DNA from: a bacterium
Lineage (GTDB): Bacteria; UBA8248
Assembly (NCBI GenBank): GCA_022828125.1
Contig: JAJEJD010000015.1
Span: 1-64,000 of the forward strand
DNA length: 64,000 bases
Direction of reading: 5' to 3'
In this document: positions 1 to 64,000 of the stretch, in pieces
Layout of the letters: each line of letters starts with the position of its first letter
Numbering within the stretch: the first letter of the stretch is position 1
The notes under the pieces: generated by a model
Told to the model about the DNA's origin: nothing
Databases searched by the model: none
The model's input: the letters and a program-made list of their open reading frames with translations, nothing else
Position numbers and translations under genes: made by a program

Positions 1-108
1 CCCCCCCTACCCCCCCTTGTCAGGGGGGTATAAAAAGGCGATGCGCCCCCGCCGGGCTGAGGGGGTTTTGCTTTTTCTTGCCCCCCTGACAAGGGGGGGT
101 AGGGGGGG
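1..108. repeat. Long palindromic C/G-run element, copy 1
   Basis: Two perfect 28-base arms (1-28 and 81-108) are reverse complements and enclose a spacer beginning TATAAAAAGGCGATGCGCC. Each arm joins a C run, CTA, a second C run, TTGTCA and a G run. The same architecture recurs at about 5674, 16697 and 51789. No gene overlaps it. It would fold into a very stable hairpin in RNA or single-stranded DNA. Confidence 0.9.
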
Positions 109-134
109 TTGCCTTTGTCCTCTGGCAAGGAGGT

Positions 135-320
135 CTGTTGAAAAACCCTGCAATGCCGGCAACGGGATACCGCCTTGCCGAAGGGATTGTAGGGGCCGCA
201 TATATGCGGCCCGAGTTCCGCCGTCGAAAAAGCAGGGACGCATACTATGCGTCCCCTACAAAAACCGCCCCCTCCACGGTCGCGTCGAATCCTCGTTAAT
301 CGGGGTTTTTCAACAGCCCC
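135..320. repeat. MITE-like element with TTGAAAAA inverted ends
   Basis: CTGTTGAAAAACCC near 135 and its near-complement GGGGTTTTTCAACAGCCCC at 302-320 bound a segment containing a second hairpin family: GTAGGGGCCGCATATATGCGGCCC near 190 (self-complementary core) and GGGACGCATACTATGCGTCCC near 234. The stretch 1-385 holds only such repeats and no credible gene. Confidence 0.7.
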
Positions 321-385
321 GATTCAGAAAAATTTGAAATGCTAGATTCCTGCAGGTCGAGACATAGCGGCTCAAGAGGTGCGAA

Positions 386-886
386 TCAGGAAAATTCCTC
401 TTTCAGGATTTCGTGGATGAACCGCTGAACGGCGAGGGGGTAGAACCGGATGTCCGGCGTGCGGACGACGGCGGTATCGGTGGTCTCCAGGCGCGCGAGT
501 TCGTTCAGCACCTTTTCCACCAGGACCTCCGGGCTCCACTCGTGGTGGGTGATCTTGAGGTGCTCGTTCTCGATGTTGAAGTTGCCCGCCGCCACGGCGG
601 GGAACGCGAACACGCGGCCGATGAGGTCGGAATCCATCATCTCCGAATCCTCGAAAATCTCGCCGAACGTCTTCTGCGCCTCGGCGGGCGTCCACACCAG
701 TTTGGGAGACACCAGCAGCTTCCCGGATATCTGGACCGAACCCGGCTGCTCTTCCACCTCGGGGCCCAGCACCCGGTAGCCGAGTTCGTGATAGCCCGAC
801 ACGATGCCCACGTAAGGCCGCTGGAGGATGCGTATCTCCTCGCTCACCTGCCTGTGGAAATCGCGCTGCATGTCGTCGTCGAACAT
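386..886 (-). CDS. Conserved-looking hypothetical protein, 166 aa
   Basis: I do not recognise this protein. It is acidic and soluble, with no signal peptide, membrane segment or obvious motif. The ATG at 886 (MFDDDMQRDFHRQ) has a GGAG about 8 bases upstream. An in-frame ATG at 949 would add an unconvincing N-terminus. It is the last gene after hemE-hemH-hemG on the same strand, with a 124-base gap after hemG, so it may be read with the heme operon or from its own promoter. Confidence 0.6.
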   Translation of the reverse strand: MFDDDMQRDFHRQVSEEIRILQRPYVGIVSGYHELGYRVLGPEVEEQPGSVQISGKLLVSPKLVWTPAEAQKTFGEIFEDSEMMDSDLIGRVFAFPAVAAGNFNIENEHLKITHHEWSPEVLVEKVLNELARLETTDTAVVRTPDIRFYPLAVQRFIHEILKEEFS

Positions 887-1010
887 CGAACCGTCTCCGT
901 CAGGACCGAAAACCAAAAAATACAAGCAGACGTTGATACCAAATGCCATTGCGCCGGGTCAAACAAAGCGAGACCACGGGCGCGCCTCTTCTCTATTCTC
1001 TTCTTTTTCC

Positions 1011-2447
1011 TCAGGAATTGATAGTCCTGAGATCGCCGAGAATCTTGCTCACCGCTTCACCCGCCGATTTCACGCAATCGGGAATCCCCACGCCTCGGTA
1101 GGCGTTGCCAGCGAGAGCGAGACCCGGTGTCGCCTTGAGTTCGTCCTCGATTCGCCCCACTTTCTCCAGGTGGCCCACCAGATAATGCGGCAGGGATTCC
1201 TCATAGCGGTAAAAACCTTTTCTCTCGGGTTCTCCGGTGATCCCCAGTATCGGGCGGAGTTCCTCAATCAGCTTACGGGCGAGTTCCTCATCCGAAAGTC
1301 CCGCCCGGGAGGCGGCCTCGCCTCCGGCGAAGGCGCGGATGAGCGCCTTGCCCTCGGGCGCTCTGCCCGCGAACTTGGTGCTCGAAAACGAGCACGCGAG
1401 GAGCGTCTTGTTCTCTATCGCCGGCACGACGAAGCCCATCGCGTGGAGCGGATTCGCCACCTGCCCGGCCCGGTAGACGAGGTTGAGCGTCGCCAGAGAA
1501 CCGCTCGGGATGCTCATCAACTCTCCAGAAATACCGGGCGCGGCTTTCTCCAGCATCCGCGCCGCAGCACTTGGCGGCAGGGTAACGCAGACCGCGTCGG
1601 CGTCCATCCCCTCCCTGTCCTCAAGACGAACGCGCCAGCCTTGTTCGTTTCTTTCAAGTGATGCCGCCCGGCATCCCGTCCGAACCATAGCGCCTGAAAT
1701 CTTCTCCGCCAGGGCGTCCGCCAGTACACCCATCCCTCGCTCGAAACTCACGAACAGGCCGTACCTCGGCCCGCTCGCCGATACACCCTCGATGGGTCCT
1801 CGCTTTTGCATCCGCTTCCTGAGTCCCAGGATGAGGCTCCTGTGCTCGCGCTCTATCTCGTGGAACTGCGGCATGGTGGCCTGAAGGCTGAGCTTTTCCG
1901 GGTCTGCCGAGTAGATGCCCGCCACCATGGGCTGCGCCATTCTTTCCAACGCCTCGCGCCCGAACCGCCTGCGCACGAAATCGGCGAGGGATTCATCCGC
2001 ATCCCCGCGCCTTCCGGGCAGCAGCACGTCCATCGCCATCCGGAGCTTGCCGAGCGGGCTGAAGACGGGACTCATCAGGAACGGGCCGATTTGGTAGGGC
2101 GCCAGAAGGTAATATCCCTGGGGCACGGGGAGCAGTTCGTCGCCCCGCAGGACGAAGCTGCGGCGATGGCGCTCGTTCGTGCCGATGAGTTGTTCCCCGA
2201 GCCCCAGTTCCTCGCAGAGTTCGACGCCCTCGGGCTTCGAGGTGAGGAAACAATCGGGGCCTTTTTCCATCAGGACGCCGTCTGCGAATTCGGTCTCGAT
2301 GACGCCGCCGAGCCTGTGAGACGCTTCTATGAGATGAATATCCAGAGGGAGATTCTGCGCCTTCGAAGCCTTGAGGAGCCGGTAGCAGACGACAAGCCCC
2401 GTAACGCCTCCGCCGAGCACGACCACCCGCCGGACATTCGAGGTCAA
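1011..2447 (-). CDS. hemG: Protoporphyrinogen/coproporphyrinogen oxidase, HemY type
   Basis: FAD-dependent oxidase that removes six electrons from protoporphyrinogen IX or coproporphyrinogen III in late heme synthesis. The N-terminus carries the dinucleotide-binding motif VVVLGGGVTGL, followed by the GPDCF segment typical of oxygen-dependent HemY enzymes. Its 478 aa fit the family. The likely start is the TTG at 2447, which overlaps the hemH stop (TTGA) and has GGAG 8 bases upstream. A longer frame to 2609 only runs through hemH. The order hemE-hemH-hemY is the one seen in Bacillus, where the coproporphyrin-dependent route is used. No hemQ is present here, so the substrate is undecided. The gene may also be named hemY or cgoX. 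Confidence 0.9.
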   Translation of the reverse strand: MTSNVRRVVVLGGGVTGLVVCYRLLKASKAQNLPLDIHLIEASHRLGGVIETEFADGVLMEKGPDCFLTSKPEGVELCEELGLGEQLIGTNERHRRSFVLRGDELLPVPQGYYLLAPYQIGPFLMSPVFSPLGKLRMAMDVLLPGRRGDADESLADFVRRRFGREALERMAQPMVAGIYSADPEKLSLQATMPQFHEIEREHRSLILGLRKRMQKRGPIEGVSASGPRYGLFVSFERGMGVLADALAEKISGAMVRTGCRAASLERNEQGWRVRLEDREGMDADAVCVTLPPSAAARMLEKAAPGISGELMSIPSGSLATLNLVYRAGQVANPLHAMGFVVPAIENKTLLACSFSSTKFAGRAPEGKALIRAFAGGEAASRAGLSDEELARKLIEELRPILGITGEPERKGFYRYEESLPHYLVGHLEKVGRIEDELKATPGLALAGNAYRGVGIPDCVKSAGEAVSKILGDLRTINS

Positions 2448-3406
2448 CTTCCGCTCTCCGTCATCTTCGTGCGCACCAGATCCGAGAGCATCCCGATGAA
2501 GGCGGGGTGCGTACCCACCGTGGGCGCGCGGTAGAAGCGAAGCCCCGCCTCCTCGGCCGCTTCGCGCGCCTCGATGTCCAGATCGAAGAGCACCTCCACG
2601 TGATCGCATATGAAGCCGATTGGAACCACCAGGACGGCCTTTGCGCCGCCCGCAGCGACGCTTCCGATCACGTCCACCACGTCCGGGCCGAGCCAGGTTC
2701 CGGGAGGAACGTCCGGGCTGCTCTGGAAACCGACTTCGTATCTCTCAAGACCCAGCTTTTGCGCCGCGAGAGCCGCCGTTTCCTGGAATTCCTCCTCATA
2801 AGAAGAGGCCTTGGCCATGGAAACGGGGATGGAGTGGGCCGTAAAGATGACTCGCACGTCACCCAAGTCGCTCTCTTCGGCGAGGGCTTGCCTCATCCGC
2901 TCGGCGACGGCGTCGATGAAACCCGGATGCTCGTGCCAGGGTTTTTCGAGAAATTCGACTTCGGGCGCGTCTTCGCCCAATTCCTCGCGCGCCGAGGCGA
3001 CGGCGCCCCGGTAGGCCTCCCAGCTTATTTTCGTTCGATGAGGCGCCAGTATAACGCCCAATGCGCGCCTGAGTCCGCGCCTGCCCATCTCGGCCAGCGT
3101 CTCTCCAACGTAAGGCGTCCAGAAGCGATGGCCCGTATAGACGGGAACGCCCGCGCCCGCTCGTTCGAGCGCCATCTCGAGCGCGCCCGCCTGTTTCTGG
3201 GAAAAAAACGTGAAGGGCGATACGCCGCCGAAGTATTCATAGTGGGCCGCCACCTCCCGGATGCGCTCGGGGCCGCCCGACCTCTGGCCCACGATGCCCT
3301 CTACGTAGCAATACGCCTCGCCCGGGCATTCCTCGTAACGGCGGCAGCAGCCCCGCGTGGGGCCGCCGAAGCCGATCATGATGACGGAATCATACTTGTC
3401 CTTCAT
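2444..3406 (-). CDS. hemH: Ferrochelatase
   Basis: Inserts Fe2+ into protoporphyrin IX or coproporphyrin III. Visible family signatures are GFGGPT at the N-terminus, HYEYFGGVSPF, the metal-site HSIP segment (FTAHSIPVSM) and HPAFI near the C-terminus. The protein has 320 aa. The chosen ATG at 3406 overlaps the hemE stop (ATGA); an in-frame ATG at 3424 is possible. Directly after GGPT is a Cys-rich stretch with C20, C21, C27 and C33, which could hold an iron-sulfur cluster. That is inference; many ferrochelatases have no cysteines there. Confidence 0.92.
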   Translation of the reverse strand: MKDKYDSVIMIGFGGPTRGCCRRYEECPGEAYCYVEGIVGQRSGGPERIREVAAHYEYFGGVSPFTFFSQKQAGALEMALERAGAGVPVYTGHRFWTPYVGETLAEMGRRGLRRALGVILAPHRTKISWEAYRGAVASAREELGEDAPEVEFLEKPWHEHPGFIDAVAERMRQALAEESDLGDVRVIFTAHSIPVSMAKASSYEEEFQETAALAAQKLGLERYEVGFQSSPDVPPGTWLGPDVVDVIGSVAAGGAKAVLVVPIGFICDHVEVLFDLDIEAREAAEEAGLRFYRAPTVGTHPAFIGMLSDLVRTKMTESGS

Positions 3407-4467
3407 TCGGCCCCCGCCTTCCATTCCTGAACGAACCCGATGAGTCTCCTGACGTTGTCGACCGGCGTGCCCGGCAAAATTCCGTGCCCCAGGTTGAATA
3501 TGTGGCCCGGACGCACGGCCCCCTGGTGCAGGATGGCCTCCGCCCGCTTCAAGATATATTCAGGCGCCGAGAACAGGACGCACGGGTCGAGGTTCCCCTG
3601 CACCCCCATCTCGCCCAGACGCTCCCTGGCGTCGGCCAGTTCCACCCGGAAATCCACCCCCGCCACGTCGCCGCCCGCTCCTGCGAACGCCTCCAGAAAA
3701 GGAGCGGTTCCCGTCCCGAAGTGGATGACGGGCGCGCCCTTTTCGATTCCCGCAATCAGCGCGCGGCTGTGGGGCAGGACGAACTCCCTGAAATCTCCCG
3801 GAGAGAGGCAACCCACCCAGCTGTCGAAAATCTGCACCGCCTGCGCGCCCGCGCGTATCTGTTCGTTCAGATAGATGGTCAGCCCCCGCACGAGCTTTTC
3901 CATCAGCGCGTGCCAAGCGCCCGAATCGGCGTACATGAACTTTTTCGTGTTCTCGAAATTGCGCGAACCGCCGCCCTCGATCATGTAGGACGCAAGCGTG
4001 AAGGGCGCGCCGCAGAAGCCGATGAGCGGGAGGGCGGGGTTCATCTGCTCCCTGGTCTGCCGGACCGCCTCGAAGACAAAACCAAGGCTCTCGCGCGGCT
4101 CCGCTTCTCTCAGCCGCTCCACGTCCTGAGCCTCCCGGACCGGGTTGTGGAGAACGGGGCCTCCCTCCGGGTATTCCAGGTCCATGCCCATGGGTTGCAA
4201 GATGAGCAGAATGTCCGAGAACAGGATGGCCGCGTCAGCGCCGATGGCGTCGAGCGCCGTCACGGCGACCTCGGCGGCCAGATCGGGCGTGCGGCAAAGC
4301 TCGATGAAGGAGACCTTCTCGCGCACGGCGCGGTACTCGCGCATGTACCTGCCCGCCTGACGCATGAGCCAGACGGGCGTCCTGGCGTTGGGAAGCCCCC
4401 GGCAGGCGCGCATGAAGGCGGAATCCGCATACGCGGGCGCGTTTTCCACTGCTGGGTGCGCCGACAT
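3403..4467 (-). CDS. hemE: Uroporphyrinogen decarboxylase
   Basis: Cytosolic enzyme converting uroporphyrinogen III to coproporphyrinogen III by four decarboxylations. The hallmark PVWLMRQAGRYMREYR is near residue 35, and the catalytic Asp lies in ILFSDILLI. GFCGAPFTLASYMIEGG and the C-terminal FNLGHGILPGTP are further family signatures. Length 354 aa is normal. The ATG at 4467 has a strong AAGGAGG 6 bases upstream and heads the minus-strand hemE-hemH-hemG operon, in which successive genes overlap by 3-4 bases. Confidence 0.97.
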   Translation of the reverse strand: MSAHPAVENAPAYADSAFMRACRGLPNARTPVWLMRQAGRYMREYRAVREKVSFIELCRTPDLAAEVAVTALDAIGADAAILFSDILLILQPMGMDLEYPEGGPVLHNPVREAQDVERLREAEPRESLGFVFEAVRQTREQMNPALPLIGFCGAPFTLASYMIEGGGSRNFENTKKFMYADSGAWHALMEKLVRGLTIYLNEQIRAGAQAVQIFDSWVGCLSPGDFREFVLPHSRALIAGIEKGAPVIHFGTGTAPFLEAFAGAGGDVAGVDFRVELADARERLGEMGVQGNLDPCVLFSAPEYILKRAEAILHQGAVRPGHIFNLGHGILPGTPVDNVRRLIGFVQEWKAGAE

Positions 4468-4663
4468 GAACCCCTCCTTCAAAACATGCGAGAACCCGTC
4501 CTTCCGGGCAGGCCGGATGAAACCAGTCTAATCCAAAAGCCGCGCCCTCGCCTATCGGGCGAGCGGTATGGCCATCAAGGAAGAAAACCGCCGCTCGCTG
4601 GACAACGCCGGTTCGGGTAGGATAATAAAGATTCTTGATTTCGGGCGTCATGCCCGACACCCC

Positions 4664-4738
4664 GGCGCCATAGCCAAGTGGTAAGGCAGAGGACTGCAAA
4701 TCCTTTATTCCCCGGTTCGAATCCGGGTGGCGCCTCCA
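4664..4738 (+). tRNA. tRNA-Cys (GCA)
   Basis: The acceptor stem GGCGCCA (4664-4670) pairs with TGGCGCC (4728-4734). The discriminator is U, typical of tRNA-Cys, and CCA (4736-4738) is encoded. The anticodon loop CTGCAAA gives GCA at 4696-4698. The T arm contains GGTTCGAATCC. The D arm is short, as is common for this tRNA. Confidence 0.97.
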
Positions 4739-4763
4739 ACATCCCTCGGAGGGAGACGATTCG

Positions 4764-5399
4764 ATGGAGCAAACGACGACAGCGTCCAGGATAGAAACCA
4801 AAGAAGAGCTTCGCGAGTTCTACGGCCCGGCCAACGAGCGCAGCGTCAAGAAGCAGATGGCGAAGCTCGACGAGCACGCCAAGAACTTCATCGCGCTCTC
4901 TCCTTTCATGGTCATCTCCTCCGCAACGGCGGACGGCGCAGACGCATCCCCCAAGGGGGACCCGCCCGGATTCGTCAAGGTGCTCGACGACAGCACCCTG
5001 ATCATCCCGGACAGGCCGGGGAACAACCGCGTCGACACCATGAGCAACATCGTGGAGAACAACCACGTCGGCCTTCTTTTCCTCGTGCCCGGCATGTGCG
5101 AGACGCTGCGCGTGAACGGGCGCGCGCGCATCACGACGGACCCCGAAATTCTCGAACCGCACTCGATGAAGGGCAGGCTGCCCCGGTCGGCGATGATCAT
5201 CGACGTGGACGACGTGTATCTCCACTGCGGAAAGGCCCTCATCCGCGCGGACCTCTGGAACGCGGAAAAACACATCGAGAGAAAGTCTTTCCCCTCGATG
5301 GGCCAGATGCTCTCCGATCAGATAGCCGAAGACGGCTACGGCGACGGAGAGGAAATGGACAAGGGCATCCAGGAGAGATACAAGACGGGCCTTTATTAA
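4764..5399 (+). CDS. PPOX-type FMN-binding split-barrel flavoprotein
   Basis: Protein of 211 aa resembling the pyridoxamine 5'-phosphate oxidase-like flavoproteins annotated as MSMEG_1061 family. Family-like segments are PFMVISSATADGADASPKGD, DRPGNNRVDTMSNIVEN and the C-terminal DVYLHCGKALIRADLW. The split-barrel fold binds FMN or, in some members, F420. Given the F420 operon in this window an F420-linked role is possible but unproven. The ATG has GGAGGGAG 10 bases upstream. It starts 25 bases after the tRNA-Cys CCA end and may share its transcript. Confidence 0.8.
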   Translation: MEQTTTASRIETKEELREFYGPANERSVKKQMAKLDEHAKNFIALSPFMVISSATADGADASPKGDPPGFVKVLDDSTLIIPDRPGNNRVDTMSNIVENNHVGLLFLVPGMCETLRVNGRARITTDPEILEPHSMKGRLPRSAMIIDVDDVYLHCGKALIRADLWNAEKHIERKSFPSMGQMLSDQIAEDGYGDGEEMDKGIQERYKTGLY

Positions 5400-5951
5400 A
5401 CAAAAACAGGGCGGACAGGCGGGTCCGCCTCTGATAAAACATTGCGTTTTCGTTTCTCCGTAGGGGCGCTTCGCGAAGCGCCCAACCCCTCCGACAAGAG
5501 GCTGTTGAAATAGTCCTCCTCGGTTGGTATTCACCACCACCGTCATTCCGGCATCAGTCCCGACTGATAAAGGAGGGATTGACCGGAATCCATTTTCAAG
5601 CAGAAAGACAATACACCGGCTTTTCATCTCCCCGTTATCGGTGGGAACCAATCAGAAAATAAAATACAAAGGCAACCCCCCTACCCCCCCTTGTCAGGGG
5701 GGTCTTTTTGTTGTTCCCCCCTGTCGGGGGGAAACCTTCTTTTTTTATATTACCCAACCCCGCCGGGGTTTTGCTTTTTCTTGCCCCCCTGACAAGGGGG
5801 GGTAGGGGGGGTTGGTTTTCAGGGCGAAAGGAGCATCTCCTCCACCCCTTGAACAGGGGTCTTTTTCAACGGCCCCGACAAGGGGGGATTGCCTTTATCC
5901 CCTGAGGAGGGGGACATTTTCAACAACCCCAATCACGGGGTCCGCCTCCGC
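5400..5951. repeat. Repeat-filled gap with palindromic element copy 2
   Basis: No gene is visible. The gap holds a small hairpin (GGCGGAC/GTCCGCC, 5410-5429), the palindrome GGGGCGCTTCGCGAAGCGCCC near 5463, a TTGAAATAGTCC-type end near 5505, copy 2 of the C/G-run inverted repeat (arms about 5674-5702 and 5784-5813), and a closing ATTTTCAACAACCCC near 5915-5931. The outer ends make this another composite inverted element. Confidence 0.75.
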
Positions 5952-7868
5952 CTAATGCGTTTCTCTTAGATAAACGACCGAGAGGGGCGGCAGCGTAACC
6001 TCTATCGAATAAGGCTGACCGTTCAGGGGCGCCGCCGCCGCGTGGCAGCCGTCGGGATTCCCCATGCCGCTGCCGCCGTAGATTTCCGAATCGCTGTTCA
6101 ACACCTCGGTCCAATCGCCGTCGGCGGGAACCCCCATCCGGTAGTCCATCCGGGGCACGGGCGTCAGATTCGCCGCCACGAGCAGCATGGGTTCATCCTC
6201 CGTGGCTATCCGCACGAAGCCCAGCACGCTGTCGTCGGCCGCATCCGCCGCCACCCACTTGAACCCCCGCGGGTCGTAATCCCTCCGGAACAGGGCGCGC
6301 TCCTGGTGATACAAGGCGTTCAAATCGCGCACCCACTTCATCAGCCCTGCCCTCAAGGGCTCCTGGGCGAGGTTCCAGTCGAGCGCGCCGTCGTGGTTCC
6401 ATTCGCGCCACTGACCGAATTCACCGCCCATGAAGAGGAGTTTCTTGCCGGGCTGGGCGAACATCAGCCCGTAGAGCGCGCGAAGGTTCGCGAATTTCCG
6501 TCCGCCCTCCCCCGGCATCTTCCCGAGCAGGGAACTCTTGCCGTGTACCACCTCATCGTGGGAAAGCGGCAGCACGAAATTCTCGTTATAGGCGTAGAGC
6601 ATCCGGAACGTGAGCAGTTTGTGATGAAATTTCCGGTGGACGGGGTCTTTTTTCATGTATGCGAGCGAGTCGTGCATCCAGCCCATGTCCCACTTCATGC
6701 CGAAACCAAGTCCCCCCGTATCCACGGGTCTCGATACCATCGGCCAGGCGGTGGATTCTTCCGCGATGGTCTGCACGTCGGGAAACCGGCGGTAGACTTC
6801 GGTGTTCAGCCGCCTGAGGAAAGAGATGGCATCGAGATTCTCGCGGCCCCCCTCTTCGTTGGGAAGCCACTCGCCCTCTTTTCTCGAGTAATCGAGATAG
6901 AGCATCGAGGCCACGCCGTCGACGCGCAGCCCGTCGGCGTGGAAAATTTCGAGCCAGTACAGAGCGCTGCTTATCAGGAAGGCGGCGACTTCGTTTCGTC
7001 CGTAGTTGAAAATGTGGCTCCGCCAGTCCGGGTGAAAACCCCGCCGGGAGTCGGCGTGCTCGTAGAGGTGGGTTCCGTCGAAAAAGCCCAGCCCGTGCCC
7101 GTCCGTGGGAAAGTGCGAGGGCACCCAGTCGAGAATCACGCCCAGACCGCGCTGGTGGAGATAATCGATGAGATACATCAGATCCTGAGGCGTCCCGAAG
7201 CGGCTCGTGGGCGAGAAGTAGCCCGTGATCTGATATCCCCATGACCCGTTGAAAGGATGCTCCATCACCGGGAGAAACTCGACGTGGGTGAACCCCATGT
7301 GGAGCATGTGCTCGGCGAGTTGGGGGGCGAGTTCCCTGTAGGTGAGCGGGCGGTCTTCTTCATGCGGCGCCCGTCGCCAGGAGCCGATGTGAAGCTCGTA
7401 GATGGAGATGGGGGATTCGCGGCCGTTGCAAGCGCCCCGGCACTCCATCCAGTTTCCATCCCCCCATTCGTAGTCGAGGTTCCAGACGACCGAGCCGCTC
7501 TTGGGAGGAACCTCGCTGTAGAACCCGAACGGATCCGCCTTTTCCACGCGGTAGTCGCCGAACTGCGAATGAATCCGGTATTTGTAGACCTCGCCCGTCC
7601 CCACGCCCGGGATGAACCCCGCCCATATTCCCGAGCTTTCCACCGGAGCCAGCGGATGGCTCTCCTCGTCCCAGTCGTTGAAATCCCCGATGACGCTAAC
7701 CGAATCCGCATTCGGCGCCCATACGGCGAAGTGCACTCCCTCCTCCCTGTCCACCGTCATGGGGTGCGCCCCCATTTTTTCGTACAAGGTGAAGTGGGAG
7801 CCCTGGTTGAACAGGTAGATGTCGTAATCGGTAATGTAGGAAAGCGCGGGGTAGTGGACGACGCTCAT
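5952..7868 (-). CDS. glgB: 1,4-alpha-glucan branching enzyme (GH13)
   Basis: Makes alpha-1,6 branches in glycogen. An N-terminal beta-sandwich (HFAVWAPNADSVSVIGDFNDW) is followed by the GH13 barrel. The nucleophile is in DGLRVDGVASMLY, the acid in IAEEST and the transition-state Asp in LSHDEVVHGK. Length 638 aa is the short form lacking the extra N1 domain. The ATG at 7868 overlaps the glgX stop (ATGA), so the pair is translationally coupled. No glgA or glgC is in the window. Confidence 0.96.
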   Translation of the reverse strand: MSVVHYPALSYITDYDIYLFNQGSHFTLYEKMGAHPMTVDREEGVHFAVWAPNADSVSVIGDFNDWDEESHPLAPVESSGIWAGFIPGVGTGEVYKYRIHSQFGDYRVEKADPFGFYSEVPPKSGSVVWNLDYEWGDGNWMECRGACNGRESPISIYELHIGSWRRAPHEEDRPLTYRELAPQLAEHMLHMGFTHVEFLPVMEHPFNGSWGYQITGYFSPTSRFGTPQDLMYLIDYLHQRGLGVILDWVPSHFPTDGHGLGFFDGTHLYEHADSRRGFHPDWRSHIFNYGRNEVAAFLISSALYWLEIFHADGLRVDGVASMLYLDYSRKEGEWLPNEEGGRENLDAISFLRRLNTEVYRRFPDVQTIAEESTAWPMVSRPVDTGGLGFGMKWDMGWMHDSLAYMKKDPVHRKFHHKLLTFRMLYAYNENFVLPLSHDEVVHGKSSLLGKMPGEGGRKFANLRALYGLMFAQPGKKLLFMGGEFGQWREWNHDGALDWNLAQEPLRAGLMKWVRDLNALYHQERALFRRDYDPRGFKWVAADAADDSVLGFVRIATEDEPMLLVAANLTPVPRMDYRMGVPADGDWTEVLNSDSEIYGGSGMGNPDGCHAAAAPLNGQPYSIEVTLPPLSVVYLRETH

Positions 7869-10003
7869 AGGTTCGCTTCCCCCTGCGCCACGGGCGGTTG
7901 GTTGCGGCCCCTCAGCAAGGTCAGCGACTCTCCCGCGAGAAGGTAGGAATCGCCCGAGTGGATCCGCCAGGCCCATCCCTTTTCATCGAATTCAGCCGTA
8001 TCCATTACCACGGTCCATCTCTTCTTTCTGTCTTCTTCGAGGAAAAAGAAGGGTATCGCCTCATGGTGCGCGTTCATGAGAACCATGAAAATATCACGAT
8101 TCCTGGGCCCAAGCCGAGAAAAATGTTCGCCGCCCGGCGCCTCTCTCAGCCTGAAGCCGAAACACTTCATGAAGTGCACATCCCACTCTTCGGCACTCAT
8201 TTCATGGCCCAGGTGGTGAAGCCAGACGATCCCGGGTCTGTCCATCCCGTGCAGGTTTCTTTTCGGGAAAATCTCCATCCGCCGAAACGCCGTCTGAGAC
8301 CCGGTCCAGCGGATCAGGTGTTTGACGAAAGAGAGCAGATTTCCGTTTTTCTCCGCCAGACTCCAATCCACCCAGGAGGTCTCGTTGTCCTGGCAATAGG
8401 CGTTGTTGTTCCCCGACTGCGTGCGGCCGAACTCGTCTCCCGCCTGGAGCATCGGCACGCCCTGGGAGAGGAACAGGCTCGCGAGCAGATTGCGCTTGCG
8501 ACGCGCGCGCATGGTCGATACGAAGGGGTCGTCCGTCGGGCCTTCCACCCCGCCGTTCCAGCTATGGTTCTCATCCGCGCCGTCTTTGTTGCCCTCCCCG
8601 TTCGCTGCGTTGTGCTTGTGCTGAAAGCTCACCAGATCCTCGAGCGTGAGCCCGTCGTGGCAGGCGACGTAGTTCAGGCTCGCCTGGGGCGAACGCCCGC
8701 CGGCCTCGAAAACGTCGCTGCTCCCCGTCAGGCGCGTGGCGAACTCCGCCGCCTGATTGAAATCCGCGCGCCAGAACCGGCGCGCCGCGTCGCGGTACTC
8801 CCCGTTCCACTCCGTCCAGCCCGTCGGGAAATTCCCGAGTTGATAACCCTCCTCGCCCAGATCCCAGGGTTCGGCAATGAGCTTGCGCTTCGAGAGCACC
8901 GGGTCGTCCGCGACCGTCCTGAAAAACGCGGATTCGGGGTCGAAGCCCCTCCCGGTGCGCGCGAGGGAGGGAGCGAGGTCGAACCGGAAACCATCGACGT
9001 GGAACTCCTCCGCCCAGCAGCGCAGGCTGTCCACGATGAGGCGCAGGACCGCCGGATGCGAGACGTTCAGCGAGTTGCCGCAGCCGGTGGTGTCGACGTA
9101 GCGGCTCTCATCCTCAGGCTTCACGCGGTAATAGGCCCTGTTGTCCAGCCCGCGAAAAGAGAGATGCGGACCCCGGAAATCCCCCTCCCCGGTGTGGTTG
9201 TAGACCACGTCGAGAATTACCTCGATTCCCGCGAGGTGATACGTCTTCACCATCTCCTTGAACTCATCAACCTGCCCGCCCCGGTCGCCGCGGCTGGAAA
9301 AGCGCGCATCGGGCGCGAAAAAGCCGAGCGTCGCGTACCCCCAATAATTGGAAAGCCCCAGTATCTGGAGACGCTGCTCGGAGACCCGGTGATGAACGGG
9401 CAAAAGCTCGATGGCCGTCACGCCCAGATCTTTCAGGTATTCGACCACGGACGGGTGGGCCAGGCCCGAATACGTGCCCCGGAGCTCTTCGGGCACGTCG
9501 GGATGCCGCATGGTGAAGCCTTTGACGTGCAGCTCGTATACGACGGTCTCGGACCAGGGCGTCCCGGGCGGGGAGACCTCCTCCCAATCGAAGGAAGAAT
9601 CCACGAGCACGCTCTTGGGCGCCGCATGCGCGTTGTCTCTTGCATCGAAATGGTGAATGTCGCCATCCCGGTAGGCGTACATCTCCTCGCACCAGTGAAC
9701 GCCGCCCGCAATCGCCCGTGCATACGGATCCAGCAGCACCTTGTAACCGTTGAAGCGATGCCCATGCGCGGGGTCATAAGGGCCGTGGACGCGGAATCCA
9801 TAGGGCAGGCCCGCTTCGAGGCCTTCCACCTCCGCGCGCCAGACGTCGCCTTCCCGAGCAAGAGGGACACGCGCCGTCTCCCTGCCGTGGTCATGCGGGT
9901 CGAACAGGCAAAGCTCGACACCCTCCGCGTGCTCAGAGAAAAGGGAAAACCGCACGCCCCCATCCATCCACTCGGCGCCCAGGCGCCCTTCCGGCTGATT
10001 CAT
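7865..10003 (-). CDS. glgX: Glycogen debranching enzyme GlgX (GH13)
   Basis: Hydrolyses alpha-1,6 branches of limit-dextrin glycogen. An N-terminal carbohydrate-binding module (about residues 10-130) precedes the catalytic barrel. Signatures are VVYNHTGEG, DGFRFDLAPSLAR (nucleophile), LIAEPWDLG (acid/base) and YVACHDGLTLEDLVS (stabilising Asp). Its 712 aa match GlgX/isoamylase-type enzymes. The ATG at 10003 has GGGAG about 5 bases upstream. It is the first gene of the glgX-glgB pair. Confidence 0.96.
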   Translation of the reverse strand: MNQPEGRLGAEWMDGGVRFSLFSEHAEGVELCLFDPHDHGRETARVPLAREGDVWRAEVEGLEAGLPYGFRVHGPYDPAHGHRFNGYKVLLDPYARAIAGGVHWCEEMYAYRDGDIHHFDARDNAHAAPKSVLVDSSFDWEEVSPPGTPWSETVVYELHVKGFTMRHPDVPEELRGTYSGLAHPSVVEYLKDLGVTAIELLPVHHRVSEQRLQILGLSNYWGYATLGFFAPDARFSSRGDRGGQVDEFKEMVKTYHLAGIEVILDVVYNHTGEGDFRGPHLSFRGLDNRAYYRVKPEDESRYVDTTGCGNSLNVSHPAVLRLIVDSLRCWAEEFHVDGFRFDLAPSLARTGRGFDPESAFFRTVADDPVLSKRKLIAEPWDLGEEGYQLGNFPTGWTEWNGEYRDAARRFWRADFNQAAEFATRLTGSSDVFEAGGRSPQASLNYVACHDGLTLEDLVSFQHKHNAANGEGNKDGADENHSWNGGVEGPTDDPFVSTMRARRKRNLLASLFLSQGVPMLQAGDEFGRTQSGNNNAYCQDNETSWVDWSLAEKNGNLLSFVKHLIRWTGSQTAFRRMEIFPKRNLHGMDRPGIVWLHHLGHEMSAEEWDVHFMKCFGFRLREAPGGEHFSRLGPRNRDIFMVLMNAHHEAIPFFFLEEDRKKRWTVVMDTAEFDEKGWAWRIHSGDSYLLAGESLTLLRGRNQPPVAQGEANL

Positions 10004-10278
10004 CTTTCTCCCACCTGGAAAATTTCATCGCTCCCGACAAACAAAATCGCGAGCCGTCAAACGCATCCACGCAAAATCCACACTGCATTGACACATCATA
10101 CCCGATTTTTGTTGTGGTTTTATTACACGGACCTTCAAAAACCGGGTTGAATCGCCCTTCGTCTATCTCAAGGCTCTCGCGGCGCCCGGCTCGGCTTCAC
10201 CTTTTTCAGGAAAAGGCTGTAGAATCGCCGCGTCCATCGCAAGGCCGAAACGTCGAATCCATGCCAAAGGAGAGCACC

Positions 10279-11448
10279 TTGAAGATCATCGATATCCGCG
10301 AGACGGTGGTTCCCATTCAATCGGACCTGAGAAACGCGTTCATCGATTTTTCGCTGATGACGGTGAGCGTCGCCGCCATCCTCACGGACGTGGTGCGCGA
10401 CGGGAGGCGCGTCGTCGGCTTCGGCTTCAACTCGAACGGACGCTACGCCCAGCAGGGGCTTTTGCGCGAGCGCTTCATCCCCAGGCTCAGAGAAGCGGAG
10501 CCCGAGTCACTGCTGAACGAGGCGGAATCGAACTTCGAGCCCGCCAAAATCTGGGACTGCATGATGAAGAACGAAAAGCCCGGCGGGCACGGCGACCGCT
10601 CCGTCGCCGTGGGCATCATCGACATGGCCGTGTGGGACATGGTGGCCAAAATCGAGGAAAAACCGCTCTACCGCCACCTCGCGGATACCTATCGCGATGG
10701 AGAGTGCGATGAGAAGGTATCCGTCTACGCCGCCGGTGGGTATTACTATCCGGGCAAGGACCTGAAAGCCCTCCAGAACGAGATGCGGAGCTATCTCGAT
10801 CGCGGCTACACCACGGTGAAGATGAAGATAGGCGGTGAGGCGCTCGACGACGACTTGAGGAGAATCGAGGCGGTGCTCGAGGTCGTGGGCGAGGGGCGGA
10901 ACCTGGCGGTGGACGCCAACGGGAAATTCGATCTGGAAACCGCCGTCGCCTACGCCGAGGCGCTGGCGCCCTACGACCTCCACTGGTACGAGGAGGCGGG
11001 CGACCCGCTCGATTACGCGCTCCAGGCCGAACTCGCCAGGCACTACGACAAGCCCATGGCGACGGGCGAGAACCTCTTCTCCACCCAGGACGCGAGAAAC
11101 CTGATCCGCTACGGGGGGATGCGGCCGGGCGTGGACATCCTGCAGTTCGACTGCGCGCTGAGCTACGGCCTGGTGGAGTATCTGAGAACGCTCAAGATGG
11201 CGGAAGAGCACGGCTGGTCGTCCCGCTCGTTCATCCCCCACGGCGGTCACCAGCTCTCGCTCAACATCGCGGGCGGGCTGGGTCTGGGAGGCAGCGAGTC
11301 CTACCCCGACGTGTTCAAGCCCTTCAACGGCTTCGCCGACGGCGTGGCGGTGGAAGACGGCTACGTCGGCTTTCCCGACCTGCCCGGCCTCGGCATCGAG
11401 GACAAGGCGGCTCTGAAAGACGTGCTGAAGGAACTCTCCGAAACCTAA
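10279..11448 (+). CDS. Enolase-superfamily dehydratase, D(-)-tartrate dehydratase-like
   Basis: A mandelate racemase/muconate-lactonizing-type enzyme that probably dehydrates an acid sugar or hydroxy acid. Visible active-site elements are the KMK of TTVKMKIGG, the metal ligands in AVDANG, EEAGDP and GENLF, and the His in FIPHGGHQLSLN. The stretch from PMATGENLFS to the C-terminus closely resembles what I recall of D-tartrate dehydratase (TarD), so that substrate is my best guess. The TTG at 10279 has AAGGAG 7 bases upstream and gives MKIIDIRE, a typical family start. An ATG at 10261 is the alternative. Confidence 0.85.
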   Translation: MKIIDIRETVVPIQSDLRNAFIDFSLMTVSVAAILTDVVRDGRRVVGFGFNSNGRYAQQGLLRERFIPRLREAEPESLLNEAESNFEPAKIWDCMMKNEKPGGHGDRSVAVGIIDMAVWDMVAKIEEKPLYRHLADTYRDGECDEKVSVYAAGGYYYPGKDLKALQNEMRSYLDRGYTTVKMKIGGEALDDDLRRIEAVLEVVGEGRNLAVDANGKFDLETAVAYAEALAPYDLHWYEEAGDPLDYALQAELARHYDKPMATGENLFSTQDARNLIRYGGMRPGVDILQFDCALSYGLVEYLRTLKMAEEHGWSSRSFIPHGGHQLSLNIAGGLGLGGSESYPDVFKPFNGFADGVAVEDGYVGFPDLPGLGIEDKAALKDVLKELSET

Positions 11449-11469
11449 ACGAACGCGGGCATCATCTCT

Positions 11470-12774
11470 TCACGACACCCGAAGCGCGACCCGGTGCATC
11501 GTGTTGTTGAGGTATCCCTTCGGGTTCCAGTCGATGGTGTGGGGCTGCATCACCCCCGCGCTGTCGGTCGCCCGCGCCCAGACCTCGTAGTACCCGGCTT
11601 CGGGCAGCCTTACGTCGGCGCGGAAGTTCTGCCAGGCGCCGTCGTTCACGGGGGCGTCCAGCACAGCCGGCTTCCAGGTCGCGCCGAAATCATGGGAGAG
11701 GTCGACCGCGGCGACCGTCCGGTCTCCCGACCAGGCATGGCCGCGCACCTCCACGGCGCGCCCCGACGCCGCCCCGTTCGCGGGGTGAGTGATCAGCGAT
11801 TTGACGGGCATCCGCTCGATGATGACGAAATCTTTCTCCTCCACCTTCTCGCCCGGCTCGATCCTGTATCGCGGCACGCGGTAGGAGGCGCCGGTCATCC
11901 TGGGGCCGTCGTGAACGACGTCGCGGAGGTAGATGCGCCGGAGCCACTTCTGAGAGCACGACCCCGGCCAGCCGGGGACGACGAGCCGCAGCGGCGCTCC
12001 GTTCATCGGATGAATCGGGCCGCCGTTCTGTCCAAAGGCGATGAGCACGCCCTCCGTCATCGCCTTGGCGATCGGCACGCCGCGCGAGATGGGCAGCTTG
12101 CCCGGCTCACCGGAGAGGTCCCCGTCAGCGCCGACGTGGGCGGTGTAGACGACGCCGGGCCGCACGCCGGCCGCCGCCAGCACGTCTTTCAGCCGCACCC
12201 CCGTCCACTCCGAACAGGCGACCGCCCCGTGGGTCCACTGGGTTCCCTTCACCGGCGGTTTGAAGAAGGCCCGCCCATTGCCCCCGCATTCGATGACGAG
12301 GGCCTTCGTGACGACTTCGAACCGCGACCGCAGCTCGGCGATCGACAAGGTCATGGGACGCTCCACGAGGCCATCGACGGTGAGGGCCCAGGCGTCCGCT
12401 GACGCTTCGGCGGGCGGGACGCCGTTGTTGCGAATGAAATGCCGGGATGTCGGGGTGATCAGGTCGTCGAGCAGATGGGGCGGAGTCTCGGCATTCATCG
12501 GCCTTTTGTTCAGCAGCGTCAGGCCGTCTTTTCCGATCAGCACGCTCTCGTCGGCGAATGCCGCCGGAATGAGCCCCGCCGGCATGTTGCGGTGAAACGG
12601 GATCGCCGCGCCCACCATCGCCGCCATGGCGGCAAGCCCGGCGCCCCGCAGAAAGCCGCGCCGATCGAGACAGGATTCCCGTCCGAAAAAGGCGCGGTCC
12701 GCCGCCACCGGGTCCTCGGCGAAGAATTCGTGTATATCCGGGTTTTCAGAGGATGCGGATTCCTCTTTCGGCAT
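11470..12774 (-). CDS. TAT-exported sulfite-oxidase-family molybdoenzyme
   Basis: Predicted periplasmic molybdopterin oxidoreductase of 434 aa. It has a twin-arginine signal (DRRGFLRGAGLAAMAAMVGAA, roughly residues 37-57) after an unusually long N-region. The molybdenum-coordinating Cys is in VIECGGNGRAFF, and the C-terminal dimerisation domain shows WSGDRTVAAVDLS and YEVWARATDSAG. The fold is that of SorA/SoxC and plant sulfite oxidase, but the true substrate is open. AAAAGGAGG precedes the ATG at 12774. It is last in a minus-strand trio with the LLM and CitE-like genes. Confidence 0.88.
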   Translation of the reverse strand: MPKEESASSENPDIHEFFAEDPVAADRAFFGRESCLDRRGFLRGAGLAAMAAMVGAAIPFHRNMPAGLIPAAFADESVLIGKDGLTLLNKRPMNAETPPHLLDDLITPTSRHFIRNNGVPPAEASADAWALTVDGLVERPMTLSIAELRSRFEVVTKALVIECGGNGRAFFKPPVKGTQWTHGAVACSEWTGVRLKDVLAAAGVRPGVVYTAHVGADGDLSGEPGKLPISRGVPIAKAMTEGVLIAFGQNGGPIHPMNGAPLRLVVPGWPGSCSQKWLRRIYLRDVVHDGPRMTGASYRVPRYRIEPGEKVEEKDFVIIERMPVKSLITHPANGAASGRAVEVRGHAWSGDRTVAAVDLSHDFGATWKPAVLDAPVNDGAWQNFRADVRLPEAGYYEVWARATDSAGVMQPHTIDWNPKGYLNNTMHRVALRVS

Positions 12775-12822
12775 GGCGTCCTCCTTTTGCGGACAACCGC
12801 TCGGAGAAAATCGCACTGAATC

Positions 12823-13827
12823 CTAGACGAACTCGGGCATCACCTCTTCGGCGAAACGCTCGAGCGTCCTCAGGACGAGTTCCTGCGGCATCCCCGGCCA
12901 CTGCACCCGGAACGCCATGTGGTCCACGCCCAGCTCGTCGCGGTGGCGCCTGATGTCCTCGGCCACATCCTCGGCCGAGCCGATGAGGAACCTGTCGGAG
13001 CGAAGCTCATCGAGCGGCATCCTGAGCGTGTCGCTGCTCGGCAGCGCCTCGCTCTGGCCCCACTTCACATAGACGTTGTATTTCACAGCCAGGTAATCCG
13101 CGCACTCGCGAAAGGCGCTCTCCCTGTCCTTGCCGATGAACATCTCCTTGATGACGGGCGTCGCATCGGGCGCGCCCTTGCCGTGGGCTTCGCGCTCTTC
13201 GTGAAACATCTCCATCTGGCGCTTCAGGGTGTCGAAGCGTGCGTGGGGATTCAGGAACCACGCCTCCCCCATCCTGGCGGCGCGCTTCACCGCGCCGTCG
13301 CCGTTCGCCGCTATCCAGATGGGCGGCCTGGGCCGCTGGATGGGACGCATGGTGAGATTGACGTCCTGAAGCTGGACGACCTCGCCCTCATAATCGAGCG
13401 TTCCCTCCTCCAGCAGGCGGGTGACGGCTTCGAGTTTCTCCTCAAAGGCCTTCACGCGATACGGTTTCGTGAGGCCGAACGCGCGGTATTCGGGTTCGCG
13501 GTAGCCCAGCCCCACGCCGAGGACGAAGCGGCCCTTCGTCATGGCGTCGAGTGTGGCGACCTGTTCGGCCACGTCCACCGGATTGTGAAGCGCGAGCAAG
13601 AGGATGCCCGTGCCGACGGTCATATCGCCCGCGTGGGCCGCCACCTGGGCGACGCTCGGCCAGGTCTGCATCATCCATACGCCCTCGGTGAGGTAGTGCT
13701 GTCCGCACCACACGCTGTGAAAGCCCAGGTCACTGATGAGGCGCACCTGTTCGAGATGCTCCTCCCAGCGTTCTGCGGGGTCGTCCCCCAGGGAATGCTG
13801 GTTCATGACGAACATGCCGAATTTCAT
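12823..13827 (-). CDS. LLM-class flavin/F420-dependent oxidoreductase
   Basis: Luciferase-like TIM-barrel monooxygenase or dehydrogenase, 334 aa. Family segments are KFGMFVMNQHS at the N-terminus, VGTGILLLALHNPVDVAEQVATLD, GLGYREPEYRAFG and the C-terminal IGSAEDVAEDIRRH. Members use reduced FMN or F420. The ATG at 13827 has GAGAGG just upstream. A 22-base gap separates it from the CitE-like gene and a 48-base gap precedes the sulfite-oxidase-like gene, so the three look like one operon. Substrate unknown. Confidence 0.88.
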   Translation of the reverse strand: MKFGMFVMNQHSLGDDPAERWEEHLEQVRLISDLGFHSVWCGQHYLTEGVWMMQTWPSVAQVAAHAGDMTVGTGILLLALHNPVDVAEQVATLDAMTKGRFVLGVGLGYREPEYRAFGLTKPYRVKAFEEKLEAVTRLLEEGTLDYEGEVVQLQDVNLTMRPIQRPRPPIWIAANGDGAVKRAARMGEAWFLNPHARFDTLKRQMEMFHEEREAHGKGAPDATPVIKEMFIGKDRESAFRECADYLAVKYNVYVKWGQSEALPSSDTLRMPLDELRSDRFLIGSAEDVAEDIRRHRDELGVDHMAFRVQWPGMPQELVLRTLERFAEEVMPEFV

Positions 13828-13849
13828 ATCATCCTCTCGTTTTGTCGCG

Positions 13850-14755
13850 TCAATCCTTGGTTCCGAAATCATCGGCCAGGGCGATGACTTTTTCCGCCGC
13901 CTCGACCACGGGATAATCGATCATGCGCCCGCCGACGGAGACGCTCGCCTCCCCGCGCGCCGTCGCCTCCTCGAATGCCACAACCACCTCGCGCGCCTTT
14001 TCGACCTCCTCTTTCGTCGGCGTGAAGGCGTGGTTCACGATTTCTACCTGTTTGGGGTGGATGCAGAACTTGCCGAACATGCCGAGCGCGCGGCACCGCA
14101 CGGCGCTGGCCGCGAGACCCTCCTGATCATCCAGCGCAATCCAGACCGTGTCGAGCGGCTTCTCACGGCCCGCGGAGCGCGAGGCCACCGCGATGCGCGA
14201 GCGCGGGTAGTCGAAGGTGAATTCATCGCGCGGCCATTCGACGTCCAGATCGTTGGTGTAATCCCCCGCCCCGAAGGCGAGCTGGAATCGCCGCTCCCCC
14301 GTATCGGCGGAGGCGACCGCAAAGGCGTCTTCCACGCCCCGGGCGTTTTCGAGGATGGCGAGCAGGTGGACGCTCCCCGCCGCACAGCCCGTCGCCCTCT
14401 CCGCGTCGCGAAGCAGCCTGTCCGCCGCGAGTATCTGGCCGGCGTTCTCCGCCTTGGGCAGCACGATTCCCCGCAGCGCGGGCCCCACGACGGCCGCGAT
14501 GTCCTCCACACCGCAGGCGATGGAAAAACCCGTCACGTCGTCCAGCGGATTCACGCGCACGAAGACGTCCGCCCCGTCTTCTTCAGCTATTGTCTTGACC
14601 GCCGCCCCGAGCGCGGCGCGCGTCGAGTCCTTCTCATCGGCGGGAACGGCGTCTTCCAGGTCCAGAACGACGGCGTCGGCCCCGGCCTTGCCGACTTTCG
14701 CGAGCATTCTCTCCCTGTTTCCGGGGGCGAAGAGAATCGTCCGGTAGAGTTTCAT
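13850..14755 (-). CDS. HpcH/HpaI- or CitE-like CoA-ester lyase
   Basis: CitE-like member of the aldolase/citrate lyase beta family, 301 aa. Visible residues are RTILFAPGNRERM, the metal-binding VVLDLEDAVP, GIVLPKAEN, LAILENARGVEDA and FGAGDYTNDL, and the C-terminal GKFCIHPKQVEIVN. Such stand-alone proteins cleave or hydrolyse beta-hydroxyacyl-CoA or malyl/citramalyl-CoA esters. Start ATG 14755 has AAAGGAG 6-8 bases upstream. It is the first gene of the minus-strand trio and is divergent from the amidase. Confidence 0.88.
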   Translation of the reverse strand: MKLYRTILFAPGNRERMLAKVGKAGADAVVLDLEDAVPADEKDSTRAALGAAVKTIAEEDGADVFVRVNPLDDVTGFSIACGVEDIAAVVGPALRGIVLPKAENAGQILAADRLLRDAERATGCAAGSVHLLAILENARGVEDAFAVASADTGERRFQLAFGAGDYTNDLDVEWPRDEFTFDYPRSRIAVASRSAGREKPLDTVWIALDDQEGLAASAVRCRALGMFGKFCIHPKQVEIVNHAFTPTKEEVEKAREVVVAFEEATARGEASVSVGGRMIDYPVVEAAEKVIALADDFGTKD

Positions 14756-14951
14756 GAAAATCTCCTTTGCTTTCATCGTCTCAGATGATGTGCTTTTACC
14801 CCTGATGGCGTCGCTTGCCAAGCGATAGAGACCGGCCCGGCACACTATGGGCGTCCGCCGCGTTTTGGGACGAATGCCCGCTTTCGTTTCGGCCCGTCGG
14901 CGTATGGAATATAATCGCCCGAAACCAACGAAACCCCTTTGGAGAGTTTTC

Positions 14952-16628
14952 ATGAAACCCGATGAACTGTTGCACCGCCCCATCACGGAACTGGCTTCAT
15001 TGATCCAAAACGGCGAAGCGAAGCCGAGCGAGGTGCTCAAGGCCCACATCGCCAGAATCGAGGCCGCCGACCCGACCATCAACGCATTTATAAAGACCAC
15101 CTTCGAACTCGCCAGGGAACAGGCCGAACGGCTCGATTCCGAACTCGCGCAGGGAAACTGCCGCGGGCCGCTCCACGGGATTCCCATAGCGCTCAAGGAC
15201 TTGTTCGACCTGGAAGGTCACCCGACCACGGCGGGCAGCCGGATTCTGGGGGAAAGCGCGGCGAGCGAGACGGCGGAATGCGTGCGCAGGCTAGTGGATG
15301 CGGGGGCGGTGATCGTCGGAAAGACGAACCTGCAGGAATTCGCGCGCGGCGGCACCGGGGCGAACAGCGCATTCGGCCCGGCGCGAAACCCCTGGAGCCT
15401 CGAGCACACGCCCGGGGGAAGCAGCAGCGGCTCGGCCGCCTGCGTGGCGGCGGGGATGGCGGCGGCAGCACTCGGCTCCGACACGGGCGGCTCGGTGCGT
15501 CTGCCCGCCTCGTTCTGCAATCTGGTGGGCATCCGTTCCACCTACGGGCGGGTGAGCAGGGCCGGGGCCGTGCCGCTGGGACTCAGCTTCGACAACGTGG
15601 GCCCCCTCGCCCGAACGGTCGAGGACGCCGCTCTTCTCTTGCAGGCCATCGCAGGCCCCGACCCCAAAGACCCGACGACGGGCACGAGACCCGCGCCCGA
15701 TTTCCTGGAAACCGTGAACGAAGGCGTGGGCGGCATGACGCTGGGCGTTCCGACGAACCATTTCTGGCCGGGCGAGGACACAGAAGCGGAAGCTCTCGTC
15801 CGCGAGAGTATCTCCCGATATGAGGCGATGGGCGCGAACCTCGTGGAAGTGGAAATCCCCTGGGCGAGGCTCGGCCAGGTGGCCTACGCCGCGACGGTGG
15901 GGCCCGAGGGCGCGGAATACCACCGCAAATTCCTCGAAAGCCACCGTGACGGCTACGTCTCGCCGGGAGCGGATTTCTTCGAGTACAGCCTCTTCATTCC
16001 GGGCTGGCGCTACGTGCAGGCGCAAAAGGCGCGAACATTCTTCATCCGGCAGGCGGCGGAAGTATTCAGAAGTGTGGACGCCGTGCTCACGCCCACCGTC
16101 GCAGTCGCCCCGCCCACCATCGCGGATTGTCTCGACGGCATGAAGATGTGGCCGGTGGTGAGCGACAACACGGCCGCCTTCAGCACCATCGGCAACCCCG
16201 TCCTCCAAGTTCCTTGCGGCTTCACGAAAGCGGGCCTGCCCGTCGGCCTTCAGATTGCGGGGAGATGGGGGGATGAGGCGCGCCTGTTCCGCATCGGCAA
16301 GGCGCTGGAAAACGACAACCCGCTCTGGCGGATGAGGCCGCCCGAGGTCGACGAGCAGCCGCCCCCCGAACCATTCCCGGACGAAGGCTCCGCTTCCTCA
16401 TCCCAAGGAGGATCGGAGTCAGAAGCCGCAGCCCACATCCTCGCCATGGCGGAAACCATGGGCTATACGATCGACAGGGATAAAATATCACCGGAGGCGC
16501 TTGCCCAGGGCGCCTCGAACATGCTCGCGGGGCTAAAGCAACTGGACGGCCTCGACCTCGATGATTGCGAGCGCGCCGAAACGCTCAACCTGCTGGAGAT
16601 GGATTTCGACTCGATTCCCAGCCCGTAA
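14952..16628 (+). CDS. Amidase-signature enzyme with C-terminal extension
   Basis: Amidase-signature hydrolase, 558 aa. The Ser-cisSer-Lys triad is visible as Lys in GIPIALKDLFD, the Gly/Ser-rich GGSSSGSAACVAAG, and the nucleophile Ser in GSDTGGSVRLPASFCN. The start resembles GatA, but no gatB or gatC is nearby. After the usual end of the fold (AGRWGDEARLFRIGKALE) about 85 residues follow: a Pro/Ser/Gln-rich linker and a helical tail (AAAHILAMAETMGYTID to DFDSIPSP). The tail is unlike ordinary amidases and might be a recruited GatC-like or partner-binding segment. GGAGAG precedes the ATG. Confidence 0.88.
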   Translation: MKPDELLHRPITELASLIQNGEAKPSEVLKAHIARIEAADPTINAFIKTTFELAREQAERLDSELAQGNCRGPLHGIPIALKDLFDLEGHPTTAGSRILGESAASETAECVRRLVDAGAVIVGKTNLQEFARGGTGANSAFGPARNPWSLEHTPGGSSSGSAACVAAGMAAAALGSDTGGSVRLPASFCNLVGIRSTYGRVSRAGAVPLGLSFDNVGPLARTVEDAALLLQAIAGPDPKDPTTGTRPAPDFLETVNEGVGGMTLGVPTNHFWPGEDTEAEALVRESISRYEAMGANLVEVEIPWARLGQVAYAATVGPEGAEYHRKFLESHRDGYVSPGADFFEYSLFIPGWRYVQAQKARTFFIRQAAEVFRSVDAVLTPTVAVAPPTIADCLDGMKMWPVVSDNTAAFSTIGNPVLQVPCGFTKAGLPVGLQIAGRWGDEARLFRIGKALENDNPLWRMRPPEVDEQPPPEPFPDEGSASSSQGGSESEAAAHILAMAETMGYTIDRDKISPEALAQGASNMLAGLKQLDGLDLDDCERAETLNLLEMDFDSIPSP

Positions 16629-16897
16629 GGGGTTGTTGAAAAAGCCGCTCAGAGGGTAATGGCAACCTCCTTGAAAGGGAAATCCCATAAAGGCAACCCC
16701 CCCTACCCCCCCTTGTCAGGGGGGTATAAAAAGACAACGCGCCCCCGCCGGACTGAGGGGGGTTTTGCTCTTTCTTGCCCCCCTGACAAGGGGGGGTAGG
16801 GGGGGTTGCCTTTCGACGAGGGAGGTCGGCGGTTCGCACGAAAGCGGCCTTCCCGCTAAAGGCAATATCCCCCGACAAGGGGTTTTTCAACAGCCCC
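16629..16897. repeat. Composite inverted element, C/G-run copy 3 inside TTGAAAAA ends
   Basis: GGGGTTGTTGAAAAAGCCG (16629) and GGGGTTTTTCAACAGCCCC (ending 16897) are near reverse complements and act as terminal inverted repeats. Inside is copy 3 of the 28-base C/G-run palindrome (arms 16697-16724 and 16778-16805), whose spacer nearly matches that of copy 1. The element fills the gap between the amidase and alcohol dehydrogenase genes and could also end transcription from both sides. Confidence 0.8.
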
Positions 16898-16909
16898 CTT
16901 AAGAAAGGC

Positions 16910-18034
16910 CTAATCCGGCTTGAGCAGGACTTTCAGGCACTCCCCGGTTCCCGTGACCTCGATGCCCGCCTGCACCTGGGAGAGGGGCAGACGGTGGGTG
17001 AAGATGTCGTCAATCGGCAGGTCCGTTCTCAGGAGCATGTCCATCGCAGGCTCGAACTGCACCTGGGGATAGGCCCATGAGCCGCAGATGTCCACGTCCT
17101 TGTTGCACACCTGGTGGGGCCTGATCTCCACCCCGCCCGGGTCGCCGTAGTGCCCCACCTCCACCAGCTTCCCGCCCCGGCGGACGATGTCCAGCCCCTC
17201 GGCGAAGGCAGCGGGAACGCCCGCCGCCTCGATCACCACGTCGGGCCCCACGCCGTCCGTCCAGGAGAGTATCTGCTCTTTTCTTTCTTCTGGCGTAAGC
17301 GCCGCCAGGCTCACCGTCTTCGTGGCCCCGAATTTTTTCGAGAACGCGAGCCTTTCCTCGCTCATGTCCACCGCGATGATCTCGCCCGCCCCCATCGTCT
17401 TGAGGGCGGCCACTACGAGCAGCCCGATGGGGCCGACTCCCATGACGGCGCAGCGCGCACCCACGCCGAACCCCTCCCCCGCGTAGGGGATGCCCGGGGA
17501 GAGCGAGCGCCCCGCCGCCCTCTGGGCCACGGCCAGGGGTTCGCAGAGCGTGGCCCGCTCGAGCGACAAACCCTCGGGCAGCTTCAGGACGAAGGAATTT
17601 CCGGGAATATACATGTATTCGGAAAACGCCCCGAAAAGGTGCGGCGCCTCGGCGGAGGTGCGGAACCCGAACACCGTGCGGTTCGGGCACAACTGGGGCC
17701 GGTGCGGCGTGTGAATGCAGAACCAGCATTTTCCGCACGCCTGGCTGCCCGGCGCCACGGTGATGGCGTCGCCCTCCTCGATGGGGCCGCCCACGATCTT
17801 CATGTTCGCATTCGCCTGCGGCCCCAATTTTTCGACGACCCCGCTGAACTCATGGCCCGGAATGACGGGCCACGCCAGATCCAGGTTGCCCCCGTACATG
17901 TGCTTGTCCGAACCGCAGACGCCGACGGCGGCCACCCGCATCAAAAGGGCGTCGTCCTCAATCTCGGGCATGGGGTATTCGCGCAGGGCGATTTCGCCCG
18001 GCTGTAGAATCGTGGCGGCCTGAACGGTGGACAT
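16910..18034 (-). CDS. Zinc-dependent medium-chain alcohol/polyol dehydrogenase
   Basis: MDR-superfamily NAD(P)-dependent dehydrogenase, 374 aa. The catalytic zinc site is VGVCGSDKHMYGG with GHEFSG. The structural zinc cysteines lie in QACGKCWFCIHTPHRPQLC. The cofactor-binding Gly motif is VMGVGPIGLL, followed by an acidic VDMSEERL that suggests NAD. Resembles threonine, sorbitol or butanediol dehydrogenases; substrate not assignable. The ATG at 18034 has GAGGAGAGGGA just upstream. It is divergent from aroE. Confidence 0.92.
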   Translation of the reverse strand: MSTVQAATILQPGEIALREYPMPEIEDDALLMRVAAVGVCGSDKHMYGGNLDLAWPVIPGHEFSGVVEKLGPQANANMKIVGGPIEEGDAITVAPGSQACGKCWFCIHTPHRPQLCPNRTVFGFRTSAEAPHLFGAFSEYMYIPGNSFVLKLPEGLSLERATLCEPLAVAQRAAGRSLSPGIPYAGEGFGVGARCAVMGVGPIGLLVVAALKTMGAGEIIAVDMSEERLAFSKKFGATKTVSLAALTPEERKEQILSWTDGVGPDVVIEAAGVPAAFAEGLDIVRRGGKLVEVGHYGDPGGVEIRPHQVCNKDVDICGSWAYPQVQFEPAMDMLLRTDLPIDDIFTHRLPLSQVQAGIEVTGTGECLKVLLKPD

Positions 18035-18184
18035 CGAATCCCTCTCCTCGAATAATGACTTTACACTTAAGAAAAACGGGCGCTAAGCCTCTCTGGATGT
18101 TGTGATGAGCGCTACTTTAGCGTATCTCTGATTCGCGCCACAACGAACGCAGTGGAAGCGAACCCCGAATCTCTTGAGGAACCC

Positions 18185-19048
18185 ATGCCGCTCGAGAAGA
18201 CGCTCGCCATCTTCGGCTATCCCCTGGGGCACACGCTCTCGCCCGTCATGCACAACGCGGCGGCGCAGGCACTTGATTTGCCCTACCGCTTCCAGGCGTA
18301 TGAGGTTCACCCGGACAAGTACGAAGAAGCGGTGCGCGGCGCGGCGGCGATGGGTTTCGCCGGCTTTTGCGTCACCATCCCCCACAAGGTGGCCACCTTC
18401 CGGCTCGTGGACGAGTTGAGCGAGGACGCGAGGTTCATGGGCGCGGTGAACATGGTGACGTTCGAGGAGGGCGGCAGGCTCAAGGGCCACAACACCGACG
18501 GCGCGGGCTGGCTGCGCTCCCTGGAAGAGGAAACGGGCGTCTCGCCGCAAGGAAAAAGATGCCTGCTGCTGGGCGCGGGCGGGGCAGCGCGGGCCATCGC
18601 CATCAAGCTCGCGCAAACCGGAGCCGCGCACGTCGAGATCAGAAACCGCACGGCGGAGAAAGCCGCCTCGCTGGCAGACGAGGTGAAATCGCATTTCCCG
18701 GAAGTCGAAATTCACGGAGGCGGTCTGGATGAGCTTGAAACCGCCGCCCGGGGGCGGGATATTATCGTCAACACGACGAGCCTGGGGATGAGCGGCGACA
18801 AGGCGCGGGAGGCGGCCTGCCCCCTGCCCGAGGAATTCATACCGCCTGAGAGCATCTGCGCCGATGCGGTCTACAACCCGCTCGACACCCCGTTCCTGAA
18901 AGCCGCCCGCCGGAAAGGCGCGCGCGCCGTCTCGGGGGTCGGCTGGCTTTTGCATCAGGGGGCGCTTGGCTGGGAGCTTTGGACCGGCACGCAGATGCCG
19001 GTCGAGCATGTGCGCGAGAAGATGCTAGAAGCGCTTGGGAACCGATAA
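18185..19048 (+). CDS. aroE: Shikimate dehydrogenase
   Basis: Reduces 3-dehydroshikimate to shikimate with NADPH in aromatic amino acid synthesis. Substrate-binding SPVMHN and the catalytic Lys of TIPHK are present, with NTDGAGW, the GAGGAARAIA nucleotide loop and NRT typical of NADPH-binding AroE. Length 287 aa is normal. The ATG at 18185 follows TTGAGGA. It lies 31 bases ahead of the CoA transferase on the same strand. Confidence 0.93.
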   Translation: MPLEKTLAIFGYPLGHTLSPVMHNAAAQALDLPYRFQAYEVHPDKYEEAVRGAAAMGFAGFCVTIPHKVATFRLVDELSEDARFMGAVNMVTFEEGGRLKGHNTDGAGWLRSLEEETGVSPQGKRCLLLGAGGAARAIAIKLAQTGAAHVEIRNRTAEKAASLADEVKSHFPEVEIHGGGLDELETAARGRDIIVNTTSLGMSGDKAREAACPLPEEFIPPESICADAVYNPLDTPFLKAARRKGARAVSGVGWLLHQGALGWELWTGTQMPVEHVREKMLEALGNR

Positions 19049-19079
19049 CACCCACTGAACAAGGAGCCTGAGAGATTCC

Positions 19080-20270
19080 ATGAGTATGCCGCTTGAGGGG
19101 ATTCGCGTCCTCGATCTTTCCAGAATACTGGCGGGGCCGTTCTGCACGATGATGCTCGGCGACATGGGCGCCGAAGTGATCAAAGTCGAAAACCCCGTCG
19201 GCGGAGACGACACGCGCGGCTGGCCGCCTTTTTACGAGGGGGGCGAGAGCAGCTATTTCCAGTCCGTGAACAGAAACAAGAAAAGTCTCACGCTCAACCT
19301 GAAAGCCGAGGAAGGGAAAGAGGTTTTAAGGGGGCTCGTCGAGAAGTCGGACGTCCTCATCCAGAACTTCCGGCCCGGCGCCATCGAACGGCTCGGCTTC
19401 GACTGGGATACCTGCCACGCCCTCAACCCCCGGCTCATCTACGCCAGCGTCTCGGGCTACGGCCAGAGCGGCCCCTCCAAGGAGAGACCTGCCTACGACA
19501 TTCTCTTACAGGGCGAAGGGGGCCTCATGAGCATCACGGGCGCCGAGGGCGGCGGAGGCTTCAAGACGGGCATCGCCATTGCCGACCTCACCACCGCCAT
19601 GTTCGCGACCCAGGGGATCCTGCTGGCCATCATCGCCCGCGAGAGGACGGGCAAGGGCCAATACGTCGACACGGCGATCCAGGACGGACAGGCCGCGCTG
19701 ATGAGCCACGCCGCGGGGAACTTTTTCGCCACGGGCACACCGCCCGGTCGGCTGGGGAACCGCCACCCGAGCATCGCGCCCTACCGCGATTTTCCCTGCT
19801 CGGACGGGGAACTCATCGTCGCGGCGGCCAACGACTCCTTATGGCAGCGCTTCGCACGCGCCATCGGCAGGGCCGATCTGGCGGACGATTCCAAATGGGA
19901 TACGAACGCGGCGCGCGTCTCGGGGCGCGATGAACTCGAAGCCGAGATCGAGGAGACCATGCGGGCCAGAACCCGTGCGGAGTGGGCTGAAATCGTATCG
20001 GATGCGGGCGTGCCCTGCGGGCCGGTGCGGACGATCGAGGAGTTGTGCGCGGACCCGCAGATCCATCACCGCGAGATGGTCGTCGAGATGGAGCACGCGA
20101 GAACCGGCGCCCTGAAGGTGATGGGAAACCCCATGAAGCTCTCGGACACGCCCGGCGAACTCCGCATGCCCCCTCCCCTGCTGGGCGAGCATACCGAAGA
20201 GGTCCTCGGCGGCCTGCTCGGCAAATCGAGCGAAGAAATCGCCGCGTTAAAGGAAAAGGGCGTCGCCTAG
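19080..20270 (+). CDS. CaiB/BaiF family CoA transferase
   Basis: Family III CoA transferase, 396 aa, moving CoA between carboxylic acids through an aspartyl-CoA intermediate. N-terminal GIRVLDLSRILAGPFCTMMLGDMGAEVIKVE, VQ/LIQNFRPGA and the catalytic-region YDILLQGEGGLMSITG are diagnostic. The ATG has AAGGAG about 13 bases upstream. It precedes the F420 operon by 93 bases but has no known role in F420 synthesis. The acyl substrate cannot be inferred. Confidence 0.93.
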   Translation: MSMPLEGIRVLDLSRILAGPFCTMMLGDMGAEVIKVENPVGGDDTRGWPPFYEGGESSYFQSVNRNKKSLTLNLKAEEGKEVLRGLVEKSDVLIQNFRPGAIERLGFDWDTCHALNPRLIYASVSGYGQSGPSKERPAYDILLQGEGGLMSITGAEGGGGFKTGIAIADLTTAMFATQGILLAIIARERTGKGQYVDTAIQDGQAALMSHAAGNFFATGTPPGRLGNRHPSIAPYRDFPCSDGELIVAAANDSLWQRFARAIGRADLADDSKWDTNAARVSGRDELEAEIEETMRARTRAEWAEIVSDAGVPCGPVRTIEELCADPQIHHREMVVEMEHARTGALKVMGNPMKLSDTPGELRMPPPLLGEHTEEVLGGLLGKSSEEIAALKEKGVA

Positions 20271-20363
20271 CGTTCATGGGGAGCCGAGCCTTGTCAGACG
20301 CGGCCCTCGCCGATAGGATGCGGGAGAAATCGCGGACTTGACTCGAAAAAACGGAGAATCGTC

Positions 20364-21365
20364 CTGAGAACGGTCACGTATTCATTCAACTTCACCTTGC
20401 CGATCACGAACTGGTGCGTGAACCACTGCAGCTATTGCAGCTTCCGCAGCAATGTTCCGCTCCTGCTCTCCATGGAGGAGTGCGAACGGCTCGCGAGGCA
20501 GGCCTACGCGCAGGGCGTGGTCGAGGCGCTCGTCATGACGGGCGAGGGAATCGACCGCCACAAGGGCCTCAAGAACCAGCTCAAAGAATGGGGGTATGAC
20601 TCCTACGCCGCCTATACGGCAGCGGTGTGTCGGATGTGCCTCGACGTGGGCCTGCTGCCCCACGCGAACATCGGCACGCTGGAAGAGTGGGAATACGAGA
20701 TACTAAAGCCCTACAACGTCTCGATGGGCATGATGATGGAGACCGTCAGCGCCGAGGCCACGCGGGTCGCCCACCGGGCTGCGCCGACGAAAACGCCCGA
20801 AGTCAGGCTCGCCTCCCTGGAGGCGGCGGGCAAGCTCGGGGTCGCGTTCACGACGGGAATACTCGTCGGCATCGGGGAATCGCCCCAAGATCGCGTCGAG
20901 ACTTTGGAGGCCATCGCAGAGGTGCACGGGCGCTACGGGCATATCCAGGAAATTATTTTGCAACCCCTGAACCCCCAGCCTTTAACCCCTATGGCCAGGT
21001 GGATCCGCCCGCCGGATGAAGATATCGCGGCGCTTATCCCGGAAGTCCAAAGGCTCATGCCGGGCGTGCATATCCAGGTGCCGCCGAACCTGGTGGACGA
21101 TCTGCTCGGCCTCATCATGGCGGGGGCGGACGACATCGGCGGCATCGCGCCGGAACCCGACCACATCAACCCGAACCGCGGCTGGCCCAAACTGGGGAAT
21201 CTCGACCAATCCCTCCACCAGGAGGACATATCGCTGCGCCTGCGGATGCCGGTGTACGATGAATTCATCGAGGCGGGCTGGTGCCCGCCCGAAACTATGC
21301 CCGCGCTCCGCCGGATGCTGGAGCGGCGCGAGGCGCAGGAAGCCCTGCCCGTGGAGATCGCATGA
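20364..21365 (+). CDS. cofG: FO synthase subunit 1 (radical SAM)
   Basis: With CofH, builds the deazaflavin FO from tyrosine and the riboflavin precursor 5-amino-6-ribitylamino-uracil. The radical-SAM cluster motif is CVNHCSYC, followed by EALVMTGEG. The start is unusual. No ATG or GTG fits; a CTG at 20364 with GGAG 7 bases upstream gives RTVTYSFNFTLPITNWC, the normal CofG N-terminus. A TTG at 20397 would remove the conserved segment before the Cys motif. The stop overlaps cofH by ATGA. First gene of the F420 operon. Confidence 0.9.
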   Translation: MRTVTYSFNFTLPITNWCVNHCSYCSFRSNVPLLLSMEECERLARQAYAQGVVEALVMTGEGIDRHKGLKNQLKEWGYDSYAAYTAAVCRMCLDVGLLPHANIGTLEEWEYEILKPYNVSMGMMMETVSAEATRVAHRAAPTKTPEVRLASLEAAGKLGVAFTTGILVGIGESPQDRVETLEAIAEVHGRYGHIQEIILQPLNPQPLTPMARWIRPPDEDIAALIPEVQRLMPGVHIQVPPNLVDDLLGLIMAGADDIGGIAPEPDHINPNRGWPKLGNLDQSLHQEDISLRLRMPVYDEFIEAGWCPPETMPALRRMLERREAQEALPVEIA

Positions 21366-22615
21366 ACGCCTTTTTCGCCCATGAAATTCTGGACGCCTTC
21401 GAGGCGGGAGAGGAAATCTCGCGCGAGGGCGCGACCGCCCTGCTCGCCGAGCGGGATGAGGGACTCACCGAGCGGCTTTACGAGACGGCGGACGCGGAGA
21501 GAAAGAAGACCGTCGGCGACGAGGTGAGCTACGTCATCAACGCGAACGTGAACTTCACGAACGTTTGCTACACGGATTGCAAATACTGCGGCTTCTGGCG
21601 GCGGCCGAACGCGCCTGACGCCTATACGCACGACGACGACGTGCTGCGCGAGAAATTCGAGCGCGCCAGGGACTTCGGCGTGCGCGAAATCTGCATGCAG
21701 GGGGGGCTGAACCCCCAGATATCGATCGACCGCTACGAGGAAGTGCTCAGGCTCGCCCGCGAAATCATCCCCGGCGTCCACATGCACGCCTATTCGCCCG
21801 CGGAAGTCGACCACATCCAGCGGAAAACCAGGCTCCCCCTCGAAGTGGTGCTCACGCGGCTGAAAGATGCGGGTCTCGGCTCCGTCCCCGGAACGGCGGC
21901 AGAGATACTCGTGGAGCGGGTGAAAAAGCTCATCAGTCCGGGGAGAATCCCCGTCGAGAGGTGGTGCGAGATCATCCGAACCGCCCACGCCGTGGGTATC
22001 CCGACGACGTCCACCGTCATGTACGGCCACATCGAGAGCAGCGCCGACCTGGCCGAACACATGGATATTCTCCGAAAAATGCAGAAAGACTCGCTCCAGG
22101 CGGACGGAGAGGGCCGGTTCACGGAGTTCGTTCCGCTGCCCTTCATCCCGTACGACAACAAGATGGGCGAGGAGTTCGGCATCGAGAAGATGGCGGACCT
22201 GGAAACCATCTTCAGGCTCCACGCCGTCGCGCGGCTGTTCTTCCGGGGAACCATCGCCAACATCCAGGTGGCGTGGCCCAAGATCGGTATCGACGCGGCC
22301 CAGAAGGCGCTCTCCCTCGGGGTGAACGACCTGGGCGGGACGCTGATCGAGGAGAACATCTCGCGCGAGTCGGGTTCCGAATACGGGCAAAGCCTGAGTC
22401 CCAGGCAGTTCAACGACGCCATCCTGGGGGCGGGGCGCACTCCCGTTCAGCGCACGACCACCTACGACATCATCCGCGAAGACGACCCGAGATACCGCCA
22501 CCCGCGCGCGGATGACGAGGTGCTGCTCGGCGCCGGCTTCTCCGGCGGGCAGAAGACGGGCGACTTCATCCCGGAAAATCACCTGGGCGTCTCGAATACC
22601 GAACGCCCCCGCTAA
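21362..22615 (+). CDS. cofH: FO synthase subunit 2 (radical SAM)
   Basis: Partner of CofG; activates tyrosine and joins it to the ribityl-uracil to start FO synthesis. The cluster motif is CYTDCKYCGFW at about residues 68-78, followed by REICMQGGLNP and the HMHAYSPAE segment typical of CofH/MqnC relatives. Length is 417 aa. The ATG overlaps the cofG stop. MqnC-type enzymes are similar, but the adjacency to cofG and the other cof genes settles the call. Confidence 0.95.
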   Translation: MNAFFAHEILDAFEAGEEISREGATALLAERDEGLTERLYETADAERKKTVGDEVSYVINANVNFTNVCYTDCKYCGFWRRPNAPDAYTHDDDVLREKFERARDFGVREICMQGGLNPQISIDRYEEVLRLAREIIPGVHMHAYSPAEVDHIQRKTRLPLEVVLTRLKDAGLGSVPGTAAEILVERVKKLISPGRIPVERWCEIIRTAHAVGIPTTSTVMYGHIESSADLAEHMDILRKMQKDSLQADGEGRFTEFVPLPFIPYDNKMGEEFGIEKMADLETIFRLHAVARLFFRGTIANIQVAWPKIGIDAAQKALSLGVNDLGGTLIEENISRESGSEYGQSLSPRQFNDAILGAGRTPVQRTTTYDIIREDDPRYRHPRADDEVLLGAGFSGGQKTGDFIPENHLGVSNTERPR

Positions 22616-22634
22616 CCGGCCGGAGAAAGAATCC

Positions 22635-24077
22635 TTGAACGAACTTCACCACCATTCCTTCAAAGACATGATGAACGACGTGGTGGACGCGGGCAGTTGC
22701 TGCGAGTGCGGAAGCTGCGTCCTCGTCTGTCCGCACAACGTCATCGAATACATCGACGCCAAGCCCAAGCAGACGGCCAAGGCGAAGGCCGACTTCGATT
22801 TCTGCGGCATCAGCGTGGGAGTGGGCTGCGACGTATGCGCGTCTGTGTGCCCGAGGCTCTGGCCGAGGGAAAACCACCTGAAAGACGCCACCTTCGGTGA
22901 GACGAGGAGTGAGACGTACGAGGGCATCTTCGGCCCATACCAGCACATCTTCATGGCGAGGACCAAGCGCGATGACGTGATGGAACGCGCCCAGGACGGC
23001 GGCATCGTCACGGCGCTGCTCGCATGGGCGCTCGAAGCCGGCGTCATCGACGGGGCGGTAGTCTCCGCCGTCGCGGAGGACGACCCGCCGTGCGACCCGA
23101 GTCCCAAGGTCGCCACGACGTACGAGGAGATTCGCGCGAGCGCAGGCAGCTGGTACACCTACTGCGCGAACAACCTCGCACTCGAGGAAGTGAAAGAAAG
23201 AGACTTGAAAAAAGTGGGCTTCGTGGGCGTTCCCTGCCAGATCACCCCGCTTCGCAAGATGGAGCTCATCGACCCCGCTTTTCTGGTCTCGCACAAAAAA
23301 AGGCCCCAGCACATCGAGAAGCAGCGCGGCTTCCTGAGAGGCTTCTCGGAGCGCGTGGCGTTCCAGATCGGGCTGTTCTGCACGGAGGTCTTCACCTTCG
23401 ACCTGATGACGGAGAAAATCGAAAAGGACCTCGGCATCCCCCTCACGGACGTGGCGAAGTTCAACGTGAAGGGCGAGGTGCTCGTGCACAAGAAAGACGG
23501 AGAGCTCGTGACCTTCTCGCTCCAGGAGGCGATGGAGAACTACCAGCGCCCCGAATGCCAGCACTGCGCGGATTTCTCCGCCGAACTCGCGGACATCGCC
23601 TGCGGCGGCGTGGGCACGCGGGGCTGGACCATCGTGGTCCTGCGCACCGAGAAGGGCAAGGAGATCTGGAGCGAATTCGAAAAAGAGGGCCTCGTGGAGA
23701 TCCAGCCGATACAGGAGAACCGGCGGGCCTGGAACATCCTGCACATCCTGGCGCGAAGACAGCGCAACCGCGTGCCGACGATGGGAACCAGGAGCGGAAC
23801 GCCGGAGGGCCTCCCCCAATACGACCCCTTCGACGGCGCCGGTTTCGCCGCGCAAAGAATGGTCGACAGCCCCAAGACGCCCGAGGAACTGGAAGAATGC
23901 CTCGACACCGCCTATGGGGACGAGGAGCGTCCCACCGGCGTGCGCGGCTTCCTCGCGGGCCAGCCGATACCGGACGACCCGGGAGACCCGCCCCCCGGGG
24001 AGAAGCGAAAACTTCCCCCGCCCCCGAGCCCGGCCCAGGGCGGCGCGCCGCCGGGCTGGGAGGTCCAAGAGTCATAA
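22635..24077 (+). CDS. F420 hydrogenase/dehydrogenase beta subunit-like (FrhB family)
   Basis: Iron-sulfur flavoprotein of 480 aa related to FrhB/FdhB/FpoF, which pass electrons between F420 and partner enzymes. N-terminal cysteines CCECGSCVLVC and CDVCASVCP suggest two [4Fe-4S] clusters. The FrhB segments AQDGGIVTALLAWALEAG and GVPCQITPLRKM are clear, as is CQHCADFSAELADIACGG. The tail is Pro-rich and low-complexity. The likely start is TTG 22635 after GGAGAAAGA; an inner ATG exists at about 22669. Its place inside the cof operon suggests it uses F420; partner and substrate are unknown. Confidence 0.85.
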   Translation: MNELHHHSFKDMMNDVVDAGSCCECGSCVLVCPHNVIEYIDAKPKQTAKAKADFDFCGISVGVGCDVCASVCPRLWPRENHLKDATFGETRSETYEGIFGPYQHIFMARTKRDDVMERAQDGGIVTALLAWALEAGVIDGAVVSAVAEDDPPCDPSPKVATTYEEIRASAGSWYTYCANNLALEEVKERDLKKVGFVGVPCQITPLRKMELIDPAFLVSHKKRPQHIEKQRGFLRGFSERVAFQIGLFCTEVFTFDLMTEKIEKDLGIPLTDVAKFNVKGEVLVHKKDGELVTFSLQEAMENYQRPECQHCADFSAELADIACGGVGTRGWTIVVLRTEKGKEIWSEFEKEGLVEIQPIQENRRAWNILHILARRQRNRVPTMGTRSGTPEGLPQYDPFDGAGFAAQRMVDSPKTPEELEECLDTAYGDEERPTGVRGFLAGQPIPDDPGDPPPGEKRKLPPPPSPAQGGAPPGWEVQES

Positions 24078-24078
24078 G

Positions 24079-24714
24079 TTGGATACCCCCGAACTTACAG
24101 ATCAAGCATCGGCGCTCTCCATCCCTCTCGATGAGGCGCTGCGCAAAAGGCGCTCCATCCGGCATTTCACGGCCAAATCCGTCCCGATGGAAATACTGAA
24201 AACCGCCCTCTCCGCCGCGTGTCTCGCCCCCAGCCCGCACGGGACGAGCCCCTGGCGGTTTTGCATCCTCGAATCCCAAGAGGCGAAAGAAATCCTCGCC
24301 GCCGAGATGGGCAAGGATTTTCTGCGCGACATGACAGCGGAGGGCGTTCCCGAAGAAGAGCGGACGCGCAGGCACCAGGGGAGCATCCGCCTGCTGACGG
24401 GCGCGCCCGCCCTCATCATGGCTTCGCTCTCCTTCGCGGACCTGGACGATTACGAAGAACCCGAAAAACAGGCCAATGAATACATGATGGCCGAGCACAG
24501 CCTGGGCGGCGCCCTCCAGAACCTGATGATGGCCCTCGCGGCCCAGGGGGTGGGTTCGGTGTGGCGCTGCGCTCCCCTGTTCTGCCCCGAAACGGCCAGA
24601 AAGGCCCTGGATCTGCCCGCCGACTGGGTTCCCAGGGCGCTCATCGTCGCGGGCTACCCCTCGCAGCAGCCTGCTCCGAAAGAAACGCCCGAGCCGGTGC
24701 TGATCGTCCGATGA
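24079..24714 (+). CDS. Nitroreductase-family protein, FbiB C-terminal-domain-like
   Basis: FMN-binding nitroreductase fold, 211 aa. The segments RKRRSIRHFTAKSVP, ACLAPSPHGTSPWRF and EHSLGGALQNLMMALAAQGVGS resemble the C-terminal half of actinobacterial FbiB, which reduces dehydro-F420-0. Here it is a separate gene between frhB-like and cofD, and the CofE gene downstream lacks this domain. By family knowledge it suggests a phosphoenolpyruvate-derived dehydro-F420-0 intermediate. Start TTG 24079 is 1 base after the preceding stop; the stop overlaps cofD (ATGA). Confidence 0.85.
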   Translation: MDTPELTDQASALSIPLDEALRKRRSIRHFTAKSVPMEILKTALSAACLAPSPHGTSPWRFCILESQEAKEILAAEMGKDFLRDMTAEGVPEEERTRRHQGSIRLLTGAPALIMASLSFADLDDYEEPEKQANEYMMAEHSLGGALQNLMMALAAQGVGSVWRCAPLFCPETARKALDLPADWVPRALIVAGYPSQQPAPKETPEPVLIVR

Positions 24715-25667
24715 GTTTTTCCGGCCCGGTCGTTGCGCTCGCAGGCGGAGTGGGAGGCGCCAAGCTCGCCGTCGGCCTCGCCCATGCCCTGCCCGAGGGG
24801 GCGCTCACCGTCGTCGTGAACACCGCAGACGACCTGGTGCTGCACGGCCTCCACATCAGCCCGGACATCGACACCGTGATGTACAACCTGGCGGGCATGT
24901 CCAACCCTGAAACGGGCTGGGGCATCGACGGCGACGGGACGAGCGCGCTCGACCTCCTGGGGCGCTACGGGGGGCCGACCTGGTTCCGGCTCGGCGATCA
25001 GGACCTGGCGACCCACATTCGCCGGACCCAGCGCCTGGCCGAGGGCGCGCGATTAACAGAAGTGACGCGCGAACTCGCCGCATCCCTAGGCGTCAAGGCG
25101 AACATATTGCCCATGACGGATTCTTCTATCGCCACGCGCGTGAAGACGCCCGAGGGCGAACTCGAGTTTCAGGATTACTTCGTGGCCAGGGGAACGCGGC
25201 CGAGCGTATGCGGGGTGCGCTTTCAGGGGGCGGATGAAGCACGCGCCACGCCGGAAGTCATGCGCGCCTTCGACGAGGCGGGCGCCATCGTTTTCTGTCC
25301 GTCCAATCCGATTGTGAGCATCGGCCCCATTCTCGCGATCTCGGACATCCACGAACTCCTGCAACGCGCATCCGCGCCGCGCGTGGGGGTGAGTCCCATC
25401 ATCGGGGGCGCCGCCCTGAGAGGCCCCGCCGCCGAGATGCTCAAAAGCCTGGGACATGAGGTGTCGGCCTTAGGGGTTGCCCGGATTCTCGAAGACGTGC
25501 TCGACGGGTTCGTCGTGGACGCCGAGGATGAGGTCCTGGTCGCGCCCATCGAAGAGATGGGGCTTCGGAGCATTGCGCTTCCCAGCATCATGACCGACGT
25601 TGATTCCAAGAAAAAACTCGCGCAGGGCGTTTTGGCGTTCGCCTCATCGGTGCGAAAGATGGCATAA
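24711..25667 (+). CDS. cofD: 2-phospho-L-lactate transferase (F420-0 synthesis)
   Basis: Transfers the phospholactyl or phosphoenolpyruvyl group from its GDP carrier to FO, making (dehydro-)F420-0. Diagnostic are AGGVGGAKLAVGLA at the N-terminus, NTADDLVLHGLHISPDIDTVMY, and PSNPIVSIGPILA. Length 318 aa is typical. The ATG overlaps the nitroreductase stop. Synonym fbiA. Confidence 0.96.
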   Translation: MSFSGPVVALAGGVGGAKLAVGLAHALPEGALTVVVNTADDLVLHGLHISPDIDTVMYNLAGMSNPETGWGIDGDGTSALDLLGRYGGPTWFRLGDQDLATHIRRTQRLAEGARLTEVTRELAASLGVKANILPMTDSSIATRVKTPEGELEFQDYFVARGTRPSVCGVRFQGADEARATPEVMRAFDEAGAIVFCPSNPIVSIGPILAISDIHELLQRASAPRVGVSPIIGGAALRGPAAEMLKSLGHEVSALGVARILEDVLDGFVVDAEDEVLVAPIEEMGLRSIALPSIMTDVDSKKKLAQGVLAFASSVRKMA

Positions 25668-25717
25668 GAGGTTTCAGGTATACTCAAGGCACGTTTTCTC
25701 TTACACCTCCGGGATGG

Positions 25718-26374
25718 ATGATGAGTCTTTCGAGCCATTGCGTCGCCCTGATACCCGTTCGCGATTTCAGAACCGGGAAATCGAGGCTCGCGCAGACCCT
25801 GGACGAGAATACGAGAAACCAGTTGGGCCGCTGGATGCTCGAGCGCGTCCTGAAGGCCGTAGGCGCCGCCAAGCGCATCGACGAGATCGCGGTGCTGAGC
25901 GATTCCGCGGAAGTCCTGACCCTCGCCGGTGAACACGGCGCGGTCGGTTTGCTCCAGGAATCGGGCGGCCTCAACCACGATCTGGAAATCGGCCGCGCCT
26001 GGGCGAGGGGGAGAAACGCTTGCTCCTTGTTGATCGTCCACGGAGATTTGCCGTTTCTGACGACTGAAGAAGTGAATGAGCTTCTCCAGGGACTCGAACC
26101 ATCAAAGGATTCCGGGCGCGACATACGCATCGCCCGCTCGAAAGACGGCGGCACGACCGGGCTGTTCACCCGGCCGATTGACGCGATTCCCTTCTCGTTC
26201 GGGGAGCGGAGCTTCGAGAAGCACCGCGACGCAGCGAGGAGATACGGCTGTGAGGCGCAATCCTGTGAATCGTTCGGCTTCGCGCACGACATCGACTCCC
26301 CCGAGGACCTCGAATTCCTGCTCTCCCGCGAAAAAGAAGCGCCCGCGTGGCTCGCTTCCGCTCCCATGAGATGA
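25718..26374 (+). CDS. cofC: 2-phospholactate/phosphoenolpyruvate guanylyltransferase
   Basis: Activates 2-phospholactate or PEP with GTP for CofD. Nucleotidyltransferase signatures are ALIPVRDFRTGKSRLAQTL at the N-terminus and VHGDLPFLT (metal-binding Asp) near residue 110. Length 218 aa. It starts 50 bases after cofD, with ATGATG at 25718 allowing either Met. The stop overlaps cofE. If the nitroreductase is a dehydro-F420 reductase, PEP would be the expected substrate (FbiD type). Confidence 0.93.
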   Translation: MMSLSSHCVALIPVRDFRTGKSRLAQTLDENTRNQLGRWMLERVLKAVGAAKRIDEIAVLSDSAEVLTLAGEHGAVGLLQESGGLNHDLEIGRAWARGRNACSLLIVHGDLPFLTTEEVNELLQGLEPSKDSGRDIRIARSKDGGTTGLFTRPIDAIPFSFGERSFEKHRDAARRYGCEAQSCESFGFAHDIDSPEDLEFLLSREKEAPAWLASAPMR

Positions 26375-27132
26375 ACAACGTCGAAATCATCCCCGTCACC
26401 GACTTGCCGGAAATCAAGGAGGGCGACGCGCTCGCGCCCCTGATTCTGGAAGCGCTCGAGACGGGCGGTATGAAGATTCGGGATCGGGACATCCTCGTCC
26501 TCGCGCAAAAGATCGTCAGCAAGGCCGAGGGCAGGATTCTGGATTTGAAAACCGTCGAGCCGTCCCCCGAAGCGATCGAGGTCGCGAACCGCGACGGGCG
26601 CGACCCCAGGCTCGTGGAGGCAGTGCTGAGGGAGTCGAACGAGATTGTCGTGGCTTCCGAGCGCGCGCTCATCGTGGAGCACCGAACGGGGGCGGTATGC
26701 GCCCACGCGGGCATCGACCGCTCAAACGTCGGAGGGGATGAAGATCAGGTGCTGCTTCTGCCTCAAGACGCCGACGCTTCCGCCCGGAAATTTCATGAAG
26801 AGATCAAGAGCGCGGCGGGCGCATTCGTTCCCGTCCTCATCGCCGACACGCAGGGGCGCGCATTCCGGCGGGGCGTCGTCGGCGTGGCGATAGGGTGCGC
26901 CGGCCTGGAGCCCCTGGTGGACTTGCGTGGAGAGAAAGACCGCAGCGGCCGCGCGCTCGAAATCACCATACTCGCCCATGCGGATGAAATCGCGGCGGCG
27001 GCGAGCATGGTGATGGGACAGGACAAACAAGGCGTCCCCGCCGTCCTGATTCGCGGCCTCGGGTATCATGCGGGAGACCGCCCTGCGCGCGCGCTCTACC
27101 GCACGAAAGAAGAAGACCTGTTCCGCCCATGA
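26371..27132 (+). CDS. cofE: F420-0:gamma-glutamyl ligase
   Basis: Adds gamma-linked glutamates to F420-0 using GTP. The start MNNVEIIPVTDLPEIKEGD is typical, followed by DILVLAQKIVSKAEGR and the metal/GTP-site segment CAHAGIDRSNVGG. Its 253 aa are the short archaeal-type form; the nitroreductase domain of FbiB is missing here and supplied by a separate upstream gene. The ATG overlaps the cofC stop. Last gene of the operon. Confidence 0.95.
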   Translation: MNNVEIIPVTDLPEIKEGDALAPLILEALETGGMKIRDRDILVLAQKIVSKAEGRILDLKTVEPSPEAIEVANRDGRDPRLVEAVLRESNEIVVASERALIVEHRTGAVCAHAGIDRSNVGGDEDQVLLLPQDADASARKFHEEIKSAAGAFVPVLIADTQGRAFRRGVVGVAIGCAGLEPLVDLRGEKDRSGRALEITILAHADEIAAAASMVMGQDKQGVPAVLIRGLGYHAGDRPARALYRTKEEDLFRP

Positions 27133-27162
27133 AACCACAACCTTTCATATAAGGATGCGCCT

Positions 27163-27495
27163 ATGGCCATACTTCACTGGAACGACGTCGAGGAAAGGCA
27201 ACTGAACAACATCATACGGGGCAGAATCGTCAAGACGGACAACGTGATGGCGTGCCGGATCACGGCGAAGACCGGAAGTCCCATCAAGACCCATACCCAC
27301 GAATTCGACCAGATAACGCACATGATTCGGGGAAAACTGAAGTTCCACTCGGGAGACGGGGAGCACAAAGTCGTTCAGGCGGGAGACGTCATGATCTTTC
27401 CGGCGGGAACCCCGCACGGAGGCGAAGTTCTCGAAGAAGCGGAGTACATCGACATGTTCTCGCCGCCGAATCCGGATTTTCAGTGGGATAAATAA
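27163..27495 (+). CDS. Small cupin-domain protein
   Basis: Single-domain cupin of 110 aa. The metal-site motifs are THTHEFDQITHMIRG (two His and a Glu) and PAGTPHGG (His). Preceded by AAGGATG. It starts 30 bases after cofE on the same strand and may be read through from the cof operon. Function not assignable beyond a metal-binding beta-barrel. Confidence 0.88.
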   Translation: MAILHWNDVEERQLNNIIRGRIVKTDNVMACRITAKTGSPIKTHTHEFDQITHMIRGKLKFHSGDGEHKVVQAGDVMIFPAGTPHGGEVLEEAEYIDMFSPPNPDFQWDK

Positions 27496-27549
27496 TGGAC
27501 GGGCCGGAATCGCTCTCTTAACCGGGGAGACATCAAGCGTCTGGCAAGC

Positions 27550-27693
27550 GTGACAACCTTCGGCAAGGAAGGGCGATGCAATTATATTTCGAGCATCCAA
27601 CGCGACGACGTGAAGCGGCTGCTGCGCGAGCAGCTGAAGCGATTCGAAGCGCACGAAAACCAGAGGGAAGTAAATTGCAAAATCTACGGCTGA
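27550..27693 (+). CDS. Possible small basic protein or gene remnant
   Basis: The cupin frame stays open after its TAA stop for about 66 codons, ending at 27693. Its later part (KRLASVTTFG to NCKIYG) has a protein-like, helical, charged composition. The only usable start is GTG 27550, without a clear ribosome site. It overlaps the start of the next gene. It could be a short gene or the remnant tail of a broken one. Confidence 0.25.
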   Translation: MTTFGKEGRCNYISSIQRDDVKRLLREQLKRFEAHENQREVNCKIYG

Positions 27694-28631
27694 AGGCATT
27701 CGCATCCATGCTCGTTTTTGCATTCGCTTTCTGGGGTTGCGGCGGGGATACGGCAGGCATTCCCAGCGGCCCGATGATAATGCCTGAGAAAGCGCAAAAC
27801 CCGGCATTCCCCGGCGATGACGAACTGACGGTCGCGCTGCGCGGGATTCAACTGGCGGTCTTCACGCATCGGCCAGAAGGATGCAAGCCCCAAGGCTTGC
27901 TTTTCATCTTTCACGGGTTGAATCGAAATGCCGTTGACTATCGCAACTGGGCGCGGCCCTTTGCCAGCCGGGTCTGTATGATCGTTTTTGCGCCGCGCTT
28001 TGATCGTGAGCGCTTCAGAACTTGGCAATATCAGTGGGGCGGCATTGCCCGCCATCAGATTCCGCAGTCGCCCGATGACTGGACGGTTTCCCTTGTGGCC
28101 GACTTGGTGAAATGGGCGCTTGCGCGGGAAGGCGGAGAAGCGATGCCCGTCTTTTTGTTTGGCCATTCCGCCGGAGCGCAGTTTCTCTCCCGCGTCGCCG
28201 CCTATGCGCCGCCAAAGGGCATCCGCAGATTCGTCATCGCAAATCCATCAAGCCACGTCTGGCCATCGCTCGATGAGGCCATCCCCTACGGCTTCGGCGG
28301 ATTCCCCGGATGGTTTCCGAAGAAAGCAACACCCTCGCTCAAGCGATATTTAAGCCTGCCAGTGACCATCTACATCGGATCAGAAGATGTCGGATCGCGC
28401 TTCCTCAGTCGCAAGGCGGCAGCCGTCCGGCAGGGGGTGAACCGCTTCGTTCGCGGCGAGAATGTGTTTTATGCCGCGCGGGCGCTGGCGAGGAAAAACG
28501 GATGGGATTTCAACTGGAAGTTCGTGGTTGCGCTTAAAGTGGGCCATTCGACTAGTCGTATGCTGGGCGCTTTTGAAGTTTGGGACGCTTTTGGGCTGAA
28601 AGGATTGCCGGGCGCCCCGAAGGGGGAATGA
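27675..28631 (+). CDS. Alpha/beta hydrolase, putative lipoprotein
   Basis: Secreted or membrane-anchored hydrolase of 318 aa. The N-terminus (basic NLRLK, then hydrophobic ASMLVFAFAFWGC) looks like a lipoprotein signal, though FWGC is an imperfect lipobox. The fold markers are FIFHGLNRN (oxyanion region), FLFGHSAGAQF (GxSxG nucleophile elbow) and a C-terminal VGHS His. It resembles polyhydroxybutyrate-depolymerase-like or feruloyl-esterase-like hydrolases. The start is TTG 27675 after GAGGGAAG; an inner ATG at about 27708 is possible. The stop overlaps the next ATG. Confidence 0.75.
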   Translation: MQNLRLKAFASMLVFAFAFWGCGGDTAGIPSGPMIMPEKAQNPAFPGDDELTVALRGIQLAVFTHRPEGCKPQGLLFIFHGLNRNAVDYRNWARPFASRVCMIVFAPRFDRERFRTWQYQWGGIARHQIPQSPDDWTVSLVADLVKWALAREGGEAMPVFLFGHSAGAQFLSRVAAYAPPKGIRRFVIANPSSHVWPSLDEAIPYGFGGFPGWFPKKATPSLKRYLSLPVTIYIGSEDVGSRFLSRKAAAVRQGVNRFVRGENVFYAARALARKNGWDFNWKFVVALKVGHSTSRMLGAFEVWDAFGLKGLPGAPKGE

Positions 28632-28861
28632 ATATGAAAGCGCCGCGCGCCGAAGAAAGGGGAGGATTGAAGATAGGGCAAGTAGCTGAAGATATCCTGA
28701 ATGAGTTGATGTGCCAGCATTGCTTCTGCTGGATGGAATACTTCGTGAGCGCCGCGATGGCGGGAGAAGAATTTGAAAACCCTGGATATCCCCGATCATG
28801 CGAAGATTGCCGCCATCTGGACGAGGAGGTAGCAGAAGAACCAAGAGGGCCGTCTCTCTAG
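28628..28861 (+). CDS. Small Cys-rich protein
   Basis: Protein of 77 aa with CQHCFC and CEDC pairs, which suggests a small zinc-binding knuckle. The ATG overlaps the upstream hydrolase stop (ATGA), so it is probably co-expressed. Its TAG stop lies inside a CTAG that also supplies the stop of the convergent phage gene. No function recognised. Confidence 0.55.
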   Translation: MNMKAPRAEERGGLKIGQVAEDILNELMCQHCFCWMEYFVSAAMAGEEFENPGYPRSCEDCRHLDEEVAEEPRGPSL

Positions 28862-29067
28862 CTCTTGAACCGTTTGAGGTTCGTGTTTTTCCTCCCCGGC
28901 TCCCGCCGGCCCATCCGCTCCAGGGCCAGACCGGCCTCGAGCGCCTCCTGGTTGAAACGAAACTCCTCCCAGGAGCAACGCGCCAGCAGGTGCGGGGGGA
29001 GGCCATAGGTCTTCGCCTGAAAATGAATGACCGCCAGCAGCTCTTTCCTACGCCGCCGGAAACGCAT
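28858..29067 (-). CDS. Phage tail assembly chaperone, second frame
   Basis: Basic 69-aa protein (MRFRRRRKELLAVIHFQAKTYG) beginning inside the end of the previous gene in another frame. The pair sits immediately after the tail tube gene, where siphophage genomes carry overlapping G/T tail-chaperone frames. It could be translated from the ATG at 29067 or by recoding from the first frame. The family is inferred from position; sequence alone is not diagnostic. Confidence 0.55.
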   Translation of the reverse strand: MRFRRRRKELLAVIHFQAKTYGLPPHLLARCSWEEFRFNQEALEAGLALERMGRREPGRKNTNLKRFKS

Positions 29068-29440
29068 CGCCTTCCGGCGCGCCCTCCCCGGGGGCAGGGG
29101 CCGCCGCCTCGTTCTGCATGGCCGTGACCGCGGTGAAGATGGCGTCCGCATCCGCCGGGGCGAGTTCATGGATGCTCAGTTCATCCGGCAGGCATCGGCC
29201 CGGCTCTTTATCCGTCATCGAGCCGCGCTCGGGTACGAAGCAGCGCCTCAGGATGCAGTGCACCCATTCCCCCGTAAGCGCGTATTGCTCCTCCTCGCCC
29301 GCGGCGCCGTTCGAGACGCCTGCGAAGAGCTTGGGATACGCCGCCATGTCCAGGAGATTCGGCGCGCGCACGAAACCCTTGAGCCCCGAGGGCAGGGTGA
29401 TGGGCTTGCGTCCATGGTTTCTGTATTCTGATATTTCCAC
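29048..29440 (-). CDS. Phage tail assembly chaperone-like protein, first frame
   Basis: Protein of 130 aa starting at GTG 29440 behind GGGAGG. Content such as GRKPITLPSGLKGFVRAPNLLDMAAYPKLF and a Pro/Ala-rich end suits a tail assembly chaperone, and so does its position downstream of the tail tube. Its last 20 bases overlap the next frame. Inference rests mainly on gene order. Confidence 0.55.
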   Translation of the reverse strand: MEISEYRNHGRKPITLPSGLKGFVRAPNLLDMAAYPKLFAGVSNGAAGEEEQYALTGEWVHCILRRCFVPERGSMTDKEPGRCLPDELSIHELAPADADAIFTAVTAMQNEAAAPAPGEGAPEGDAFPAA

Positions 29441-29507
29441 GATTCCTCCCGTTCGTTCTCGCTGAATCGAGACTTGACCAAGGTGAAGAACAAGCCGCCT
29501 TTATTGG

Positions 29508-29578
29508 CGGCTGTTGAAAAACCCCTCGCCGGGGCTCCGCCTTTACCCCCTGTTAAGGGGGGCTTTTTCAACCACCCT
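29508..29578. repeat. Short element with TTGAAAAA inverted ends
   Basis: GGCTGTTGAAAAACCCC near 29508 and GGGGGCTTTTTCAACCACCC near 29557-29576 form inverted ends of a minimal element placed between the tail tube and chaperone genes. Same family as at 135, 16629 and 38012. Confidence 0.6.
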
Positions 29579-29590
29579 TATGGGCGGAGG

Positions 29591-30730
29591 CTAGGTGAAG
29601 ACGATGGCAATCTCGTCATCGCCCGCATCGCGGGCCAGGCGGAAGGGGGCATCGTAGGTCAGCAGACCGTCGCGATCCGAAAAACCCATATCCGTGTACT
29701 GGCACTTGGGCGCGGTGATGGTGCAGATGTTCCCGGCCCTGTGGCCGACCTGCACTTTCAGGGGGAGCCGCGCGCCATCTTCCCAATCGGCGAACACATC
29801 GTCGGTGGCCTTGAGCACGGCCTCGGGGTCGAAAGAACCCGAGGGCGCGCGGCCCGTCACGACGGCGTTCAGGTGCCCGCCCGACATGTTGGCGCTTTGA
29901 CGCAAGACCACCTCGTTGTTCATGGCGAAGCGGATGTTCGCCACGTCGAAATGGAAGCCTCCGAACGAAAAGCCGCTCATGAGGATGGGTTCGGGCGCCT
30001 GCGCATCGTAGGACGCCCCGTCAGGGACCGGCGCGTCGCTCACCTCGAAATCGGCCGCCTCGAACTCCCAATCCACCGTGGGAACGCCGTCCAGGGGGCA
30101 GTTGATGGAAAAACTCCCCATGCAGCCCAGATACATGACCCGTAAGCCGTCGATGAACGCCGTCAGGCAGATCCTCGTATAGCCCGATTTATCGGAGACG
30201 GGCGCATAGGCGACGGAGGCGTCCTCGACGACGGTTTCCTTCATCGCACACGCCTTGAACAGCAGCCCGTAATCCGGCGCGACGCCCGCTGCGCCTGAAC
30301 CGCGCAACTCGGTGGTGAAGGAGATCTGCGCGGAGCGCTTTCCCGGAATCGAAGGAAAGGGCGAGAGGCTCGCATCCTTCACCGCGCGCTCCAGCTGCTC
30401 CACGCTGATCTCGTGGGAGAAGTTGCCCGCCCGGAACAGTTCCGAAGCGACAGCAGGCCTGTCCAGCAGGTAGGCCGTGCCCGCAGCGGGCGCCGCATCC
30501 CAGGCGTCGTCCACCGTGAGCGTCTCCGAGGCCGCGTCGAAACCGCTCACCTTTCTCCTTTGGCCGACGCCCATTCCCCGAATCGTGCGCAGCACCGAGC
30601 CGTTCCAGAAATCATCATCCTCTGAGAGCGCGGCGTCCACGAGGGTGGAGGCGTCGGCGGAATCCGCCGCCAGTTCCCTCTCTTCCGTCGCGCCGATAGT
30701 CTGCCGATCCATCAAAATCGTATCGCCCAT
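29591..30730 (-). CDS. Phage tail tube protein
   Basis: Protein of 379 aa, ATG 30730 behind AGGAG. Beta-rich with typical tail-tube features: FRAGNFSHEISVEQLERAVKDASL, the SISFTTEL-like strand SAQISFTTELRGSG, and a C-terminal fold ending ARDAGDDEIAIVF. Two domains are likely: an N-terminal Ig- or decoration-like part of about 90 aa and the tube domain. Placement between tail terminator and chaperones supports the call. Confidence 0.7.
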   Translation of the reverse strand: MGDTILMDRQTIGATEERELAADSADASTLVDAALSEDDDFWNGSVLRTIRGMGVGQRRKVSGFDAASETLTVDDAWDAAPAAGTAYLLDRPAVASELFRAGNFSHEISVEQLERAVKDASLSPFPSIPGKRSAQISFTTELRGSGAAGVAPDYGLLFKACAMKETVVEDASVAYAPVSDKSGYTRICLTAFIDGLRVMYLGCMGSFSINCPLDGVPTVDWEFEAADFEVSDAPVPDGASYDAQAPEPILMSGFSFGGFHFDVANIRFAMNNEVVLRQSANMSGGHLNAVVTGRAPSGSFDPEAVLKATDDVFADWEDGARLPLKVQVGHRAGNICTITAPKCQYTDMGFSDRDGLLTYDAPFRLARDAGDDEIAIVFT

Positions 30731-30802
30731 CCCCTGTTCTCCTCCGTCTATTTTTAGGGGCGAAGGGGCATCCCTCGCCGGATGTTGTTCAATGCTCTCG
30801 AA

Positions 30803-31336
30803 TCAATCCCGCCGAATCCGCTCTATCGCCCGGATACGGATTTCGGCGTAATGGCAAAGCACGTTCCCGAATGTTCTGAGTTCAATCAGGTCCACCTGCG
30901 GAGGCTGAAGGCGCTCCAGGGAGCGGACGCGCGGGGCGCCTGAATCATCGAGGAGGCGAAGGGCTTTATCATCCCGGAAGCGGTCGCAAACCTCCTCGAT
31001 CAGATCCTGGAAGACCGCCTCGCTGCCCGCCGCGTCCTCGGCGCTCATGATGCCGAACAGCAAGAACGTGTGGGTTCGTCTGCTGATGCCGGCGGGCGTG
31101 AAGCCGCCGGACGCATTCGAGCCGAGCGATGCAACCTCTTCGCCTGCTCTCTCGCGCGTCAGCACCCAGCCCCTGATCTGGGCGAGGCCGCCGCCCGTCT
31201 CCCAGCGGAACAGGTCCAGGTATTTCCCCAGGTCGGCCGACCAGCGCTGATAGGCGTGGACCCGCCCCGCCTCCGGTACGCTCGATATTTCCGCCAAAAC
31301 GGCGTCGCCGATTTCCCTGTACCGTGATTTAGCCAC
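30803..31336 (-). CDS. Probable phage tail terminator/completion protein
   Basis: Protein of 177 aa, GTG 31336 with AGGAG 6 bases upstream, overlapping the stop of the HK97 gp10-like gene by 8 bases. Sequence (KSRYREIGDAVLAEISSVPEAGRVHAYQRW and a later VVDLIELRTFG-like strand) has no signature I can name. The position between the gp10-like connector and the tail tube is that of the tail terminator in many siphophages. Confidence 0.55.
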   Translation of the reverse strand: MAKSRYREIGDAVLAEISSVPEAGRVHAYQRWSADLGKYLDLFRWETGGGLAQIRGWVLTRERAGEEVASLGSNASGGFTPAGISRRTHTFLLFGIMSAEDAAGSEAVFQDLIEEVCDRFRDDKALRLLDDSGAPRVRSLERLQPPQVDLIELRTFGNVLCHYAEIRIRAIERIRRD

Positions 31337-31838
31337 CGACTCTCCTCGCAATCTCATCAAGCAGTTCACGAATGCGCCTATCGATTCGGCTCTGGTTATC
31401 CTTAAAAGCACGCGCGAACATGCGGCGCGCCCGTATCCCGCGCCGGGCGGTCGCGCGGGCAACGAGGAAGGCCACGCTTTCGAAGTCCCCGTCATCTGAT
31501 TCCAGGTTCCGGGCTACCCAGCGATACAGAGGCGATCCCTCCCTCCAGGGCGGCATCGCGCCGCCCGGCGGGCGTCCGGATTCCACGTACCCGGCGTATG
31601 GGGCGCGCGAGGCGACTACGCCGCGCAACGCGCCTCGCCCCTCTCCCTTGATCTCGGTGAAAATGCTCCCTCGCAGGTTTCCGCTCGCGCCGACGGGCGT
31701 TCGCGTCATGACCTCGCGCCTGAGCATTTCGGTAATCTCGGCCATCGCCTCGCGCGCGAGGCGGAAAACCTCCACCTCCTCCCGCGCGATCGGCGGCGCC
31801 TTCACAAGGGTTTCGAACGTTGTATATCGACGAGGCAC
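31329..31838 (-). CDS. HK97 gp10-like head-tail connector
   Basis: Protein of 169 aa from GTG 31838, with GGGGAG upstream. The pattern TRTPVGASGNLRGSI, APYAGYVESGRPPG and a basic C-terminal region (ARRGIRARRMFARAF) matches the HK97 gp10 / minor tail connector family, which closes the head-tail junction. Confidence 0.75.
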   Translation of the reverse strand: MPRRYTTFETLVKAPPIAREEVEVFRLAREAMAEITEMLRREVMTRTPVGASGNLRGSIFTEIKGEGRGALRGVVASRAPYAGYVESGRPPGGAMPPWREGSPLYRWVARNLESDDGDFESVAFLVARATARRGIRARRMFARAFKDNQSRIDRRIRELLDEIARRVGG

Positions 31839-31856
31839 CTTGACTCCCCTTTTGGC

Positions 31857-32567
31857 CTAGCGGTCTTTGGATGTGCCGTGCGTGAAGTACTCGCCGCGCG
31901 CCATGGAGAGGAGCGCGTCCCAATCGAGAGACGCGCCCGCCGGACCCGCCACTTCGCCCTCTTTGCGGCCGAGATGGTTCTGGTATTTGCGCTCGAGCTC
32001 CCGGCCCAGGCGCGTGTATTCTCCAGACTTGCTCTGGTAGTCCACCGAATCCGCCGCGAGGGTCGGGGTCGAGGACTGCGCGAAGCGGCGGGCCAGAAGG
32101 TGACAGCCCTCCGCGGCGGCCAGCCAGGCCACGGCGGTCAGATCGTTTTCGGGAACGCTCGTACGCGCATCATCAGCCGTGTGCTTTCGCGTATAGAACA
32201 GGCGCAGCGTGTGGCCCATTTGAGGGACGAAGTACATGAGCCTGAACTTGGCCGCCGGGGTTCCTTTCGCGTAGATGATCCAGGCGCTCCTCCGTAAATA
32301 AGAGGGCTTTCTCTCCCCCTGGGGATATTCCACCTCCCGGATGAAGGAGAGGGAATCGTCCCAGTCTTCCGGCAGGGAAAAATCGAACGTCTCGCTGTCA
32401 CCCGCGTAATCGGCGAACGAGACGAGCGGCCTGTCCCTGCTGTAGCGCGTGAGTGCGGCGTTCACCAGATCGGCGTAGTCCGCCTCCTCGACCCCGAACT
32501 CCCGGGGCAGCGCGCCCGCCTTCAACAGCACCTTCACCTCCTTGATGATCGTCTGCCTGCCGGCCAT
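31857..32567 (-). CDS. Phage head-tail adaptor-like protein
   Basis: Protein of 236 aa, ATG 32567 (MAGRQTIIKEVKVLL) with GAGGAG upstream. Mainly helical, with an acidic N-terminal part and AAAEGCHLLARRFAQ. It occupies the slot of the gp6/gp15-type connector between capsid and gp10-like genes. Family assignment rests on position. Confidence 0.5.
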   Translation of the reverse strand: MAGRQTIIKEVKVLLKAGALPREFGVEEADYADLVNAALTRYSRDRPLVSFADYAGDSETFDFSLPEDWDDSLSFIREVEYPQGERKPSYLRRSAWIIYAKGTPAAKFRLMYFVPQMGHTLRLFYTRKHTADDARTSVPENDLTAVAWLAAAEGCHLLARRFAQSSTPTLAADSVDYQSKSGEYTRLGRELERKYQNHLGRKEGEVAGPAGASLDWDALLSMARGEYFTHGTSKDR

Positions 32568-32610
32568 TTCTGTTTTCTCCTCTCGTCTCACTCACCAGAT
32601 GCGGGCGGTC

Positions 32611-32952
32611 TCAAGTCTTGAGTGTGAGCTTGGCCTCGAACGTGAACGAAGCTCCCTCCCCGCCGACGGCCCATACAAGCCTGAGCCAGGGGCCGATGTT
32701 CGCGAGCTTGACGAGGGTTTTCCCGGCCGAGGTGATTTCCGCGGATTCGGTGTGGACGAAAGCCGCTTCATCGTCCGCCGGGCCGGTGTGCACTTCGAAT
32801 TCAAGCGTAGGCGAAGCGCCCGAAACCGCCGTCACGTCGATGAACAAGAGCGCCTCGGTGAAGCGGCTCACCTCGAACGCCGTGCTGCCTCCCGCGGCGA
32901 CGCGGGCCGCGGGAGGAGCGAGAACGATGGTGTGGGTTCGCCTGTCGGACAT
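32611..32952 (-). CDS. Small phage virion protein, possible capsid decoration
   Basis: Beta-rich 113-aa protein (FEVSRFTEALLFIDVTAVSG, FEVHTGPADD, GPWLRLVWAVGG) from ATG 32952 with GAGGAG 6 bases upstream. It follows the capsid gene by 32 bases, where head decoration or fibre proteins often lie. No firm homology recognised. Confidence 0.5.
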   Translation of the reverse strand: MSDRRTHTIVLAPPAARVAAGGSTAFEVSRFTEALLFIDVTAVSGASPTLEFEVHTGPADDEAAFVHTESAEITSAGKTLVKLANIGPWLRLVWAVGGEGASFTFEAKLTLKT

Positions 32953-32984
32953 GGCTTCTCCTCTGAAGGGCAAACGCCGCGCGA

Positions 32985-35063
32985 CTACTCGGGCGCGCCG
33001 CGGTAGAAGCCGCGAAAGTCCAACACGGCGCCGCCGTAGACGTGCCTGATCTTGTAGCGAATCTTGTCCGCGCTGAACCCACTGCCGGCCGTGGGGTTGT
33101 CCTCGATAAACAACTCGGGCTCGCGCATGTCGTCCATGAAGCCGATCTCGATGGTGTCCATGAGGGCCGGGTCGGCGATCATGTACCAGTCGTTCGCGTC
33201 GGTGAGTTCGGGCACCCACAAGGGCTCCACACCCAGGCGGTTGATGAAGCTCGGCTGGTTGGAGTTTCCGCCCTCGACGACCTTGACGGGCGACTGGGTG
33301 ACCTCGAACGCCTCTTCGAGCAGTTCCGTGGGGTGGACGAGGTATTTGGGCCGCGCCTGCGCCGCCACTTCGACGCCCTCTTCCCCGTAAAACGTCTGCT
33401 GACCCATCGCCTTGATGGCGGCGACAGCGTTGTCATACGTGAGTTCGTTCGCGGAGGTGTTGTTGTGGTCGGCGTGGAACAGCGCGTCCCCGTCGTAGAT
33501 GTCCGCGTTGGACGCCAGGAAATCGAACACGAAGCCGTTCAGGGTGCGCTGGGCCGCGCGGGCGAGGCGCTGGGGGATCATGCGGATTGCGCCCATGTCG
33601 TCGTTCTGGATCATCTCCCAGGTGAGGTCCTCCACGCCGCCGCGCTTGGCCACGGCATACGTCACCTCCTCATCCGTCGGGGAGGTGAGCGCCGGATAGG
33701 TGGCCTGCTCGGCGACCGTTTGCAGATCTCCGTAGCCGCCGACGCGCACCCGGCGGTTCGTGCGGAAATCCTTGACGGGCGCTATGGACGAGACGATCTT
33801 CTTCCACTGGTGGAACCGCTCGTCCCTGAAATCGCGCAGCATGGCGCGGCGGATGGAATCCCCGAACGCCTCGCCCCACGTGCTCGTCTCCAAGGAGGCG
33901 GAGAGGCGGCGCACGCCGTTCCAGTCCTCGGCGGCGCGGTGATAGTGGAACGTCTCGGCGAAGAACTGGCGCGGGGTGAGGCGATGGCCCGTGAAATCCT
34001 GAAACGCCTCGCTCATGAAGCGGTAGGGCCGCTCGCCGTCGACCACCTCGTCGCGCGAACTCCAAAGCCCGTCGAGAGCCGCCCGCTTGCGGTCCGCCTC
34101 GTCGCGCATCACCTCGGCACTCGCACCGAAACCACGGAGCGCGCCGCTCGCCGTGAGTTTTTCCAGTGTGGCCGCCTCGACGCGGATCGCCTCTTCGATC
34201 TCCTCCTCCGTGAAGCTCCCCTCGGCGAACTGGGTGCGCATCTTCTCCTGAACGGCTTCGGGAAGTGCCGAGGACGCGAGTTTCCGGGTGAGTATTCCGC
34301 GCGCAGCGGCTCCGGTTACGGCTCCATCCTCCACGGATTCTTCTCCTTTTTTCTTCAGGTCCAGTTCGAGGCCTGCGTCCTCACAGGCCGCGAGGAACTG
34401 TTGCGGCGTCCAGGCATCGCCGAGCTTCTTGCCCGATTCGGGCGCCACGCTTTTGAGTTTCTTTCCGAGTTTTTCGAACATCTTCACCTCCGATGTAGTG
34501 GAATGATTGGCGGCGAGACCCAGAATGCCGCCCCCGAGCTTGCCTTTGTGCACGACGTCGACGGAGTGAACCGCCAGAATCTTTTCGAAATGCATAACGA
34601 GCCCGTCGGCCTCTTCGCGGAACTCCGCCTGCGCGAGCACGTCGAAGGAAAAACCGAAAGGCTCCTCAAGGCCCCGTGCCAGCGCATCGTGCGCCAGCGC
34701 CTGGAACCAGGCCGCTGAGCGCGAAACCGCAAACGTGCTCAAAAGCCCCTCCTCGCCCATGCGGACTTCGCGGTGCCAGCCAACCAGGTTCCTGATGTCG
34801 GGGCCGCCTGAGCCGGTATGGTTGGCAAAGGCCTGCGCGCCCTCGAACAGGGGAGCGGCCTCGCGCAGAACGTTGCGGGGCAGGAACCATTCCCCGTCCC
34901 TCGAGTAGCCGGCTCTTGCGATCAGCACGTCGAAATCCCAGGCTTCGCCCGGTGGCTGCGCTTCTTTCGCCACCGCGCGGATGAGGTGGCCATGCAGCCT
35001 AAGAGGGTGAGAATCCTCTCGCGCCTCTGCACGCGCCCAAATGCGGTTCATCCATCTTTTCAA
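32985..35063 (-). CDS. Fused prohead protease-scaffold-major capsid protein
   Basis: Single reading frame of 692 aa. Residues about 10-180 resemble a prohead serine protease (HLIRAVAKEAQ, FANHTGSGG, LEEPFGFSFDVLAQA with a likely Ser nucleophile, AVHSVDVV). An acidic, helical linker (about 190-300) could be the scaffold. The rest is an HK97-fold capsid region (FMSEAFQDFTGHRLTPRQFF, SPTDEEVTYAVAKRGG, FHADHNNTSANELTYDNAV, NRLGVEPLWVPELTDANDWYMIADP). The start is TTG 35063 with AAGGAG upstream; longer frames read into the AT-rich regulatory region. Protease-capsid fusions are known but uncommon. Confidence 0.82.
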   Translation of the reverse strand: MKRWMNRIWARAEAREDSHPLRLHGHLIRAVAKEAQPPGEAWDFDVLIARAGYSRDGEWFLPRNVLREAAPLFEGAQAFANHTGSGGPDIRNLVGWHREVRMGEEGLLSTFAVSRSAAWFQALAHDALARGLEEPFGFSFDVLAQAEFREEADGLVMHFEKILAVHSVDVVHKGKLGGGILGLAANHSTTSEVKMFEKLGKKLKSVAPESGKKLGDAWTPQQFLAACEDAGLELDLKKKGEESVEDGAVTGAAARGILTRKLASSALPEAVQEKMRTQFAEGSFTEEEIEEAIRVEAATLEKLTASGALRGFGASAEVMRDEADRKRAALDGLWSSRDEVVDGERPYRFMSEAFQDFTGHRLTPRQFFAETFHYHRAAEDWNGVRRLSASLETSTWGEAFGDSIRRAMLRDFRDERFHQWKKIVSSIAPVKDFRTNRRVRVGGYGDLQTVAEQATYPALTSPTDEEVTYAVAKRGGVEDLTWEMIQNDDMGAIRMIPQRLARAAQRTLNGFVFDFLASNADIYDGDALFHADHNNTSANELTYDNAVAAIKAMGQQTFYGEEGVEVAAQARPKYLVHPTELLEEAFEVTQSPVKVVEGGNSNQPSFINRLGVEPLWVPELTDANDWYMIADPALMDTIEIGFMDDMREPELFIEDNPTAGSGFSADKIRYKIRHVYGGAVLDFRGFYRGAPE

Positions 35064-35190
35064 GGGAAACTCCTTTCTGGCTGGTCTTTCATGGTTCCGG
35101 TTACCGGCGAAGCGCCGGAGCCGCCGCCTCCGGGAAACAGGGGGCGGGCGCAACGGCGACAATCTAGAGCAAGGAGCCTCGAACACGGGC

Positions 35191-35212
35191 CGCGCAAATG
35201 CGGGGAAATGCG
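35191..35212. promoter_or_regulatory. Shared operator-like sequence, capsid-side copy
   Basis: A 22-base sequence identical to one at 47784-47805. Its core AAATGCGGGGAAATGCG (35196-35212) repeats AAATGCG with a 10-base period, one helical turn, as expected of a site bound on one DNA face. It lies about 130 bases upstream of the capsid gene start. Confidence 0.65.
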
Positions 35213-35266
35213 TATTTGCCGTCTTTTTTTGCGGAATTTTGAATTTGCTAATTGAAAAATTTAACA

Positions 35267-35283
35267 AAATGCGGTAAATTACG
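35267..35283. promoter_or_regulatory. Degenerate third copy of the operator-like core
   Basis: AAATGCGGTAAATTACG matches the 17-base core of the shared sequence at 13 positions and keeps the 10-base spacing. It sits on the dacA side of the divergent region, next to the weak promoter-like sequence. Confidence 0.4.
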
Positions 35284-35422
35284 GAAAATTCTGGAGTTGT
35301 GGGCGATACGGGTGGTCCCGGCGTCTACCGATTCCGGATACTTCGCCCGCCACTCAGGGATTATCTGGACTCGCCGAGCAAAAAAGACCGCCCCTATCAC
35401 AGCACGGACGAGGTTTGATCTC

Positions 35423-36718
35423 ATGTGGGGCGTCACTCAACCAGCCTTGAATTTCATTCAGAACCTCTCCTGGAATCATATGCTCGACATCGGGATCATG
35501 TGGTTCCTGCTCTACCAGGTCTACATTCGCTTCAAGGGCACCCAGGCGATGCGCCTCCTCGTGCGCGTGTTCGCGGTGTGGCTCATCTATCTCGCCTCCC
35601 AGGCCGCGGGTCTGCACCTGACTTCTTTCCTGCTCTGGGCCATCTGGGTCGCCGTGCTCATATTGTTTCTCATCAATTTCCACGGCGAGATACAGAAGAT
35701 ATTCTTCCAGCTCAACCCGGTGCGCAGAATCTCCATTCTGCTGCGCCGGGCGATGCGCATCCGCCTACCGGACGAGAGCGTCGCCGCCATCGCCGAATCC
35801 GCTTTTTCGCTCGCGGCCAAGCACATGGGCGCCATCATCGTCGTGGAGCACCGGGATTTGACCGACTCCCTGCTGAGAAGTCCGGGCGAAGAAATCGAGG
35901 CGGACATTCAGCCGGCGCTCTTGGAAAGCATCTTCTTCAAGGGAGCGCCCTACCACGACGGCGCCGCCGTCGTTCGCGAGAACAAGGTCTCGCGCGTGGG
36001 ATGCGTTTTGCCCCTTTCGGAGAACCACGCCCTGCCGCCCGAGTTCGGCACGCGCCACAGGGCGGCGGTCGGCATCACGGAGCGTTGCGACGCCCTGGCG
36101 ATCGTCATCTCCGAGGAACGCGGAGCAATCACCTGCGTGGAGGGCGGCCTCAGCAAGGCGATGGAAAACGAAGATGAACTCGCCTCCTGGCTCACAACGC
36201 GGCTGCGCGCGGCCCGCGAGGCGGGGCAGACGAAAGGGCGCATCTCGCTCCGCCACGTTTTCGTGAACTGGCGGCCCAAGCTCGCCGCGCTGGCCGCCGT
36301 TATATTTCTCTGGTCGCTCGGGGGGCAGGAGAACCAGAATCCGCAGAATTTCTTCCCGCAGCTCGAAAGCAAGGTGGAGGAGGAGTTCCGGGTCCCGGTC
36401 CATTACTACAATGTTCCGAGCGGCGTCACCCTGCCGGCAGATGCGGCGAAAGAGGTCAAAATTCGACTCAGGGGCAGGCGTGATCTGCTCAATTACATCG
36501 ACGCTACCCGCCTGCGCGTGAACGTGAACCTCGCCAAAATGACGCCCGGAGCGCATACGCGCACGCTGTCGGGCCGCGACATCGACCTGCCGAACGGTCT
36601 CGAATTCCTGAGCGCGGAGCCCAAAACCCTGGACTTGAATCTCGCCGAGTCGCCGGCGCCTGAGAAAATGACGAAATCGAGCGCCTCAACCGGGACGCCG
36701 GAGTCCTCGAACTTTTAA
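35423..36718 (+). CDS. dacA: Diadenylate cyclase CdaA fused to a YbbR (CdaR) domain
   Basis: Makes the second messenger c-di-AMP from two ATP at the membrane. Three N-terminal membrane segments (about residues 14-85) precede the DAC domain, with the DGA motif at about D179 (YHDGAAVV) and the RHR motif at R211-R213 (TRHRAAVGITE). After about residue 270 a fourth membrane segment (LAALAAVIFLWSLGG) leads into one YbbR repeat (VPVHYYNVPSGVTLP, VKIRLRGRRDLL). CdaA and the YbbR regulator CdaR are usually separate genes; here they are one 431-aa protein. The ATG at 35423 follows a GAGG. Confidence 0.9.
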   Translation: MWGVTQPALNFIQNLSWNHMLDIGIMWFLLYQVYIRFKGTQAMRLLVRVFAVWLIYLASQAAGLHLTSFLLWAIWVAVLILFLINFHGEIQKIFFQLNPVRRISILLRRAMRIRLPDESVAAIAESAFSLAAKHMGAIIVVEHRDLTDSLLRSPGEEIEADIQPALLESIFFKGAPYHDGAAVVRENKVSRVGCVLPLSENHALPPEFGTRHRAAVGITERCDALAIVISEERGAITCVEGGLSKAMENEDELASWLTTRLRAAREAGQTKGRISLRHVFVNWRPKLAALAAVIFLWSLGGQENQNPQNFFPQLESKVEEEFRVPVHYYNVPSGVTLPADAAKEVKIRLRGRRDLLNYIDATRLRVNVNLAKMTPGAHTRTLSGRDIDLPNGLEFLSAEPKTLDLNLAESPAPEKMTKSSASTGTPESSNF

Positions 36719-37154
36719 GACCTCTCTTTTCAGATACTTGAATTTTCACCCACTCGAAAATTTGCTTTTTCAGAACAAAATACCGATATTGGAGAGACTG
36801 GACTATCGCCGCCGAGACGCCCAGGGCGCCTTGACGATCGATATGGGCGAGCCATCTCTGGTGGTTCTCGGCACCAGCCGAGTGAAGCGGTGAGGAGCCG
36901 ACACAGGAAGCGGCTCCAGTCCAGTTTGCGGAGACCCTTCAACAGAAGGAGGATGCGATGGTATCGACGATAAATCGCTTCAGCCGTGCGGAAACGCCGC
37001 CCTCCCCGGGCCCATCGCATCAGCCGGCCGGGGAGGAAGACAAAGGCTGATGCACGGATAAAGGCGACACGACGCCTTTGCAGGGTGAGACGAGTTCTCA
37101 CCCGAGAAAAAGCAAAAAAAGAGAGCGGGATGCAACGTCCCGCTCTTCTTTTTT
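36719..37154. other. Gap without a supported gene
   Basis: A long open frame exists on the minus strand, very rich in Arg and Leu, but it has no ribosome site and no family resemblance I can name. The region may be a decayed gene end. At its right end are two hairpins: GGGTGAGA/TCTCACCC at 37083-37103 and the terminator at 37122-37152. Confidence 0.5.
37122..37152. terminator. Bidirectional intrinsic terminator
   Basis: AGAGCGGGA (37122-37130) and TCCCGCTCT (37138-37146) form a 9-bp stem with a 7-base loop. A T-rich tract (TCTTTTTTC) follows on the plus strand, and an A run on the left gives a T run on the minus strand. It would end both dacA transcripts and the convergent small gene at 37155. 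Confidence 0.8.
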
Positions 37155-37349
37155 CTAGCTCTTGGCCTCGAGTCTCCGCATTTCGATTTCGAGTTGCTGG
37201 AGCCTGTTCTTGATCATGTTGAAGTCGTACTCGAATCCCTCGGCGAGCAGCGTGAGCCCCTGGTAGAGCTGGTGCTTTTCCGGTTCTTCTTCCGCGCTCA
37301 CCGAATCGAGCATCTCGGCGAAAACCTCTCTGGCGTGATGAAAGCTCAA
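37155..37349 (-). CDS. Small hypothetical protein, 64 aa
   Basis: Acidic, helical protein ending in a likely short coiled coil (FNMIKNRLQQLEIEMRRLEAKS). Start TTG 37349 follows GGGGAAGGGG. A terminator lies immediately downstream, which supports it being a real gene. Divergent from the OsmC selenoprotein gene. Function unknown. Confidence 0.5.
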   Translation of the reverse strand: MSFHHAREVFAEMLDSVSAEEEPEKHQLYQGLTLLAEGFEYDFNMIKNRLQQLEIEMRRLEAKS

Positions 37350-37484
37350 AACCCCTTCCCCCTTTTTGAATGAGAACGCGCACTGCGAATCAACAAATCT
37401 TTTGCGGGAAGAATCCCGCTCCTGTCTTTGCTAGAATCCACCGCATCGACAAATAAACCACAACGTAATCGAGGAGTCATCTTC

Positions 37485-37982
37485 ATGCCGGAAAGACCGA
37501 ACACGCCGCAAGTCATCCTCCGCCACATTCAGGGCACGCAGCTCCAGATGTTCACCACCACGGGCAAGCACTCCTACGTGCTCGACGAACCCGAAACACG
37601 GGGCGGCACGGACCTCGCCGCCACGCCGTTCGAGTTCTTCATCGCAGGGCACGCGGGCTGAGGCCTCTACACGCTGCTGGGAGCAGCGAAGGCAAAGGGC
37701 ATCCGGATCGACGACGTGGAGGTGCACGCGGAGTTCAAGCGGAACATAACGCCTAAATTTCACGCGGATTATCACGCGGACCCCGAGCGGCGAAAACTCT
37801 CCATCGGCGTCATCCGCACGAGCTACTACATCCACGGCGACGTAACGGAAGAACAAAAGGCGGAGCTTCTGGATGAACTCGAAAACTGCCCCATCCACAA
37901 CACGCTGATGACGCCGCCCAGGCTCGAGGAGCGGATCGTCGTCTTAGAGAAAGACGAAACCGCGCCAAAAGAGATTTCATAA
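37485..37982 (+). CDS. OsmC-family selenoprotein with in-frame UGA (Sec59)
   Basis: OsmC/Ohr-fold peroxidase-type protein of 165 aa. The frame is interrupted only by TGA at 37659-37661, which falls exactly at the first catalytic Cys of the family: FFIAGHAG-U-GLYTLLGAAKAKGI. The second conserved Cys is present in NCPIHNTL. A perfect hairpin begins 11 bases after the TGA. The same frame then continues with good OsmC sequence (VEVHAEFKRNITPKF) to a TAA. I read it as selenocysteine rather than a broken gene. Start ATG 37485 follows GAGGAG. Such a protein would reduce organic peroxides using a selenolate. Confidence 0.88.
37672..37688 (+). promoter_or_regulatory. SECIS-like recoding hairpin in osmC
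   Basis: CGCTGCT-GGG-AGCAGCG forms a perfect 7-bp stem with a GGG loop at 37679-37681, 18-20 bases after the first base past the UGA region. Bacterial SECIS elements are short stems just downstream of UGA with G at the start of a small apical loop. Confidence 0.75.
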
Positions 37983-38011
37983 CGGCGGAGAAAGAGCCGC
38001 TTGCCAAATAA

Positions 38012-38304
38012 GGGGTTGTTGGAAAAGTCCTCTCCGACCTTCGAGATTGTTCGCCGTAGGGACAGGCCTCCGTGCCTGTCCATTCCCCCTTGCAGAGCGC
38101 CCGACAACCACTCCCCCCTTGAGGGGGAGTCGCAGAAGCCGAGCGTTTTTTGCGAAGGCTGATGCGGTGGGGGGTAAAATGCGTTTTATTGCCATTCCGG
38201 ATTATACCCCCCACCGAATCGCTTTCGGGCTTACGCCCTCAGCTCTTCGACTCCCCCTCAAGGGGGGAGTGATTCCTCTCTCCTCGGACTTTTTCAACAA
38301 CCCC
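38012..38304. repeat. MITE-like composite element, 293 bp
   Basis: Outer ends GGGGTTGTTGGAAAAGTCC (38012-38030) and its near-perfect reverse complement (38286-38304, 18 of 19 pairs) enclose a perfect 24-base inverted pair (38109-38132 and 38248-38271) and a further inner pair (38166-38176 and 38205-38215). The element fills the gap between the osmC and guanine deaminase genes. No gene is visible in it. Confidence 0.8.
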
Positions 38305-38377
38305 GATAATGGGAGTCTTGAACAACAGAAGAAGCTGGGACTTCGGCAGGAGAGGAAGACACCCTTCAAAGTGAGTC

Positions 38378-38851
38378 CTAGTAGGAAATCCTGTCGTCCA
38401 TCCGCGTCCACAGATTGAAGGATTCGAGCGCTTCTTCTTCCAGGAGCCGCTTTGCTTCGAGTTTTCTTTCATCCATCGACAGGGCGATTTCCTTGTAGAG
38501 AAATTCATCGGAAAACCCGATCGCATCGGCCTCGACGATGGTGTTCCCGTAAAACATGCGATCGAGTTTCGCCCAGTAAATGGCGCTCAGGCACATGGGG
38601 CAAGGCTCGCAACTCGTATAAATCTCACAGCCCGAAAGATCGAAATTGCCCAGTTTCGCACTCGCCGCCCGTATGGCGAGCATCTCGGCGTGCGCGGTGG
38701 GGTCGCAAGAAGACGTCACCCGGTTCGAACCCTCGCCGATGATTTCGCCGTCCTTGACGACGACGGACCCGAAAGGCCCGCCCAGCCCCTCTCGCACGTT
38801 TTGAGAAGCGAGCGATATCGCCCTTCTCATGAAAGATTCCTGCGTCATCAT
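38378..38851 (-). CDS. guaD: Guanine deaminase (cytidine deaminase-like fold)
   Basis: Zinc hydrolase converting guanine to xanthine. The zinc motifs are TAHAEMLAI (His and catalytic Glu) and TSCEPCPMCLSAIYWA. The flanking text (GIGGPFG-like GLGGPFGSVVVKDGEI, YKEI, NLW near the C-terminus) closely follows Bacillus GuaD rather than tRNA adenosine deaminase TadA. Start ATG 38851 or 38848, with GGGAGATAAG upstream; 157 aa. Confidence 0.85.
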   Translation of the reverse strand: MMTQESFMRRAISLASQNVREGLGGPFGSVVVKDGEIIGEGSNRVTSSCDPTAHAEMLAIRAASAKLGNFDLSGCEIYTSCEPCPMCLSAIYWAKLDRMFYGNTIVEADAIGFSDEFLYKEIALSMDERKLEAKRLLEEEALESFNLWTRMDDRISY

Positions 38852-39060
38852 TTTGCTTATCTCCCGTTTGGTTTCCACTTTTTCGTCGCCGTTATCTCTT
38901 CACTGCGTCTATTTTTTCTCCAGATTCCCCTCATCTTAACTTGTTTTTGAAATGGTTTGCATTCATTTTACAGGTTCTCCTTTTACAGTCTCGAAGGTGC
39001 GGAGCCTCAAACAAAACAAACCCTACTGTGCGATATTCGCAACCCGAAAAGGAATTGATG

Positions 39061-39981
39061 ATGAAAATCGGATTCATCGGACTGGGAAACATGGGGGCGG
39101 GCATGGCGGCCAACCTCCAGAAAGCGGGCTACGAGCTCGTCGTCCACGACATCGCCCCCGAAGCCGCGGCGGCTCACATCGAGCGCGGCGCGCTCTGGAC
39201 GGATTCCCCGGAGGAGGTCGCCAAGGCCTGTGAGATCGTCTTCACCTCCCTGCCGGGACCCAAAGAGGTGGAGAGCGTCGCCACGGGGCCGAACGGCATC
39301 CTGGCGGGCATCAGCGCGGGGAAAATCTACGTCGACCTGAGCACGGGATACCCTGCTGTCGTGCGCCGCATCCATGAAAAGTTTGCGGAAGCGGGAGCGC
39401 ACATGCTCGACGCGCCCGTGAGCGGCTCCACCATCGGCGCGAACACGGGCCGCCTCGCCATCATGGCGGGGGGCGATGAGGAGATATATGAGCGCTGCAA
39501 GCCCCTGTTCGACGCCATGGGAGACCATCCCACATATACCGGCCCGATCGGCACGGGCACCGTGTGCAAGCTCGCGCATAACTGCATGAGCTACGGCATC
39601 CAGACCCTCGCGGCGGAATGCTACTCCCTGGGCGTCAAGGCGGGCGCCTCGCCCGATGTCCTGGCCGAGACGATTCGTAACGGCGCGGTGGGCCGGGGCG
39701 TGCACTTCCACTTCATCTTCCCCGAGACGTTCTTCAAGGGGAAATTCGACGAGCCCCACTTCCCCATGAAGGGCGCGGTGAAAGACGTAGGCCTGGCGCT
39801 CAGGCTCGCCCGCGAGCACGACGTGCCCATGGCGATAGGCAACATCGCCTACGGGGAGCTCATCTCAGGCTTGAACCGAGGATGGGGGGAGGATGACGCG
39901 AGGCGCGCCATGACGCTCCAGGAAGAGCGCGCGGGCGGCGTGAAGATGAGAGTTTCAGAACAGGAGATTGACGCGAAATGA
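39061..39981 (+). CDS. 3-hydroxyisobutyrate dehydrogenase-family oxidoreductase
   Basis: NAD(P)-dependent beta-hydroxyacid dehydrogenase, 306 aa. N-terminal KIGFIGLGNMGAGMAANLQKAGY binds the cofactor, DAPVSGSTIGANTGRLAIMAGG is the substrate loop, and the catalytic Lys is in GTGTVCKLAHN. Start is ATGATG at 39058-39063 after AAAAGGA. The stop overlaps the next ATG (ATGA), so it leads the cluster of two F420-type oxidoreductases and, further on, the UGSC selenoprotein. Confidence 0.92.
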   Translation: MKIGFIGLGNMGAGMAANLQKAGYELVVHDIAPEAAAAHIERGALWTDSPEEVAKACEIVFTSLPGPKEVESVATGPNGILAGISAGKIYVDLSTGYPAVVRRIHEKFAEAGAHMLDAPVSGSTIGANTGRLAIMAGGDEEIYERCKPLFDAMGDHPTYTGPIGTGTVCKLAHNCMSYGIQTLAAECYSLGVKAGASPDVLAETIRNGAVGRGVHFHFIFPETFFKGKFDEPHFPMKGAVKDVGLALRLAREHDVPMAIGNIAYGELISGLNRGWGEDDARRAMTLQEERAGGVKMRVSEQEIDAK

Positions 39982-40982
39982 AACACGGAATCGCCATGCT
40001 GCCCCCCGCGCCGGAGACCTACGCCCACTGGTGCCAGCTCTCCGAAGAGGCGGGCTTCGACGTCATCTGGGTGCCGGACTCGCAATCCCTCTACCGGGAG
40101 CTTTACGTCTCGTGCGCCATCTGCGCGGCCAACACCTCGCGCGTCCTGCTGGGGCCGAACGTCACGAATCCCCTCACGCGCCACCCCGCGACGGCGGCGA
40201 GCGCCATCGCCACGGTGGATGAGTTCTCGGGCGGGCGCGCGCTGTTCGGGATCGCCACGGGCGACAGCGCCGTCCTGAATCTCGGCCTGCGCCCCGGCCG
40301 TGTTGACGATATGAGAGACTACGTTCTCGCCATGCGCGGGATGTTAGAGGAGGGCGCTGCGACTTACCGGGGAAAACCCTGCACGCTCAACTGGCACAAG
40401 AAGCGGGTTCCCCTTTACATCGCCGCAGAGGGGCCGCGCACCATCCGCCTTGCGGGCGAGATTGCGGACGGCGTCACCATCGGATGCGGCCTCACGCCGG
40501 AAGTGGCGGCGGATTCCCTCACCTGGCTCGAGGAAGGTGCGAAAAAATCGGGCCGTAAGGTGGACGATCTCGACGTCTGGTGGCTGGCGAAGGTGAACGT
40601 GCGCGAAGACGGCGAGCAAGCGCGCGAGGAGATCCGCATGGCGCTGGCCGCGAGTGCGCACCACGCCTTTCGCTTCACGACCGAGGGCAAGCGAGTGCCC
40701 AAGGAACTCCTCTCCGCCGTCGAAACCCTGAAGCAAGGATACGCGTTTCACGAACACGAGATGGTGGACAAACAGACGAACGCGGAACTCGTGGACGGGC
40801 TCGGCCTTCGCGAATATCTGCTCGATCGCTTCGCCATCGCCGGCAACCCCGCCGAATGCCGGCGGAAGATTGAGGCCATGAAGGCGACCGGCGTCGAGAA
40901 CTTGAGGATTGCCGCCCACGTTCACGACAAGCCCGCCTTCATCCGGGCATGGGGCCGCGAGATAATCGGCAAGATCGAGTAA
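39978..40982 (+). CDS. LLM-class F420-type oxidoreductase, paralog 1
   Basis: Luciferase-like TIM-barrel protein of 334 aa in the F420-dependent methylene-H4MPT reductase-like subgroup. Segments are SEEAGFDVIWVPDSQSLYRE, LGPNVTNPLTRHP, GRALFGIATGDSAVLNLGLRP and YIAAEGPRTIRLAGEIADGV. It is a clear paralog of the next gene (same length, aligned throughout). The ATG overlaps the dehydrogenase stop. Confidence 0.9.
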   Translation: MKHGIAMLPPAPETYAHWCQLSEEAGFDVIWVPDSQSLYRELYVSCAICAANTSRVLLGPNVTNPLTRHPATAASAIATVDEFSGGRALFGIATGDSAVLNLGLRPGRVDDMRDYVLAMRGMLEEGAATYRGKPCTLNWHKKRVPLYIAAEGPRTIRLAGEIADGVTIGCGLTPEVAADSLTWLEEGAKKSGRKVDDLDVWWLAKVNVREDGEQAREEIRMALAASAHHAFRFTTEGKRVPKELLSAVETLKQGYAFHEHEMVDKQTNAELVDGLGLREYLLDRFAIAGNPAECRRKIEAMKATGVENLRIAAHVHDKPAFIRAWGREIIGKIE

Positions 40983-40999
40983 CCGGAAAGGATATCTTC

Positions 41000-42001
41000 A
41001 TGAGACACGGCATTTCATTCAGACCGCCCGATACGGATTCGTTCGCCCGCTGGTGCAGGTGCGCGGAAGAACTCGGCTTCGATGCGGTATTCATCCCCGA
41101 TACCCAGTCTCTTTACCGGGAGGTCTACGTCTCGTGCGCGATATGCGCGATGGAGACGAGCGAGATCATCTTCGGCCCGTGCGTCACGAACCCCGTCACG
41201 CGCCACCCGGCGGTGGCGGCGAGCGCCATCGGCACCATCAGCGAACTCTCCGGCGGGCGCGCCTTCTGGGGGATCGCCACGGGCGACAGCGCGGTGCTGA
41301 ACCTGGGTCTCAGGCCCGCGAAGCTCGCCGAGATGCGCGAGTACATCCTCGCCGTGCGGGGGATGCTCGAAGAAGGGAGCGCGCAGTTCAAAGGGAACGA
41401 CGCCCGGCTGAGCTGGCATAAATCCCACGTGCCCATACACATCGCCGCCGAAGGCCCGAAAACGCTGCGCCTCGCGGGCGAGGTGGCCGACGGCGTCATC
41501 ATCGGAACCGGCCTCATCCCCGAAGTCATTGCCGACACGCTCTCCTTCATCGACGAGGGCGCCAGGAAATCAGGCCGCAGGGTGGAAGACCTCGACCTCT
41601 GGTGGCTGGTGGACGCCCACGTGGACCCAGACGGCGAGCGCGCCCGCGAGGACATCCGCACCGCCCTCGCCGCGAGCGCGCACCACTCGTTCGCCTTCAC
41701 GATGGAGAACAAGCGAATCCCCAAAGAACTCGAATCCGGCATCCGCGCGCTGAGAGACGGATACCAGACCTCGGAGCACGGCTTCATGGATAAATCCAAC
41801 AATGCGGCGCTCGTCGATGAGTTCGGTCTCAGGGATTACCTGGCTGATCGATTCGCCATCGTCGGCACACCCGAAGAATGCCAAAAGCGACTCGAAGACC
41901 TCGAAAACCTGGGCGTCAGGGGACTTCGCATCAACAACAACCTGCCCGACAGGACGGTCTTCATGAACGCCTGGGCGAAGGAGGTGCGGGGGATTGCTTA
42001 G
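41000..42001 (+). CDS. LLM-class F420-type oxidoreductase, paralog 2
   Basis: Tandem paralog of the preceding gene, 333 aa, sharing PDTQSLYRE, TRHPAVAASAIGT, GIATGDSAVLNLGLRP and HIAAEGPKTLRLAGEVADGV. The ATG at 41000 has AAAGGA about 10 bases upstream; the gap from paralog 1 is 17 bases. Two diverged copies side by side suggest either two related substrates or a heterodimer, as in bacterial luciferase. Confidence 0.9.
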   Translation: MRHGISFRPPDTDSFARWCRCAEELGFDAVFIPDTQSLYREVYVSCAICAMETSEIIFGPCVTNPVTRHPAVAASAIGTISELSGGRAFWGIATGDSAVLNLGLRPAKLAEMREYILAVRGMLEEGSAQFKGNDARLSWHKSHVPIHIAAEGPKTLRLAGEVADGVIIGTGLIPEVIADTLSFIDEGARKSGRRVEDLDLWWLVDAHVDPDGERAREDIRTALAASAHHSFAFTMENKRIPKELESGIRALRDGYQTSEHGFMDKSNNAALVDEFGLRDYLADRFAIVGTPEECQKRLEDLENLGVRGLRINNNLPDRTVFMNAWAKEVRGIA

Positions 42002-42147
42002 ACTCCCCGCGAGTGAAGCACCTGATTCCCCGCGGTCAGATGAAAACAGGGAATTCCCCTCAGGCAGCACCTTCGGTTAGAATGGTTGCAAATTATCGAA
42101 AAAGATGGTTTCGACCTCCCCGGAGGAGCACTCAAAGGAGGGTGGAC

Positions 42148-42702
42148 ATGAGCGAAATGACGAAGGAAAAAGAGAAGATACTCGTGTACGAACCCGTGGC
42201 GGAGGCTCCGGGCGCGAGCGCCGTCATGGCCGCGCGGCCCGAGAGCTTAAACGGCAAGAGCGTGGGTCTCATCAACAACACGAAGGATTTCACGGATGAG
42301 ATTTTCGACGTGATGGGCGCCGCGCTTGAAGAGCAATTCCCCGGCGTGCGCGTCGTGCGCTACCGGAAGGAATCCGTGAGCGGCGCATCGCCCGCCCTGA
42401 TGGAGCAGGTGGAAGGAGAGTGCGACGCCGTTGTTTCCGCACTCGGCGACTGAGGCTCGTGCACGTCGTGGAGTATCCACGACAGCGTCGCTTTAGAGAA
42501 ACGAGGGCTGGCCACGGTCACGGTCGTCACCGACGCCTTCGAGGCCTACGCGAAGCAACTCACCAAGCTGCACAAGATGAGCGAGCTTCCCCTCGTCACG
42601 CTGCCCCACCCCATTGCGGGCAGAAAGCGCGAGGAGGTGGACGAGATGTCGGCGAAAGCGAGCGCGCATCTGGCGTCCGCCCTCACGCAGGCGAGCGCTT
42701 GA
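42148..42702 (+). CDS. UGSC-motif selenoprotein with in-frame UGA (Sec102)
   Basis: Protein of 184 aa, if TGA 42451-42453 is read as selenocysteine. The frame before it ends VVSALGD and continues as GSCTSWSIHDSVALEKRGL, giving the signature U-G-S-C known from the UGSC selenoprotein family of marine metagenomes. Sec and Cys three residues apart form a redox pair like CxxC. The downstream part is protein-like to TGA 42700. Start ATG 42148 has a strong AAAGGAGGG. It follows the two LLM genes by 146 bases and precedes its partner gene by 7. Confidence 0.9.
42465..42483 (+). promoter_or_regulatory. SECIS-like recoding hairpin in the UGSC gene
   Basis: GTCGTGGA-GTA-TCCACGAC is a perfect 8-bp stem with a GTA loop at 42473-42475, starting 11 bases after the UGA. 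Stem start, stem length and loop size nearly match the hairpin found after the UGA of the osmC gene. Confidence 0.78.
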
Positions 42703-42709
42703 TATCGGC

Positions 42710-43810
42710 ATGGACGCGCCAGAGCCCGCCCGCCAGATAGCGCTCGATGAGGACGCGGGCGCGATATACGAGCACTTCTACGAGGAGGGCTGGACGGACG
42801 GGCTACCCGTCATCCCGCCGACCGAGGAGCGCGTCGCGGAAACCCTGCGCTTCACGGACTATGCGCCCCAAGACGTCATCGCCAACGTCCCGCCCAGAAA
42901 CGCCCCGGCCACGGTGGAGGTCATCGCCATCAACGCCGTGATGGCGGGCTGCAAGCCGGAATATCTGCCCGTTTTAATCGCCGCCGTGGGGGCCATGACG
43001 GAGCCGGCCTACAACCTCTACGGCCGTCAGACGACCACGCATCCGGGCGCGCACCTGATGATCGTCCACGGGCCGGTACGGAACGAACTGGAAGTCAACT
43101 GCCGCCAGAACGTCTTCGGCCAGGGCTGGCGCGCCAACGCGACGCTCGGCCGCGCGGTGCGGCTCCTGATGATGAACGCAGGCGGCGGCATCCCGGGGGT
43201 TACGGACATGGCCACCCACGGGCATCCGGGCAAATACGCCTACACCATCGGCGAGGACGAGGAGGGCAGCCCCTGGCCCGCTTTTCATGTGGATAGAGGC
43301 TTCTTGCCAGATACTTCCGCCGTCACCATGCTCTGCGCCGAGTCGCCCCACAACGTGAACGACCTGGTGAGCAAGACGGCCCACAAATACCTGGGCACGG
43401 CGGTGTCCGCCATGAGCCACCTGGGCGCGAACGGCGTATACCGGAGCGGGCTTCCGAGCGAGCAGATGCTGGTGCTGACCGCGGAAGCCGCCACCTGGCT
43501 TTCGAATCAGGGGTGGACGAAGGCCGACGTGTCCCAGTTCATCTTCGAGAACGCGCGCCAGCCGATTCGCCTGATGCGAGACCGCGGCGGCTTCGACATG
43601 ACGCCGCTCGCCCCTTTCGTGAATCTCGAAGAAGACGAGGACATGGCCCCCATCGTCCCTCGGCCCGAAGACATCCTCATCGTGGTCGCCGGCGGCCACG
43701 GCCGCCACATGCAGGCCGTCCTCACGGCGAGCTACAACCTGAGCGTGACCAAGGCGATCACGCGAAAAGACGGAACGCCGATGGGGTCGGTAAGGGAATT
43801 TGTGGAGTGA
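42710..43810 (+). CDS. Unknown protein partnered with the UGSC selenoprotein
   Basis: Soluble 366-aa protein of unknown function. The N-terminal EHFYEEGWTDGLPVIPPTEERV, then NVPPRNAPATVEVIAINAVMAGCKPEYLPVLIAAV, GHPGKYAYTIGEDEEGSPWPAFHV and a C-terminal ILIVVAGGHGRHMQAVLTASYN are distinctive. I recall this kind of protein next to, or fused with, UGSC domains, but not with an assigned activity. The ATG at 42710 is 7 bases after the UGSC stop, so the two are surely co-translated. Conserved Cys in MAGCKPE and NCRQNVFG could react with the Sec protein. Confidence 0.8.
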   Translation: MDAPEPARQIALDEDAGAIYEHFYEEGWTDGLPVIPPTEERVAETLRFTDYAPQDVIANVPPRNAPATVEVIAINAVMAGCKPEYLPVLIAAVGAMTEPAYNLYGRQTTTHPGAHLMIVHGPVRNELEVNCRQNVFGQGWRANATLGRAVRLLMMNAGGGIPGVTDMATHGHPGKYAYTIGEDEEGSPWPAFHVDRGFLPDTSAVTMLCAESPHNVNDLVSKTAHKYLGTAVSAMSHLGANGVYRSGLPSEQMLVLTAEAATWLSNQGWTKADVSQFIFENARQPIRLMRDRGGFDMTPLAPFVNLEEDEDMAPIVPRPEDILIVVAGGHGRHMQAVLTASYNLSVTKAITRKDGTPMGSVREFVE

Positions 43811-43827
43811 GGGGATAAGCCTCCGAT

Positions 43828-44319
43828 TTACTCAATCGGAAGCGTGTGCGTCTGGATGACTTCTACATCGAAGTATCGCTCCATTTGTTTGATGCCTTGA
43901 TCGTCAGAATAAATCGTATTTTCGTTTTCAGCGAGAGCTACGGCAAGGATTTGCCTGTCGTATTTCAGTTGCGCCTTGGTGAACGGAGACTGGGATTCGA
44001 ATACTCGGTTCTCATGGATTTTCTGTGTGACATGGACGAGTGTTTTGACAGCATCTACATCAAAACCCGCAATATGAAAGTGGCGGGACTGCTGCAACAT
44101 GAATATCCATTCGTCTATTTTTCCTTTCGCAATCACCAACACTTCGGCCAAAGCGGGAGTGGGTATGACGATTGTTTGAGATTTGGATTCGATTTCCCGG
44201 ATAAGACGATAAATCCGCTGGCTGACGTTGGTGAGCGGCTCTCCGGTGGCGGGATCATTGGGAGGCTTGGCGTTCGGTTGCACTAAAAACATTAGAGTCG
44301 TTGAATCGAATACCGGCAT
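43828..44319 (-). CDS. PIN-domain ribonuclease toxin-like protein
   Basis: Protein of 163 aa with PIN-fold acidic residues: MPVFDSTTLMFLVQ at the N-terminus, IPTPALAEVLVIA in the middle and KYDRQILAVALAEN with IYSDDQGIKQM at the end. The family (VapC-like) cuts RNA. The ATG overlaps the stop of the upstream small gene (TAATG). Base composition is clearly more AT-rich than its neighbours, a sign of transfer. A portal gene lies just upstream. Confidence 0.82.
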   Translation of the reverse strand: MPVFDSTTLMFLVQPNAKPPNDPATGEPLTNVSQRIYRLIREIESKSQTIVIPTPALAEVLVIAKGKIDEWIFMLQQSRHFHIAGFDVDAVKTLVHVTQKIHENRVFESQSPFTKAQLKYDRQILAVALAENENTIYSDDQGIKQMERYFDVEVIQTHTLPIE

Positions 44320-44537
44320 TACTTGTCGATCTCGACGCCTCGTTCCCTCATGAGTTCGGCATACGGGTCATCGACGCCATCGAACAACCCCAGCCCTCTC
44401 ATTTTATTGACAACCGAACCGAGCGATTCCTCGGCGAGTTCACGCTCGCCACTCATATTCCCATTCCCTTGAATATCGCCACCGCTCTCAGCGTCAAATT
44501 CAAGATTCGTTTTCTCTTTCTGGTTGTTGTCGTCCAT
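44319..44537 (-). CDS. Putative antitoxin of the PIN pair
   Basis: Acidic 72-aa protein (MDDNNQKEKTNLEFDAESGG, then NKMRGLGLFDGVDDPYAELM) from ATG 44537 with GGGAGAAGG upstream. Size, charge and the one-base overlap with the PIN gene fit an antitoxin, though no DNA-binding motif is visible. Confidence 0.6.
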   Translation of the reverse strand: MDDNNQKEKTNLEFDAESGGDIQGNGNMSGERELAEESLGSVVNKMRGLGLFDGVDDPYAELMRERGVEIDK

Positions 44538-44641
44538 CGCCTTCTCTCCCTGCCTTGATTATCTCCGAAAACGGGTACATCAGACAAGTGAGAGATTTTG
44601 TCACTGAAACCAAATGAGTGCCCCTCAGAAAAAATCCCCCC

Positions 44642-45997
44642 CTACCCCTCCAGGTTCATGCCGAACTGGCCCGCGAGGTGGGTGATGAGCTTGCCGGCGG
44701 CGTCATCGCTCATCCAGCCGCGCGAGGTCGCCGTTTCGAGCGCCGTGCTGACGCGCAGAAGCGCCTCGGACATCTTATCCGTATCGCGCACGGAGATATC
44801 CGGCAGAACAGGCGAGACGCCCGGGCGCAGCGCTTCCTCGGGCAGCGCGCCTGCGCGGCGGGCTTCTTCGAGCTGCTTGTCGGCCATGGCTTGCAGGATA
44901 TGGCGCACGGTGCGCTGGCGGCGCGTCATCTTCTTGAGCGTCGGCTGATCCATCGACTCGGCCGACGCGCGGTTCACGTCCTCTCCCTGGGCGAACCAGT
45001 GGGAGGGAACCCCCACGCCGCCGAGCAACAGGCCCCGCATCATCCTGGCGATACCCTGCGCGCCGGACTCGCCGCCTTTCAGGTCGGGCGAGACGGCCTG
45101 CCACTCCTCTTTCTCGTTGTGCACGCGCACGCTCGAGGGCTTGGGCGCGACGCCGTTCTCGGCAAGCCACTCGGCTATCTTCTCGGGGCCTGCGCCCTTG
45201 AGCGTCACGTCGTAGATGAAGCTGTTCTGCAGGCGCGCGCGTTCGACGGCATCGAAGATGAAGCGCTCATAGGTGTCTATCCAGTCGATGGCGGCGAGCA
45301 GGTCCGAAGCGCCCCGCGCGGCGTCGCTCGCCTTGTTGATCTGGAACAGGAACGCCTCCCCGTCCGTGAAGCGCTCGCGCTCCCGCCGGGCGGAGGCGCT
45401 CAGATAGCCGCGCGGGTCGCCGCCAAGGACCGTCTTGACCCGCTTGCCCTTGCGCGCCGCGCCGCCCGGCTCCCGGGCGCGCAGGACGACCCCTATCGGC
45501 AGGGCGCAGTTGTCCGGGTCTGTCACCACCTCCTCTATCAGGCGCGGGCTGACGTAGCCCAGGCGGACGCGCCCCTCGAAGCGCGAGACGGCGACGGGCA
45601 GTAAGAGTTCGCCGAAGATGCCGAGTTCGGAGACCAGCCGCTCGAAGCGGATGTCCATCTGGTTCACGGGGTCGGCCCAAAAGGCCCTGACTGCCTGCAG
45701 GGCGCGCTCATCCTCGGAATGCCAGCTCACTCCCTCGCCCACGACGTGATCCGTCACGATCTCGATGAGGCGCTGGCCCATGAGGTTCGTGAGCCATAAT
45801 TCATACGCAAGCGCCTGCATGCGCGCGTGGGTGTAGGGCGAAACACCGCTCCGCCCCTCGCCGAGGGGCCGCCAGATCCGCTCGTCCGGATCAACCGCCG
45901 CGCTCGTTCGCCTGGTACGCTGCGCGGCCTCCCCTTTTCTCTTGAATCCCGACTTCCGCCCGGGAGCCTTCACCCTCTTCACGCTCTCCATCTTCAT
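44642..45997 (-). CDS. Phage portal protein
   Basis: Portal of 451 aa, forming the DNA gateway at one capsid vertex. Typical segments are NLMGQRLIEIVTDHVVGEGVSWHS, ELGIFGELLLPV, INKASDAARGASDLLAAIDWIDTYERFIFDAVERARLQNSF and GVGVPSHWFAQGEDVNRASAESMDQPTLKKMTRRQ. The ATG at 45997 overlaps the terminase nuclease stop (ATGA). Normally protease and capsid genes follow directly; here they lie 9.5 kb further left. Confidence 0.88.
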   Translation of the reverse strand: MKMESVKRVKAPGRKSGFKRKGEAAQRTRRTSAAVDPDERIWRPLGEGRSGVSPYTHARMQALAYELWLTNLMGQRLIEIVTDHVVGEGVSWHSEDERALQAVRAFWADPVNQMDIRFERLVSELGIFGELLLPVAVSRFEGRVRLGYVSPRLIEEVVTDPDNCALPIGVVLRAREPGGAARKGKRVKTVLGGDPRGYLSASARRERERFTDGEAFLFQINKASDAARGASDLLAAIDWIDTYERFIFDAVERARLQNSFIYDVTLKGAGPEKIAEWLAENGVAPKPSSVRVHNEKEEWQAVSPDLKGGESGAQGIARMMRGLLLGGVGVPSHWFAQGEDVNRASAESMDQPTLKKMTRRQRTVRHILQAMADKQLEEARRAGALPEEALRPGVSPVLPDISVRDTDKMSEALLRVSTALETATSRGWMSDDAAGKLITHLAGQFGMNLEG

Positions 45998-46647
45998 CTC
46001 CTCTTGAGCATCCGGTGCTCGAAAACCTGCGGCGTCACCGTTCCCCCGGCGATGGGGGCCAGCACGCCCTCGCTCTGCGCCAGGGATTCGGCCAGCCGCG
46101 CATAGGCGCAGGCGAAGCCGAAGTGATTCTCGTTCCGCTCATACGCCAGCACCGTCTCACCGGAGGAGCGGATGCGCGGTTTTTTCCTCAAATTCATCAG
46201 GTGACGCTCCACCTCGGCGAGGAGCGCCTCATCCCCTGTGTCCCTGGGACTCGGCAGCAGGACCCGCCCGGCCCCCTCGTGAAACTCCTCGACCAGGTGA
46301 TCCAGAAGGTCCTCGCGGTTCATCCGCACGTGGCGGCGCTCGACGCCCAGAAACGAGACGTCCCTGGCCTGCATCTCCCCTTCGGTGTGCCGCCAGATGA
46401 AGCCGCCGTCGGGGTTCAGGTCGTACACCGCGCGCGCCGCCTGGGTGTGGGGTCCGCCGTCTATGACGAACGCCTCCACACCCAGGCCGGAGAACACGGC
46501 GCGGCACCGCTCGACGAGCCGCTCGATGGGAGGCGCCTCGAAATAAATCCACCGGGCGGGCCGGCCCTCCTCATGGTAGCGCTCGCGCACCGCGAGGGCG
46601 CAAGCGTCGCCCGTATCGATTCCGCCGAAGCGGTGGGGCGCGCTCAT
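45994..46647 (-). CDS. Terminase large subunit, separate nuclease domain
   Basis: Protein of 217 aa resembling the C-terminal RNase H-like nuclease of GpA-type terminases. The metal-binding acids fit FGGIDTGDACAL, EAFVIDGGPHTQ and the end motif NENHFGFACAYARLAE. It begins at ATG 46647, overlapping the stop of the ATPase gene (ATGA). In most phages these two domains are one protein. Confidence 0.8.
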   Translation of the reverse strand: MSAPHRFGGIDTGDACALAVRERYHEEGRPARWIYFEAPPIERLVERCRAVFSGLGVEAFVIDGGPHTQAARAVYDLNPDGGFIWRHTEGEMQARDVSFLGVERRHVRMNREDLLDHLVEEFHEGAGRVLLPSPRDTGDEALLAEVERHLMNLRKKPRIRSSGETVLAYERNENHFGFACAYARLAESLAQSEGVLAPIAGGTVTPQVFEHRMLKRR

Positions 46648-47702
46648 GCGGGCGCCTCCGCCAGGCGGTACGGCGCGGCGTCCCGCAGACTTCTAAGCAG
46701 TTCAAGCGAAATCGGCTGGGTGTCGCCCGCATCGGGGATGGCGAGGGCCGAGCAGCGAAAGCGCGCCTTTTCACTCGGAAGACGGGCGGCGGCCCATTTC
46801 GCGGCGATCCGGTCCAGGCGTATTGCGCCGACCGAGAGCTGGGAGAGGCGATAGCTCCTGTGCCGCCGGTTCGCCCGCGCGGCCACCCACCGTCCCGCTC
46901 CTCCCTTGAGCGCGCCGCCGCACTCCGGACAAGCGAGCGCGCACGCACGCAGGATGCCGGGCCAGTACTCCTCCGGAACGCTCTCCGTGCGGCACGTCGG
47001 GCATCTCACATGCCAGCGCCTCCGATCCCCCGCCTCGTACATGGCGTGAATGCCGGCACCCGGGGTTCTGCCGACGGCCAGGTTGAGCGTCAGAGCGAGG
47101 GGCGAGGCGTCGATGCGGTCGTTCGACCATTTGAGGTTGTCCGGCGGAAGATCGTCCACCTCGTCGCGAACGAGCACGTCGAGCGGGATGGATATGGCGT
47201 TGCCGATGTCTTTGAGGCCCAGGACGTAGAGAAAACGCGAGCCCCCGCGTCCGGGGAATTCCTTCAGGCCCTTGGGGGATGCGCCCTTGTATCTGCCCTC
47301 GCGCATGATCGAAGCGATGTTCTCGCGCCTGAGCGCGGGGCGCACGCGCGTCTGATCGAAACGATCCGCGAAATCCTGATCCGGCAGAAAATAGCCCACG
47401 TTCAGGCGGTGAACGATGACGCAGTAGAGCGCGAAACCGATGGCGAGGGTGGTCAAGCCCACCTGCGCGCCCTTCAGGACGCTGATGGTCCGATCGGGCA
47501 TGCGGCAATTTATAATCTCATCCAGCGCGGCGACGATTTCCAGAAGCGCCTCTCTGCCCTCGAAGGTGAACGCGCCGGTGTCGGTCGACATCTCGCCGGT
47601 CAGGAACCGGGCCAGCCCGCGCGCCTCGCCCGGAAAGCGCGACGCACCGCCCGCCGCGAGGGCCATGCCGGGCGTATGGATGATTTTCAGGGATTTGCGC
47701 AA
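46644..47702 (-). CDS. Terminase large subunit, separate ATPase domain
   Basis: DNA-packaging motor ATPase of 352 aa, GpA-like. A Walker A-like VLKGAQVGLTTLAI lies at about residue 75, and Walker B is LDVLVRDEVDDLP. The zinc-type cysteines CPTCRTE and ACPECGG follow, as in GpA proteins. The frame ends before the nuclease, which is the next gene. Start TTG 47702 has GGAGG 10 bases upstream. The shared 22-base operator-like sequence lies 82 bases further upstream. Confidence 0.85.
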   Translation of the reverse strand: MRKSLKIIHTPGMALAAGGASRFPGEARGLARFLTGEMSTDTGAFTFEGREALLEIVAALDEIINCRMPDRTISVLKGAQVGLTTLAIGFALYCVIVHRLNVGYFLPDQDFADRFDQTRVRPALRRENIASIMREGRYKGASPKGLKEFPGRGGSRFLYVLGLKDIGNAISIPLDVLVRDEVDDLPPDNLKWSNDRIDASPLALTLNLAVGRTPGAGIHAMYEAGDRRRWHVRCPTCRTESVPEEYWPGILRACALACPECGGALKGGAGRWVAARANRRHRSYRLSQLSVGAIRLDRIAAKWAAARLPSEKARFRCSALAIPDAGDTQPISLELLRSLRDAAPYRLAEAPA

Positions 47703-47783
47703 AGCCGGGATTCCTCCAGTCCAGGGATGCCGCGCGCATCCTCACGGGAGAGGAATATAGGGGATGGGGGCAATGAGCCCTGA

Positions 47784-47805
47784 CGCGCAAATGCGGGGAA
47801 ATGCG
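47784..47805. promoter_or_regulatory. Shared operator-like sequence, terminase-side copy
   Basis: Identical over 22 bases to 35191-35212. The core AAATGCGGGGAAATGCG is at 47789-47805. It lies about 80-100 bases upstream of the terminase start, a distance and orientation like those of the capsid-side copy. Confidence 0.65.
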
Positions 47806-48280
47806 CGGTCAGGCTTTCATCGCGCAACTTCGCTGCAGCGTGCATCCGGGGCCATTGAGATCAAACCGCCAGGTCATTTCCCGTCCCCCTGAATGTTGAT
47901 CGCGCCCCCGACTTCCTGTAAATCCCTCCTTGAAACGATGTCGAATGAAGGCAGGTGATTCGCCAGGCTCCTCAGGAAAATGGCGAACACTACACAGGCG
48001 GTGCTCGTGATGCTATAGTAAGGCTTACACTCATCCAACGCCCAGGAATGTTCTGGAGACGGTTTCGGGGGTTTCCCCCGCGAGGAATCCCTATTTTCCT
48101 TGACTGAACGGCCGGCTTCGACGCCCATCGGGGCGCGAAACCATCTCAAGGAGATTTGTGTATGCGTCGAATGACGGCAGGTACCGGGGCTGAAGAAGCC
48201 GGAAAAATACCCGCCGCCTGAACCCTGAACGACAATATTTTTCGGATTATTGTTTCAATTTCCAAAGGAGGTTCAAAAAG
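47806..48280. other. Gap between terminase and ammonium transporter
   Basis: About 475 bases with no convincing gene. A 91-codon minus-strand frame at 47874-48149 has no ribosome site and low-information sequence. The last bases hold AAAGGAGG, the ribosome site of the transporter. No glnK gene is present. Confidence 0.5.
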
Positions 48281-49564
<1,284 letters not shown>

Positions 49565-49578
49565 GCCGCAACGAAAAA

Positions 49579-49603
49579 GACCCCGGGGCGCGTCCCCGGG
49601 GTC
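49579..49603. terminator. GC-rich hairpin after amt
   Basis: GACCCCGGGG and CCCCGGGGTC form a 10-bp stem with a 5-base loop, 15 bases after the amt stop. The following T tract is poor, so it may stall transcription without being a classic intrinsic terminator. Confidence 0.55.
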
Positions 49604-49833
49604 GGGCATTATTCCGGCGAAAGCCGGAATGACGATCCAAACCAAATCGGACAGGTCGCGACCTGTCCCTACAGACGAACGCAACCATTCTCACGTAGGG
49701 GCGGACCTGTGTGTCCGCCCGCTTTTCGTTTCAGGAATCAGGGCGGACACACAGGTCCGCCCCTACGGTAAAACCCCGACCTAAACGCAAGAGCTTTTCC
49801 AACAACCCCGATTCGGTATGAAGCGGGATAACC
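49604..49833. repeat. Repeat gap with a 27-bp perfect inverted repeat
   Basis: Contains ATTCCGGCGAAAGCCGGAAT, then a perfect inverted repeat of 27 bases (49694-49720 and 49741-49767, around GTAGGGGCGGACCTGTGTG), and a TCCAACAACCCC end near 49798-49810. No gene is visible. Confidence 0.8.
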
Positions 49834-51687
49834 CTACGCGCTCGACTGTGCGGCGGCCTCCCGGATCCGCTCGAAATAGGCCTTGGCGTCATCGGGCAGG
49901 GAGGTGAAGCGCATCACCAGTCGGTCTCCATCCGCCTCCACGACCTTCGCGTAGATATCGGACACGTCCGCTTCCTCCGCCAGGCGCAGCATGAGATTCG
50001 CATTCCTCTCGAAGGCGACCTCCGCCACCACGTCCAGGCAATTCTCCGAGATGCGTTCGATGGCGGCGGACACCGCCTCGTCCGACACCGTCTTGCCCTC
50101 GAGGGCGAACATCCGCACGTCGGCCGGCGAGGCGAGGTCCACGAACACCTCGGGCGCGGCTTCGGGCATCTCGCAGGCATAGGGCCCCGACATGCCCCGC
50201 ACCTCGTAGACGCGGACAGGCTCCTCCAGCCCCTTGAAGCGCAGATCCTGCGTATCGCCGACTTGTACGAATTCCGCCATCTTCTGGTAGGTATCCATGC
50301 TGATGAGCACCTGCCCGCTCACGGTGTAGGACTCGATGCGGTAGGCCATGTTGATGGCCGTGCCCATCGCCCCGTATTTCGTACGCTTCTCCGAACCGAT
50401 GTTGCCGACGATCACCTCGCCCGTGTTGATGGCGATCCCCATGTGGAGGTCGGGCATGCCGCGGGCGCGCTGCTCCTCGTTGATCTCGACGAGGGCGCGC
50501 TGCATCTCCACGGCGCAGGCGACCGCCCGGGCCGAGTCGTCGGGCGCGGCGAGCGGCGCTCCGAAGAACGCGAGAATCCCGTCCCCCTGGAACTCGTCCA
50601 CCGTACCCCTGTGTTTGGTGATGATCTCCACCATCGGCTCGAGGAAGCGGTTCACGACGTCGATGACCTCATTCGGCGTAAGGCGCGAGGAGAGCGCGGT
50701 AAAGCCTCTCAGGTCCGAAACCAGAAAAGTCACCTCTCGCACCTCGCCGCCGAGCTTGAGGCCGTCGGGCGAGTTCAGGAGTTCATCCACGATCTCCTTG
50801 CTGATGTAGCGCCCGAAGGTGTCGCGGATGAAATCGCGCTGCTTCAAGCCATCGATCATGCCCTCGAACGAGGTGGCCAGGCGGCCCACCTCATCGCGGC
50901 TCCTCTTCTCGGGAACCGTGACGTCGAGGTTGCCCCGGCTCACCTCCTCCGCCGCGCTCGTGAGGTTCCTGATCAGGCGCAGCATCCGCGAGGAGATTAT
51001 CCAGAAGAGGATGAGGCCCAGGGCGACCAGGATGATGGTGAAGCGCAGCAGCTTGAAGGTATTCGTCGCCACCTGCTCGGCCACGGGGTTCGCGAGCTTG
51101 TTGAGCACCAGGATGGCCACTACCTTGCCGTTCAGCTTGAGGGGGGTGTTGAGCTGCAGGAACTGGTCGAACTCGCGGTCCCCCACCTTTCCGCCGAAGA
51201 GCCGGGAGCGCATCATCTCGCCCTTGTTCCAGGTCTGGTTCGTGGCTTTGTAGGTGGCGGGAAAGATCCGGTGGAGTTGGACGTCCTGACCGATCTGGAA
51301 CCCGTCGTGCGCGGCGGCGACGTATTCGTAGCTGCCGTTCGGCCGCCTTCGCATGACGACGGCGTTGTCGACGCCCGAGTTGCGCTTGATGCGCCTGAGC
51401 GCGGCCAGCACCTCCCTGTACTCGGCGGTATTCTTGTCCTCTCGCAGTCTCAGGCTGTGGACGGCTTCCGCGTCGATGAGCGAGCTGCCGCGCTCGGCGA
51501 TGAACTCGAGCCTGGCCGAGAGCACGTTGAGCTCGTAGTTGTAGCTCGATTGATAGTAACGATATGACATCGGAACGATGGCGACGATGAGAATGATCAG
51601 GACGAGGATGAGGCTCTTGAAAACGATGGAGTAGTAAAACCCCTGTCTGGCTGGGGTGCTCGGTTCAGAACTGCTGGATTGGGACAT
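49834..51687 (-). CDS. Membrane HAMP-adenylate/guanylate cyclase receptor
   Basis: Class III cyclase of 617 aa. A first membrane helix (SLILVLIILIVAIVPM) and a second (FTIILVALGLILFWIIS) flank a periplasmic sensor of about 190 residues. A HAMP domain and then the catalytic domain follow: VSDLRGFTALSSRLTP (metal Asp), DEFQGDGILAFFG (metal Asp) and GAMGTAINMAYRIES. The purine-selecting Lys and Asp of adenylate cyclases appear as Glu and Thr, so the nucleotide is uncertain. The C-terminal ~90 residues may be a PilZ-like domain. Start ATG 51687 has GGAGG. Confidence 0.88.
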   Translation of the reverse strand: MSQSSSSEPSTPARQGFYYSIVFKSLILVLIILIVAIVPMSYRYYQSSYNYELNVLSARLEFIAERGSSLIDAEAVHSLRLREDKNTAEYREVLAALRRIKRNSGVDNAVVMRRRPNGSYEYVAAAHDGFQIGQDVQLHRIFPATYKATNQTWNKGEMMRSRLFGGKVGDREFDQFLQLNTPLKLNGKVVAILVLNKLANPVAEQVATNTFKLLRFTIILVALGLILFWIISSRMLRLIRNLTSAAEEVSRGNLDVTVPEKRSRDEVGRLATSFEGMIDGLKQRDFIRDTFGRYISKEIVDELLNSPDGLKLGGEVREVTFLVSDLRGFTALSSRLTPNEVIDVVNRFLEPMVEIITKHRGTVDEFQGDGILAFFGAPLAAPDDSARAVACAVEMQRALVEINEEQRARGMPDLHMGIAINTGEVIVGNIGSEKRTKYGAMGTAINMAYRIESYTVSGQVLISMDTYQKMAEFVQVGDTQDLRFKGLEEPVRVYEVRGMSGPYACEMPEAAPEVFVDLASPADVRMFALEGKTVSDEAVSAAIERISENCLDVVAEVAFERNANLMLRLAEEADVSDIYAKVVEADGDRLVMRFTSLPDDAKAYFERIREAAAQSSA

Positions 51688-52011
51688 CTCTCGCCTCCGG
51701 CGGCGGTTCCAGAGGCCAGTATACACCACACGCGCGGGGGGAAAAGCCGAAAACGGGCGGAGGCGCAGGCTCTCGCCTTGAAAAGCAACCCCCCCTACCC
51801 CCCCTTGTCAGGGGGGTATGAAAGAGCAAAACCCCTCGCTGCCGGCAAGAAGAACCAAAACCCCTCCGGCGGCGGGGGGCGAGGCCTTTTTTTACCCCCC
51901 TGACAAGGGGGGGTAGGGGGGGTTGCCTTTATCCCCTGACAAGGAGAGTGGGAGGTGAATTCCGACTGAGGAAGGAGGAATTCTTCCCCGCAAAGACTCT
52001 TCCAACAACCC
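51688..52011. repeat. Repeat gap with palindromic element copy 4
   Basis: Copy 4 of the C/G-run palindrome has arms 51789-51816 and 51895-51922, flanked by AAAAGCAA and TTGCCTTT. A TTCCAACAACCCC end lies at about 52000-52013. No gene is visible. Confidence 0.8.
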
Positions 52012-53019
52012 CTACGCCGTGCGCTTTTTCCCCACGTAGTCGAGCAGGACGGCCAGGATGATGATTGCGCCCACGGCCAGCAGTTGCCAGTCGGCGGCGA
52101 TGCCCAGCAGGTTCAGGCCGTTTCGGATGCACGCGATGATGAGCGTGCCGATGACGGTGCCGATGACGCGGCCCTCGCCGCCCAGCAGCGAGGCGCCGCC
52201 GATGACGACCGCGGCGATGACGTCCATCAGATCGAACATGCCCATGATGGCCTGGGCGGCCATGAGGCGCGAGGCCATCACCACGCCCGCGAGCGCGCCG
52301 CAGAAGGCGCTGAAGACGAGCACGAACAGCTTGACGGCGAAGACGTTCACGCCGGCGACGCGGGCGGCCTCCTTGTTGCCGCCGACGGCGTAGATGTTCG
52401 TGCCCAGGACGGTGCGCGAGAGGATGAGGTGCGCCACCAGGAAGACGACGCCCATGATCACGGCGGCCATGGGAAACGGGCCCAGGTAGCCCTGGCCGAT
52501 GACGCTGAACGCCTCGGGCAGGCCGAAGATGGACTGCTCGCCCGTCAGGATGAGCGCGCCGCCGCGCGCAAGGCTGTCCATCGCCAGGGTGAGGATGAAA
52601 GCGGGAATCGCGAACCAGCCCACGAAGACTCCGCTCACGGCCCCCAAGGCGACGCCCAGCAGCAGCGTGGCGAGCACCGCAGGCACGATGGGCACGCCGT
52701 AGTCCTTGAGCAGAAGCGCTACCACGACCGCGCCCATCGACTGGATGGAGGCCACCGACAGGTCGATCTCCGCACAGATGATGACGAGCGTGAGGCCCGC
52801 CGCCATGATGCCGATGTTCGATGACTGGAGCAGGATGTTCATCATGTTCGAGACGGTGAAGAAGTTCTCCGCCGTGACCGAGAGAAAGAGGATCAGCAAG
52901 ACGAGCGCCAGGATGAGGCCGTACCTGGAAAAACCCGACGCGATGAGAGAGGCGATGCTGTATCCCCCGCTCCCGGCGGCGGAGTCCCGCCCGCCCTCCG
53001 TTTTCACCTCATCGCTCAT
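52012..53019 (-). CDS. Ribose-type ABC transporter permease
   Basis: RbsC/branched-chain-like inner-membrane permease, 335 aa, about eight to ten hydrophobic segments. AEIDLSVASIQSMGAVV and GLPEAF are family text; AVIGGASLLGGEGRVIGTVIGTLI is the conserved coupling region. It starts 27 bases after the ATPase gene and ends the operon. Confidence 0.93.
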   Translation of the reverse strand: MSDEVKTEGGRDSAAGSGGYSIASLIASGFSRYGLILALVLLILFLSVTAENFFTVSNMMNILLQSSNIGIMAAGLTLVIICAEIDLSVASIQSMGAVVVALLLKDYGVPIVPAVLATLLLGVALGAVSGVFVGWFAIPAFILTLAMDSLARGGALILTGEQSIFGLPEAFSVIGQGYLGPFPMAAVIMGVVFLVAHLILSRTVLGTNIYAVGGNKEAARVAGVNVFAVKLFVLVFSAFCGALAGVVMASRLMAAQAIMGMFDLMDVIAAVVIGGASLLGGEGRVIGTVIGTLIIACIRNGLNLLGIAADWQLLAVGAIIILAVLLDYVGKKRTA

Positions 53020-53045
53020 CGTCCCTCTCCCCCGCAGGCGCGCCT

Positions 53046-54632
53046 TTACGCCGCCGTTCCCGTCGCGTAGCGCATGATGGTTTCCGCGTCGGCGTCCTCG
53101 CGAAGCACCTCGCCGGTGATGCGGCCCTCGTTCATCACGATGATCCGGCTGCAGATCGCCGTGACCTCGGGCAATTCCGAGGATATCACGATGATCGCCA
53201 CCCCCATTTGCGCGAGTTCCTCAAGTATGCGGTATATCTCCACCTTGGCGCCCGCGTCGACGCCCTTGGTCGGTTCGTCCAGGATGACGATGCGCGCCCC
53301 GGTGGATATCCCCCGCGCGAGGAGCACCTTCTGCTGGTTCCCGCCGCTCAGCTGGGCGATCTGATCCGTGAGAGAAGCGACCTTGATGCTCAGCCTCTCC
53401 ACGTAGTCGCGCGAGAGGCCCTCTGCGCCCGAGCCGTTGACCCAGCCGAGCAGGCGCGTGAGCCTCCTGGAGCGGCTCTCCCGGCCGAAGTTGAACAGGG
53501 TGATCAGCAGGTTCTCCAGCACCGAGAGGAGCGGGAACACGCCCTGGTTCTTGCGGTCTTCGGTCAGAAAAGACAGCCCGTGGCGTATGGCGTCGCGGGG
53601 TTTCCTGATCCTCACCGGCTCGCCGTCGATGAACACCTCGCCGGCATCGAGCCTGTCGAGACCGAAGAGCGCGCGGAACAAGTCCGTCCTCCCAGCGCCG
53701 ACCAATCCCGCGAAGCCCAGAATCTCGCCTCCCTTCACCTTGAAGCTCACGTCGCTGAACACGCCCGCTGTCGTGAAATTCCTGACTTCGAGAACCTCTT
53801 CGCCCACCTCCCCCGAAATCCTGGGGTAGCGCTCGCTGAAGGTGCGCCCCGTCATCATGCGGATCAGGGTGTCGATATCGGTGTTCCGGGCATCTATCGT
53901 CCCGACGTGGCGCCCGTCGCGCAGGACGGAGATGCGATCGCCGATAGCCAGGCAATCCTCCAGAGTGTGGGAGACGTAGACGACCCCGATGCCGCGCGCC
54001 GTCAGGCGTTCGATGACCTCGAAGAGCGCTTCCTTCTCCCCGGGACCCAGGGACGAGGTGGGCTCGTCCATCAGGATGACTTTGGCGTCGAAGGCCACCG
54101 CCTTGGCGATCTCGAGAAACTGCATGTCGGAGAGACTCAAACTCAAGACCTCGGCGTTGGGGTCGATATCCAGCCTGAGTTCGGTGAATATCTCGCGGCA
54201 GCGCCGCTCCATCGCCGCCTCGTCGCGCACGCCCAGCCCTCCCAATAGCCTGTTCTTTCTCCTCAAATCGCGGCCCAGGAAGAGATTGCTCTTCACGTCC
54301 ATCAACCGCACGAGGCTCAGTTCCTGATGGATCACGCTGACCCCGAGTTCGCGCGTGAGCGCGGGGGAGCATCTCTCGATCACGCTGCCTTCGAAGACCA
54401 TCTCGCCGGCGTCCTTTTCGACGACGCCCGAGATGATCTTGATCATGGTCGACTTGCCGGCCCCGTTCTCGCCCAGCAGCACGTGCACCTCGCCGGGGCG
54501 CACACTGAAGTCCACCTCGTCCAAGGCCACGACGCCCGGGAACCGCTTGCCGATACCGCGCATGTCGAGAACGAGGCGCTCATCCGCGCCGTCTGTGCGG
54601 GATTCTGGTTGATTGGAGGGGGATGACGTCAT
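53046..54632 (-). CDS. Ribose-type ABC transporter ATPase, duplicated cassette
   Basis: Sugar-import ATPase of 528 aa with two cassettes. The first has GENGAGKSTMIKI (Walker A) and VILMDEPTSSL (Walker B). The second has a degenerate Walker A (GFAGLVGAGRTDLF) and the signature LSGGNQQKVLLARG with VILDEPTKGVD, as in RbsA/MglA. Start ATG 54632; ribosome site weak. Confidence 0.94.
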   Translation of the reverse strand: MTSSPSNQPESRTDGADERLVLDMRGIGKRFPGVVALDEVDFSVRPGEVHVLLGENGAGKSTMIKIISGVVEKDAGEMVFEGSVIERCSPALTRELGVSVIHQELSLVRLMDVKSNLFLGRDLRRKNRLLGGLGVRDEAAMERRCREIFTELRLDIDPNAEVLSLSLSDMQFLEIAKAVAFDAKVILMDEPTSSLGPGEKEALFEVIERLTARGIGVVYVSHTLEDCLAIGDRISVLRDGRHVGTIDARNTDIDTLIRMMTGRTFSERYPRISGEVGEEVLEVRNFTTAGVFSDVSFKVKGGEILGFAGLVGAGRTDLFRALFGLDRLDAGEVFIDGEPVRIRKPRDAIRHGLSFLTEDRKNQGVFPLLSVLENLLITLFNFGRESRSRRLTRLLGWVNGSGAEGLSRDYVERLSIKVASLTDQIAQLSGGNQQKVLLARGISTGARIVILDEPTKGVDAGAKVEIYRILEELAQMGVAIIVISSELPEVTAICSRIIVMNEGRITGEVLREDADAETIMRYATGTAA

Positions 54633-54723
54633 GAACGAGTCTTCCAGTTGGAGGGTCGGGCGGCGCAAGGGGCCTCCGCGTTCGTCGCGGCCTTGAGCGC
54701 GAACATCCTCCCCGCGCTCGCCG

Positions 54724-55929
54724 CTATATCTCCAGCGGCTCCTTGGGAAAGGAGGTAAAGGAAACGCCGCCCTCTTTCGTGACGTGCACCATGTCCTCGT
54801 TGCCGAACAGGTAGGTGTTGTCGACGGCGATGCGCGGCTCGACGGCGAGCACCATGTTCTCCTCGAGGGGGATCTTCTCGATCCCCATGTCGGGGCGCTC
54901 GTGAATGTCCCACCCCAGGCCGTGGCCCAGGAACCTGTCCCACAAGTCGAACCCGGCGTCGCGGGCCATCGCCTCGGCCGTGTCGACGAGCCTGCTCGCC
55001 ACGACGCCCGGCTTCGCCTCCTCGATGACCGTGCGCTGAATCTCGAGAATCGTCTCGTAGGCGCGCCGGTGGGTATCCGTCACCGGCCCCATGGCGCGCG
55101 TGCGCGAGGAGTCGACCGGATAGCCCTCAAACCTCATGCAGATGTCCCAGTGCACGACGTTGCCGCGCTCGACCGCCTTGCCCGGGCTCGGCATGTGCAA
55201 GAGCGCGCCCGCCACCGGATAGCCGCTGCAGATGAGGCTGGGTGAACTGCTGCACGAATCCTCGTAAATCGGGTCGGCCGAGCGCATCGCGTGCTCGGCG
55301 GCGCGGATGAGTTCGAGTTCGGTCGTGCCGACGCCCTCCTCAGACAGGATGGCGGCGACGGTCTCATGCCCCAGATCCGCCACGCGGCCCGCCTTTCGCA
55401 TCATCTCCAGGTCGAAATCGCTCTTCACCATCCGGAGTTCCTCGACGATGGTCGAGCGCACGATTTCGAGATCGGGGAACGTCTCCCGCATCCCGGCGTA
55501 TAGCGGCGCGGGGAACTTGTCGAACGTCTCGACGCCGACGCGCTTTACGTCGCCCGCGTCGCGGATGAGTTTTTCGAGGTTCTCGACGGAGAGGCCGTCG
55601 CCCTTTTTCGCCGAAAAGCCCTCCCCCGCCACGATGCGCGGGACGCACACCTCCCGCGTCGGCATGAGGCCCGGATCGACCATGAGCGCGGGATCGTCGC
55701 TCTGTGTGATGAAGGCCGCACCCCCGTCGACGATGGAGGTCTCCGTGGCCGTCAGGCTGATCCAGCCCGCCCGGTCGGGAAAGTAGTCGGTGAGATAGCG
55801 CAGGCTGCCGGAGAGCTTGTTGTTGCCGTAGACGATCAGGGCGTCGTATTCGCGCTCCGCCATCAGCCGCCGGGTGTTCGCCAGCCGCCGGTCGATTTCG
55901 GCCTGGAGCACGTCGCGTGGAATGGGCAT
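54724..55929 (-). CDS. M24-family metallopeptidase (Xaa-Pro/creatinase type)
   Basis: Pita-bread metallohydrolase of 401 aa. An N-terminal creatinase-like domain is followed by the catalytic domain with metal ligands Asp (VHWDICMRF and PVDSSRTR), His (LGHGLGWDIHE), Glu (LAVEPRI) and Glu (VHVTKEGGV). Members cut Xaa-Pro bonds or hydrolyse creatine-like compounds. Its place between the binding-protein and ATPase genes of an importer suggests it processes the imported compound. Confidence 0.9.
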   Translation of the reverse strand: MPIPRDVLQAEIDRRLANTRRLMAEREYDALIVYGNNKLSGSLRYLTDYFPDRAGWISLTATETSIVDGGAAFITQSDDPALMVDPGLMPTREVCVPRIVAGEGFSAKKGDGLSVENLEKLIRDAGDVKRVGVETFDKFPAPLYAGMRETFPDLEIVRSTIVEELRMVKSDFDLEMMRKAGRVADLGHETVAAILSEEGVGTTELELIRAAEHAMRSADPIYEDSCSSSPSLICSGYPVAGALLHMPSPGKAVERGNVVHWDICMRFEGYPVDSSRTRAMGPVTDTHRRAYETILEIQRTVIEEAKPGVVASRLVDTAEAMARDAGFDLWDRFLGHGLGWDIHERPDMGIEKIPLEENMVLAVEPRIAVDNTYLFGNEDMVHVTKEGGVSFTSFPKEPLEI

Positions 55930-56010
55930 GTCCGTCCCCTCAGGCGAGGACGCGCGGGGAGACGGGAAATAAAAACCCCGCCTCCGCCGCGCGGCGCCGC
56001 GTTTGAACTC

Positions 56011-56961
56011 TTACTTGATGCCGGCCTTGAGGTTCTTTCCGACCGCCTGCAGCAGTCTCGTGTCGAGCGGAATCGTGCCGGTGTCGATCGTGTACTTGGA
56101 CTTGTCGTCCTTGTCCATCGCCACGTCGACCCCCGTGCGGACGAGCTGCTTGCCGACGGAATCGCAGAAAGTCAGCACGGTCGCCAGCATGTTGCCGCGG
56201 TACACTTCCTGCATCGCCTCCTCGACGCCGTTGAAGCCCGTGACGATGATCTTGCCGAGCTTGCCGCGCGCCTTGACGGCCTGCAGCGCGCCCAGGGCCA
56301 TGTCGTCGTTCACGGCGACGATGGCCGAGATGTCGGGGTGCGCCGTCAGGATGTCTTCGGCTTTCTTGAGTCCCTGCGCGCGGTCCCAGTTGGCCGCCCA
56401 GACGCCGACCACCTGGATGCCCTTGTACTTGGCCAGCGTGTCCCTGGCGCCCCTTTTCCGCAGGATGCTGGACATGTTGCCCGGCACGCCTTCCATGAGC
56501 GCGACCTTGCCCTTGCCACCCAGTTCCTCGGCGACGGCTTTGGCGACCGCGGACTGCCCGTAATACTGATCCGGCCCGACGAAGTGCCGCGCCACCTGCT
56601 TGGCCAGGTCGTCGGAGTGGATGAGCACGCGGATACCGCTCTTCTGCACCTTCTTGACCGTCTGCACCATCGCGTTCGGGTCGATGGCGCTGAAGGCGAG
56701 CACGTGCACGCGCTTCTGGATCAAGTCGTCGATCATCTTCGTCACACCGATCAGGTCGGTGCCGAGGGCGCCGCTCAACACCGTGAGCTTGACGTTGGGA
56801 TGATTCTTGGCTTCCGCCTCGGCGGAGCGCTTGAGACACGCGAAATACGGGTTCCCCAGCGTTTCCACCACGATGCCGATCTTGATGTCTTTCGCGAACG
56901 CGGGCGACGTGAACCCGGCGAACGCAACCGCCACGATAACGATGCCGATCATGCGCTTCAT
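56011..56961 (-). CDS. Periplasmic sugar/small-molecule-binding protein
   Basis: Type 1 periplasmic binding protein of 316 aa, with a Sec signal (MKRMIGIVIVAVAFAGFTSPAFA) followed by KDIKIGIVVETLGNPYFACLKRSAEAEAK. AFSAIDPNAMVQTVKK and AIVAVNDDMALGALQAVKA are typical of ribose/autoinducer-2-type receptors. The ATG has GGGGAGGAAAG. First gene of the operon with the M24 enzyme, ATPase and permease. Confidence 0.93.
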   Translation of the reverse strand: MKRMIGIVIVAVAFAGFTSPAFAKDIKIGIVVETLGNPYFACLKRSAEAEAKNHPNVKLTVLSGALGTDLIGVTKMIDDLIQKRVHVLAFSAIDPNAMVQTVKKVQKSGIRVLIHSDDLAKQVARHFVGPDQYYGQSAVAKAVAEELGGKGKVALMEGVPGNMSSILRKRGARDTLAKYKGIQVVGVWAANWDRAQGLKKAEDILTAHPDISAIVAVNDDMALGALQAVKARGKLGKIIVTGFNGVEEAMQEVYRGNMLATVLTFCDSVGKQLVRTGVDVAMDKDDKSKYTIDTGTIPLDTRLLQAVGKNLKAGIK

Positions 56962-57483
56962 AGACTTTCCTCCCCGGTTGGATCTATGGCCCAGTGTGCA
57001 ATCGTATTCTCTGAAATGTGGTGATTAGGGAATCATCACACACGGGCCAGCGCGGGTCAATAAGGGAAGGCGGCGGCGATAACAGGAAAACGCGGAGACG
57101 GGCCTTCAATACGGGGTTGTTGAAAATCCCGCCTCGCCTCATCCTGAGTAGCAGCCCCCCGACTTCGCTCGGGACAGGCTCCGCCGTTGCCCGACACCCC
57201 TCATCCTGAGTAGGCGCGTAAGCGCCGTATCGAAGGATGGGAAACATAAACACTCATTCATCAATCGCGTTTGGCCGCAGGAGGCGCGAACTTCACCCCC
57301 TTTGACAGGCTTTATACAGACCCTTCGATACGCGGCTTCGCCGCTACTCAGGGTGAGGCGGAGTGGCGGGTTGCTAAGGAGGAGCGAGACATTTTGCGCC
57401 GCAGGCGTTTTCCCCTTGGGGGACTTTTTTCACAACCCTCTCAAGGGGGAGTAATTGTAAATTCCCGTGCGGAACGGTCTTCC
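56962..57483. repeat. Repeat gap with TTGAAAA ends and CTCATCCTGAGTA units
   Basis: GGGGTTGTTGAAAATCCCGCC (57114) and GGGGGACTTTTTTCACAACCC (ending about 57438) bound a segment with two inverted copies of another repeat: CCTCATCCTGAGTAGGCGC near 57199 and CCTTCGATACGCGGCTTCGCC with ACTCAGGGTGAGG near 57318-57358. No gene is visible. Confidence 0.75.
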
Positions 57484-59229
57484 CTACTTCGGCGGGATGA
57501 CCGGCAAGAGCAGGTGGGAGGGGTGCTCGGGGCCGGTGTGGACCGTCACCTCGCCGCCGAACACCTCGGGCGGCCTGTCGGCAGGATCGTTGTGCCGGAA
57601 CGGCCCCACGCCCGAGAAGACGGCGGGCATGTTGGGAAGCCCCTGGGTGACCCCGCCCGGGTAGACGTAGTCACAACCGCGCACGCTGAGCGCCAGGCGG
57701 TAGCCTTTGGGCGCCACGATGCAGGTCGGCCATATCTCGACATCCAGCTCGTATATCTCGCCGGGCGTGAGCGGCTGTTTCTCATCGTGCGCGTGGTAGG
57801 GCCGGTAGGGCAGCGTGAGCGCCTCGTCCAGCTTCCGGTGCGAGGCCCGGAGCCAGCCCTGCGCCACCGGGGTGTGCGGGTCGAGCGCGCCCTGGAAGGT
57901 GACTTCCCTGAAATCGGGCGTGAACAATCTAAGAACCAGGAACAAATCGGCGTCCTGGGTCTCGGACGACACCCACAGCTTCGACGCCAGGGGGCCCGTG
58001 ATCTCGGTTTCACGCTTCAGGGGAGGGGAGACGAACGTGACGCCGTCGCTTAGACCTGCGTAGGCCGCCGAACTCGCCTCCTCCGGCGCGGCCTCGCCGA
58101 GCAGGTGGCCTTCCGAATGGAGATAGAGCTTCGTCCAGTTCGTGCGCGCGATGGGCCACTCGTTCTCCGCGCGCTCCACGAACTTCTCGCCGGGGTGGCG
58201 AATCTTAAGCTGCACCCTCGGCTGATCCTTCCAGCCCGTGTCCTCGCTCTTCAGGTAATGGCCGAAAAACTTCTTCTGGAGCGCGACGCCGTAATCGGTA
58301 TAGAACTCCGTCCAGTGCTCGATGCCGTGGCTCTCCAGCCATTTTTCCTTGGAAGCCGCGCGCATAAAGGCCTCGCAGTTTCCCCTCGGGTGAAGCCCCT
58401 GCCCGCCCCAGTTGTTGGAAGAGAGAAAGGGAACCTCGACTTTCGACCAGTCGGGCGTTTTCGCCTTCCAGTATTCATCGTCGAGCGGGTGCGCGCGCAT
58501 CTCCGCCCCCAGAGGGCAGCGGTTCGCGCCCAGTTCCTCCTCGCTCAGCGTGTCCGGCCCCGAGACCCAGTCGCCCGTCACCCGGCTCTTGTAGCCGCGC
58601 TCGCCCAGGCCATGCTGTTTGGAGCGCCCCCTGTTCTGATACCAGTTCTCCGTGAACGTGCAGTAGATGCCCCCGTGGTAGTTCATGTCGCGGTAGAAAT
58701 CCGCCGCCCCCTCCCAGGCGCACATGGCGACGAGGTGCGGCGGCTTCAGGCAGGCGACCTGCCACTGGTTGATGGCGTAATAGGAGATGCCGTTGGCCCC
58801 CACCTTCCCGTTGCTCCAGGGCTGCGCGCCCGCCCATTCGATGCACTCGTAGAAATCGCGCGTCTCGCGCTCCGAGAAGGGGTCCATATAGCCTGGCGAG
58901 CGGCCAGCGCCTCTCGAATCCACTCGCACGCAGGCGTAGCCGTCCGGCACCCATTTCTCGGGGTCCACGACTTCCCAGTTCTGGTACTTGTTCGATGAAC
59001 CCAAGGCGACGTCGGGGTGCTCTTCCACCATGCGGCGCCATTGCTCAGGATAGCCGTCCTCGAAGTGGAGCCACTTCCCGTAAATCCCGTAGGTGATGAT
59101 CACGGGGTAGCGGCCCTCATCAACAGGCCGGTAGACGTCGCAGCGCAGCACCAAGCCGTCGTCCATCTCGACAGGAACCTCCCAGTCGATCCGCATGCCG
59201 TCGGCGATTTCCGATTTACGCCCTCTCAT
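57484..59229 (-). CDS. CocE/NonD-family alpha/beta hydrolase, paralog 1
   Basis: Hydrolase of 581 aa in the X-Pro dipeptidyl-peptidase/cocaine-esterase superfamily. MDDGLVLRCDVYRP starts the fold; VRVDSRGAGRSPGYMDPFSERETRDFY and the nucleophile GANGISYYAINQWQVA follow. The C-terminal jelly-roll carries LRASHRKLDEALTLPYRPYH. No signal peptide. Start ATG 59229 after GGGAGAT. The next gene upstream is a tandem paralog. Confidence 0.9.
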   Translation of the reverse strand: MRGRKSEIADGMRIDWEVPVEMDDGLVLRCDVYRPVDEGRYPVIITYGIYGKWLHFEDGYPEQWRRMVEEHPDVALGSSNKYQNWEVVDPEKWVPDGYACVRVDSRGAGRSPGYMDPFSERETRDFYECIEWAGAQPWSNGKVGANGISYYAINQWQVACLKPPHLVAMCAWEGAADFYRDMNYHGGIYCTFTENWYQNRGRSKQHGLGERGYKSRVTGDWVSGPDTLSEEELGANRCPLGAEMRAHPLDDEYWKAKTPDWSKVEVPFLSSNNWGGQGLHPRGNCEAFMRAASKEKWLESHGIEHWTEFYTDYGVALQKKFFGHYLKSEDTGWKDQPRVQLKIRHPGEKFVERAENEWPIARTNWTKLYLHSEGHLLGEAAPEEASSAAYAGLSDGVTFVSPPLKRETEITGPLASKLWVSSETQDADLFLVLRLFTPDFREVTFQGALDPHTPVAQGWLRASHRKLDEALTLPYRPYHAHDEKQPLTPGEIYELDVEIWPTCIVAPKGYRLALSVRGCDYVYPGGVTQGLPNMPAVFSGVGPFRHNDPADRPPEVFGGEVTVHTGPEHPSHLLLPVIPPK

Positions 59230-59254
59230 CTCATATCTCCCGTTATGCCAGGAA

Positions 59255-61003
59255 TTATTCTTTCGGCGGTATCACCGGCAGCAGCACGTGGGACGGATGC
59301 GCCGGGCCGGTGTGCAGCGTCACCTTTCCGCCGAAGAGCTCCGTCGGCCTGTCCTCTTTGAGATCGTGCTTGAACGGCCCCACGCCGTAGTAGACGCGGC
59401 CCGATATTCTGGGCGCAGACGGCTCGTAGCCGGGCCAGACGTAATCGCGCCCCCGGACGCTGATCGCCAGGCGGTATTCCTTGGGGATCACGATGGATGT
59501 CGGCCAGATTTCGACGTCCAGTTCATATATCTCGCCGGGCGTCAAAGGCTGAATCTCATCGTGCGTGTGGTAGGGCCGGTAGGGCAGCGTGAGGGCTTCA
59601 TCCAGTTTCCGGTGCGAGGCCCTGAGCCACCCGATGGCGACCGGCGTGTGCGGGTCGTTCGCACCCCGGTAGACGATCTCCGTCATGTCCGGCGTGAAGA
59701 CGCGCAGGGTCAAGAAAAGGTCCGCGTCTTCCGTATCCGAGGAGACGAACAGCTTGGCCGCCACGGGGCCGGTGATCTCGGTTTCCTCGGCGAAGGGATG
59801 CGAGACGTAGACCAAGCCGTCGCCCAGGGCGTCATAGGTCTTCGTGCGCTCGTTGGTCTGGGGTTCCGCCCGGAAGGTGCCCGAACCCGAATGCAGGTAA
59901 TACTTCGTCCACTGCGTTCGCGCGATGGGCCACTCGTTCTCAGCTCTCGGCACGAATTTCTCGCCCGGATGCCGCACCAGGAGCTGGACTTTCGGCTGCT
60001 CCTCCCAGCCCGTGTCCTCGCCCTTCAGGAAATGACCGAAAAATTTCTTCTGGAGCGCCACGCCGTAATCGGTATAAAACTCCGTGAAATGCTCCAGCCC
60101 GTGCATCTCCAGCCATTTCTGCTCGGTGGCCGATTGCACGAAGCCCTCCGTGTTGCCCCTGGGGTGCAGGCCCACTCCGCCCCAGTTGCCCGAGGAAAGA
60201 AGAGGCACGTTGATCTTCGCGTAATCGGGCATGCGCTCTTTCCAGTAATCATCCACGAGGGGGTGATCCAGAATGTCCTGGCCGAAATCGCTCCGGTTGG
60301 ATGCCAGTTCCTCTTCGCTCAGGTTGGCGGGGCCGGAAATCCAGTCGCCGTTGATGCGGCTCTTGATGCCGCGGTTCCCCTTGCCGTGCTGGCGGGGAAC
60401 GACGGCCTGGCGGTACCAGGTGTCCGAAAACCGGCAGGCGATGCCGCCGTGGTGGGCGAGGTCGCGGTAGAAATCGGCCGCTCCCTCCCAGACGCACATG
60501 GCCGCCAGGTGCGGCGGCTGGAGCGAGGCCACCTGCCACTGGTTCATCCCGTAGTAGGAGATGCCGTTCAGCCCCACCTTGCCGTTGCTCCAGGGCTGCA
60601 CGCCCGCCCACTCGATGCAGTCGTAAAAATCCCTGGTCTCGCGCGGCGACCACACCTCCAGATAGCCCGGCGAGCGGCCCGCGCCACGCGAATCCACGCG
60701 CACGCAGGCGTAGCCGTCGGGCACCCATTTCTCGGGGTCCACGAGCTCCCAGTTCTGGTATTTGTTGGTGGTGCCCATGACGGTCTCGGGATAGTCGTTC
60801 ACCATGAGATTCCACTGGTGGGGATAGCCGTCCTGCAGATGAAGCCACTTGCAGTAGGGGCCGTAACTCATGATGACGGGGTACCCGCCGTCCTCAATTG
60901 GCCGGTAGACGTCGCAGCGCAGCACGACGCCGTCGTCCATCTCGATAGGAACGTCCCAGTCGACCCGCATCCCGTCTCTAACCTCGCTCTTGTACTCGCT
61001 CAT
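59255..61003 (-). CDS. CocE/NonD-family alpha/beta hydrolase, paralog 2
   Basis: Tandem paralog of 582 aa, aligned end to end with the previous entry (MDDGVVLRCDVYRP, GRSPGYLEVWSPRETRDFY, GLNGISYYGMNQWQVA, LRASHRKLDEALTLPYRPYH). Start ATG 61003 follows GGAAAGG; the gap between copies is 25 bases, so they form an operon. Substrates may be esters or amides; unknown. Confidence 0.9.
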   Translation of the reverse strand: MSEYKSEVRDGMRVDWDVPIEMDDGVVLRCDVYRPIEDGGYPVIMSYGPYCKWLHLQDGYPHQWNLMVNDYPETVMGTTNKYQNWELVDPEKWVPDGYACVRVDSRGAGRSPGYLEVWSPRETRDFYDCIEWAGVQPWSNGKVGLNGISYYGMNQWQVASLQPPHLAAMCVWEGAADFYRDLAHHGGIACRFSDTWYRQAVVPRQHGKGNRGIKSRINGDWISGPANLSEEELASNRSDFGQDILDHPLVDDYWKERMPDYAKINVPLLSSGNWGGVGLHPRGNTEGFVQSATEQKWLEMHGLEHFTEFYTDYGVALQKKFFGHFLKGEDTGWEEQPKVQLLVRHPGEKFVPRAENEWPIARTQWTKYYLHSGSGTFRAEPQTNERTKTYDALGDGLVYVSHPFAEETEITGPVAAKLFVSSDTEDADLFLTLRVFTPDMTEIVYRGANDPHTPVAIGWLRASHRKLDEALTLPYRPYHTHDEIQPLTPGEIYELDVEIWPTSIVIPKEYRLAISVRGRDYVWPGYEPSAPRISGRVYYGVGPFKHDLKEDRPTELFGGKVTLHTGPAHPSHVLLPVIPPKE

Positions 61004-61097
61004 GTTTCGCCTTTCCGTGAAGAAGTGGATCACCGTCGGTGATGTATTTGGGGATGCGGGAAATATAACCGAGGGGACGGGGCTAGTCCAGATGGGT

Positions 61098-61165
61098 AAG
61101 GGTATTCGAAAAAGCAACCTTATCTCGAAAGGTGTTTCAAGGCTGCCGCAATTTCAGGAATGTGG
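61098..61165. repeat. Diverged repeat, copy A
   Basis: TATCTCGAAAGGTGTTTCAAGG and the following 25 bases resemble the stretch near 62977-63025 (TATCTCGGAAGGTGTTTCAGAG). Both lie at the 5' ends of small-gene clusters on the right edge, pointing to an old duplication. Confidence 0.5.
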
Positions 61166-61222
61166 ACTGTAATTAGCAGGTGAAGGAGGAGGTGAGAGTG
61201 AGAGACTGTACCAGGAAACTCC

Positions 61223-61504
61223 TCACTTCAAAGTATCGTCTTCAAATAGTTGAATGTAATCAGAACGATTTACACTGCAATCTACAATTTCTCGAAAAAC
61301 TTTAGTCGACACTCCCAATTGCTTCGCCATGCGATTTTGCAAATAGTCATTGATGTCCTGGTTGTTGTGCGACATGAACGTCTCGCCAATTAACCTATCC
61401 TCATCAAATACTCGGTAATATATATGATGGCTATCTTCATCAACTTCACATTTCAATTTATTGCGTAATGCTCTTCTGACTTCACGCGCTTTGTAGGTGG
61501 GCAT
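61223..61504 (-). CDS. HicA-like toxin candidate
   Basis: Protein of 93 aa (MPTYKAREVRRALRNKLKCE, SHHIYYRVFDED, TFMSHNNQDINDYLQNRMAKQLG). The His-containing SHHIYY and the dsRNA-binding-like length suit a HicA-type mRNA interferase, longer than usual. It follows a HicB-like gene by 10 bases, and the region is AT-rich compared with neighbours. Confidence 0.55.
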   Translation of the reverse strand: MPTYKAREVRRALRNKLKCEVDEDSHHIYYRVFDEDRLIGETFMSHNNQDINDYLQNRMAKQLGVSTKVFREIVDCSVNRSDYIQLFEDDTLK

Positions 61505-61514
61505 TCGGGGTGGA

Positions 61515-61877
61515 CTACCAATTTACAGTAACAACTTGATGAAACAGAGCATCAAGGCGCAGCTTGCGTTTCTCCATATGCTTAGAGAGTTTTTTCGCAG
61601 AGTGAAGGGATTTCCATGATGCCTTCAGTGCTTGAAAGAGCGAAGCCATCGCTTCATCAGGAGTTGAACCTTCCCCATGATGCGGCAAATCCGGTTCCAT
61701 CAACATATCGGCAAAATATCTTCCGTCTATTGCGTGTGTCTGAACAAAAGCCGGGATTTCTTCATAAGATTCTGCTGGTTGCTCAATAGGGGCGTAAGCA
61801 ACTATCGAGGAACTCATTGAAGTATGCTCAACATCAGTTGTGGTGTTATTTACGGTATGAAGTAAAGTGGCGTTCAT
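61515..61877 (-). CDS. HicB-like antitoxin candidate
   Basis: Protein of 120 aa. DGRYFADMLMEPDLPHHGEGSTPDEAMASLFQALKA follows the HicB pattern (partially degraded RNase H fold: strand, PDLP, G, T-EA helix). A basic tail (AKKLSKHMEKRKLRLDALF) could bind DNA or the toxin. Order antitoxin-toxin, as in hicBA. Confidence 0.55.
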   Translation of the reverse strand: MNATLLHTVNNTTTDVEHTSMSSSIVAYAPIEQPAESYEEIPAFVQTHAIDGRYFADMLMEPDLPHHGEGSTPDEAMASLFQALKASWKSLHSAKKLSKHMEKRKLRLDALFHQVVTVNW

Positions 61878-61900
61878 TTCGTCGTACTCTCTCCTGGAAG

Positions 61901-62155
61901 TTATTCAGACTCCAGCACTGATATAATAGTGCCACTTCTCACATTGTAAATTGGATGCCCATCCAGCGCCCGCTCACCTTTGAATTTAGCAACTTCAACT
62001 ACATCCACCCTAATTCGCAATATGGTTCCATCAGCAAGCTTGATTTTCATCGGTTTCTCAATAATCTCTTCGATTTCAACTATCTCTACATCATGCATTT
62101 CACCGGTTGTTGGATGTTTCATCTTTCGTTCTACCATAACCAACCTTTTCTTCAT
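61901..62155 (-). CDS. Small hypothetical protein, 84 aa
   Basis: Beta-rich, charged protein (MKHPTTGEMHDVEIVEIEEIIEKPMKIKLADGTILRIRVDVVEV) with an ATG but weak ribosome site. Family not recognised. It sits 23 bases upstream of the HicB-like gene on the same strand and may be part of that module. Confidence 0.55.
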   Translation of the reverse strand: MKKRLVMVERKMKHPTTGEMHDVEIVEIEEIIEKPMKIKLADGTILRIRVDVVEVAKFKGERALDGHPIYNVRSGTIISVLESE

Positions 62156-62350
62156 TTATATTGAAGTAGTGATTTCCCTATCCGTCGCCATGAGTGTGAC
62201 TCCGTTCTCCGTATCGGAGTTGCAGGCGCCACTCACGAACATACCCTATCTCATAGTGTGCAATGTTTCACCATATTCTGCCATACATTCCTGAAATTTC
62301 AATCGGCCTGGAACTCTGCTTCGCGCTCCCTGCGGGCAACACGAGAAACG

Positions 62351-62695
62351 CTAAACCTCTGCGAATTTTTGCGGATCCACCCGGGGCAAGGGGACATCAC
62401 AGGAGAAGATGTCCGGAAGGCTATGCGGGGATTTCGATTTCAGGTGCCGCTTCACGCTCTCGCGCTTCACGGATTCATAGAGCGCGTGATAGGAGGGCTC
62501 GGCGGGTACGAAAATTTCATCCAGGGTGTCGTGCTGCACGGCGAACGATATCTGGGCCTCGACCGCTTCGGTCAGACTTTCCACCGCCTGATCTTGCGTT
62601 TCCCCATAGCCCCTGAGGCTCATATCCAGGGCAATCGCGCACCATTTCGCATCTTCCCGAACCACCAGAACGCGAAGAGTGTGGTTGAAATCCAT
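62351..62695 (-). CDS. Orphan HicB-like protein
   Basis: Protein of 114 aa from ATG 62695 (MDFNHTLRVLVVREDAKWCAIALDMSLRGYGETQDQAVESL). This is the HicB-like strand-strand-helix pattern, with a long C-terminal extension. No toxin gene is adjacent on its strand. An ATG 12 bases further upstream is possible. Confidence 0.6.
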   Translation of the reverse strand: MDFNHTLRVLVVREDAKWCAIALDMSLRGYGETQDQAVESLTEAVEAQISFAVQHDTLDEIFVPAEPSYHALYESVKRESVKRHLKSKSPHSLPDIFSCDVPLPRVDPQKFAEV

Positions 62696-62814
62696 GGGCG
62701 TGTGCACTCCTTTTGGTGTTCATCCGGGTGCCGAGATAGCCACGGCAAATTCAGGGACATAGCTTACATGGTTTTAAGAATGTTTGCATTCGACGCAATT
62801 TTCAATTCCCCCCA

Positions 62815-62976
62815 TCACTCGATTTTCTCCTCCAGCTTCCGCGTCGCCTCCTCGACGATTTCGCATACTTTGTCCATCACCTCGGGATGCGCGCGGAACG
62901 ACTCGCGCACCTCCTTGACGATCGCCATCTTGGCGGCGGCGAAACCGGCCAGAGTGGGGTGACCGAAAAAATACTT
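62815..62976 (-). pseudogene. Gene fragment duplicated at the right edge
   Basis: A 53-codon frame ending AKMAIVKEVRESFRAHPEVMDKVCEIVEEATRKLEEKIE has a stop upstream and no full gene. The window edge (63901-64000) carries a near-identical ending (VRESFREHPEVMDKVCEIVEEATRKLEERVE). The edge copy is probably the intact gene, and this one a truncated duplicate; an ATG at 62928 could still yield 37 residues. Confidence 0.6.
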
Positions 62977-63090
62977 TTATCTCGGAAGGTGTTTCAGAGC
63001 CGCCCAATCTCAGACGTTTGGACGGTTCTGCTCAGTTGAAGGCGTCGGTGGGGTTTGAAGGCAATAGGTTACCGGGACATATCTGGCAGC

Positions 63091-63501
63091 CTATGTCGTC
63101 AACTCGACGCTCCCGGTCAACCCGCTATAAGTCATCGTGAAATTTTCAAGAAAAGTCCTGCCGAGCAAGGCATGGTGGATTTGTCCTCCGCCAATCAAAT
63201 CTACGGCGGCGAACCTGCCCAAAATGGTGCAATCCAAAGCGGGCACGTGAATATATGCGATGTGCATCGTCGTCCTGTGTCTACCCGACACCCCGGAAAC
63301 TTCCACGCGGTCGACGACGGGCAGTTTCAAGTCGGATGCGACTTGCCGATCAATGCAACTCTCGGCCGCTCCCGTATCGACAAGGGCATGAAAACGCTTG
63401 CCGCTCGGGTCTTTGGGGTCGATACCTATTTCAACGGAGATTGTCGGTCCGTACAGGGCCAGTTCCGAGGAAGTTTCAAAACCGCATTCAGCTTTTTGCA
63501 T
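63091..63501 (-). CDS. Retropepsin-like aspartic protease
   Basis: Protein of 136 aa with the half-aspartic-protease motif ALVDTGAAESCID near residue 40 and a later LLGRTFL hydrophobic-Gly motif. Such small bacterial retropepsin-like proteins act as dimers. The ATG lies inside the end of the preceding small gene (14-base overlap), so they are co-translated. Confidence 0.8.
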   Translation of the reverse strand: MQKAECGFETSSELALYGPTISVEIGIDPKDPSGKRFHALVDTGAAESCIDRQVASDLKLPVVDRVEVSGVSGRHRTTMHIAYIHVPALDCTILGRFAAVDLIGGGQIHHALLGRTFLENFTMTYSGLTGSVELTT

Positions 63502-63739
63502 ATAAAGGCCTGTACATCACCGAAGCGGGGAGCCTCAGAGGCGGCGCTCCTACCTGCCTGATGAGATACGGCCCGCGATACCCGAATTTTTCAATGGCGT
63601 CGGTCGCCGCCTCATCGAAAGACTCATAGGAACCAACGAGCTTCTCGTCGTGAAAGACGACCCACTTGCCGAAATAATCGAGTTCGAGGTCATCTTTCAT
63701 GGCCTCATACGTCTCGATTTGTTTTTTCAGGCCGCCCAT
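63488..63739 (-). CDS. Small protein partner of the retropepsin (DUF5678-like)
   Basis: Protein of 83 aa (MGGLKKQIETYEAMKDDLELDYFGKWVVFHDEKLVGSYESFDEAATDAIEKFG). The KWVVFHDEKLVGSYESFDEA core looks like the short DUF5678 family, often next to aspartic-protease-like genes; that link is from memory. Start ATG 63739 is preferred to one at 63826. Confidence 0.65.
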   Translation of the reverse strand: MGGLKKQIETYEAMKDDLELDYFGKWVVFHDEKLVGSYESFDEAATDAIEKFGYRGPYLIRQVGAPPLRLPASVMYRPLYAKS

Positions 63740-63900
63740 ATCTAATTCCTTCTCATCAAAGATAGATTGAAAACAATTATACTTTACTCTCTGGTTCACT
63801 TCGACCAGGGGATTTACATCCCACAATTACACCCTGTCTTAGTAGGGAGAAACATTTTATCATACCTTGGCATAGAGTGCTGAAATCCTAACTGCCCCCA

Positions 63901-64000
63901 CTACTCCACCCGCTCCTCGAGCTTCCGCGTCGCCTCCTCGACGATTTCGCACACTTTGTCCATCACCTCGGGGTGCTCGCGGAACGACTCGCGCACTTCG
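63901..64000 (-). CDS. C-terminal end of a gene running off the window
   Basis: The last 32 codons of a minus-strand frame (VRESFREHPEVMDKVCEIVEEATRKLEERVE, stop at 63901) continue beyond position 64000. Acidic and helical. Its partial copy lies at 62815. Function unknown. Confidence 0.55.
   Translation of the reverse strand, partial: EVRESFREHPEVMDKVCEIVEEATRKLEERVE

What the first reader, a model, noticed from the sequence alone, without database searches (positions are those of the whole stretch)
37485..37982. OsmC-family protein with selenocysteine at the peroxidatic position
A single TGA at 37659 replaces the first catalytic Cys of OsmC. The second Cys (NCPIHNTL) is kept. A perfect 7-bp stem with GGG loop lies at the expected SECIS distance. 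Its geometry matches the hairpin in the UGSC gene 4.8 kb away, and such agreement is unlikely by chance. This is a Sec-based organic hydroperoxide reductase candidate.
Basis: partly seen in the sequence, partly recalled or inferred. Interest (0 to 1): 0.65.

Follow-up and report, generated by a model that had tools for sequence, protein, structure and literature searches.

The report
A second selenocysteine form of OsmC
A small redox protein of an uncultured bacterium reads a stop codon as selenocysteine at its active site; selenium forms of this protein family are known, but this one sits on a separate branch and seems to have acquired selenium on its own.

Summary
Window 37485-37982 encodes a Pfam OsmC protein with one in-frame TGA (37659-37661), aligned to the invariant first Cys; the second Cys (C135) is kept. 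The genome has tRNA-Sec, SelA, SelB and a SelD that itself carries a TGA. TGA is kept in 7 of 7 orthologues (six of one genus, one of another at 70% identity), with purifying selection on both sides of it. A 7-bp hairpin with a GGG triloop, 10 nt after TGA, keeps all pairs in all seven. Of 447 TGA-ended reading frames of at least 50 codons in the window, only this gene and UGSC have such a hairpin (criteria set after seeing examples). Sequencing error, pseudogene and code change are effectively excluded.

Sec-OsmC is not new: listed since 2005 (UxxT motif; NCBIfam NF041052), and all 18 genomes held for this phylum carry UxxT copies (71 genes). But this protein is not of that family: motif U-G-L-Y, 59.6 bits against a cut-off of 95; one common Sec clade is weakly rejected (AU p 0.022). 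It branches with "CTSM" Cys-type OsmC proteins.

"Organic hydroperoxide reductase" is unproven: the Ohr model scores 14.2 bits (cut-off 88.85) and the Ohr catalytic Glu is Phe here. A selenol-based redox role is inferred.

The parts
37485..37982 (+). Sec-OsmC gene, 165 aa with U59 (UGLY type)
   Evidence: translation with TGA=U; Pfam OsmC 51.1 bits; orthologues
37659..37661 (+). in-frame TGA read as selenocysteine, at the first catalytic Cys
   Evidence: TGA in 7 of 7 orthologues
37672..37688 (+). bacterial SECIS-like hairpin, 7 bp with GGG triloop, 10 nt after TGA
37887..37889 (+). second conserved Cys (C135, NCPIHNTL)
37471..37476 (+). GAGGAG, likely ribosome-binding site 8 nt before ATG
   Evidence: read; a GAGGAGGAG stands before the G007 orthologue too
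42148..42702 (+). UGSC selenoprotein gene (TGA 42451-42453; hairpin 42465-42483), in-window comparison
   Evidence: (NF041046 139.9 bits)

Best explanation
The gene encodes a true selenoprotein of the OsmC fold. During translation SelB, carrying Sec-tRNA-Sec, reads UGA 37659 as selenocysteine under direction of the hairpin at 37672-37688. The selenol of U59 takes the place of the reactive first thiol of OsmC proteins, and C135 would resolve the oxidised form as an intramolecular selenenylsulfide. Most likely it reduces a small oxidised substrate (a peroxide or other electrophile), but the substrate is unknown. It belongs to a branch separate from the known UxxT Sec-OsmC family, and Sec probably replaced Cys there independently. 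Shown by sequence: family, TGA conservation, machinery genes, hairpin, branch. Inferred: Sec insertion itself, the selenenylsulfide step, the peroxidase-like activity.
For: Own genome: tRNA-Sec 75.9 bits over its cut-off, SelB 384.5 bits over its cut-off, SelA 575.9 bits over its cut-off, SelD 334.9 bits with a TGA of its own. TGA in 7 of 7 orthologues found in the 18 genomes held for the phylum, and no Cys orthologue of this branch there at E<=1e-20. dN/dS in 21 pairs is at most 0.14 upstream and at most 0.29 downstream of TGA, with dS above 1 against G007. All 7 hairpin pairs hold in 6 distinct sequences, varying only to G-U. SelD of the same genome has a like hairpin: 10 nt spacer, 7 bp with one G-U, GGA loop. 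UxxT relatives (nearly all of the same phylum) have changes on both sides of a pair in 16 cells, with GTA loops in 49 of 51. U59 and C135 lie in invariant columns. The predicted model's best PDB matches are OsmC/Ohr chains.
Against: No protein-level proof of Sec. The hairpin pairs of this branch vary only by G-U, none on both sides, and their synonymous conservation is weak: 5 of 6 invariant-residue codons unchanged in all seven against 36 of 95 elsewhere (Fisher p 0.039), but p 0.38 within the genus and 0.16 for G000 against G007. The rejection of a single Sec clade is modest (AU p 0.022) and long branches are in play. The structure model is only fair (mean pLDDT 69) and its superpositions have high rmsd.
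Confidence: 0.9

Rival explanations
1. It is an organic hydroperoxide reductase (Ohr/OsmC peroxidase) in which Sec merely replaces the peroxidatic Cys.
For: OsmC fold, first reactive residue and second Cys kept.
Against: Ohr model 14.2 bits against cut-off 88.85, and no hit to the OsmC-peroxiredoxin model TIGR03562 at E<=1; the Ohr Glu position holds Phe49; nearest branch is CTSM-type OsmC, several members of which lie in frames over 400 aa, like the 400-aa PDB chain 9wo1.
Confidence: 0.35
2. The Sec residue is ancestral to all Sec-OsmC proteins (UGLY, UxxT, UTSMT) and Cys forms are reversions.
For: Sec sits at the same column in all of them; both UGLY and UxxT occur in the same genomes.
Against: UGLY groups with Cys proteins at 93/95 support and UxxT stands on its own 100/100 branch; one clade of both rejected at p 0.022.
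Confidence: 0.2
3. The TGA is a sequencing error or a nonsense mutation in a decaying gene.
For: None found beyond the bare possibility; the named sources are metagenome assemblies.
Against: Same TGA in 7 separate genomes; dN/dS at most 0.29 downstream.
Confidence: 0.01
4. TGA is a sense codon (e.g. Trp) in this organism, or a programmed stop separating two peptides.
For: A GTG start lies downstream at 37716.
Against: TGA aligns to an invariant Cys, not Trp; the G007 orthologue ends with TGA; tRNA-Sec, SelA, SelB present; residues between TGA and that GTG stay conserved.
Confidence: 0.03

Closest known systems
OsmC-like selenoprotein, UxxT type (NCBIfam NF041052 OsmC_like_Se; Sargasso Sea 2005, PMC1088965)
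   Same: OsmC fold, Sec at the same first-Cys column, a second Cys later in the chain, hairpin after TGA
   Different: Motif U-G-L-Y not U-L-L-T; 59.6 bits against cut-off 95; separate branch
CTSM-type OsmC proteins, incl. PDB 9wo1 (400-aa 'Osmotically inducible protein C')
   Same: Best solved match (phmmer E 5.1e-11), same branch, CPVH second motif
   Different: Cys not Sec in nearly all; 29-38% identity in the 9 aligned; several are parts of longer chains
Sec OsmC of two other families: L035 (UTSMT) and L042 (UMSMT)
   Same: Sec at the same column, same broad branch, CPVH motif
   Different: Not close kin of UGLY; hairpins differ; SelB was not found at E<=1e-60 in L042's genome, though tRNA-Sec was
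Ohr organic hydroperoxide reductase
   Same: Fold and two reactive positions
   Different: Ohr Glu replaced by Phe49, model not met

Membership tests
OsmC superfamily (PF02566) | Score over gathering cut-off 27.5 bits | tested here: met
   51.1 bits
Bacterial selenoprotein | In-frame TGA aligned to a catalytic Cys of homologues | tested here: met
   TGA in 7 of 7 orthologues
Bacterial selenoprotein | Sec machinery in the genome | tested here: met
   tRNA-Sec, SelB, SelA, SelD
Bacterial selenoprotein | Hairpin just after UGA with a small G-bearing apical loop | tested here: met
Bacterial selenoprotein | Sec found in the protein | not testable with these tools
   needs proteomics or 75Se labelling
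NF041052 OsmC_like_Se (UxxT) | Score over curated cut-off 95 bits | tested here: not met
   59.6 bits
NF041052 OsmC_like_Se (UxxT) | UxxT motif | tested here: not met
   UGLY in the six of the genus, UGLL in G007
NF041052 OsmC_like_Se (UxxT) | Common clade with UxxT sequences | tested here: not met
   AU p 0.022, modest
Ohr organic hydroperoxide reductase | Family model cut-off (TIGR03561, 88.85 bits) | tested here: not met
   14.2 bits
Ohr organic hydroperoxide reductase | Catalytic Glu before Cys | tested here: not met
   F49 aligned to that Glu in 6mjn, by sequence alignment only
Ohr organic hydroperoxide reductase | Catalytic Arg in the N-terminal loop | tested here: inconclusive
   N-terminus falls outside the alignments
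Ohr organic hydroperoxide reductase | Peroxidase activity on organic hydroperoxides | not testable with these tools
   needs an enzyme assay

The most novel reading that the evidence does not exclude
This is a second Sec-OsmC subfamily that gained selenocysteine independently of the known UxxT family, within CTSM-type OsmC proteins. It lies in a bacterial phylum that has turned OsmC and UGSC into large sets of Sec paralogues, and its substrate is something other than a plain organic hydroperoxide.
Probability: 0.45. Interest if true: 0.5.

Novelty: new variant of a known kind. Interest (0 to 1): 0.4.

Why it matters
It suggests Cys-to-Sec exchange at one and the same active-site position in separate branches of one small fold, which makes OsmC a natural test of what selenium buys at that site. 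It also points to a phylum rich in Sec paralogues (71 UxxT OsmC genes in 18 genomes; 8 UGSC genes in this genome), whose proteins standard gene callers would cut at the TGA.

Tried and rejected
Sequencing error, pseudogene, sense TGA and programmed stop were weighed and rejected (see rivals). I first thought that the UxxT family lacked the second Cys, because the profile alignment ended early; reading the sequences showed a conserved GC[FY] there, so I dropped that contrast. A viral-contig search with A2 found no relative among 37 pattern matches. The protein search of the genome-contig collection (84,980 species) gave only five same-genus records, so no named outside orthologue was found. Rfam reported nothing in the window but one tRNA at gathering scores. 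Synonymous-site conservation in the stem was tested and is only marginal. Paper searches: selenoprotein with UBA8248 gave 0 papers; OsmC with selenocysteine and selenoprotein gave 6 papers, of which four were opened for passages (PMC1088965, PMC2398784, PMC9312934, PMC13188914) and none of the passages seen describes a UGLY type; the other two were seen as listings only. A search for OsmC with hydrolase domain and crystal structure gave one paper, seen as a listing; I found no paper on 9wo1.

Full report
What was checked. The stretch 37485-37982 reads as one 165-residue protein with a single in-frame TGA at 37659-37661. Pfam finds OsmC at 51.1 bits, gathering 27.5. In a 12-sequence alignment with homologues the TGA residue and C135 both lie in invariant columns.

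Machinery. The window's genome (3.92 Mb, 32 contigs, 97% complete) has tRNA-Sec, SelB, SelA and SelD, the last with its own TGA. SelB at E <= 1e-60 was found in 17 of 21 genomes tested, among them all seven that carry the orthologue. tRNA-Sec was found in 11 of 12 genomes tested, again including all seven.

Conservation. Among the 18 genomes held for the phylum, 7 have an orthologue (E <= 1e-20): the window's own, five others of its genus (94-97% identity) and one of another genus (70%). All 7 have one TGA at the same codon. Five of these correspond to named records of metagenome-assembled genomes, four titled Nitrospinota or Nitrospinae and one 'bacterium'. Nei-Gojobori dN/dS over the 21 pairs does not exceed 0.14 upstream or 0.29 downstream of TGA, while dS against G007 is above 1. 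A neutral stop or a sequencing error does not look like this. The genome G004 of the same genus (79% complete) gave no close match.

Hairpin. CGCTGCT-GGG-AGCAGCG starts 10 nt after TGA. All seven pairs hold in the six distinct sequences, with G-U in three cells and no change on both sides. UGSC (spacer 11, 8 bp, GTA) and SelD (spacer 10, 7 bp with one G-U, GGA) of the same genome have similar hairpins. Only 2 of 447 TGA-ended frames of at least 50 codons in the window, OsmC and UGSC, have a stem of >=7 bp with a G-led triloop 17-20 nt on; the background is 91 of 127,880 positions. This test was set after the fact. The UxxT OsmC genes, nearly all of the same phylum, give an independent check that such hairpins are real: 51 distinct sequences, 97% Watson-Crick in the five inner pairs, 16 cells changed on both sides, GTA loop in 49, and none of 1000 column shuffles as high. 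Related sequences can exceed such shuffles without structure, so the double changes matter more than the shuffle count.

Family and branch. NCBIfam has a model for Sec-OsmC, NF041052; the window protein scores 59.6 bits against its cut-off of 95. Over 386 genomes, 23 have a match over the cut-off: all 18 of the phylum and five others. Counting the rows by hand, the phylum holds 71 such genes, each with one TGA (3 in the window's genome). A tree of 76 rows puts the UGLY branch (100/98) with CTSM-type Cys proteins (93/95) and the UxxT proteins on a separate branch (100/100). Holding UGLY and UxxT together is rejected at p 0.022; the branches are long, so this is moderate evidence. Sec also appears at the same column in two CTSM-type proteins of other families, L035 and L042.

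Function. The best solved relative is 9wo1, a 400-residue OsmC protein. The predicted model (mean pLDDT 69) has OsmC/Ohr chains as its best PDB matches. In the alignment with 6mjn the Ohr Glu falls on Phe49, and the Ohr model is far from met. PMC8945050 (passages) says that YhfA proteins keep both Cys but lack the Arg and Glu, and that their biochemistry is open; PMC5962072 (abstract and passages) gives the role of Arg19 and Glu51 in Ohr. A selenol-based redox role, with C135 resolving, is therefore inferred, and hydroperoxide reduction remains one option.

What is known. OsmC-like selenoproteins with UxxT were reported from the Sargasso Sea (3 sequences, PMC1088965, passages), in the ocean survey (5 sequences, PMC2398784, passages) and in reviews (PMC9312934, PMC13188914, passages). 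The branch described here is a new variant of that known kind. The name UBA8248 for the phylum and the sponge origin of the record names are my recall; PMC9531527 (passages) mentions UBA8248 in Ircinia sponges, but I did not tie the window to that name by any search.

Noticed in passing
G000 contigs C15:647686-648114, C31:197903-198328, C5:49666-50067 and 17 related genomes: Large expansion of UxxT Sec-OsmC paralogues in this phylum: 71 genes over the NF041052 cut-off in 18 of 18 genomes, up to 10 in one (counted by hand).
   Followed up: partly
window 42148-42702 and seven other places in G000: Eight UGSC-family genes in the window's genome at E<=1e-20, each with one TGA; 18 of 18 genomes of the phylum have UGSC genes. 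The lineage looks rich in selenoproteins.
   Followed up: partly
window 29594-35267 and 44645-47702, minus strand: Phage structural genes (tail tube, capsid, terminase) lie on both sides of a block of ordinary genes holding OsmC and UGSC, and the parts covered by relatives are collinear at about 89-93% for 31.5-38 kb. Could be a split domesticated prophage or a gene-transfer-agent-like cluster.
   Followed up: no
window 38032-38287: Intergenic stretch after OsmC that breaks the alignment with relatives (breaks between 37996 and 38380); repeat-like by eye.
   Followed up: no
L042 (G078): OsmC with TGA at the Cys column in a genome with tRNA-Sec (77.8 bits) but no SelB at E<=1e-60.
   Followed up: partly

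What the first reader, a model, noticed from the sequence alone, without database searches (positions are those of the whole stretch)
42148..43810. UGSC selenoprotein with SECIS-like hairpin and a co-translated partner of unknown function
The TGA at 42451 splits a frame that reads U-G-S-C and then a good protein to 42700. A perfect 8-bp hairpin starts 11 bases after it. The UGSC family is known from metagenomic selenoproteome surveys but has no assigned chemistry that I know of. The 366-aa partner starts 7 bases later, so the two are a translational unit and probably one enzyme or relay.
Basis: partly seen in the sequence, partly recalled or inferred. Interest (0 to 1): 0.8.

Follow-up and report, generated by a model that had tools for sequence, protein, structure and literature searches.

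The report
UGSC selenoprotein with dedicated partner subunit
This gene really does read one of its "stop" codons as the rare amino acid selenocysteine, and it travels with a previously undescribed partner protein; together they look like a two-part selenium enzyme, related to bacterial amino-acid reductases, whose reaction nobody has yet determined.

Summary
Confirmed. The frame 42148-42702 is a UGSC-family gene with an in-frame TGA (42451) followed 11 bases later by a perfect 8-bp hairpin. The genome carries selA, selB, tRNA-Sec and a TGA-containing selD. It holds eight UGSC paralogues, all with TGA at the same place; 89 of 90 copies in 18 relatives also carry it (the exception is a fragment lacking the site). 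The hairpin is selected beyond codon needs and covaries. Cys forms exist in four distant genomes that lack a clear tRNA-Sec. The 366-aa partner belongs to a family without a Pfam or NCBIfam model. In 80 loci it neighbours UGSC in 86 of 97 cases, and in one paralogue the two are fused. So they are very probably one enzyme. The UGSC model (pLDDT 95) is a Rossmann/flavodoxin-like fold, not thioredoxin-like as suggested in 2008. Its profile specifically matches the selenocysteine domain of glycine/D-proline reductase (GrdB/PrdB). Best explanation: a two-subunit, Sec-nucleophile reductase acting on carboxylate or acyl-CoA substrates; the selenium decoding is near certain, the reaction inferred. UGSC is a known family of unknown function; the partner pairing, GrdB/PrdB kinship and eight-fold expansion are the new content.

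The parts
42134..42141 (+). Shine-Dalgarno-like AAAGGAGG upstream of the UGSC gene
   Evidence: read in sequence
42148..42702 (+). UGSC selenoprotein gene (184 aa, Sec102)
   Evidence: PF24696 157 bits and NF041046 139.7 bits across the TGA
42451..42453 (+). TGA decoded as selenocysteine (UGSC motif)
   Evidence: same position in all 8 own paralogues, 89 of 90 in the phylum; Cys in 4 distant homologues
42465..42483 (+). bacterial SECIS-type hairpin, 8 bp stem, GTA apical loop
   Evidence: covariation; beyond-codon selection
42710..43810 (+). partner subunit, 366 aa, with near-invariant Cys81 (MAGC motif); no Pfam, NCBIfam or PDB relative
   Evidence: linkage; fusion
39978..40982 (+). luciferase-like (LLM) oxidoreductase, probable operon neighbour
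   Evidence: PF00296 169 bits
41000..42001 (+). second LLM oxidoreductase directly upstream (start taken inside the longest ORF 40949-42001)
   Evidence: PF00296 182 bits
39055..39981 (+). 3-hydroxyisobutyrate dehydrogenase-like gene at the head of the cluster
   Evidence: PF03446 + PF14833

Best explanation
The two genes encode a two-subunit selenoenzyme. SHOWN computationally: the TGA is decoded as Sec; the UGSC subunit is predicted as an alpha/beta sandwich with Sec at the start of the helix after strand 3; UGSC is a distant homologue of the Sec-bearing C-terminal domain of GrdB/PrdB; and an undescribed partner family is tied to it by operon linkage and fusion. INFERRED: the selenolate (Sec102), in a pocket lined by Asn44, Lys46, Lys74, Asp101 and His154, attacks an anionic or carboxylate-type substrate (probably from an acyl-CoA or carboxylate catabolic pathway) held at the interface with the partner. 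This forms a Se-substrate adduct that is resolved by Cys105 (UxxC) or the partner's Cys81, reductively cleaving a bond in the substrate. A dithiol such as thioredoxin then recycles the selenenylsulfide. The eight UGSC and fifteen partner paralogues in one genome would serve different substrates.
For: Sec machinery: selA, selB, selC, selD. TGA in 8 of 8 own paralogues and 89 of 90 in the phylum; 82 Sec and 4 Cys among 88 copies in 80 loci. tRNA-Sec (63 bits or more) in 13 of 14 Sec-form genomes and 0 of 4 Cys-form genomes. SECIS selection and covariation. Partner beside UGSC on the same strand in 86 of 97 copies; UGSC-anchored 22 of 28, the other 6 being one orthologous group whose window-genome copy has partners about 3 kb away. 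In-frame fusion at C11:29060. Mirror correlation r=0.77 against a permutation maximum of 0.15. Model pLDDT 95; conserved residues sit at the C-terminal ends of strands 1-5. Profile match to GRDB P=7e-9, still 6e-7 with Sec +-5 columns masked; shuffled profiles best 0.045, reversed 0.11, 33 unrelated families best 0.005, Asp/Glu racemases 0.006. UxxC kept in 59 of 62 and partner Cys81 in 61 of 62. Acyl-CoA genes about four-fold enriched around the eight loci (8 against 2.0 expected). GrdB/PrdB use Sec for reductive cleavage (PMC10298544).
Against: No substrate, product or cofactor is known and no experiment exists. The direct Pfam GRDB model does not hit UGSC; only profile-profile comparison does, over about 90 residues. 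The adjacent subunit of GrdB/PrdB (pyruvoyl GrdE/PrdA) is not homologous to this partner (P=0.33). Three of 62 aligned UGSC members (UGSS) lack the resolving Cys. Seven or so partner paralogues in the genome have no adjacent UGSC. Neighbours vary between loci, and the enrichment test was chosen after looking and treats clustered genes as independent.
Confidence: 0.55

Rival explanations
1. General thiol/selenol-disulfide oxidoreductase (thioredoxin-like redox protein) whose UxxC reduces disulfides or peroxides, with the partner as its protein substrate or electron relay.
For: The UxxC motif sits at a helix N-terminus and the 2008 GOS paper proposed a Trx-like fold (PMC2398784). The partner has a near-invariant Cys81.
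Against: The model is a five-strand Rossmann/flavodoxin-like alternation, not beta-alpha-beta-alpha-beta-beta-alpha, and no Trx-fold structure is among the Foldseek hits listed. Lys, Asn, Asp and His conserved at strand ends indicate a substrate pocket. Paralogues sit in different catabolic neighbourhoods.
Confidence: 0.2
2. Non-reductive Sec enzyme: Sec/Cys pair acting as nucleophile or acid-base in an isomerase, hydrolase or lyase step (Asp/Glu racemase-like or acyl-transfer chemistry).
For: Catabolic neighbours with CoA chemistry; alpha/beta fold; nearly all members keep both U102 and C105.
Against: The profile comparison with the Asp/Glu racemase family is no better than random controls (P=0.006). 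Known Sec enzymes other than SelD use Sec for redox chemistry (established knowledge). Homology points to GrdB/PrdB.
Confidence: 0.15
3. The TGA is a true stop or a mutation: a truncated or decayed gene whose downstream half is translated separately or not at all.
For: In table 11 the TGA ends the ORF, so automatic gene calls would end there.
Against: Same TGA in all 8 divergent paralogues and across 18 genomes; purifying selection downstream; Cys in genomes lacking a clear tRNA-Sec; covarying hairpin; complete Sec machinery.
Confidence: 0.02

Closest known systems
UGSC family (seleno)protein, Pfam PF24696 / NCBIfam NF041046
   Same: Score above both curated cut-offs, UGSC motif, Sec codon with downstream hairpin; a major selenoprotein family of aquatic metagenomes (PMC2398784).
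   Different: Family has no assigned reaction and was proposed to be Trx-like. Here the fold is predicted otherwise, the partner family is defined, and one genome carries eight Sec paralogues.
GrdB / PrdB (glycine, sarcosine, betaine and D-proline reductase selenoproteins, PF07355)
   Same: Sec aligned at the same position ahead of a similar helix (UGTxTRSG...LExxGIPTV against UGSCTSW...LEKRGLATV); profile-profile P=7e-9; two-subunit organisation.
   Different: UGSC is not hit by the GRDB model and is a single short domain. Its partner is unrelated to pyruvoyl GrdE/PrdA.
GOS 'UGSC/Unknown_1' fusion (Zhang and Gladyshev 2008)
   Same: UGSC fused to a conserved Cys-containing domain of unknown function; probably the same partner family.
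   Different: Identity could not be checked (the supplement was not readable here). Here the partner is mostly a separate, adjacent gene in several bacterial phyla and in a haloarchaeon.

Membership tests
UGSC family (PF24696 / NF041046) | profile score above curated cut-off across the Sec codon | tested here: met
   157.2 against 25 bits; 139.7 against 125 bits
UGSC family (PF24696 / NF041046) | UxxC motif with in-frame TGA or Cys at U | tested here: met
   UGSC in window; U or C in all 62 aligned members
Sec-decoding selenoprotein gene | SECIS hairpin directly after TGA, conserved at RNA level | tested here: met
Sec-decoding selenoprotein gene | SelA, SelB, tRNA-Sec and SelD in the same genome | tested here: met
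Sec-decoding selenoprotein gene | selenium in the protein at residue 102 | not testable with these tools
   needs mass spectrometry
GrdB/PrdB family (PF07355) | direct match to family model | tested here: not met
   no PF07355 hit for the protein or among the families listed for its relatives
GrdB/PrdB family (PF07355) | homologous Sec domain (profile-profile, Sec columns aligned) | tested here: met
   P=7e-9, robust to masking and controls
GrdB/PrdB family (PF07355) | paired with a pyruvoyl proprotein of the GrdE/PrdA family | tested here: not met
   partner against own GrdE P=0.33; the genome's only GrdE homologue sits beside its full-length GrdB
GrdB/PrdB family (PF07355) | reductive C-N (or C-X) cleavage activity | not testable with these tools
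   no assay
Thioredoxin-fold selenoproteins | Trx topology | tested here: not met
   AlphaFold2 model pLDDT 95, alternating alpha/beta with five strands; Foldseek hits listed are not Trx
Asp/Glu racemase superfamily (PF01177) | profile similarity above random families | tested here: not met
   P=0.006, within control range

The most novel reading that the evidence does not exclude
UGSC plus its partner is a third branch, beside glycine/betaine/sarcosine reductase and D-proline reductase, of a Sec-dependent reductase superfamily. It lacks the pyruvoyl subunit, is diversified into many substrate-specific paralogues, and is used in carboxylate or acyl-CoA catabolism by aquatic bacteria rather than in Stickland fermentation.
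Probability: 0.35. Interest if true: 0.82.

Novelty: new variant of a known kind. Interest (0 to 1): 0.62.

Why it matters
UGSC is one of the most abundant selenoprotein families in marine and freshwater metagenomes, yet its function has been blank since it was named. Defining a linked partner family, a non-thioredoxin fold with a mapped pocket, and kinship to the only enzymes known to break C-N bonds with a selenoether intermediate turns 'unknown selenoprotein' into a testable two-protein enzyme. The Cys version in the named isolate Natrialba asiatica offers an assay that needs no Sec incorporation. Eight Sec paralogues in one genome also suggest a heavy, specific selenium investment in carbon catabolism.

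Tried and rejected
Rejected: a pseudogene or true stop; a thioredoxin fold; Asp/Glu racemase membership; the partner as a GrdE/PrdA homologue or as a member of any Pfam family. Led nowhere: direct PDB sequence searches for both proteins; the PDB holds no sequence relative of GrdB, so Foldseek could not have shown that link. Foldseek for UGSC gave only generic alpha/beta folds. Foldseek for the partner gave weak class I fumarase and cyclic-amide-hydrolase hits (TM about 0.3, none below E=0.001), which I do not interpret. The single-sequence hmmsearch of a GRDB profile did not hit UGSC. A first DNA alignment used wrong strands and was discarded. The Bug/TctC neighbours (21 loci) were not used as evidence because that family is very common in Betaproteobacteria.

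Full report
OBSERVATION. The frame 42148-42702 contains a TGA at 42451 and, 11 bases later, the hairpin GTCGTGGA-GTA-TCCACGAC. Pfam UGSC (PF24696) and NCBIfam NF041046 match the protein across the TGA above their cut-offs. A 366-aa ORF starts 7 bases after the stop. The description is accurate to the base.

SELENOCYSTEINE DECODING. The genome (32 contigs, 97% complete) has tRNA-Sec (75.9 bits, ARAGORN agrees), selB (384 bits) next to selA (576 bits), and a selD (335 bits) that carries an in-frame TGA with a following hairpin. It carries eight UGSC paralogues, the seven others 27-37% identical to the window copy, each with exactly one TGA at the same column. In 18 genomes of the phylum 89 of 90 copies have the TGA; the exception is a fragment that does not cover the site. 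In 80 loci from other bacteria and one archaeon, 82 of 88 copies have TGA and four have Cys: L070 Binatia, L075 Natrialba asiatica, L103 and L135 sphingomonads. A tRNA-Sec of at least 63 bits was found in 13 of 14 sampled Sec-form genomes and in none of the four Cys-form genomes, whose best hits (at most 51 bits) lie at the level of other long-arm tRNAs (my reading of the score gap, since 47 bits is the formal cut-off and the best hits of three of the four reach it).

SECIS. The amino acids TSWSVHD alone favour a hairpin, so I tested against that. With amino acids fixed and codons redrawn by local usage, the stem would keep 4.8 of 8 pairs; observed is 7.24. The apical serine codon is AGT in 68 of 68 copies (expected 5.5); in the Cys forms it is AGC or replaced by a TGC Cys codon. 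Seven of eight pairs show changes on both sides, and all measures exceed 500 of 500 shuffles and all slid versions. In three orthologues at 93-94% DNA identity, changes after the TGA remain mostly synonymous (29 of 44 changed codons).

PARTNER. The partner has no Pfam, NCBIfam or PDB relative. The genome has 15 paralogues, about half of them beside UGSC copies. In the 80 loci 86 of 97 partner copies have a same-strand UGSC within 700 bp, in either order (70 UGSC-first, 16 partner-first). Because those loci were chosen by the partner, I also counted from UGSC: 22 of 28 have an adjacent partner, and the six without are one orthologous group whose window-genome member has four partners in tandem about 3 kb away. 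At C11:29060 UGSC and partner are one uninterrupted frame apart from the Sec TGA; other genomes show similarly long frames (not read individually). Divergences correlate (r=0.77, permutation maximum 0.15; shared ancestry contributes). Partner Cys81 is kept in 61 of 62, and Asp30, Gly31, Arg148, Glu182 and Trp189 in 62 of 62.

FOLD AND HOMOLOGY. AlphaFold2 (62 sequences) gives UGSC at pLDDT 95: five strands alternating with helices, Sec at the N-terminus of the helix after strand 3. The most conserved residues (Asn44, Lys46 after strand 1; Lys74 after strand 2; Asp101-Sec102 after strand 3; Phe131 shortly after strand 4; His154 after strand 5) all lie near the C-terminal ends of strands, the usual active-site rim of such folds (inference). 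This contradicts the Trx-like fold proposed in 2008 (PMC2398784). The genome also has four GRDB-family genes, each ending at a TGA that continues as U-G-T-G-T-R-S or U-P/G-L-C. Profile-profile comparison of UGSC with these and their relatives gives P=7e-9 with the Sec columns aligned; masking Sec +-5 columns leaves 6e-7; 40 column shuffles reach 0.045 at best; 33 unrelated families reach 0.005; Asp/Glu racemases 0.006. I conclude that UGSC shares ancestry with the Sec domain of GrdB/PrdB, while not belonging to PF07355 and not using a GrdE/PrdA-type subunit.

CONTEXT. In the window the pair follows a 3-hydroxyisobutyrate-dehydrogenase-like gene and two luciferase-like oxidoreductases. Elsewhere in the genome it adjoins CoA-transferase III, crotonase, acyl-CoA dehydrogenase, FAA hydrolase and an aliphatic-sulfonate-type ABC transporter. 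Acyl-CoA genes number 8 in the 81 kb around the UGSC copies against 2.0 expected from 400 kb of the same genome (Poisson 0.001; post hoc, and clustered genes make this optimistic).

MECHANISM. GrdB and PrdB attack a substrate held by the partner subunit, form a Se-substrate intermediate and finish with a selenenylsulfide recycled by dithiols (review PMC10298544); a GrdB-related operon has been linked to C-F cleavage of fluoroacetate (PMC10838667). By homology and UxxC conservation I propose a comparable reductive cleavage by Sec102/Cys105 on a substrate held with the partner. The decoding is about 0.98 certain, the two-subunit enzyme about 0.8, GrdB/PrdB kinship about 0.8, reductive bond cleavage about 0.4; the substrate is unknown.

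NOVELTY. UGSC selenoproteins are known and listed without function (PMC13188914), and no paper in the library holds the phrase 'UGSC family'. In the text I could read, the partner family, the GrdB/PrdB relationship and the paralogue expansion are not described, except that a 'UGSC/Unknown_1' fusion was noted in 2008, which may be the same partner.

Noticed in passing
L035 (G000:C15:262831), L036 (C19:225508), L037 (C5:84444), L038 (C17:5347): Four further GRDB/PrdB-family selenoprotein genes in the same genome, each with an in-frame TGA at the motif; only the C15 copy has a GrdE gene beside it, the other three are PrdB-like with no GrdE/PrdA.
   Followed up: partly
L119:6026-6475 and L095:3164-3691: Divergent UGSC relatives without Sec or Cys at the motif (L119 reads GEGGN, a Glu at the Sec position; L095 reads CDQGVTQNCC), next to or near partner copies; possible non-redox offshoots.
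   Followed up: no
G000:C5:175396-179528, C15:286542, C22:314470, C22:335074: Partner paralogues without an adjacent UGSC, including four in tandem; they form a PWSDGLPVV subgroup that may act without UGSC or share one.
   Followed up: no
L014 (C31:1891), L069, L073, L078: UGSS variant subgroup lacking the second Cys of UxxC; in L069 and L073 the SECIS stem is not formed in the family register.
   Followed up: no
window 44642-47702 (-): Lambda-type portal-like and GpA-like terminase ORFs on the minus strand directly after the pair, looking like a prophage remnant (read from translations, not searched).
   Followed up: no
window 43828-44319 (-): PIN-domain-like ORF convergent with the partner gene (read from translation, not searched).
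   Followed up: no
L073, L077, L096: Public MAG records titled Bordetella parapertussis that carry UGSC-partner loci beside typical aquatic betaproteobacterial genes; the organism label looks wrong.
   Followed up: no
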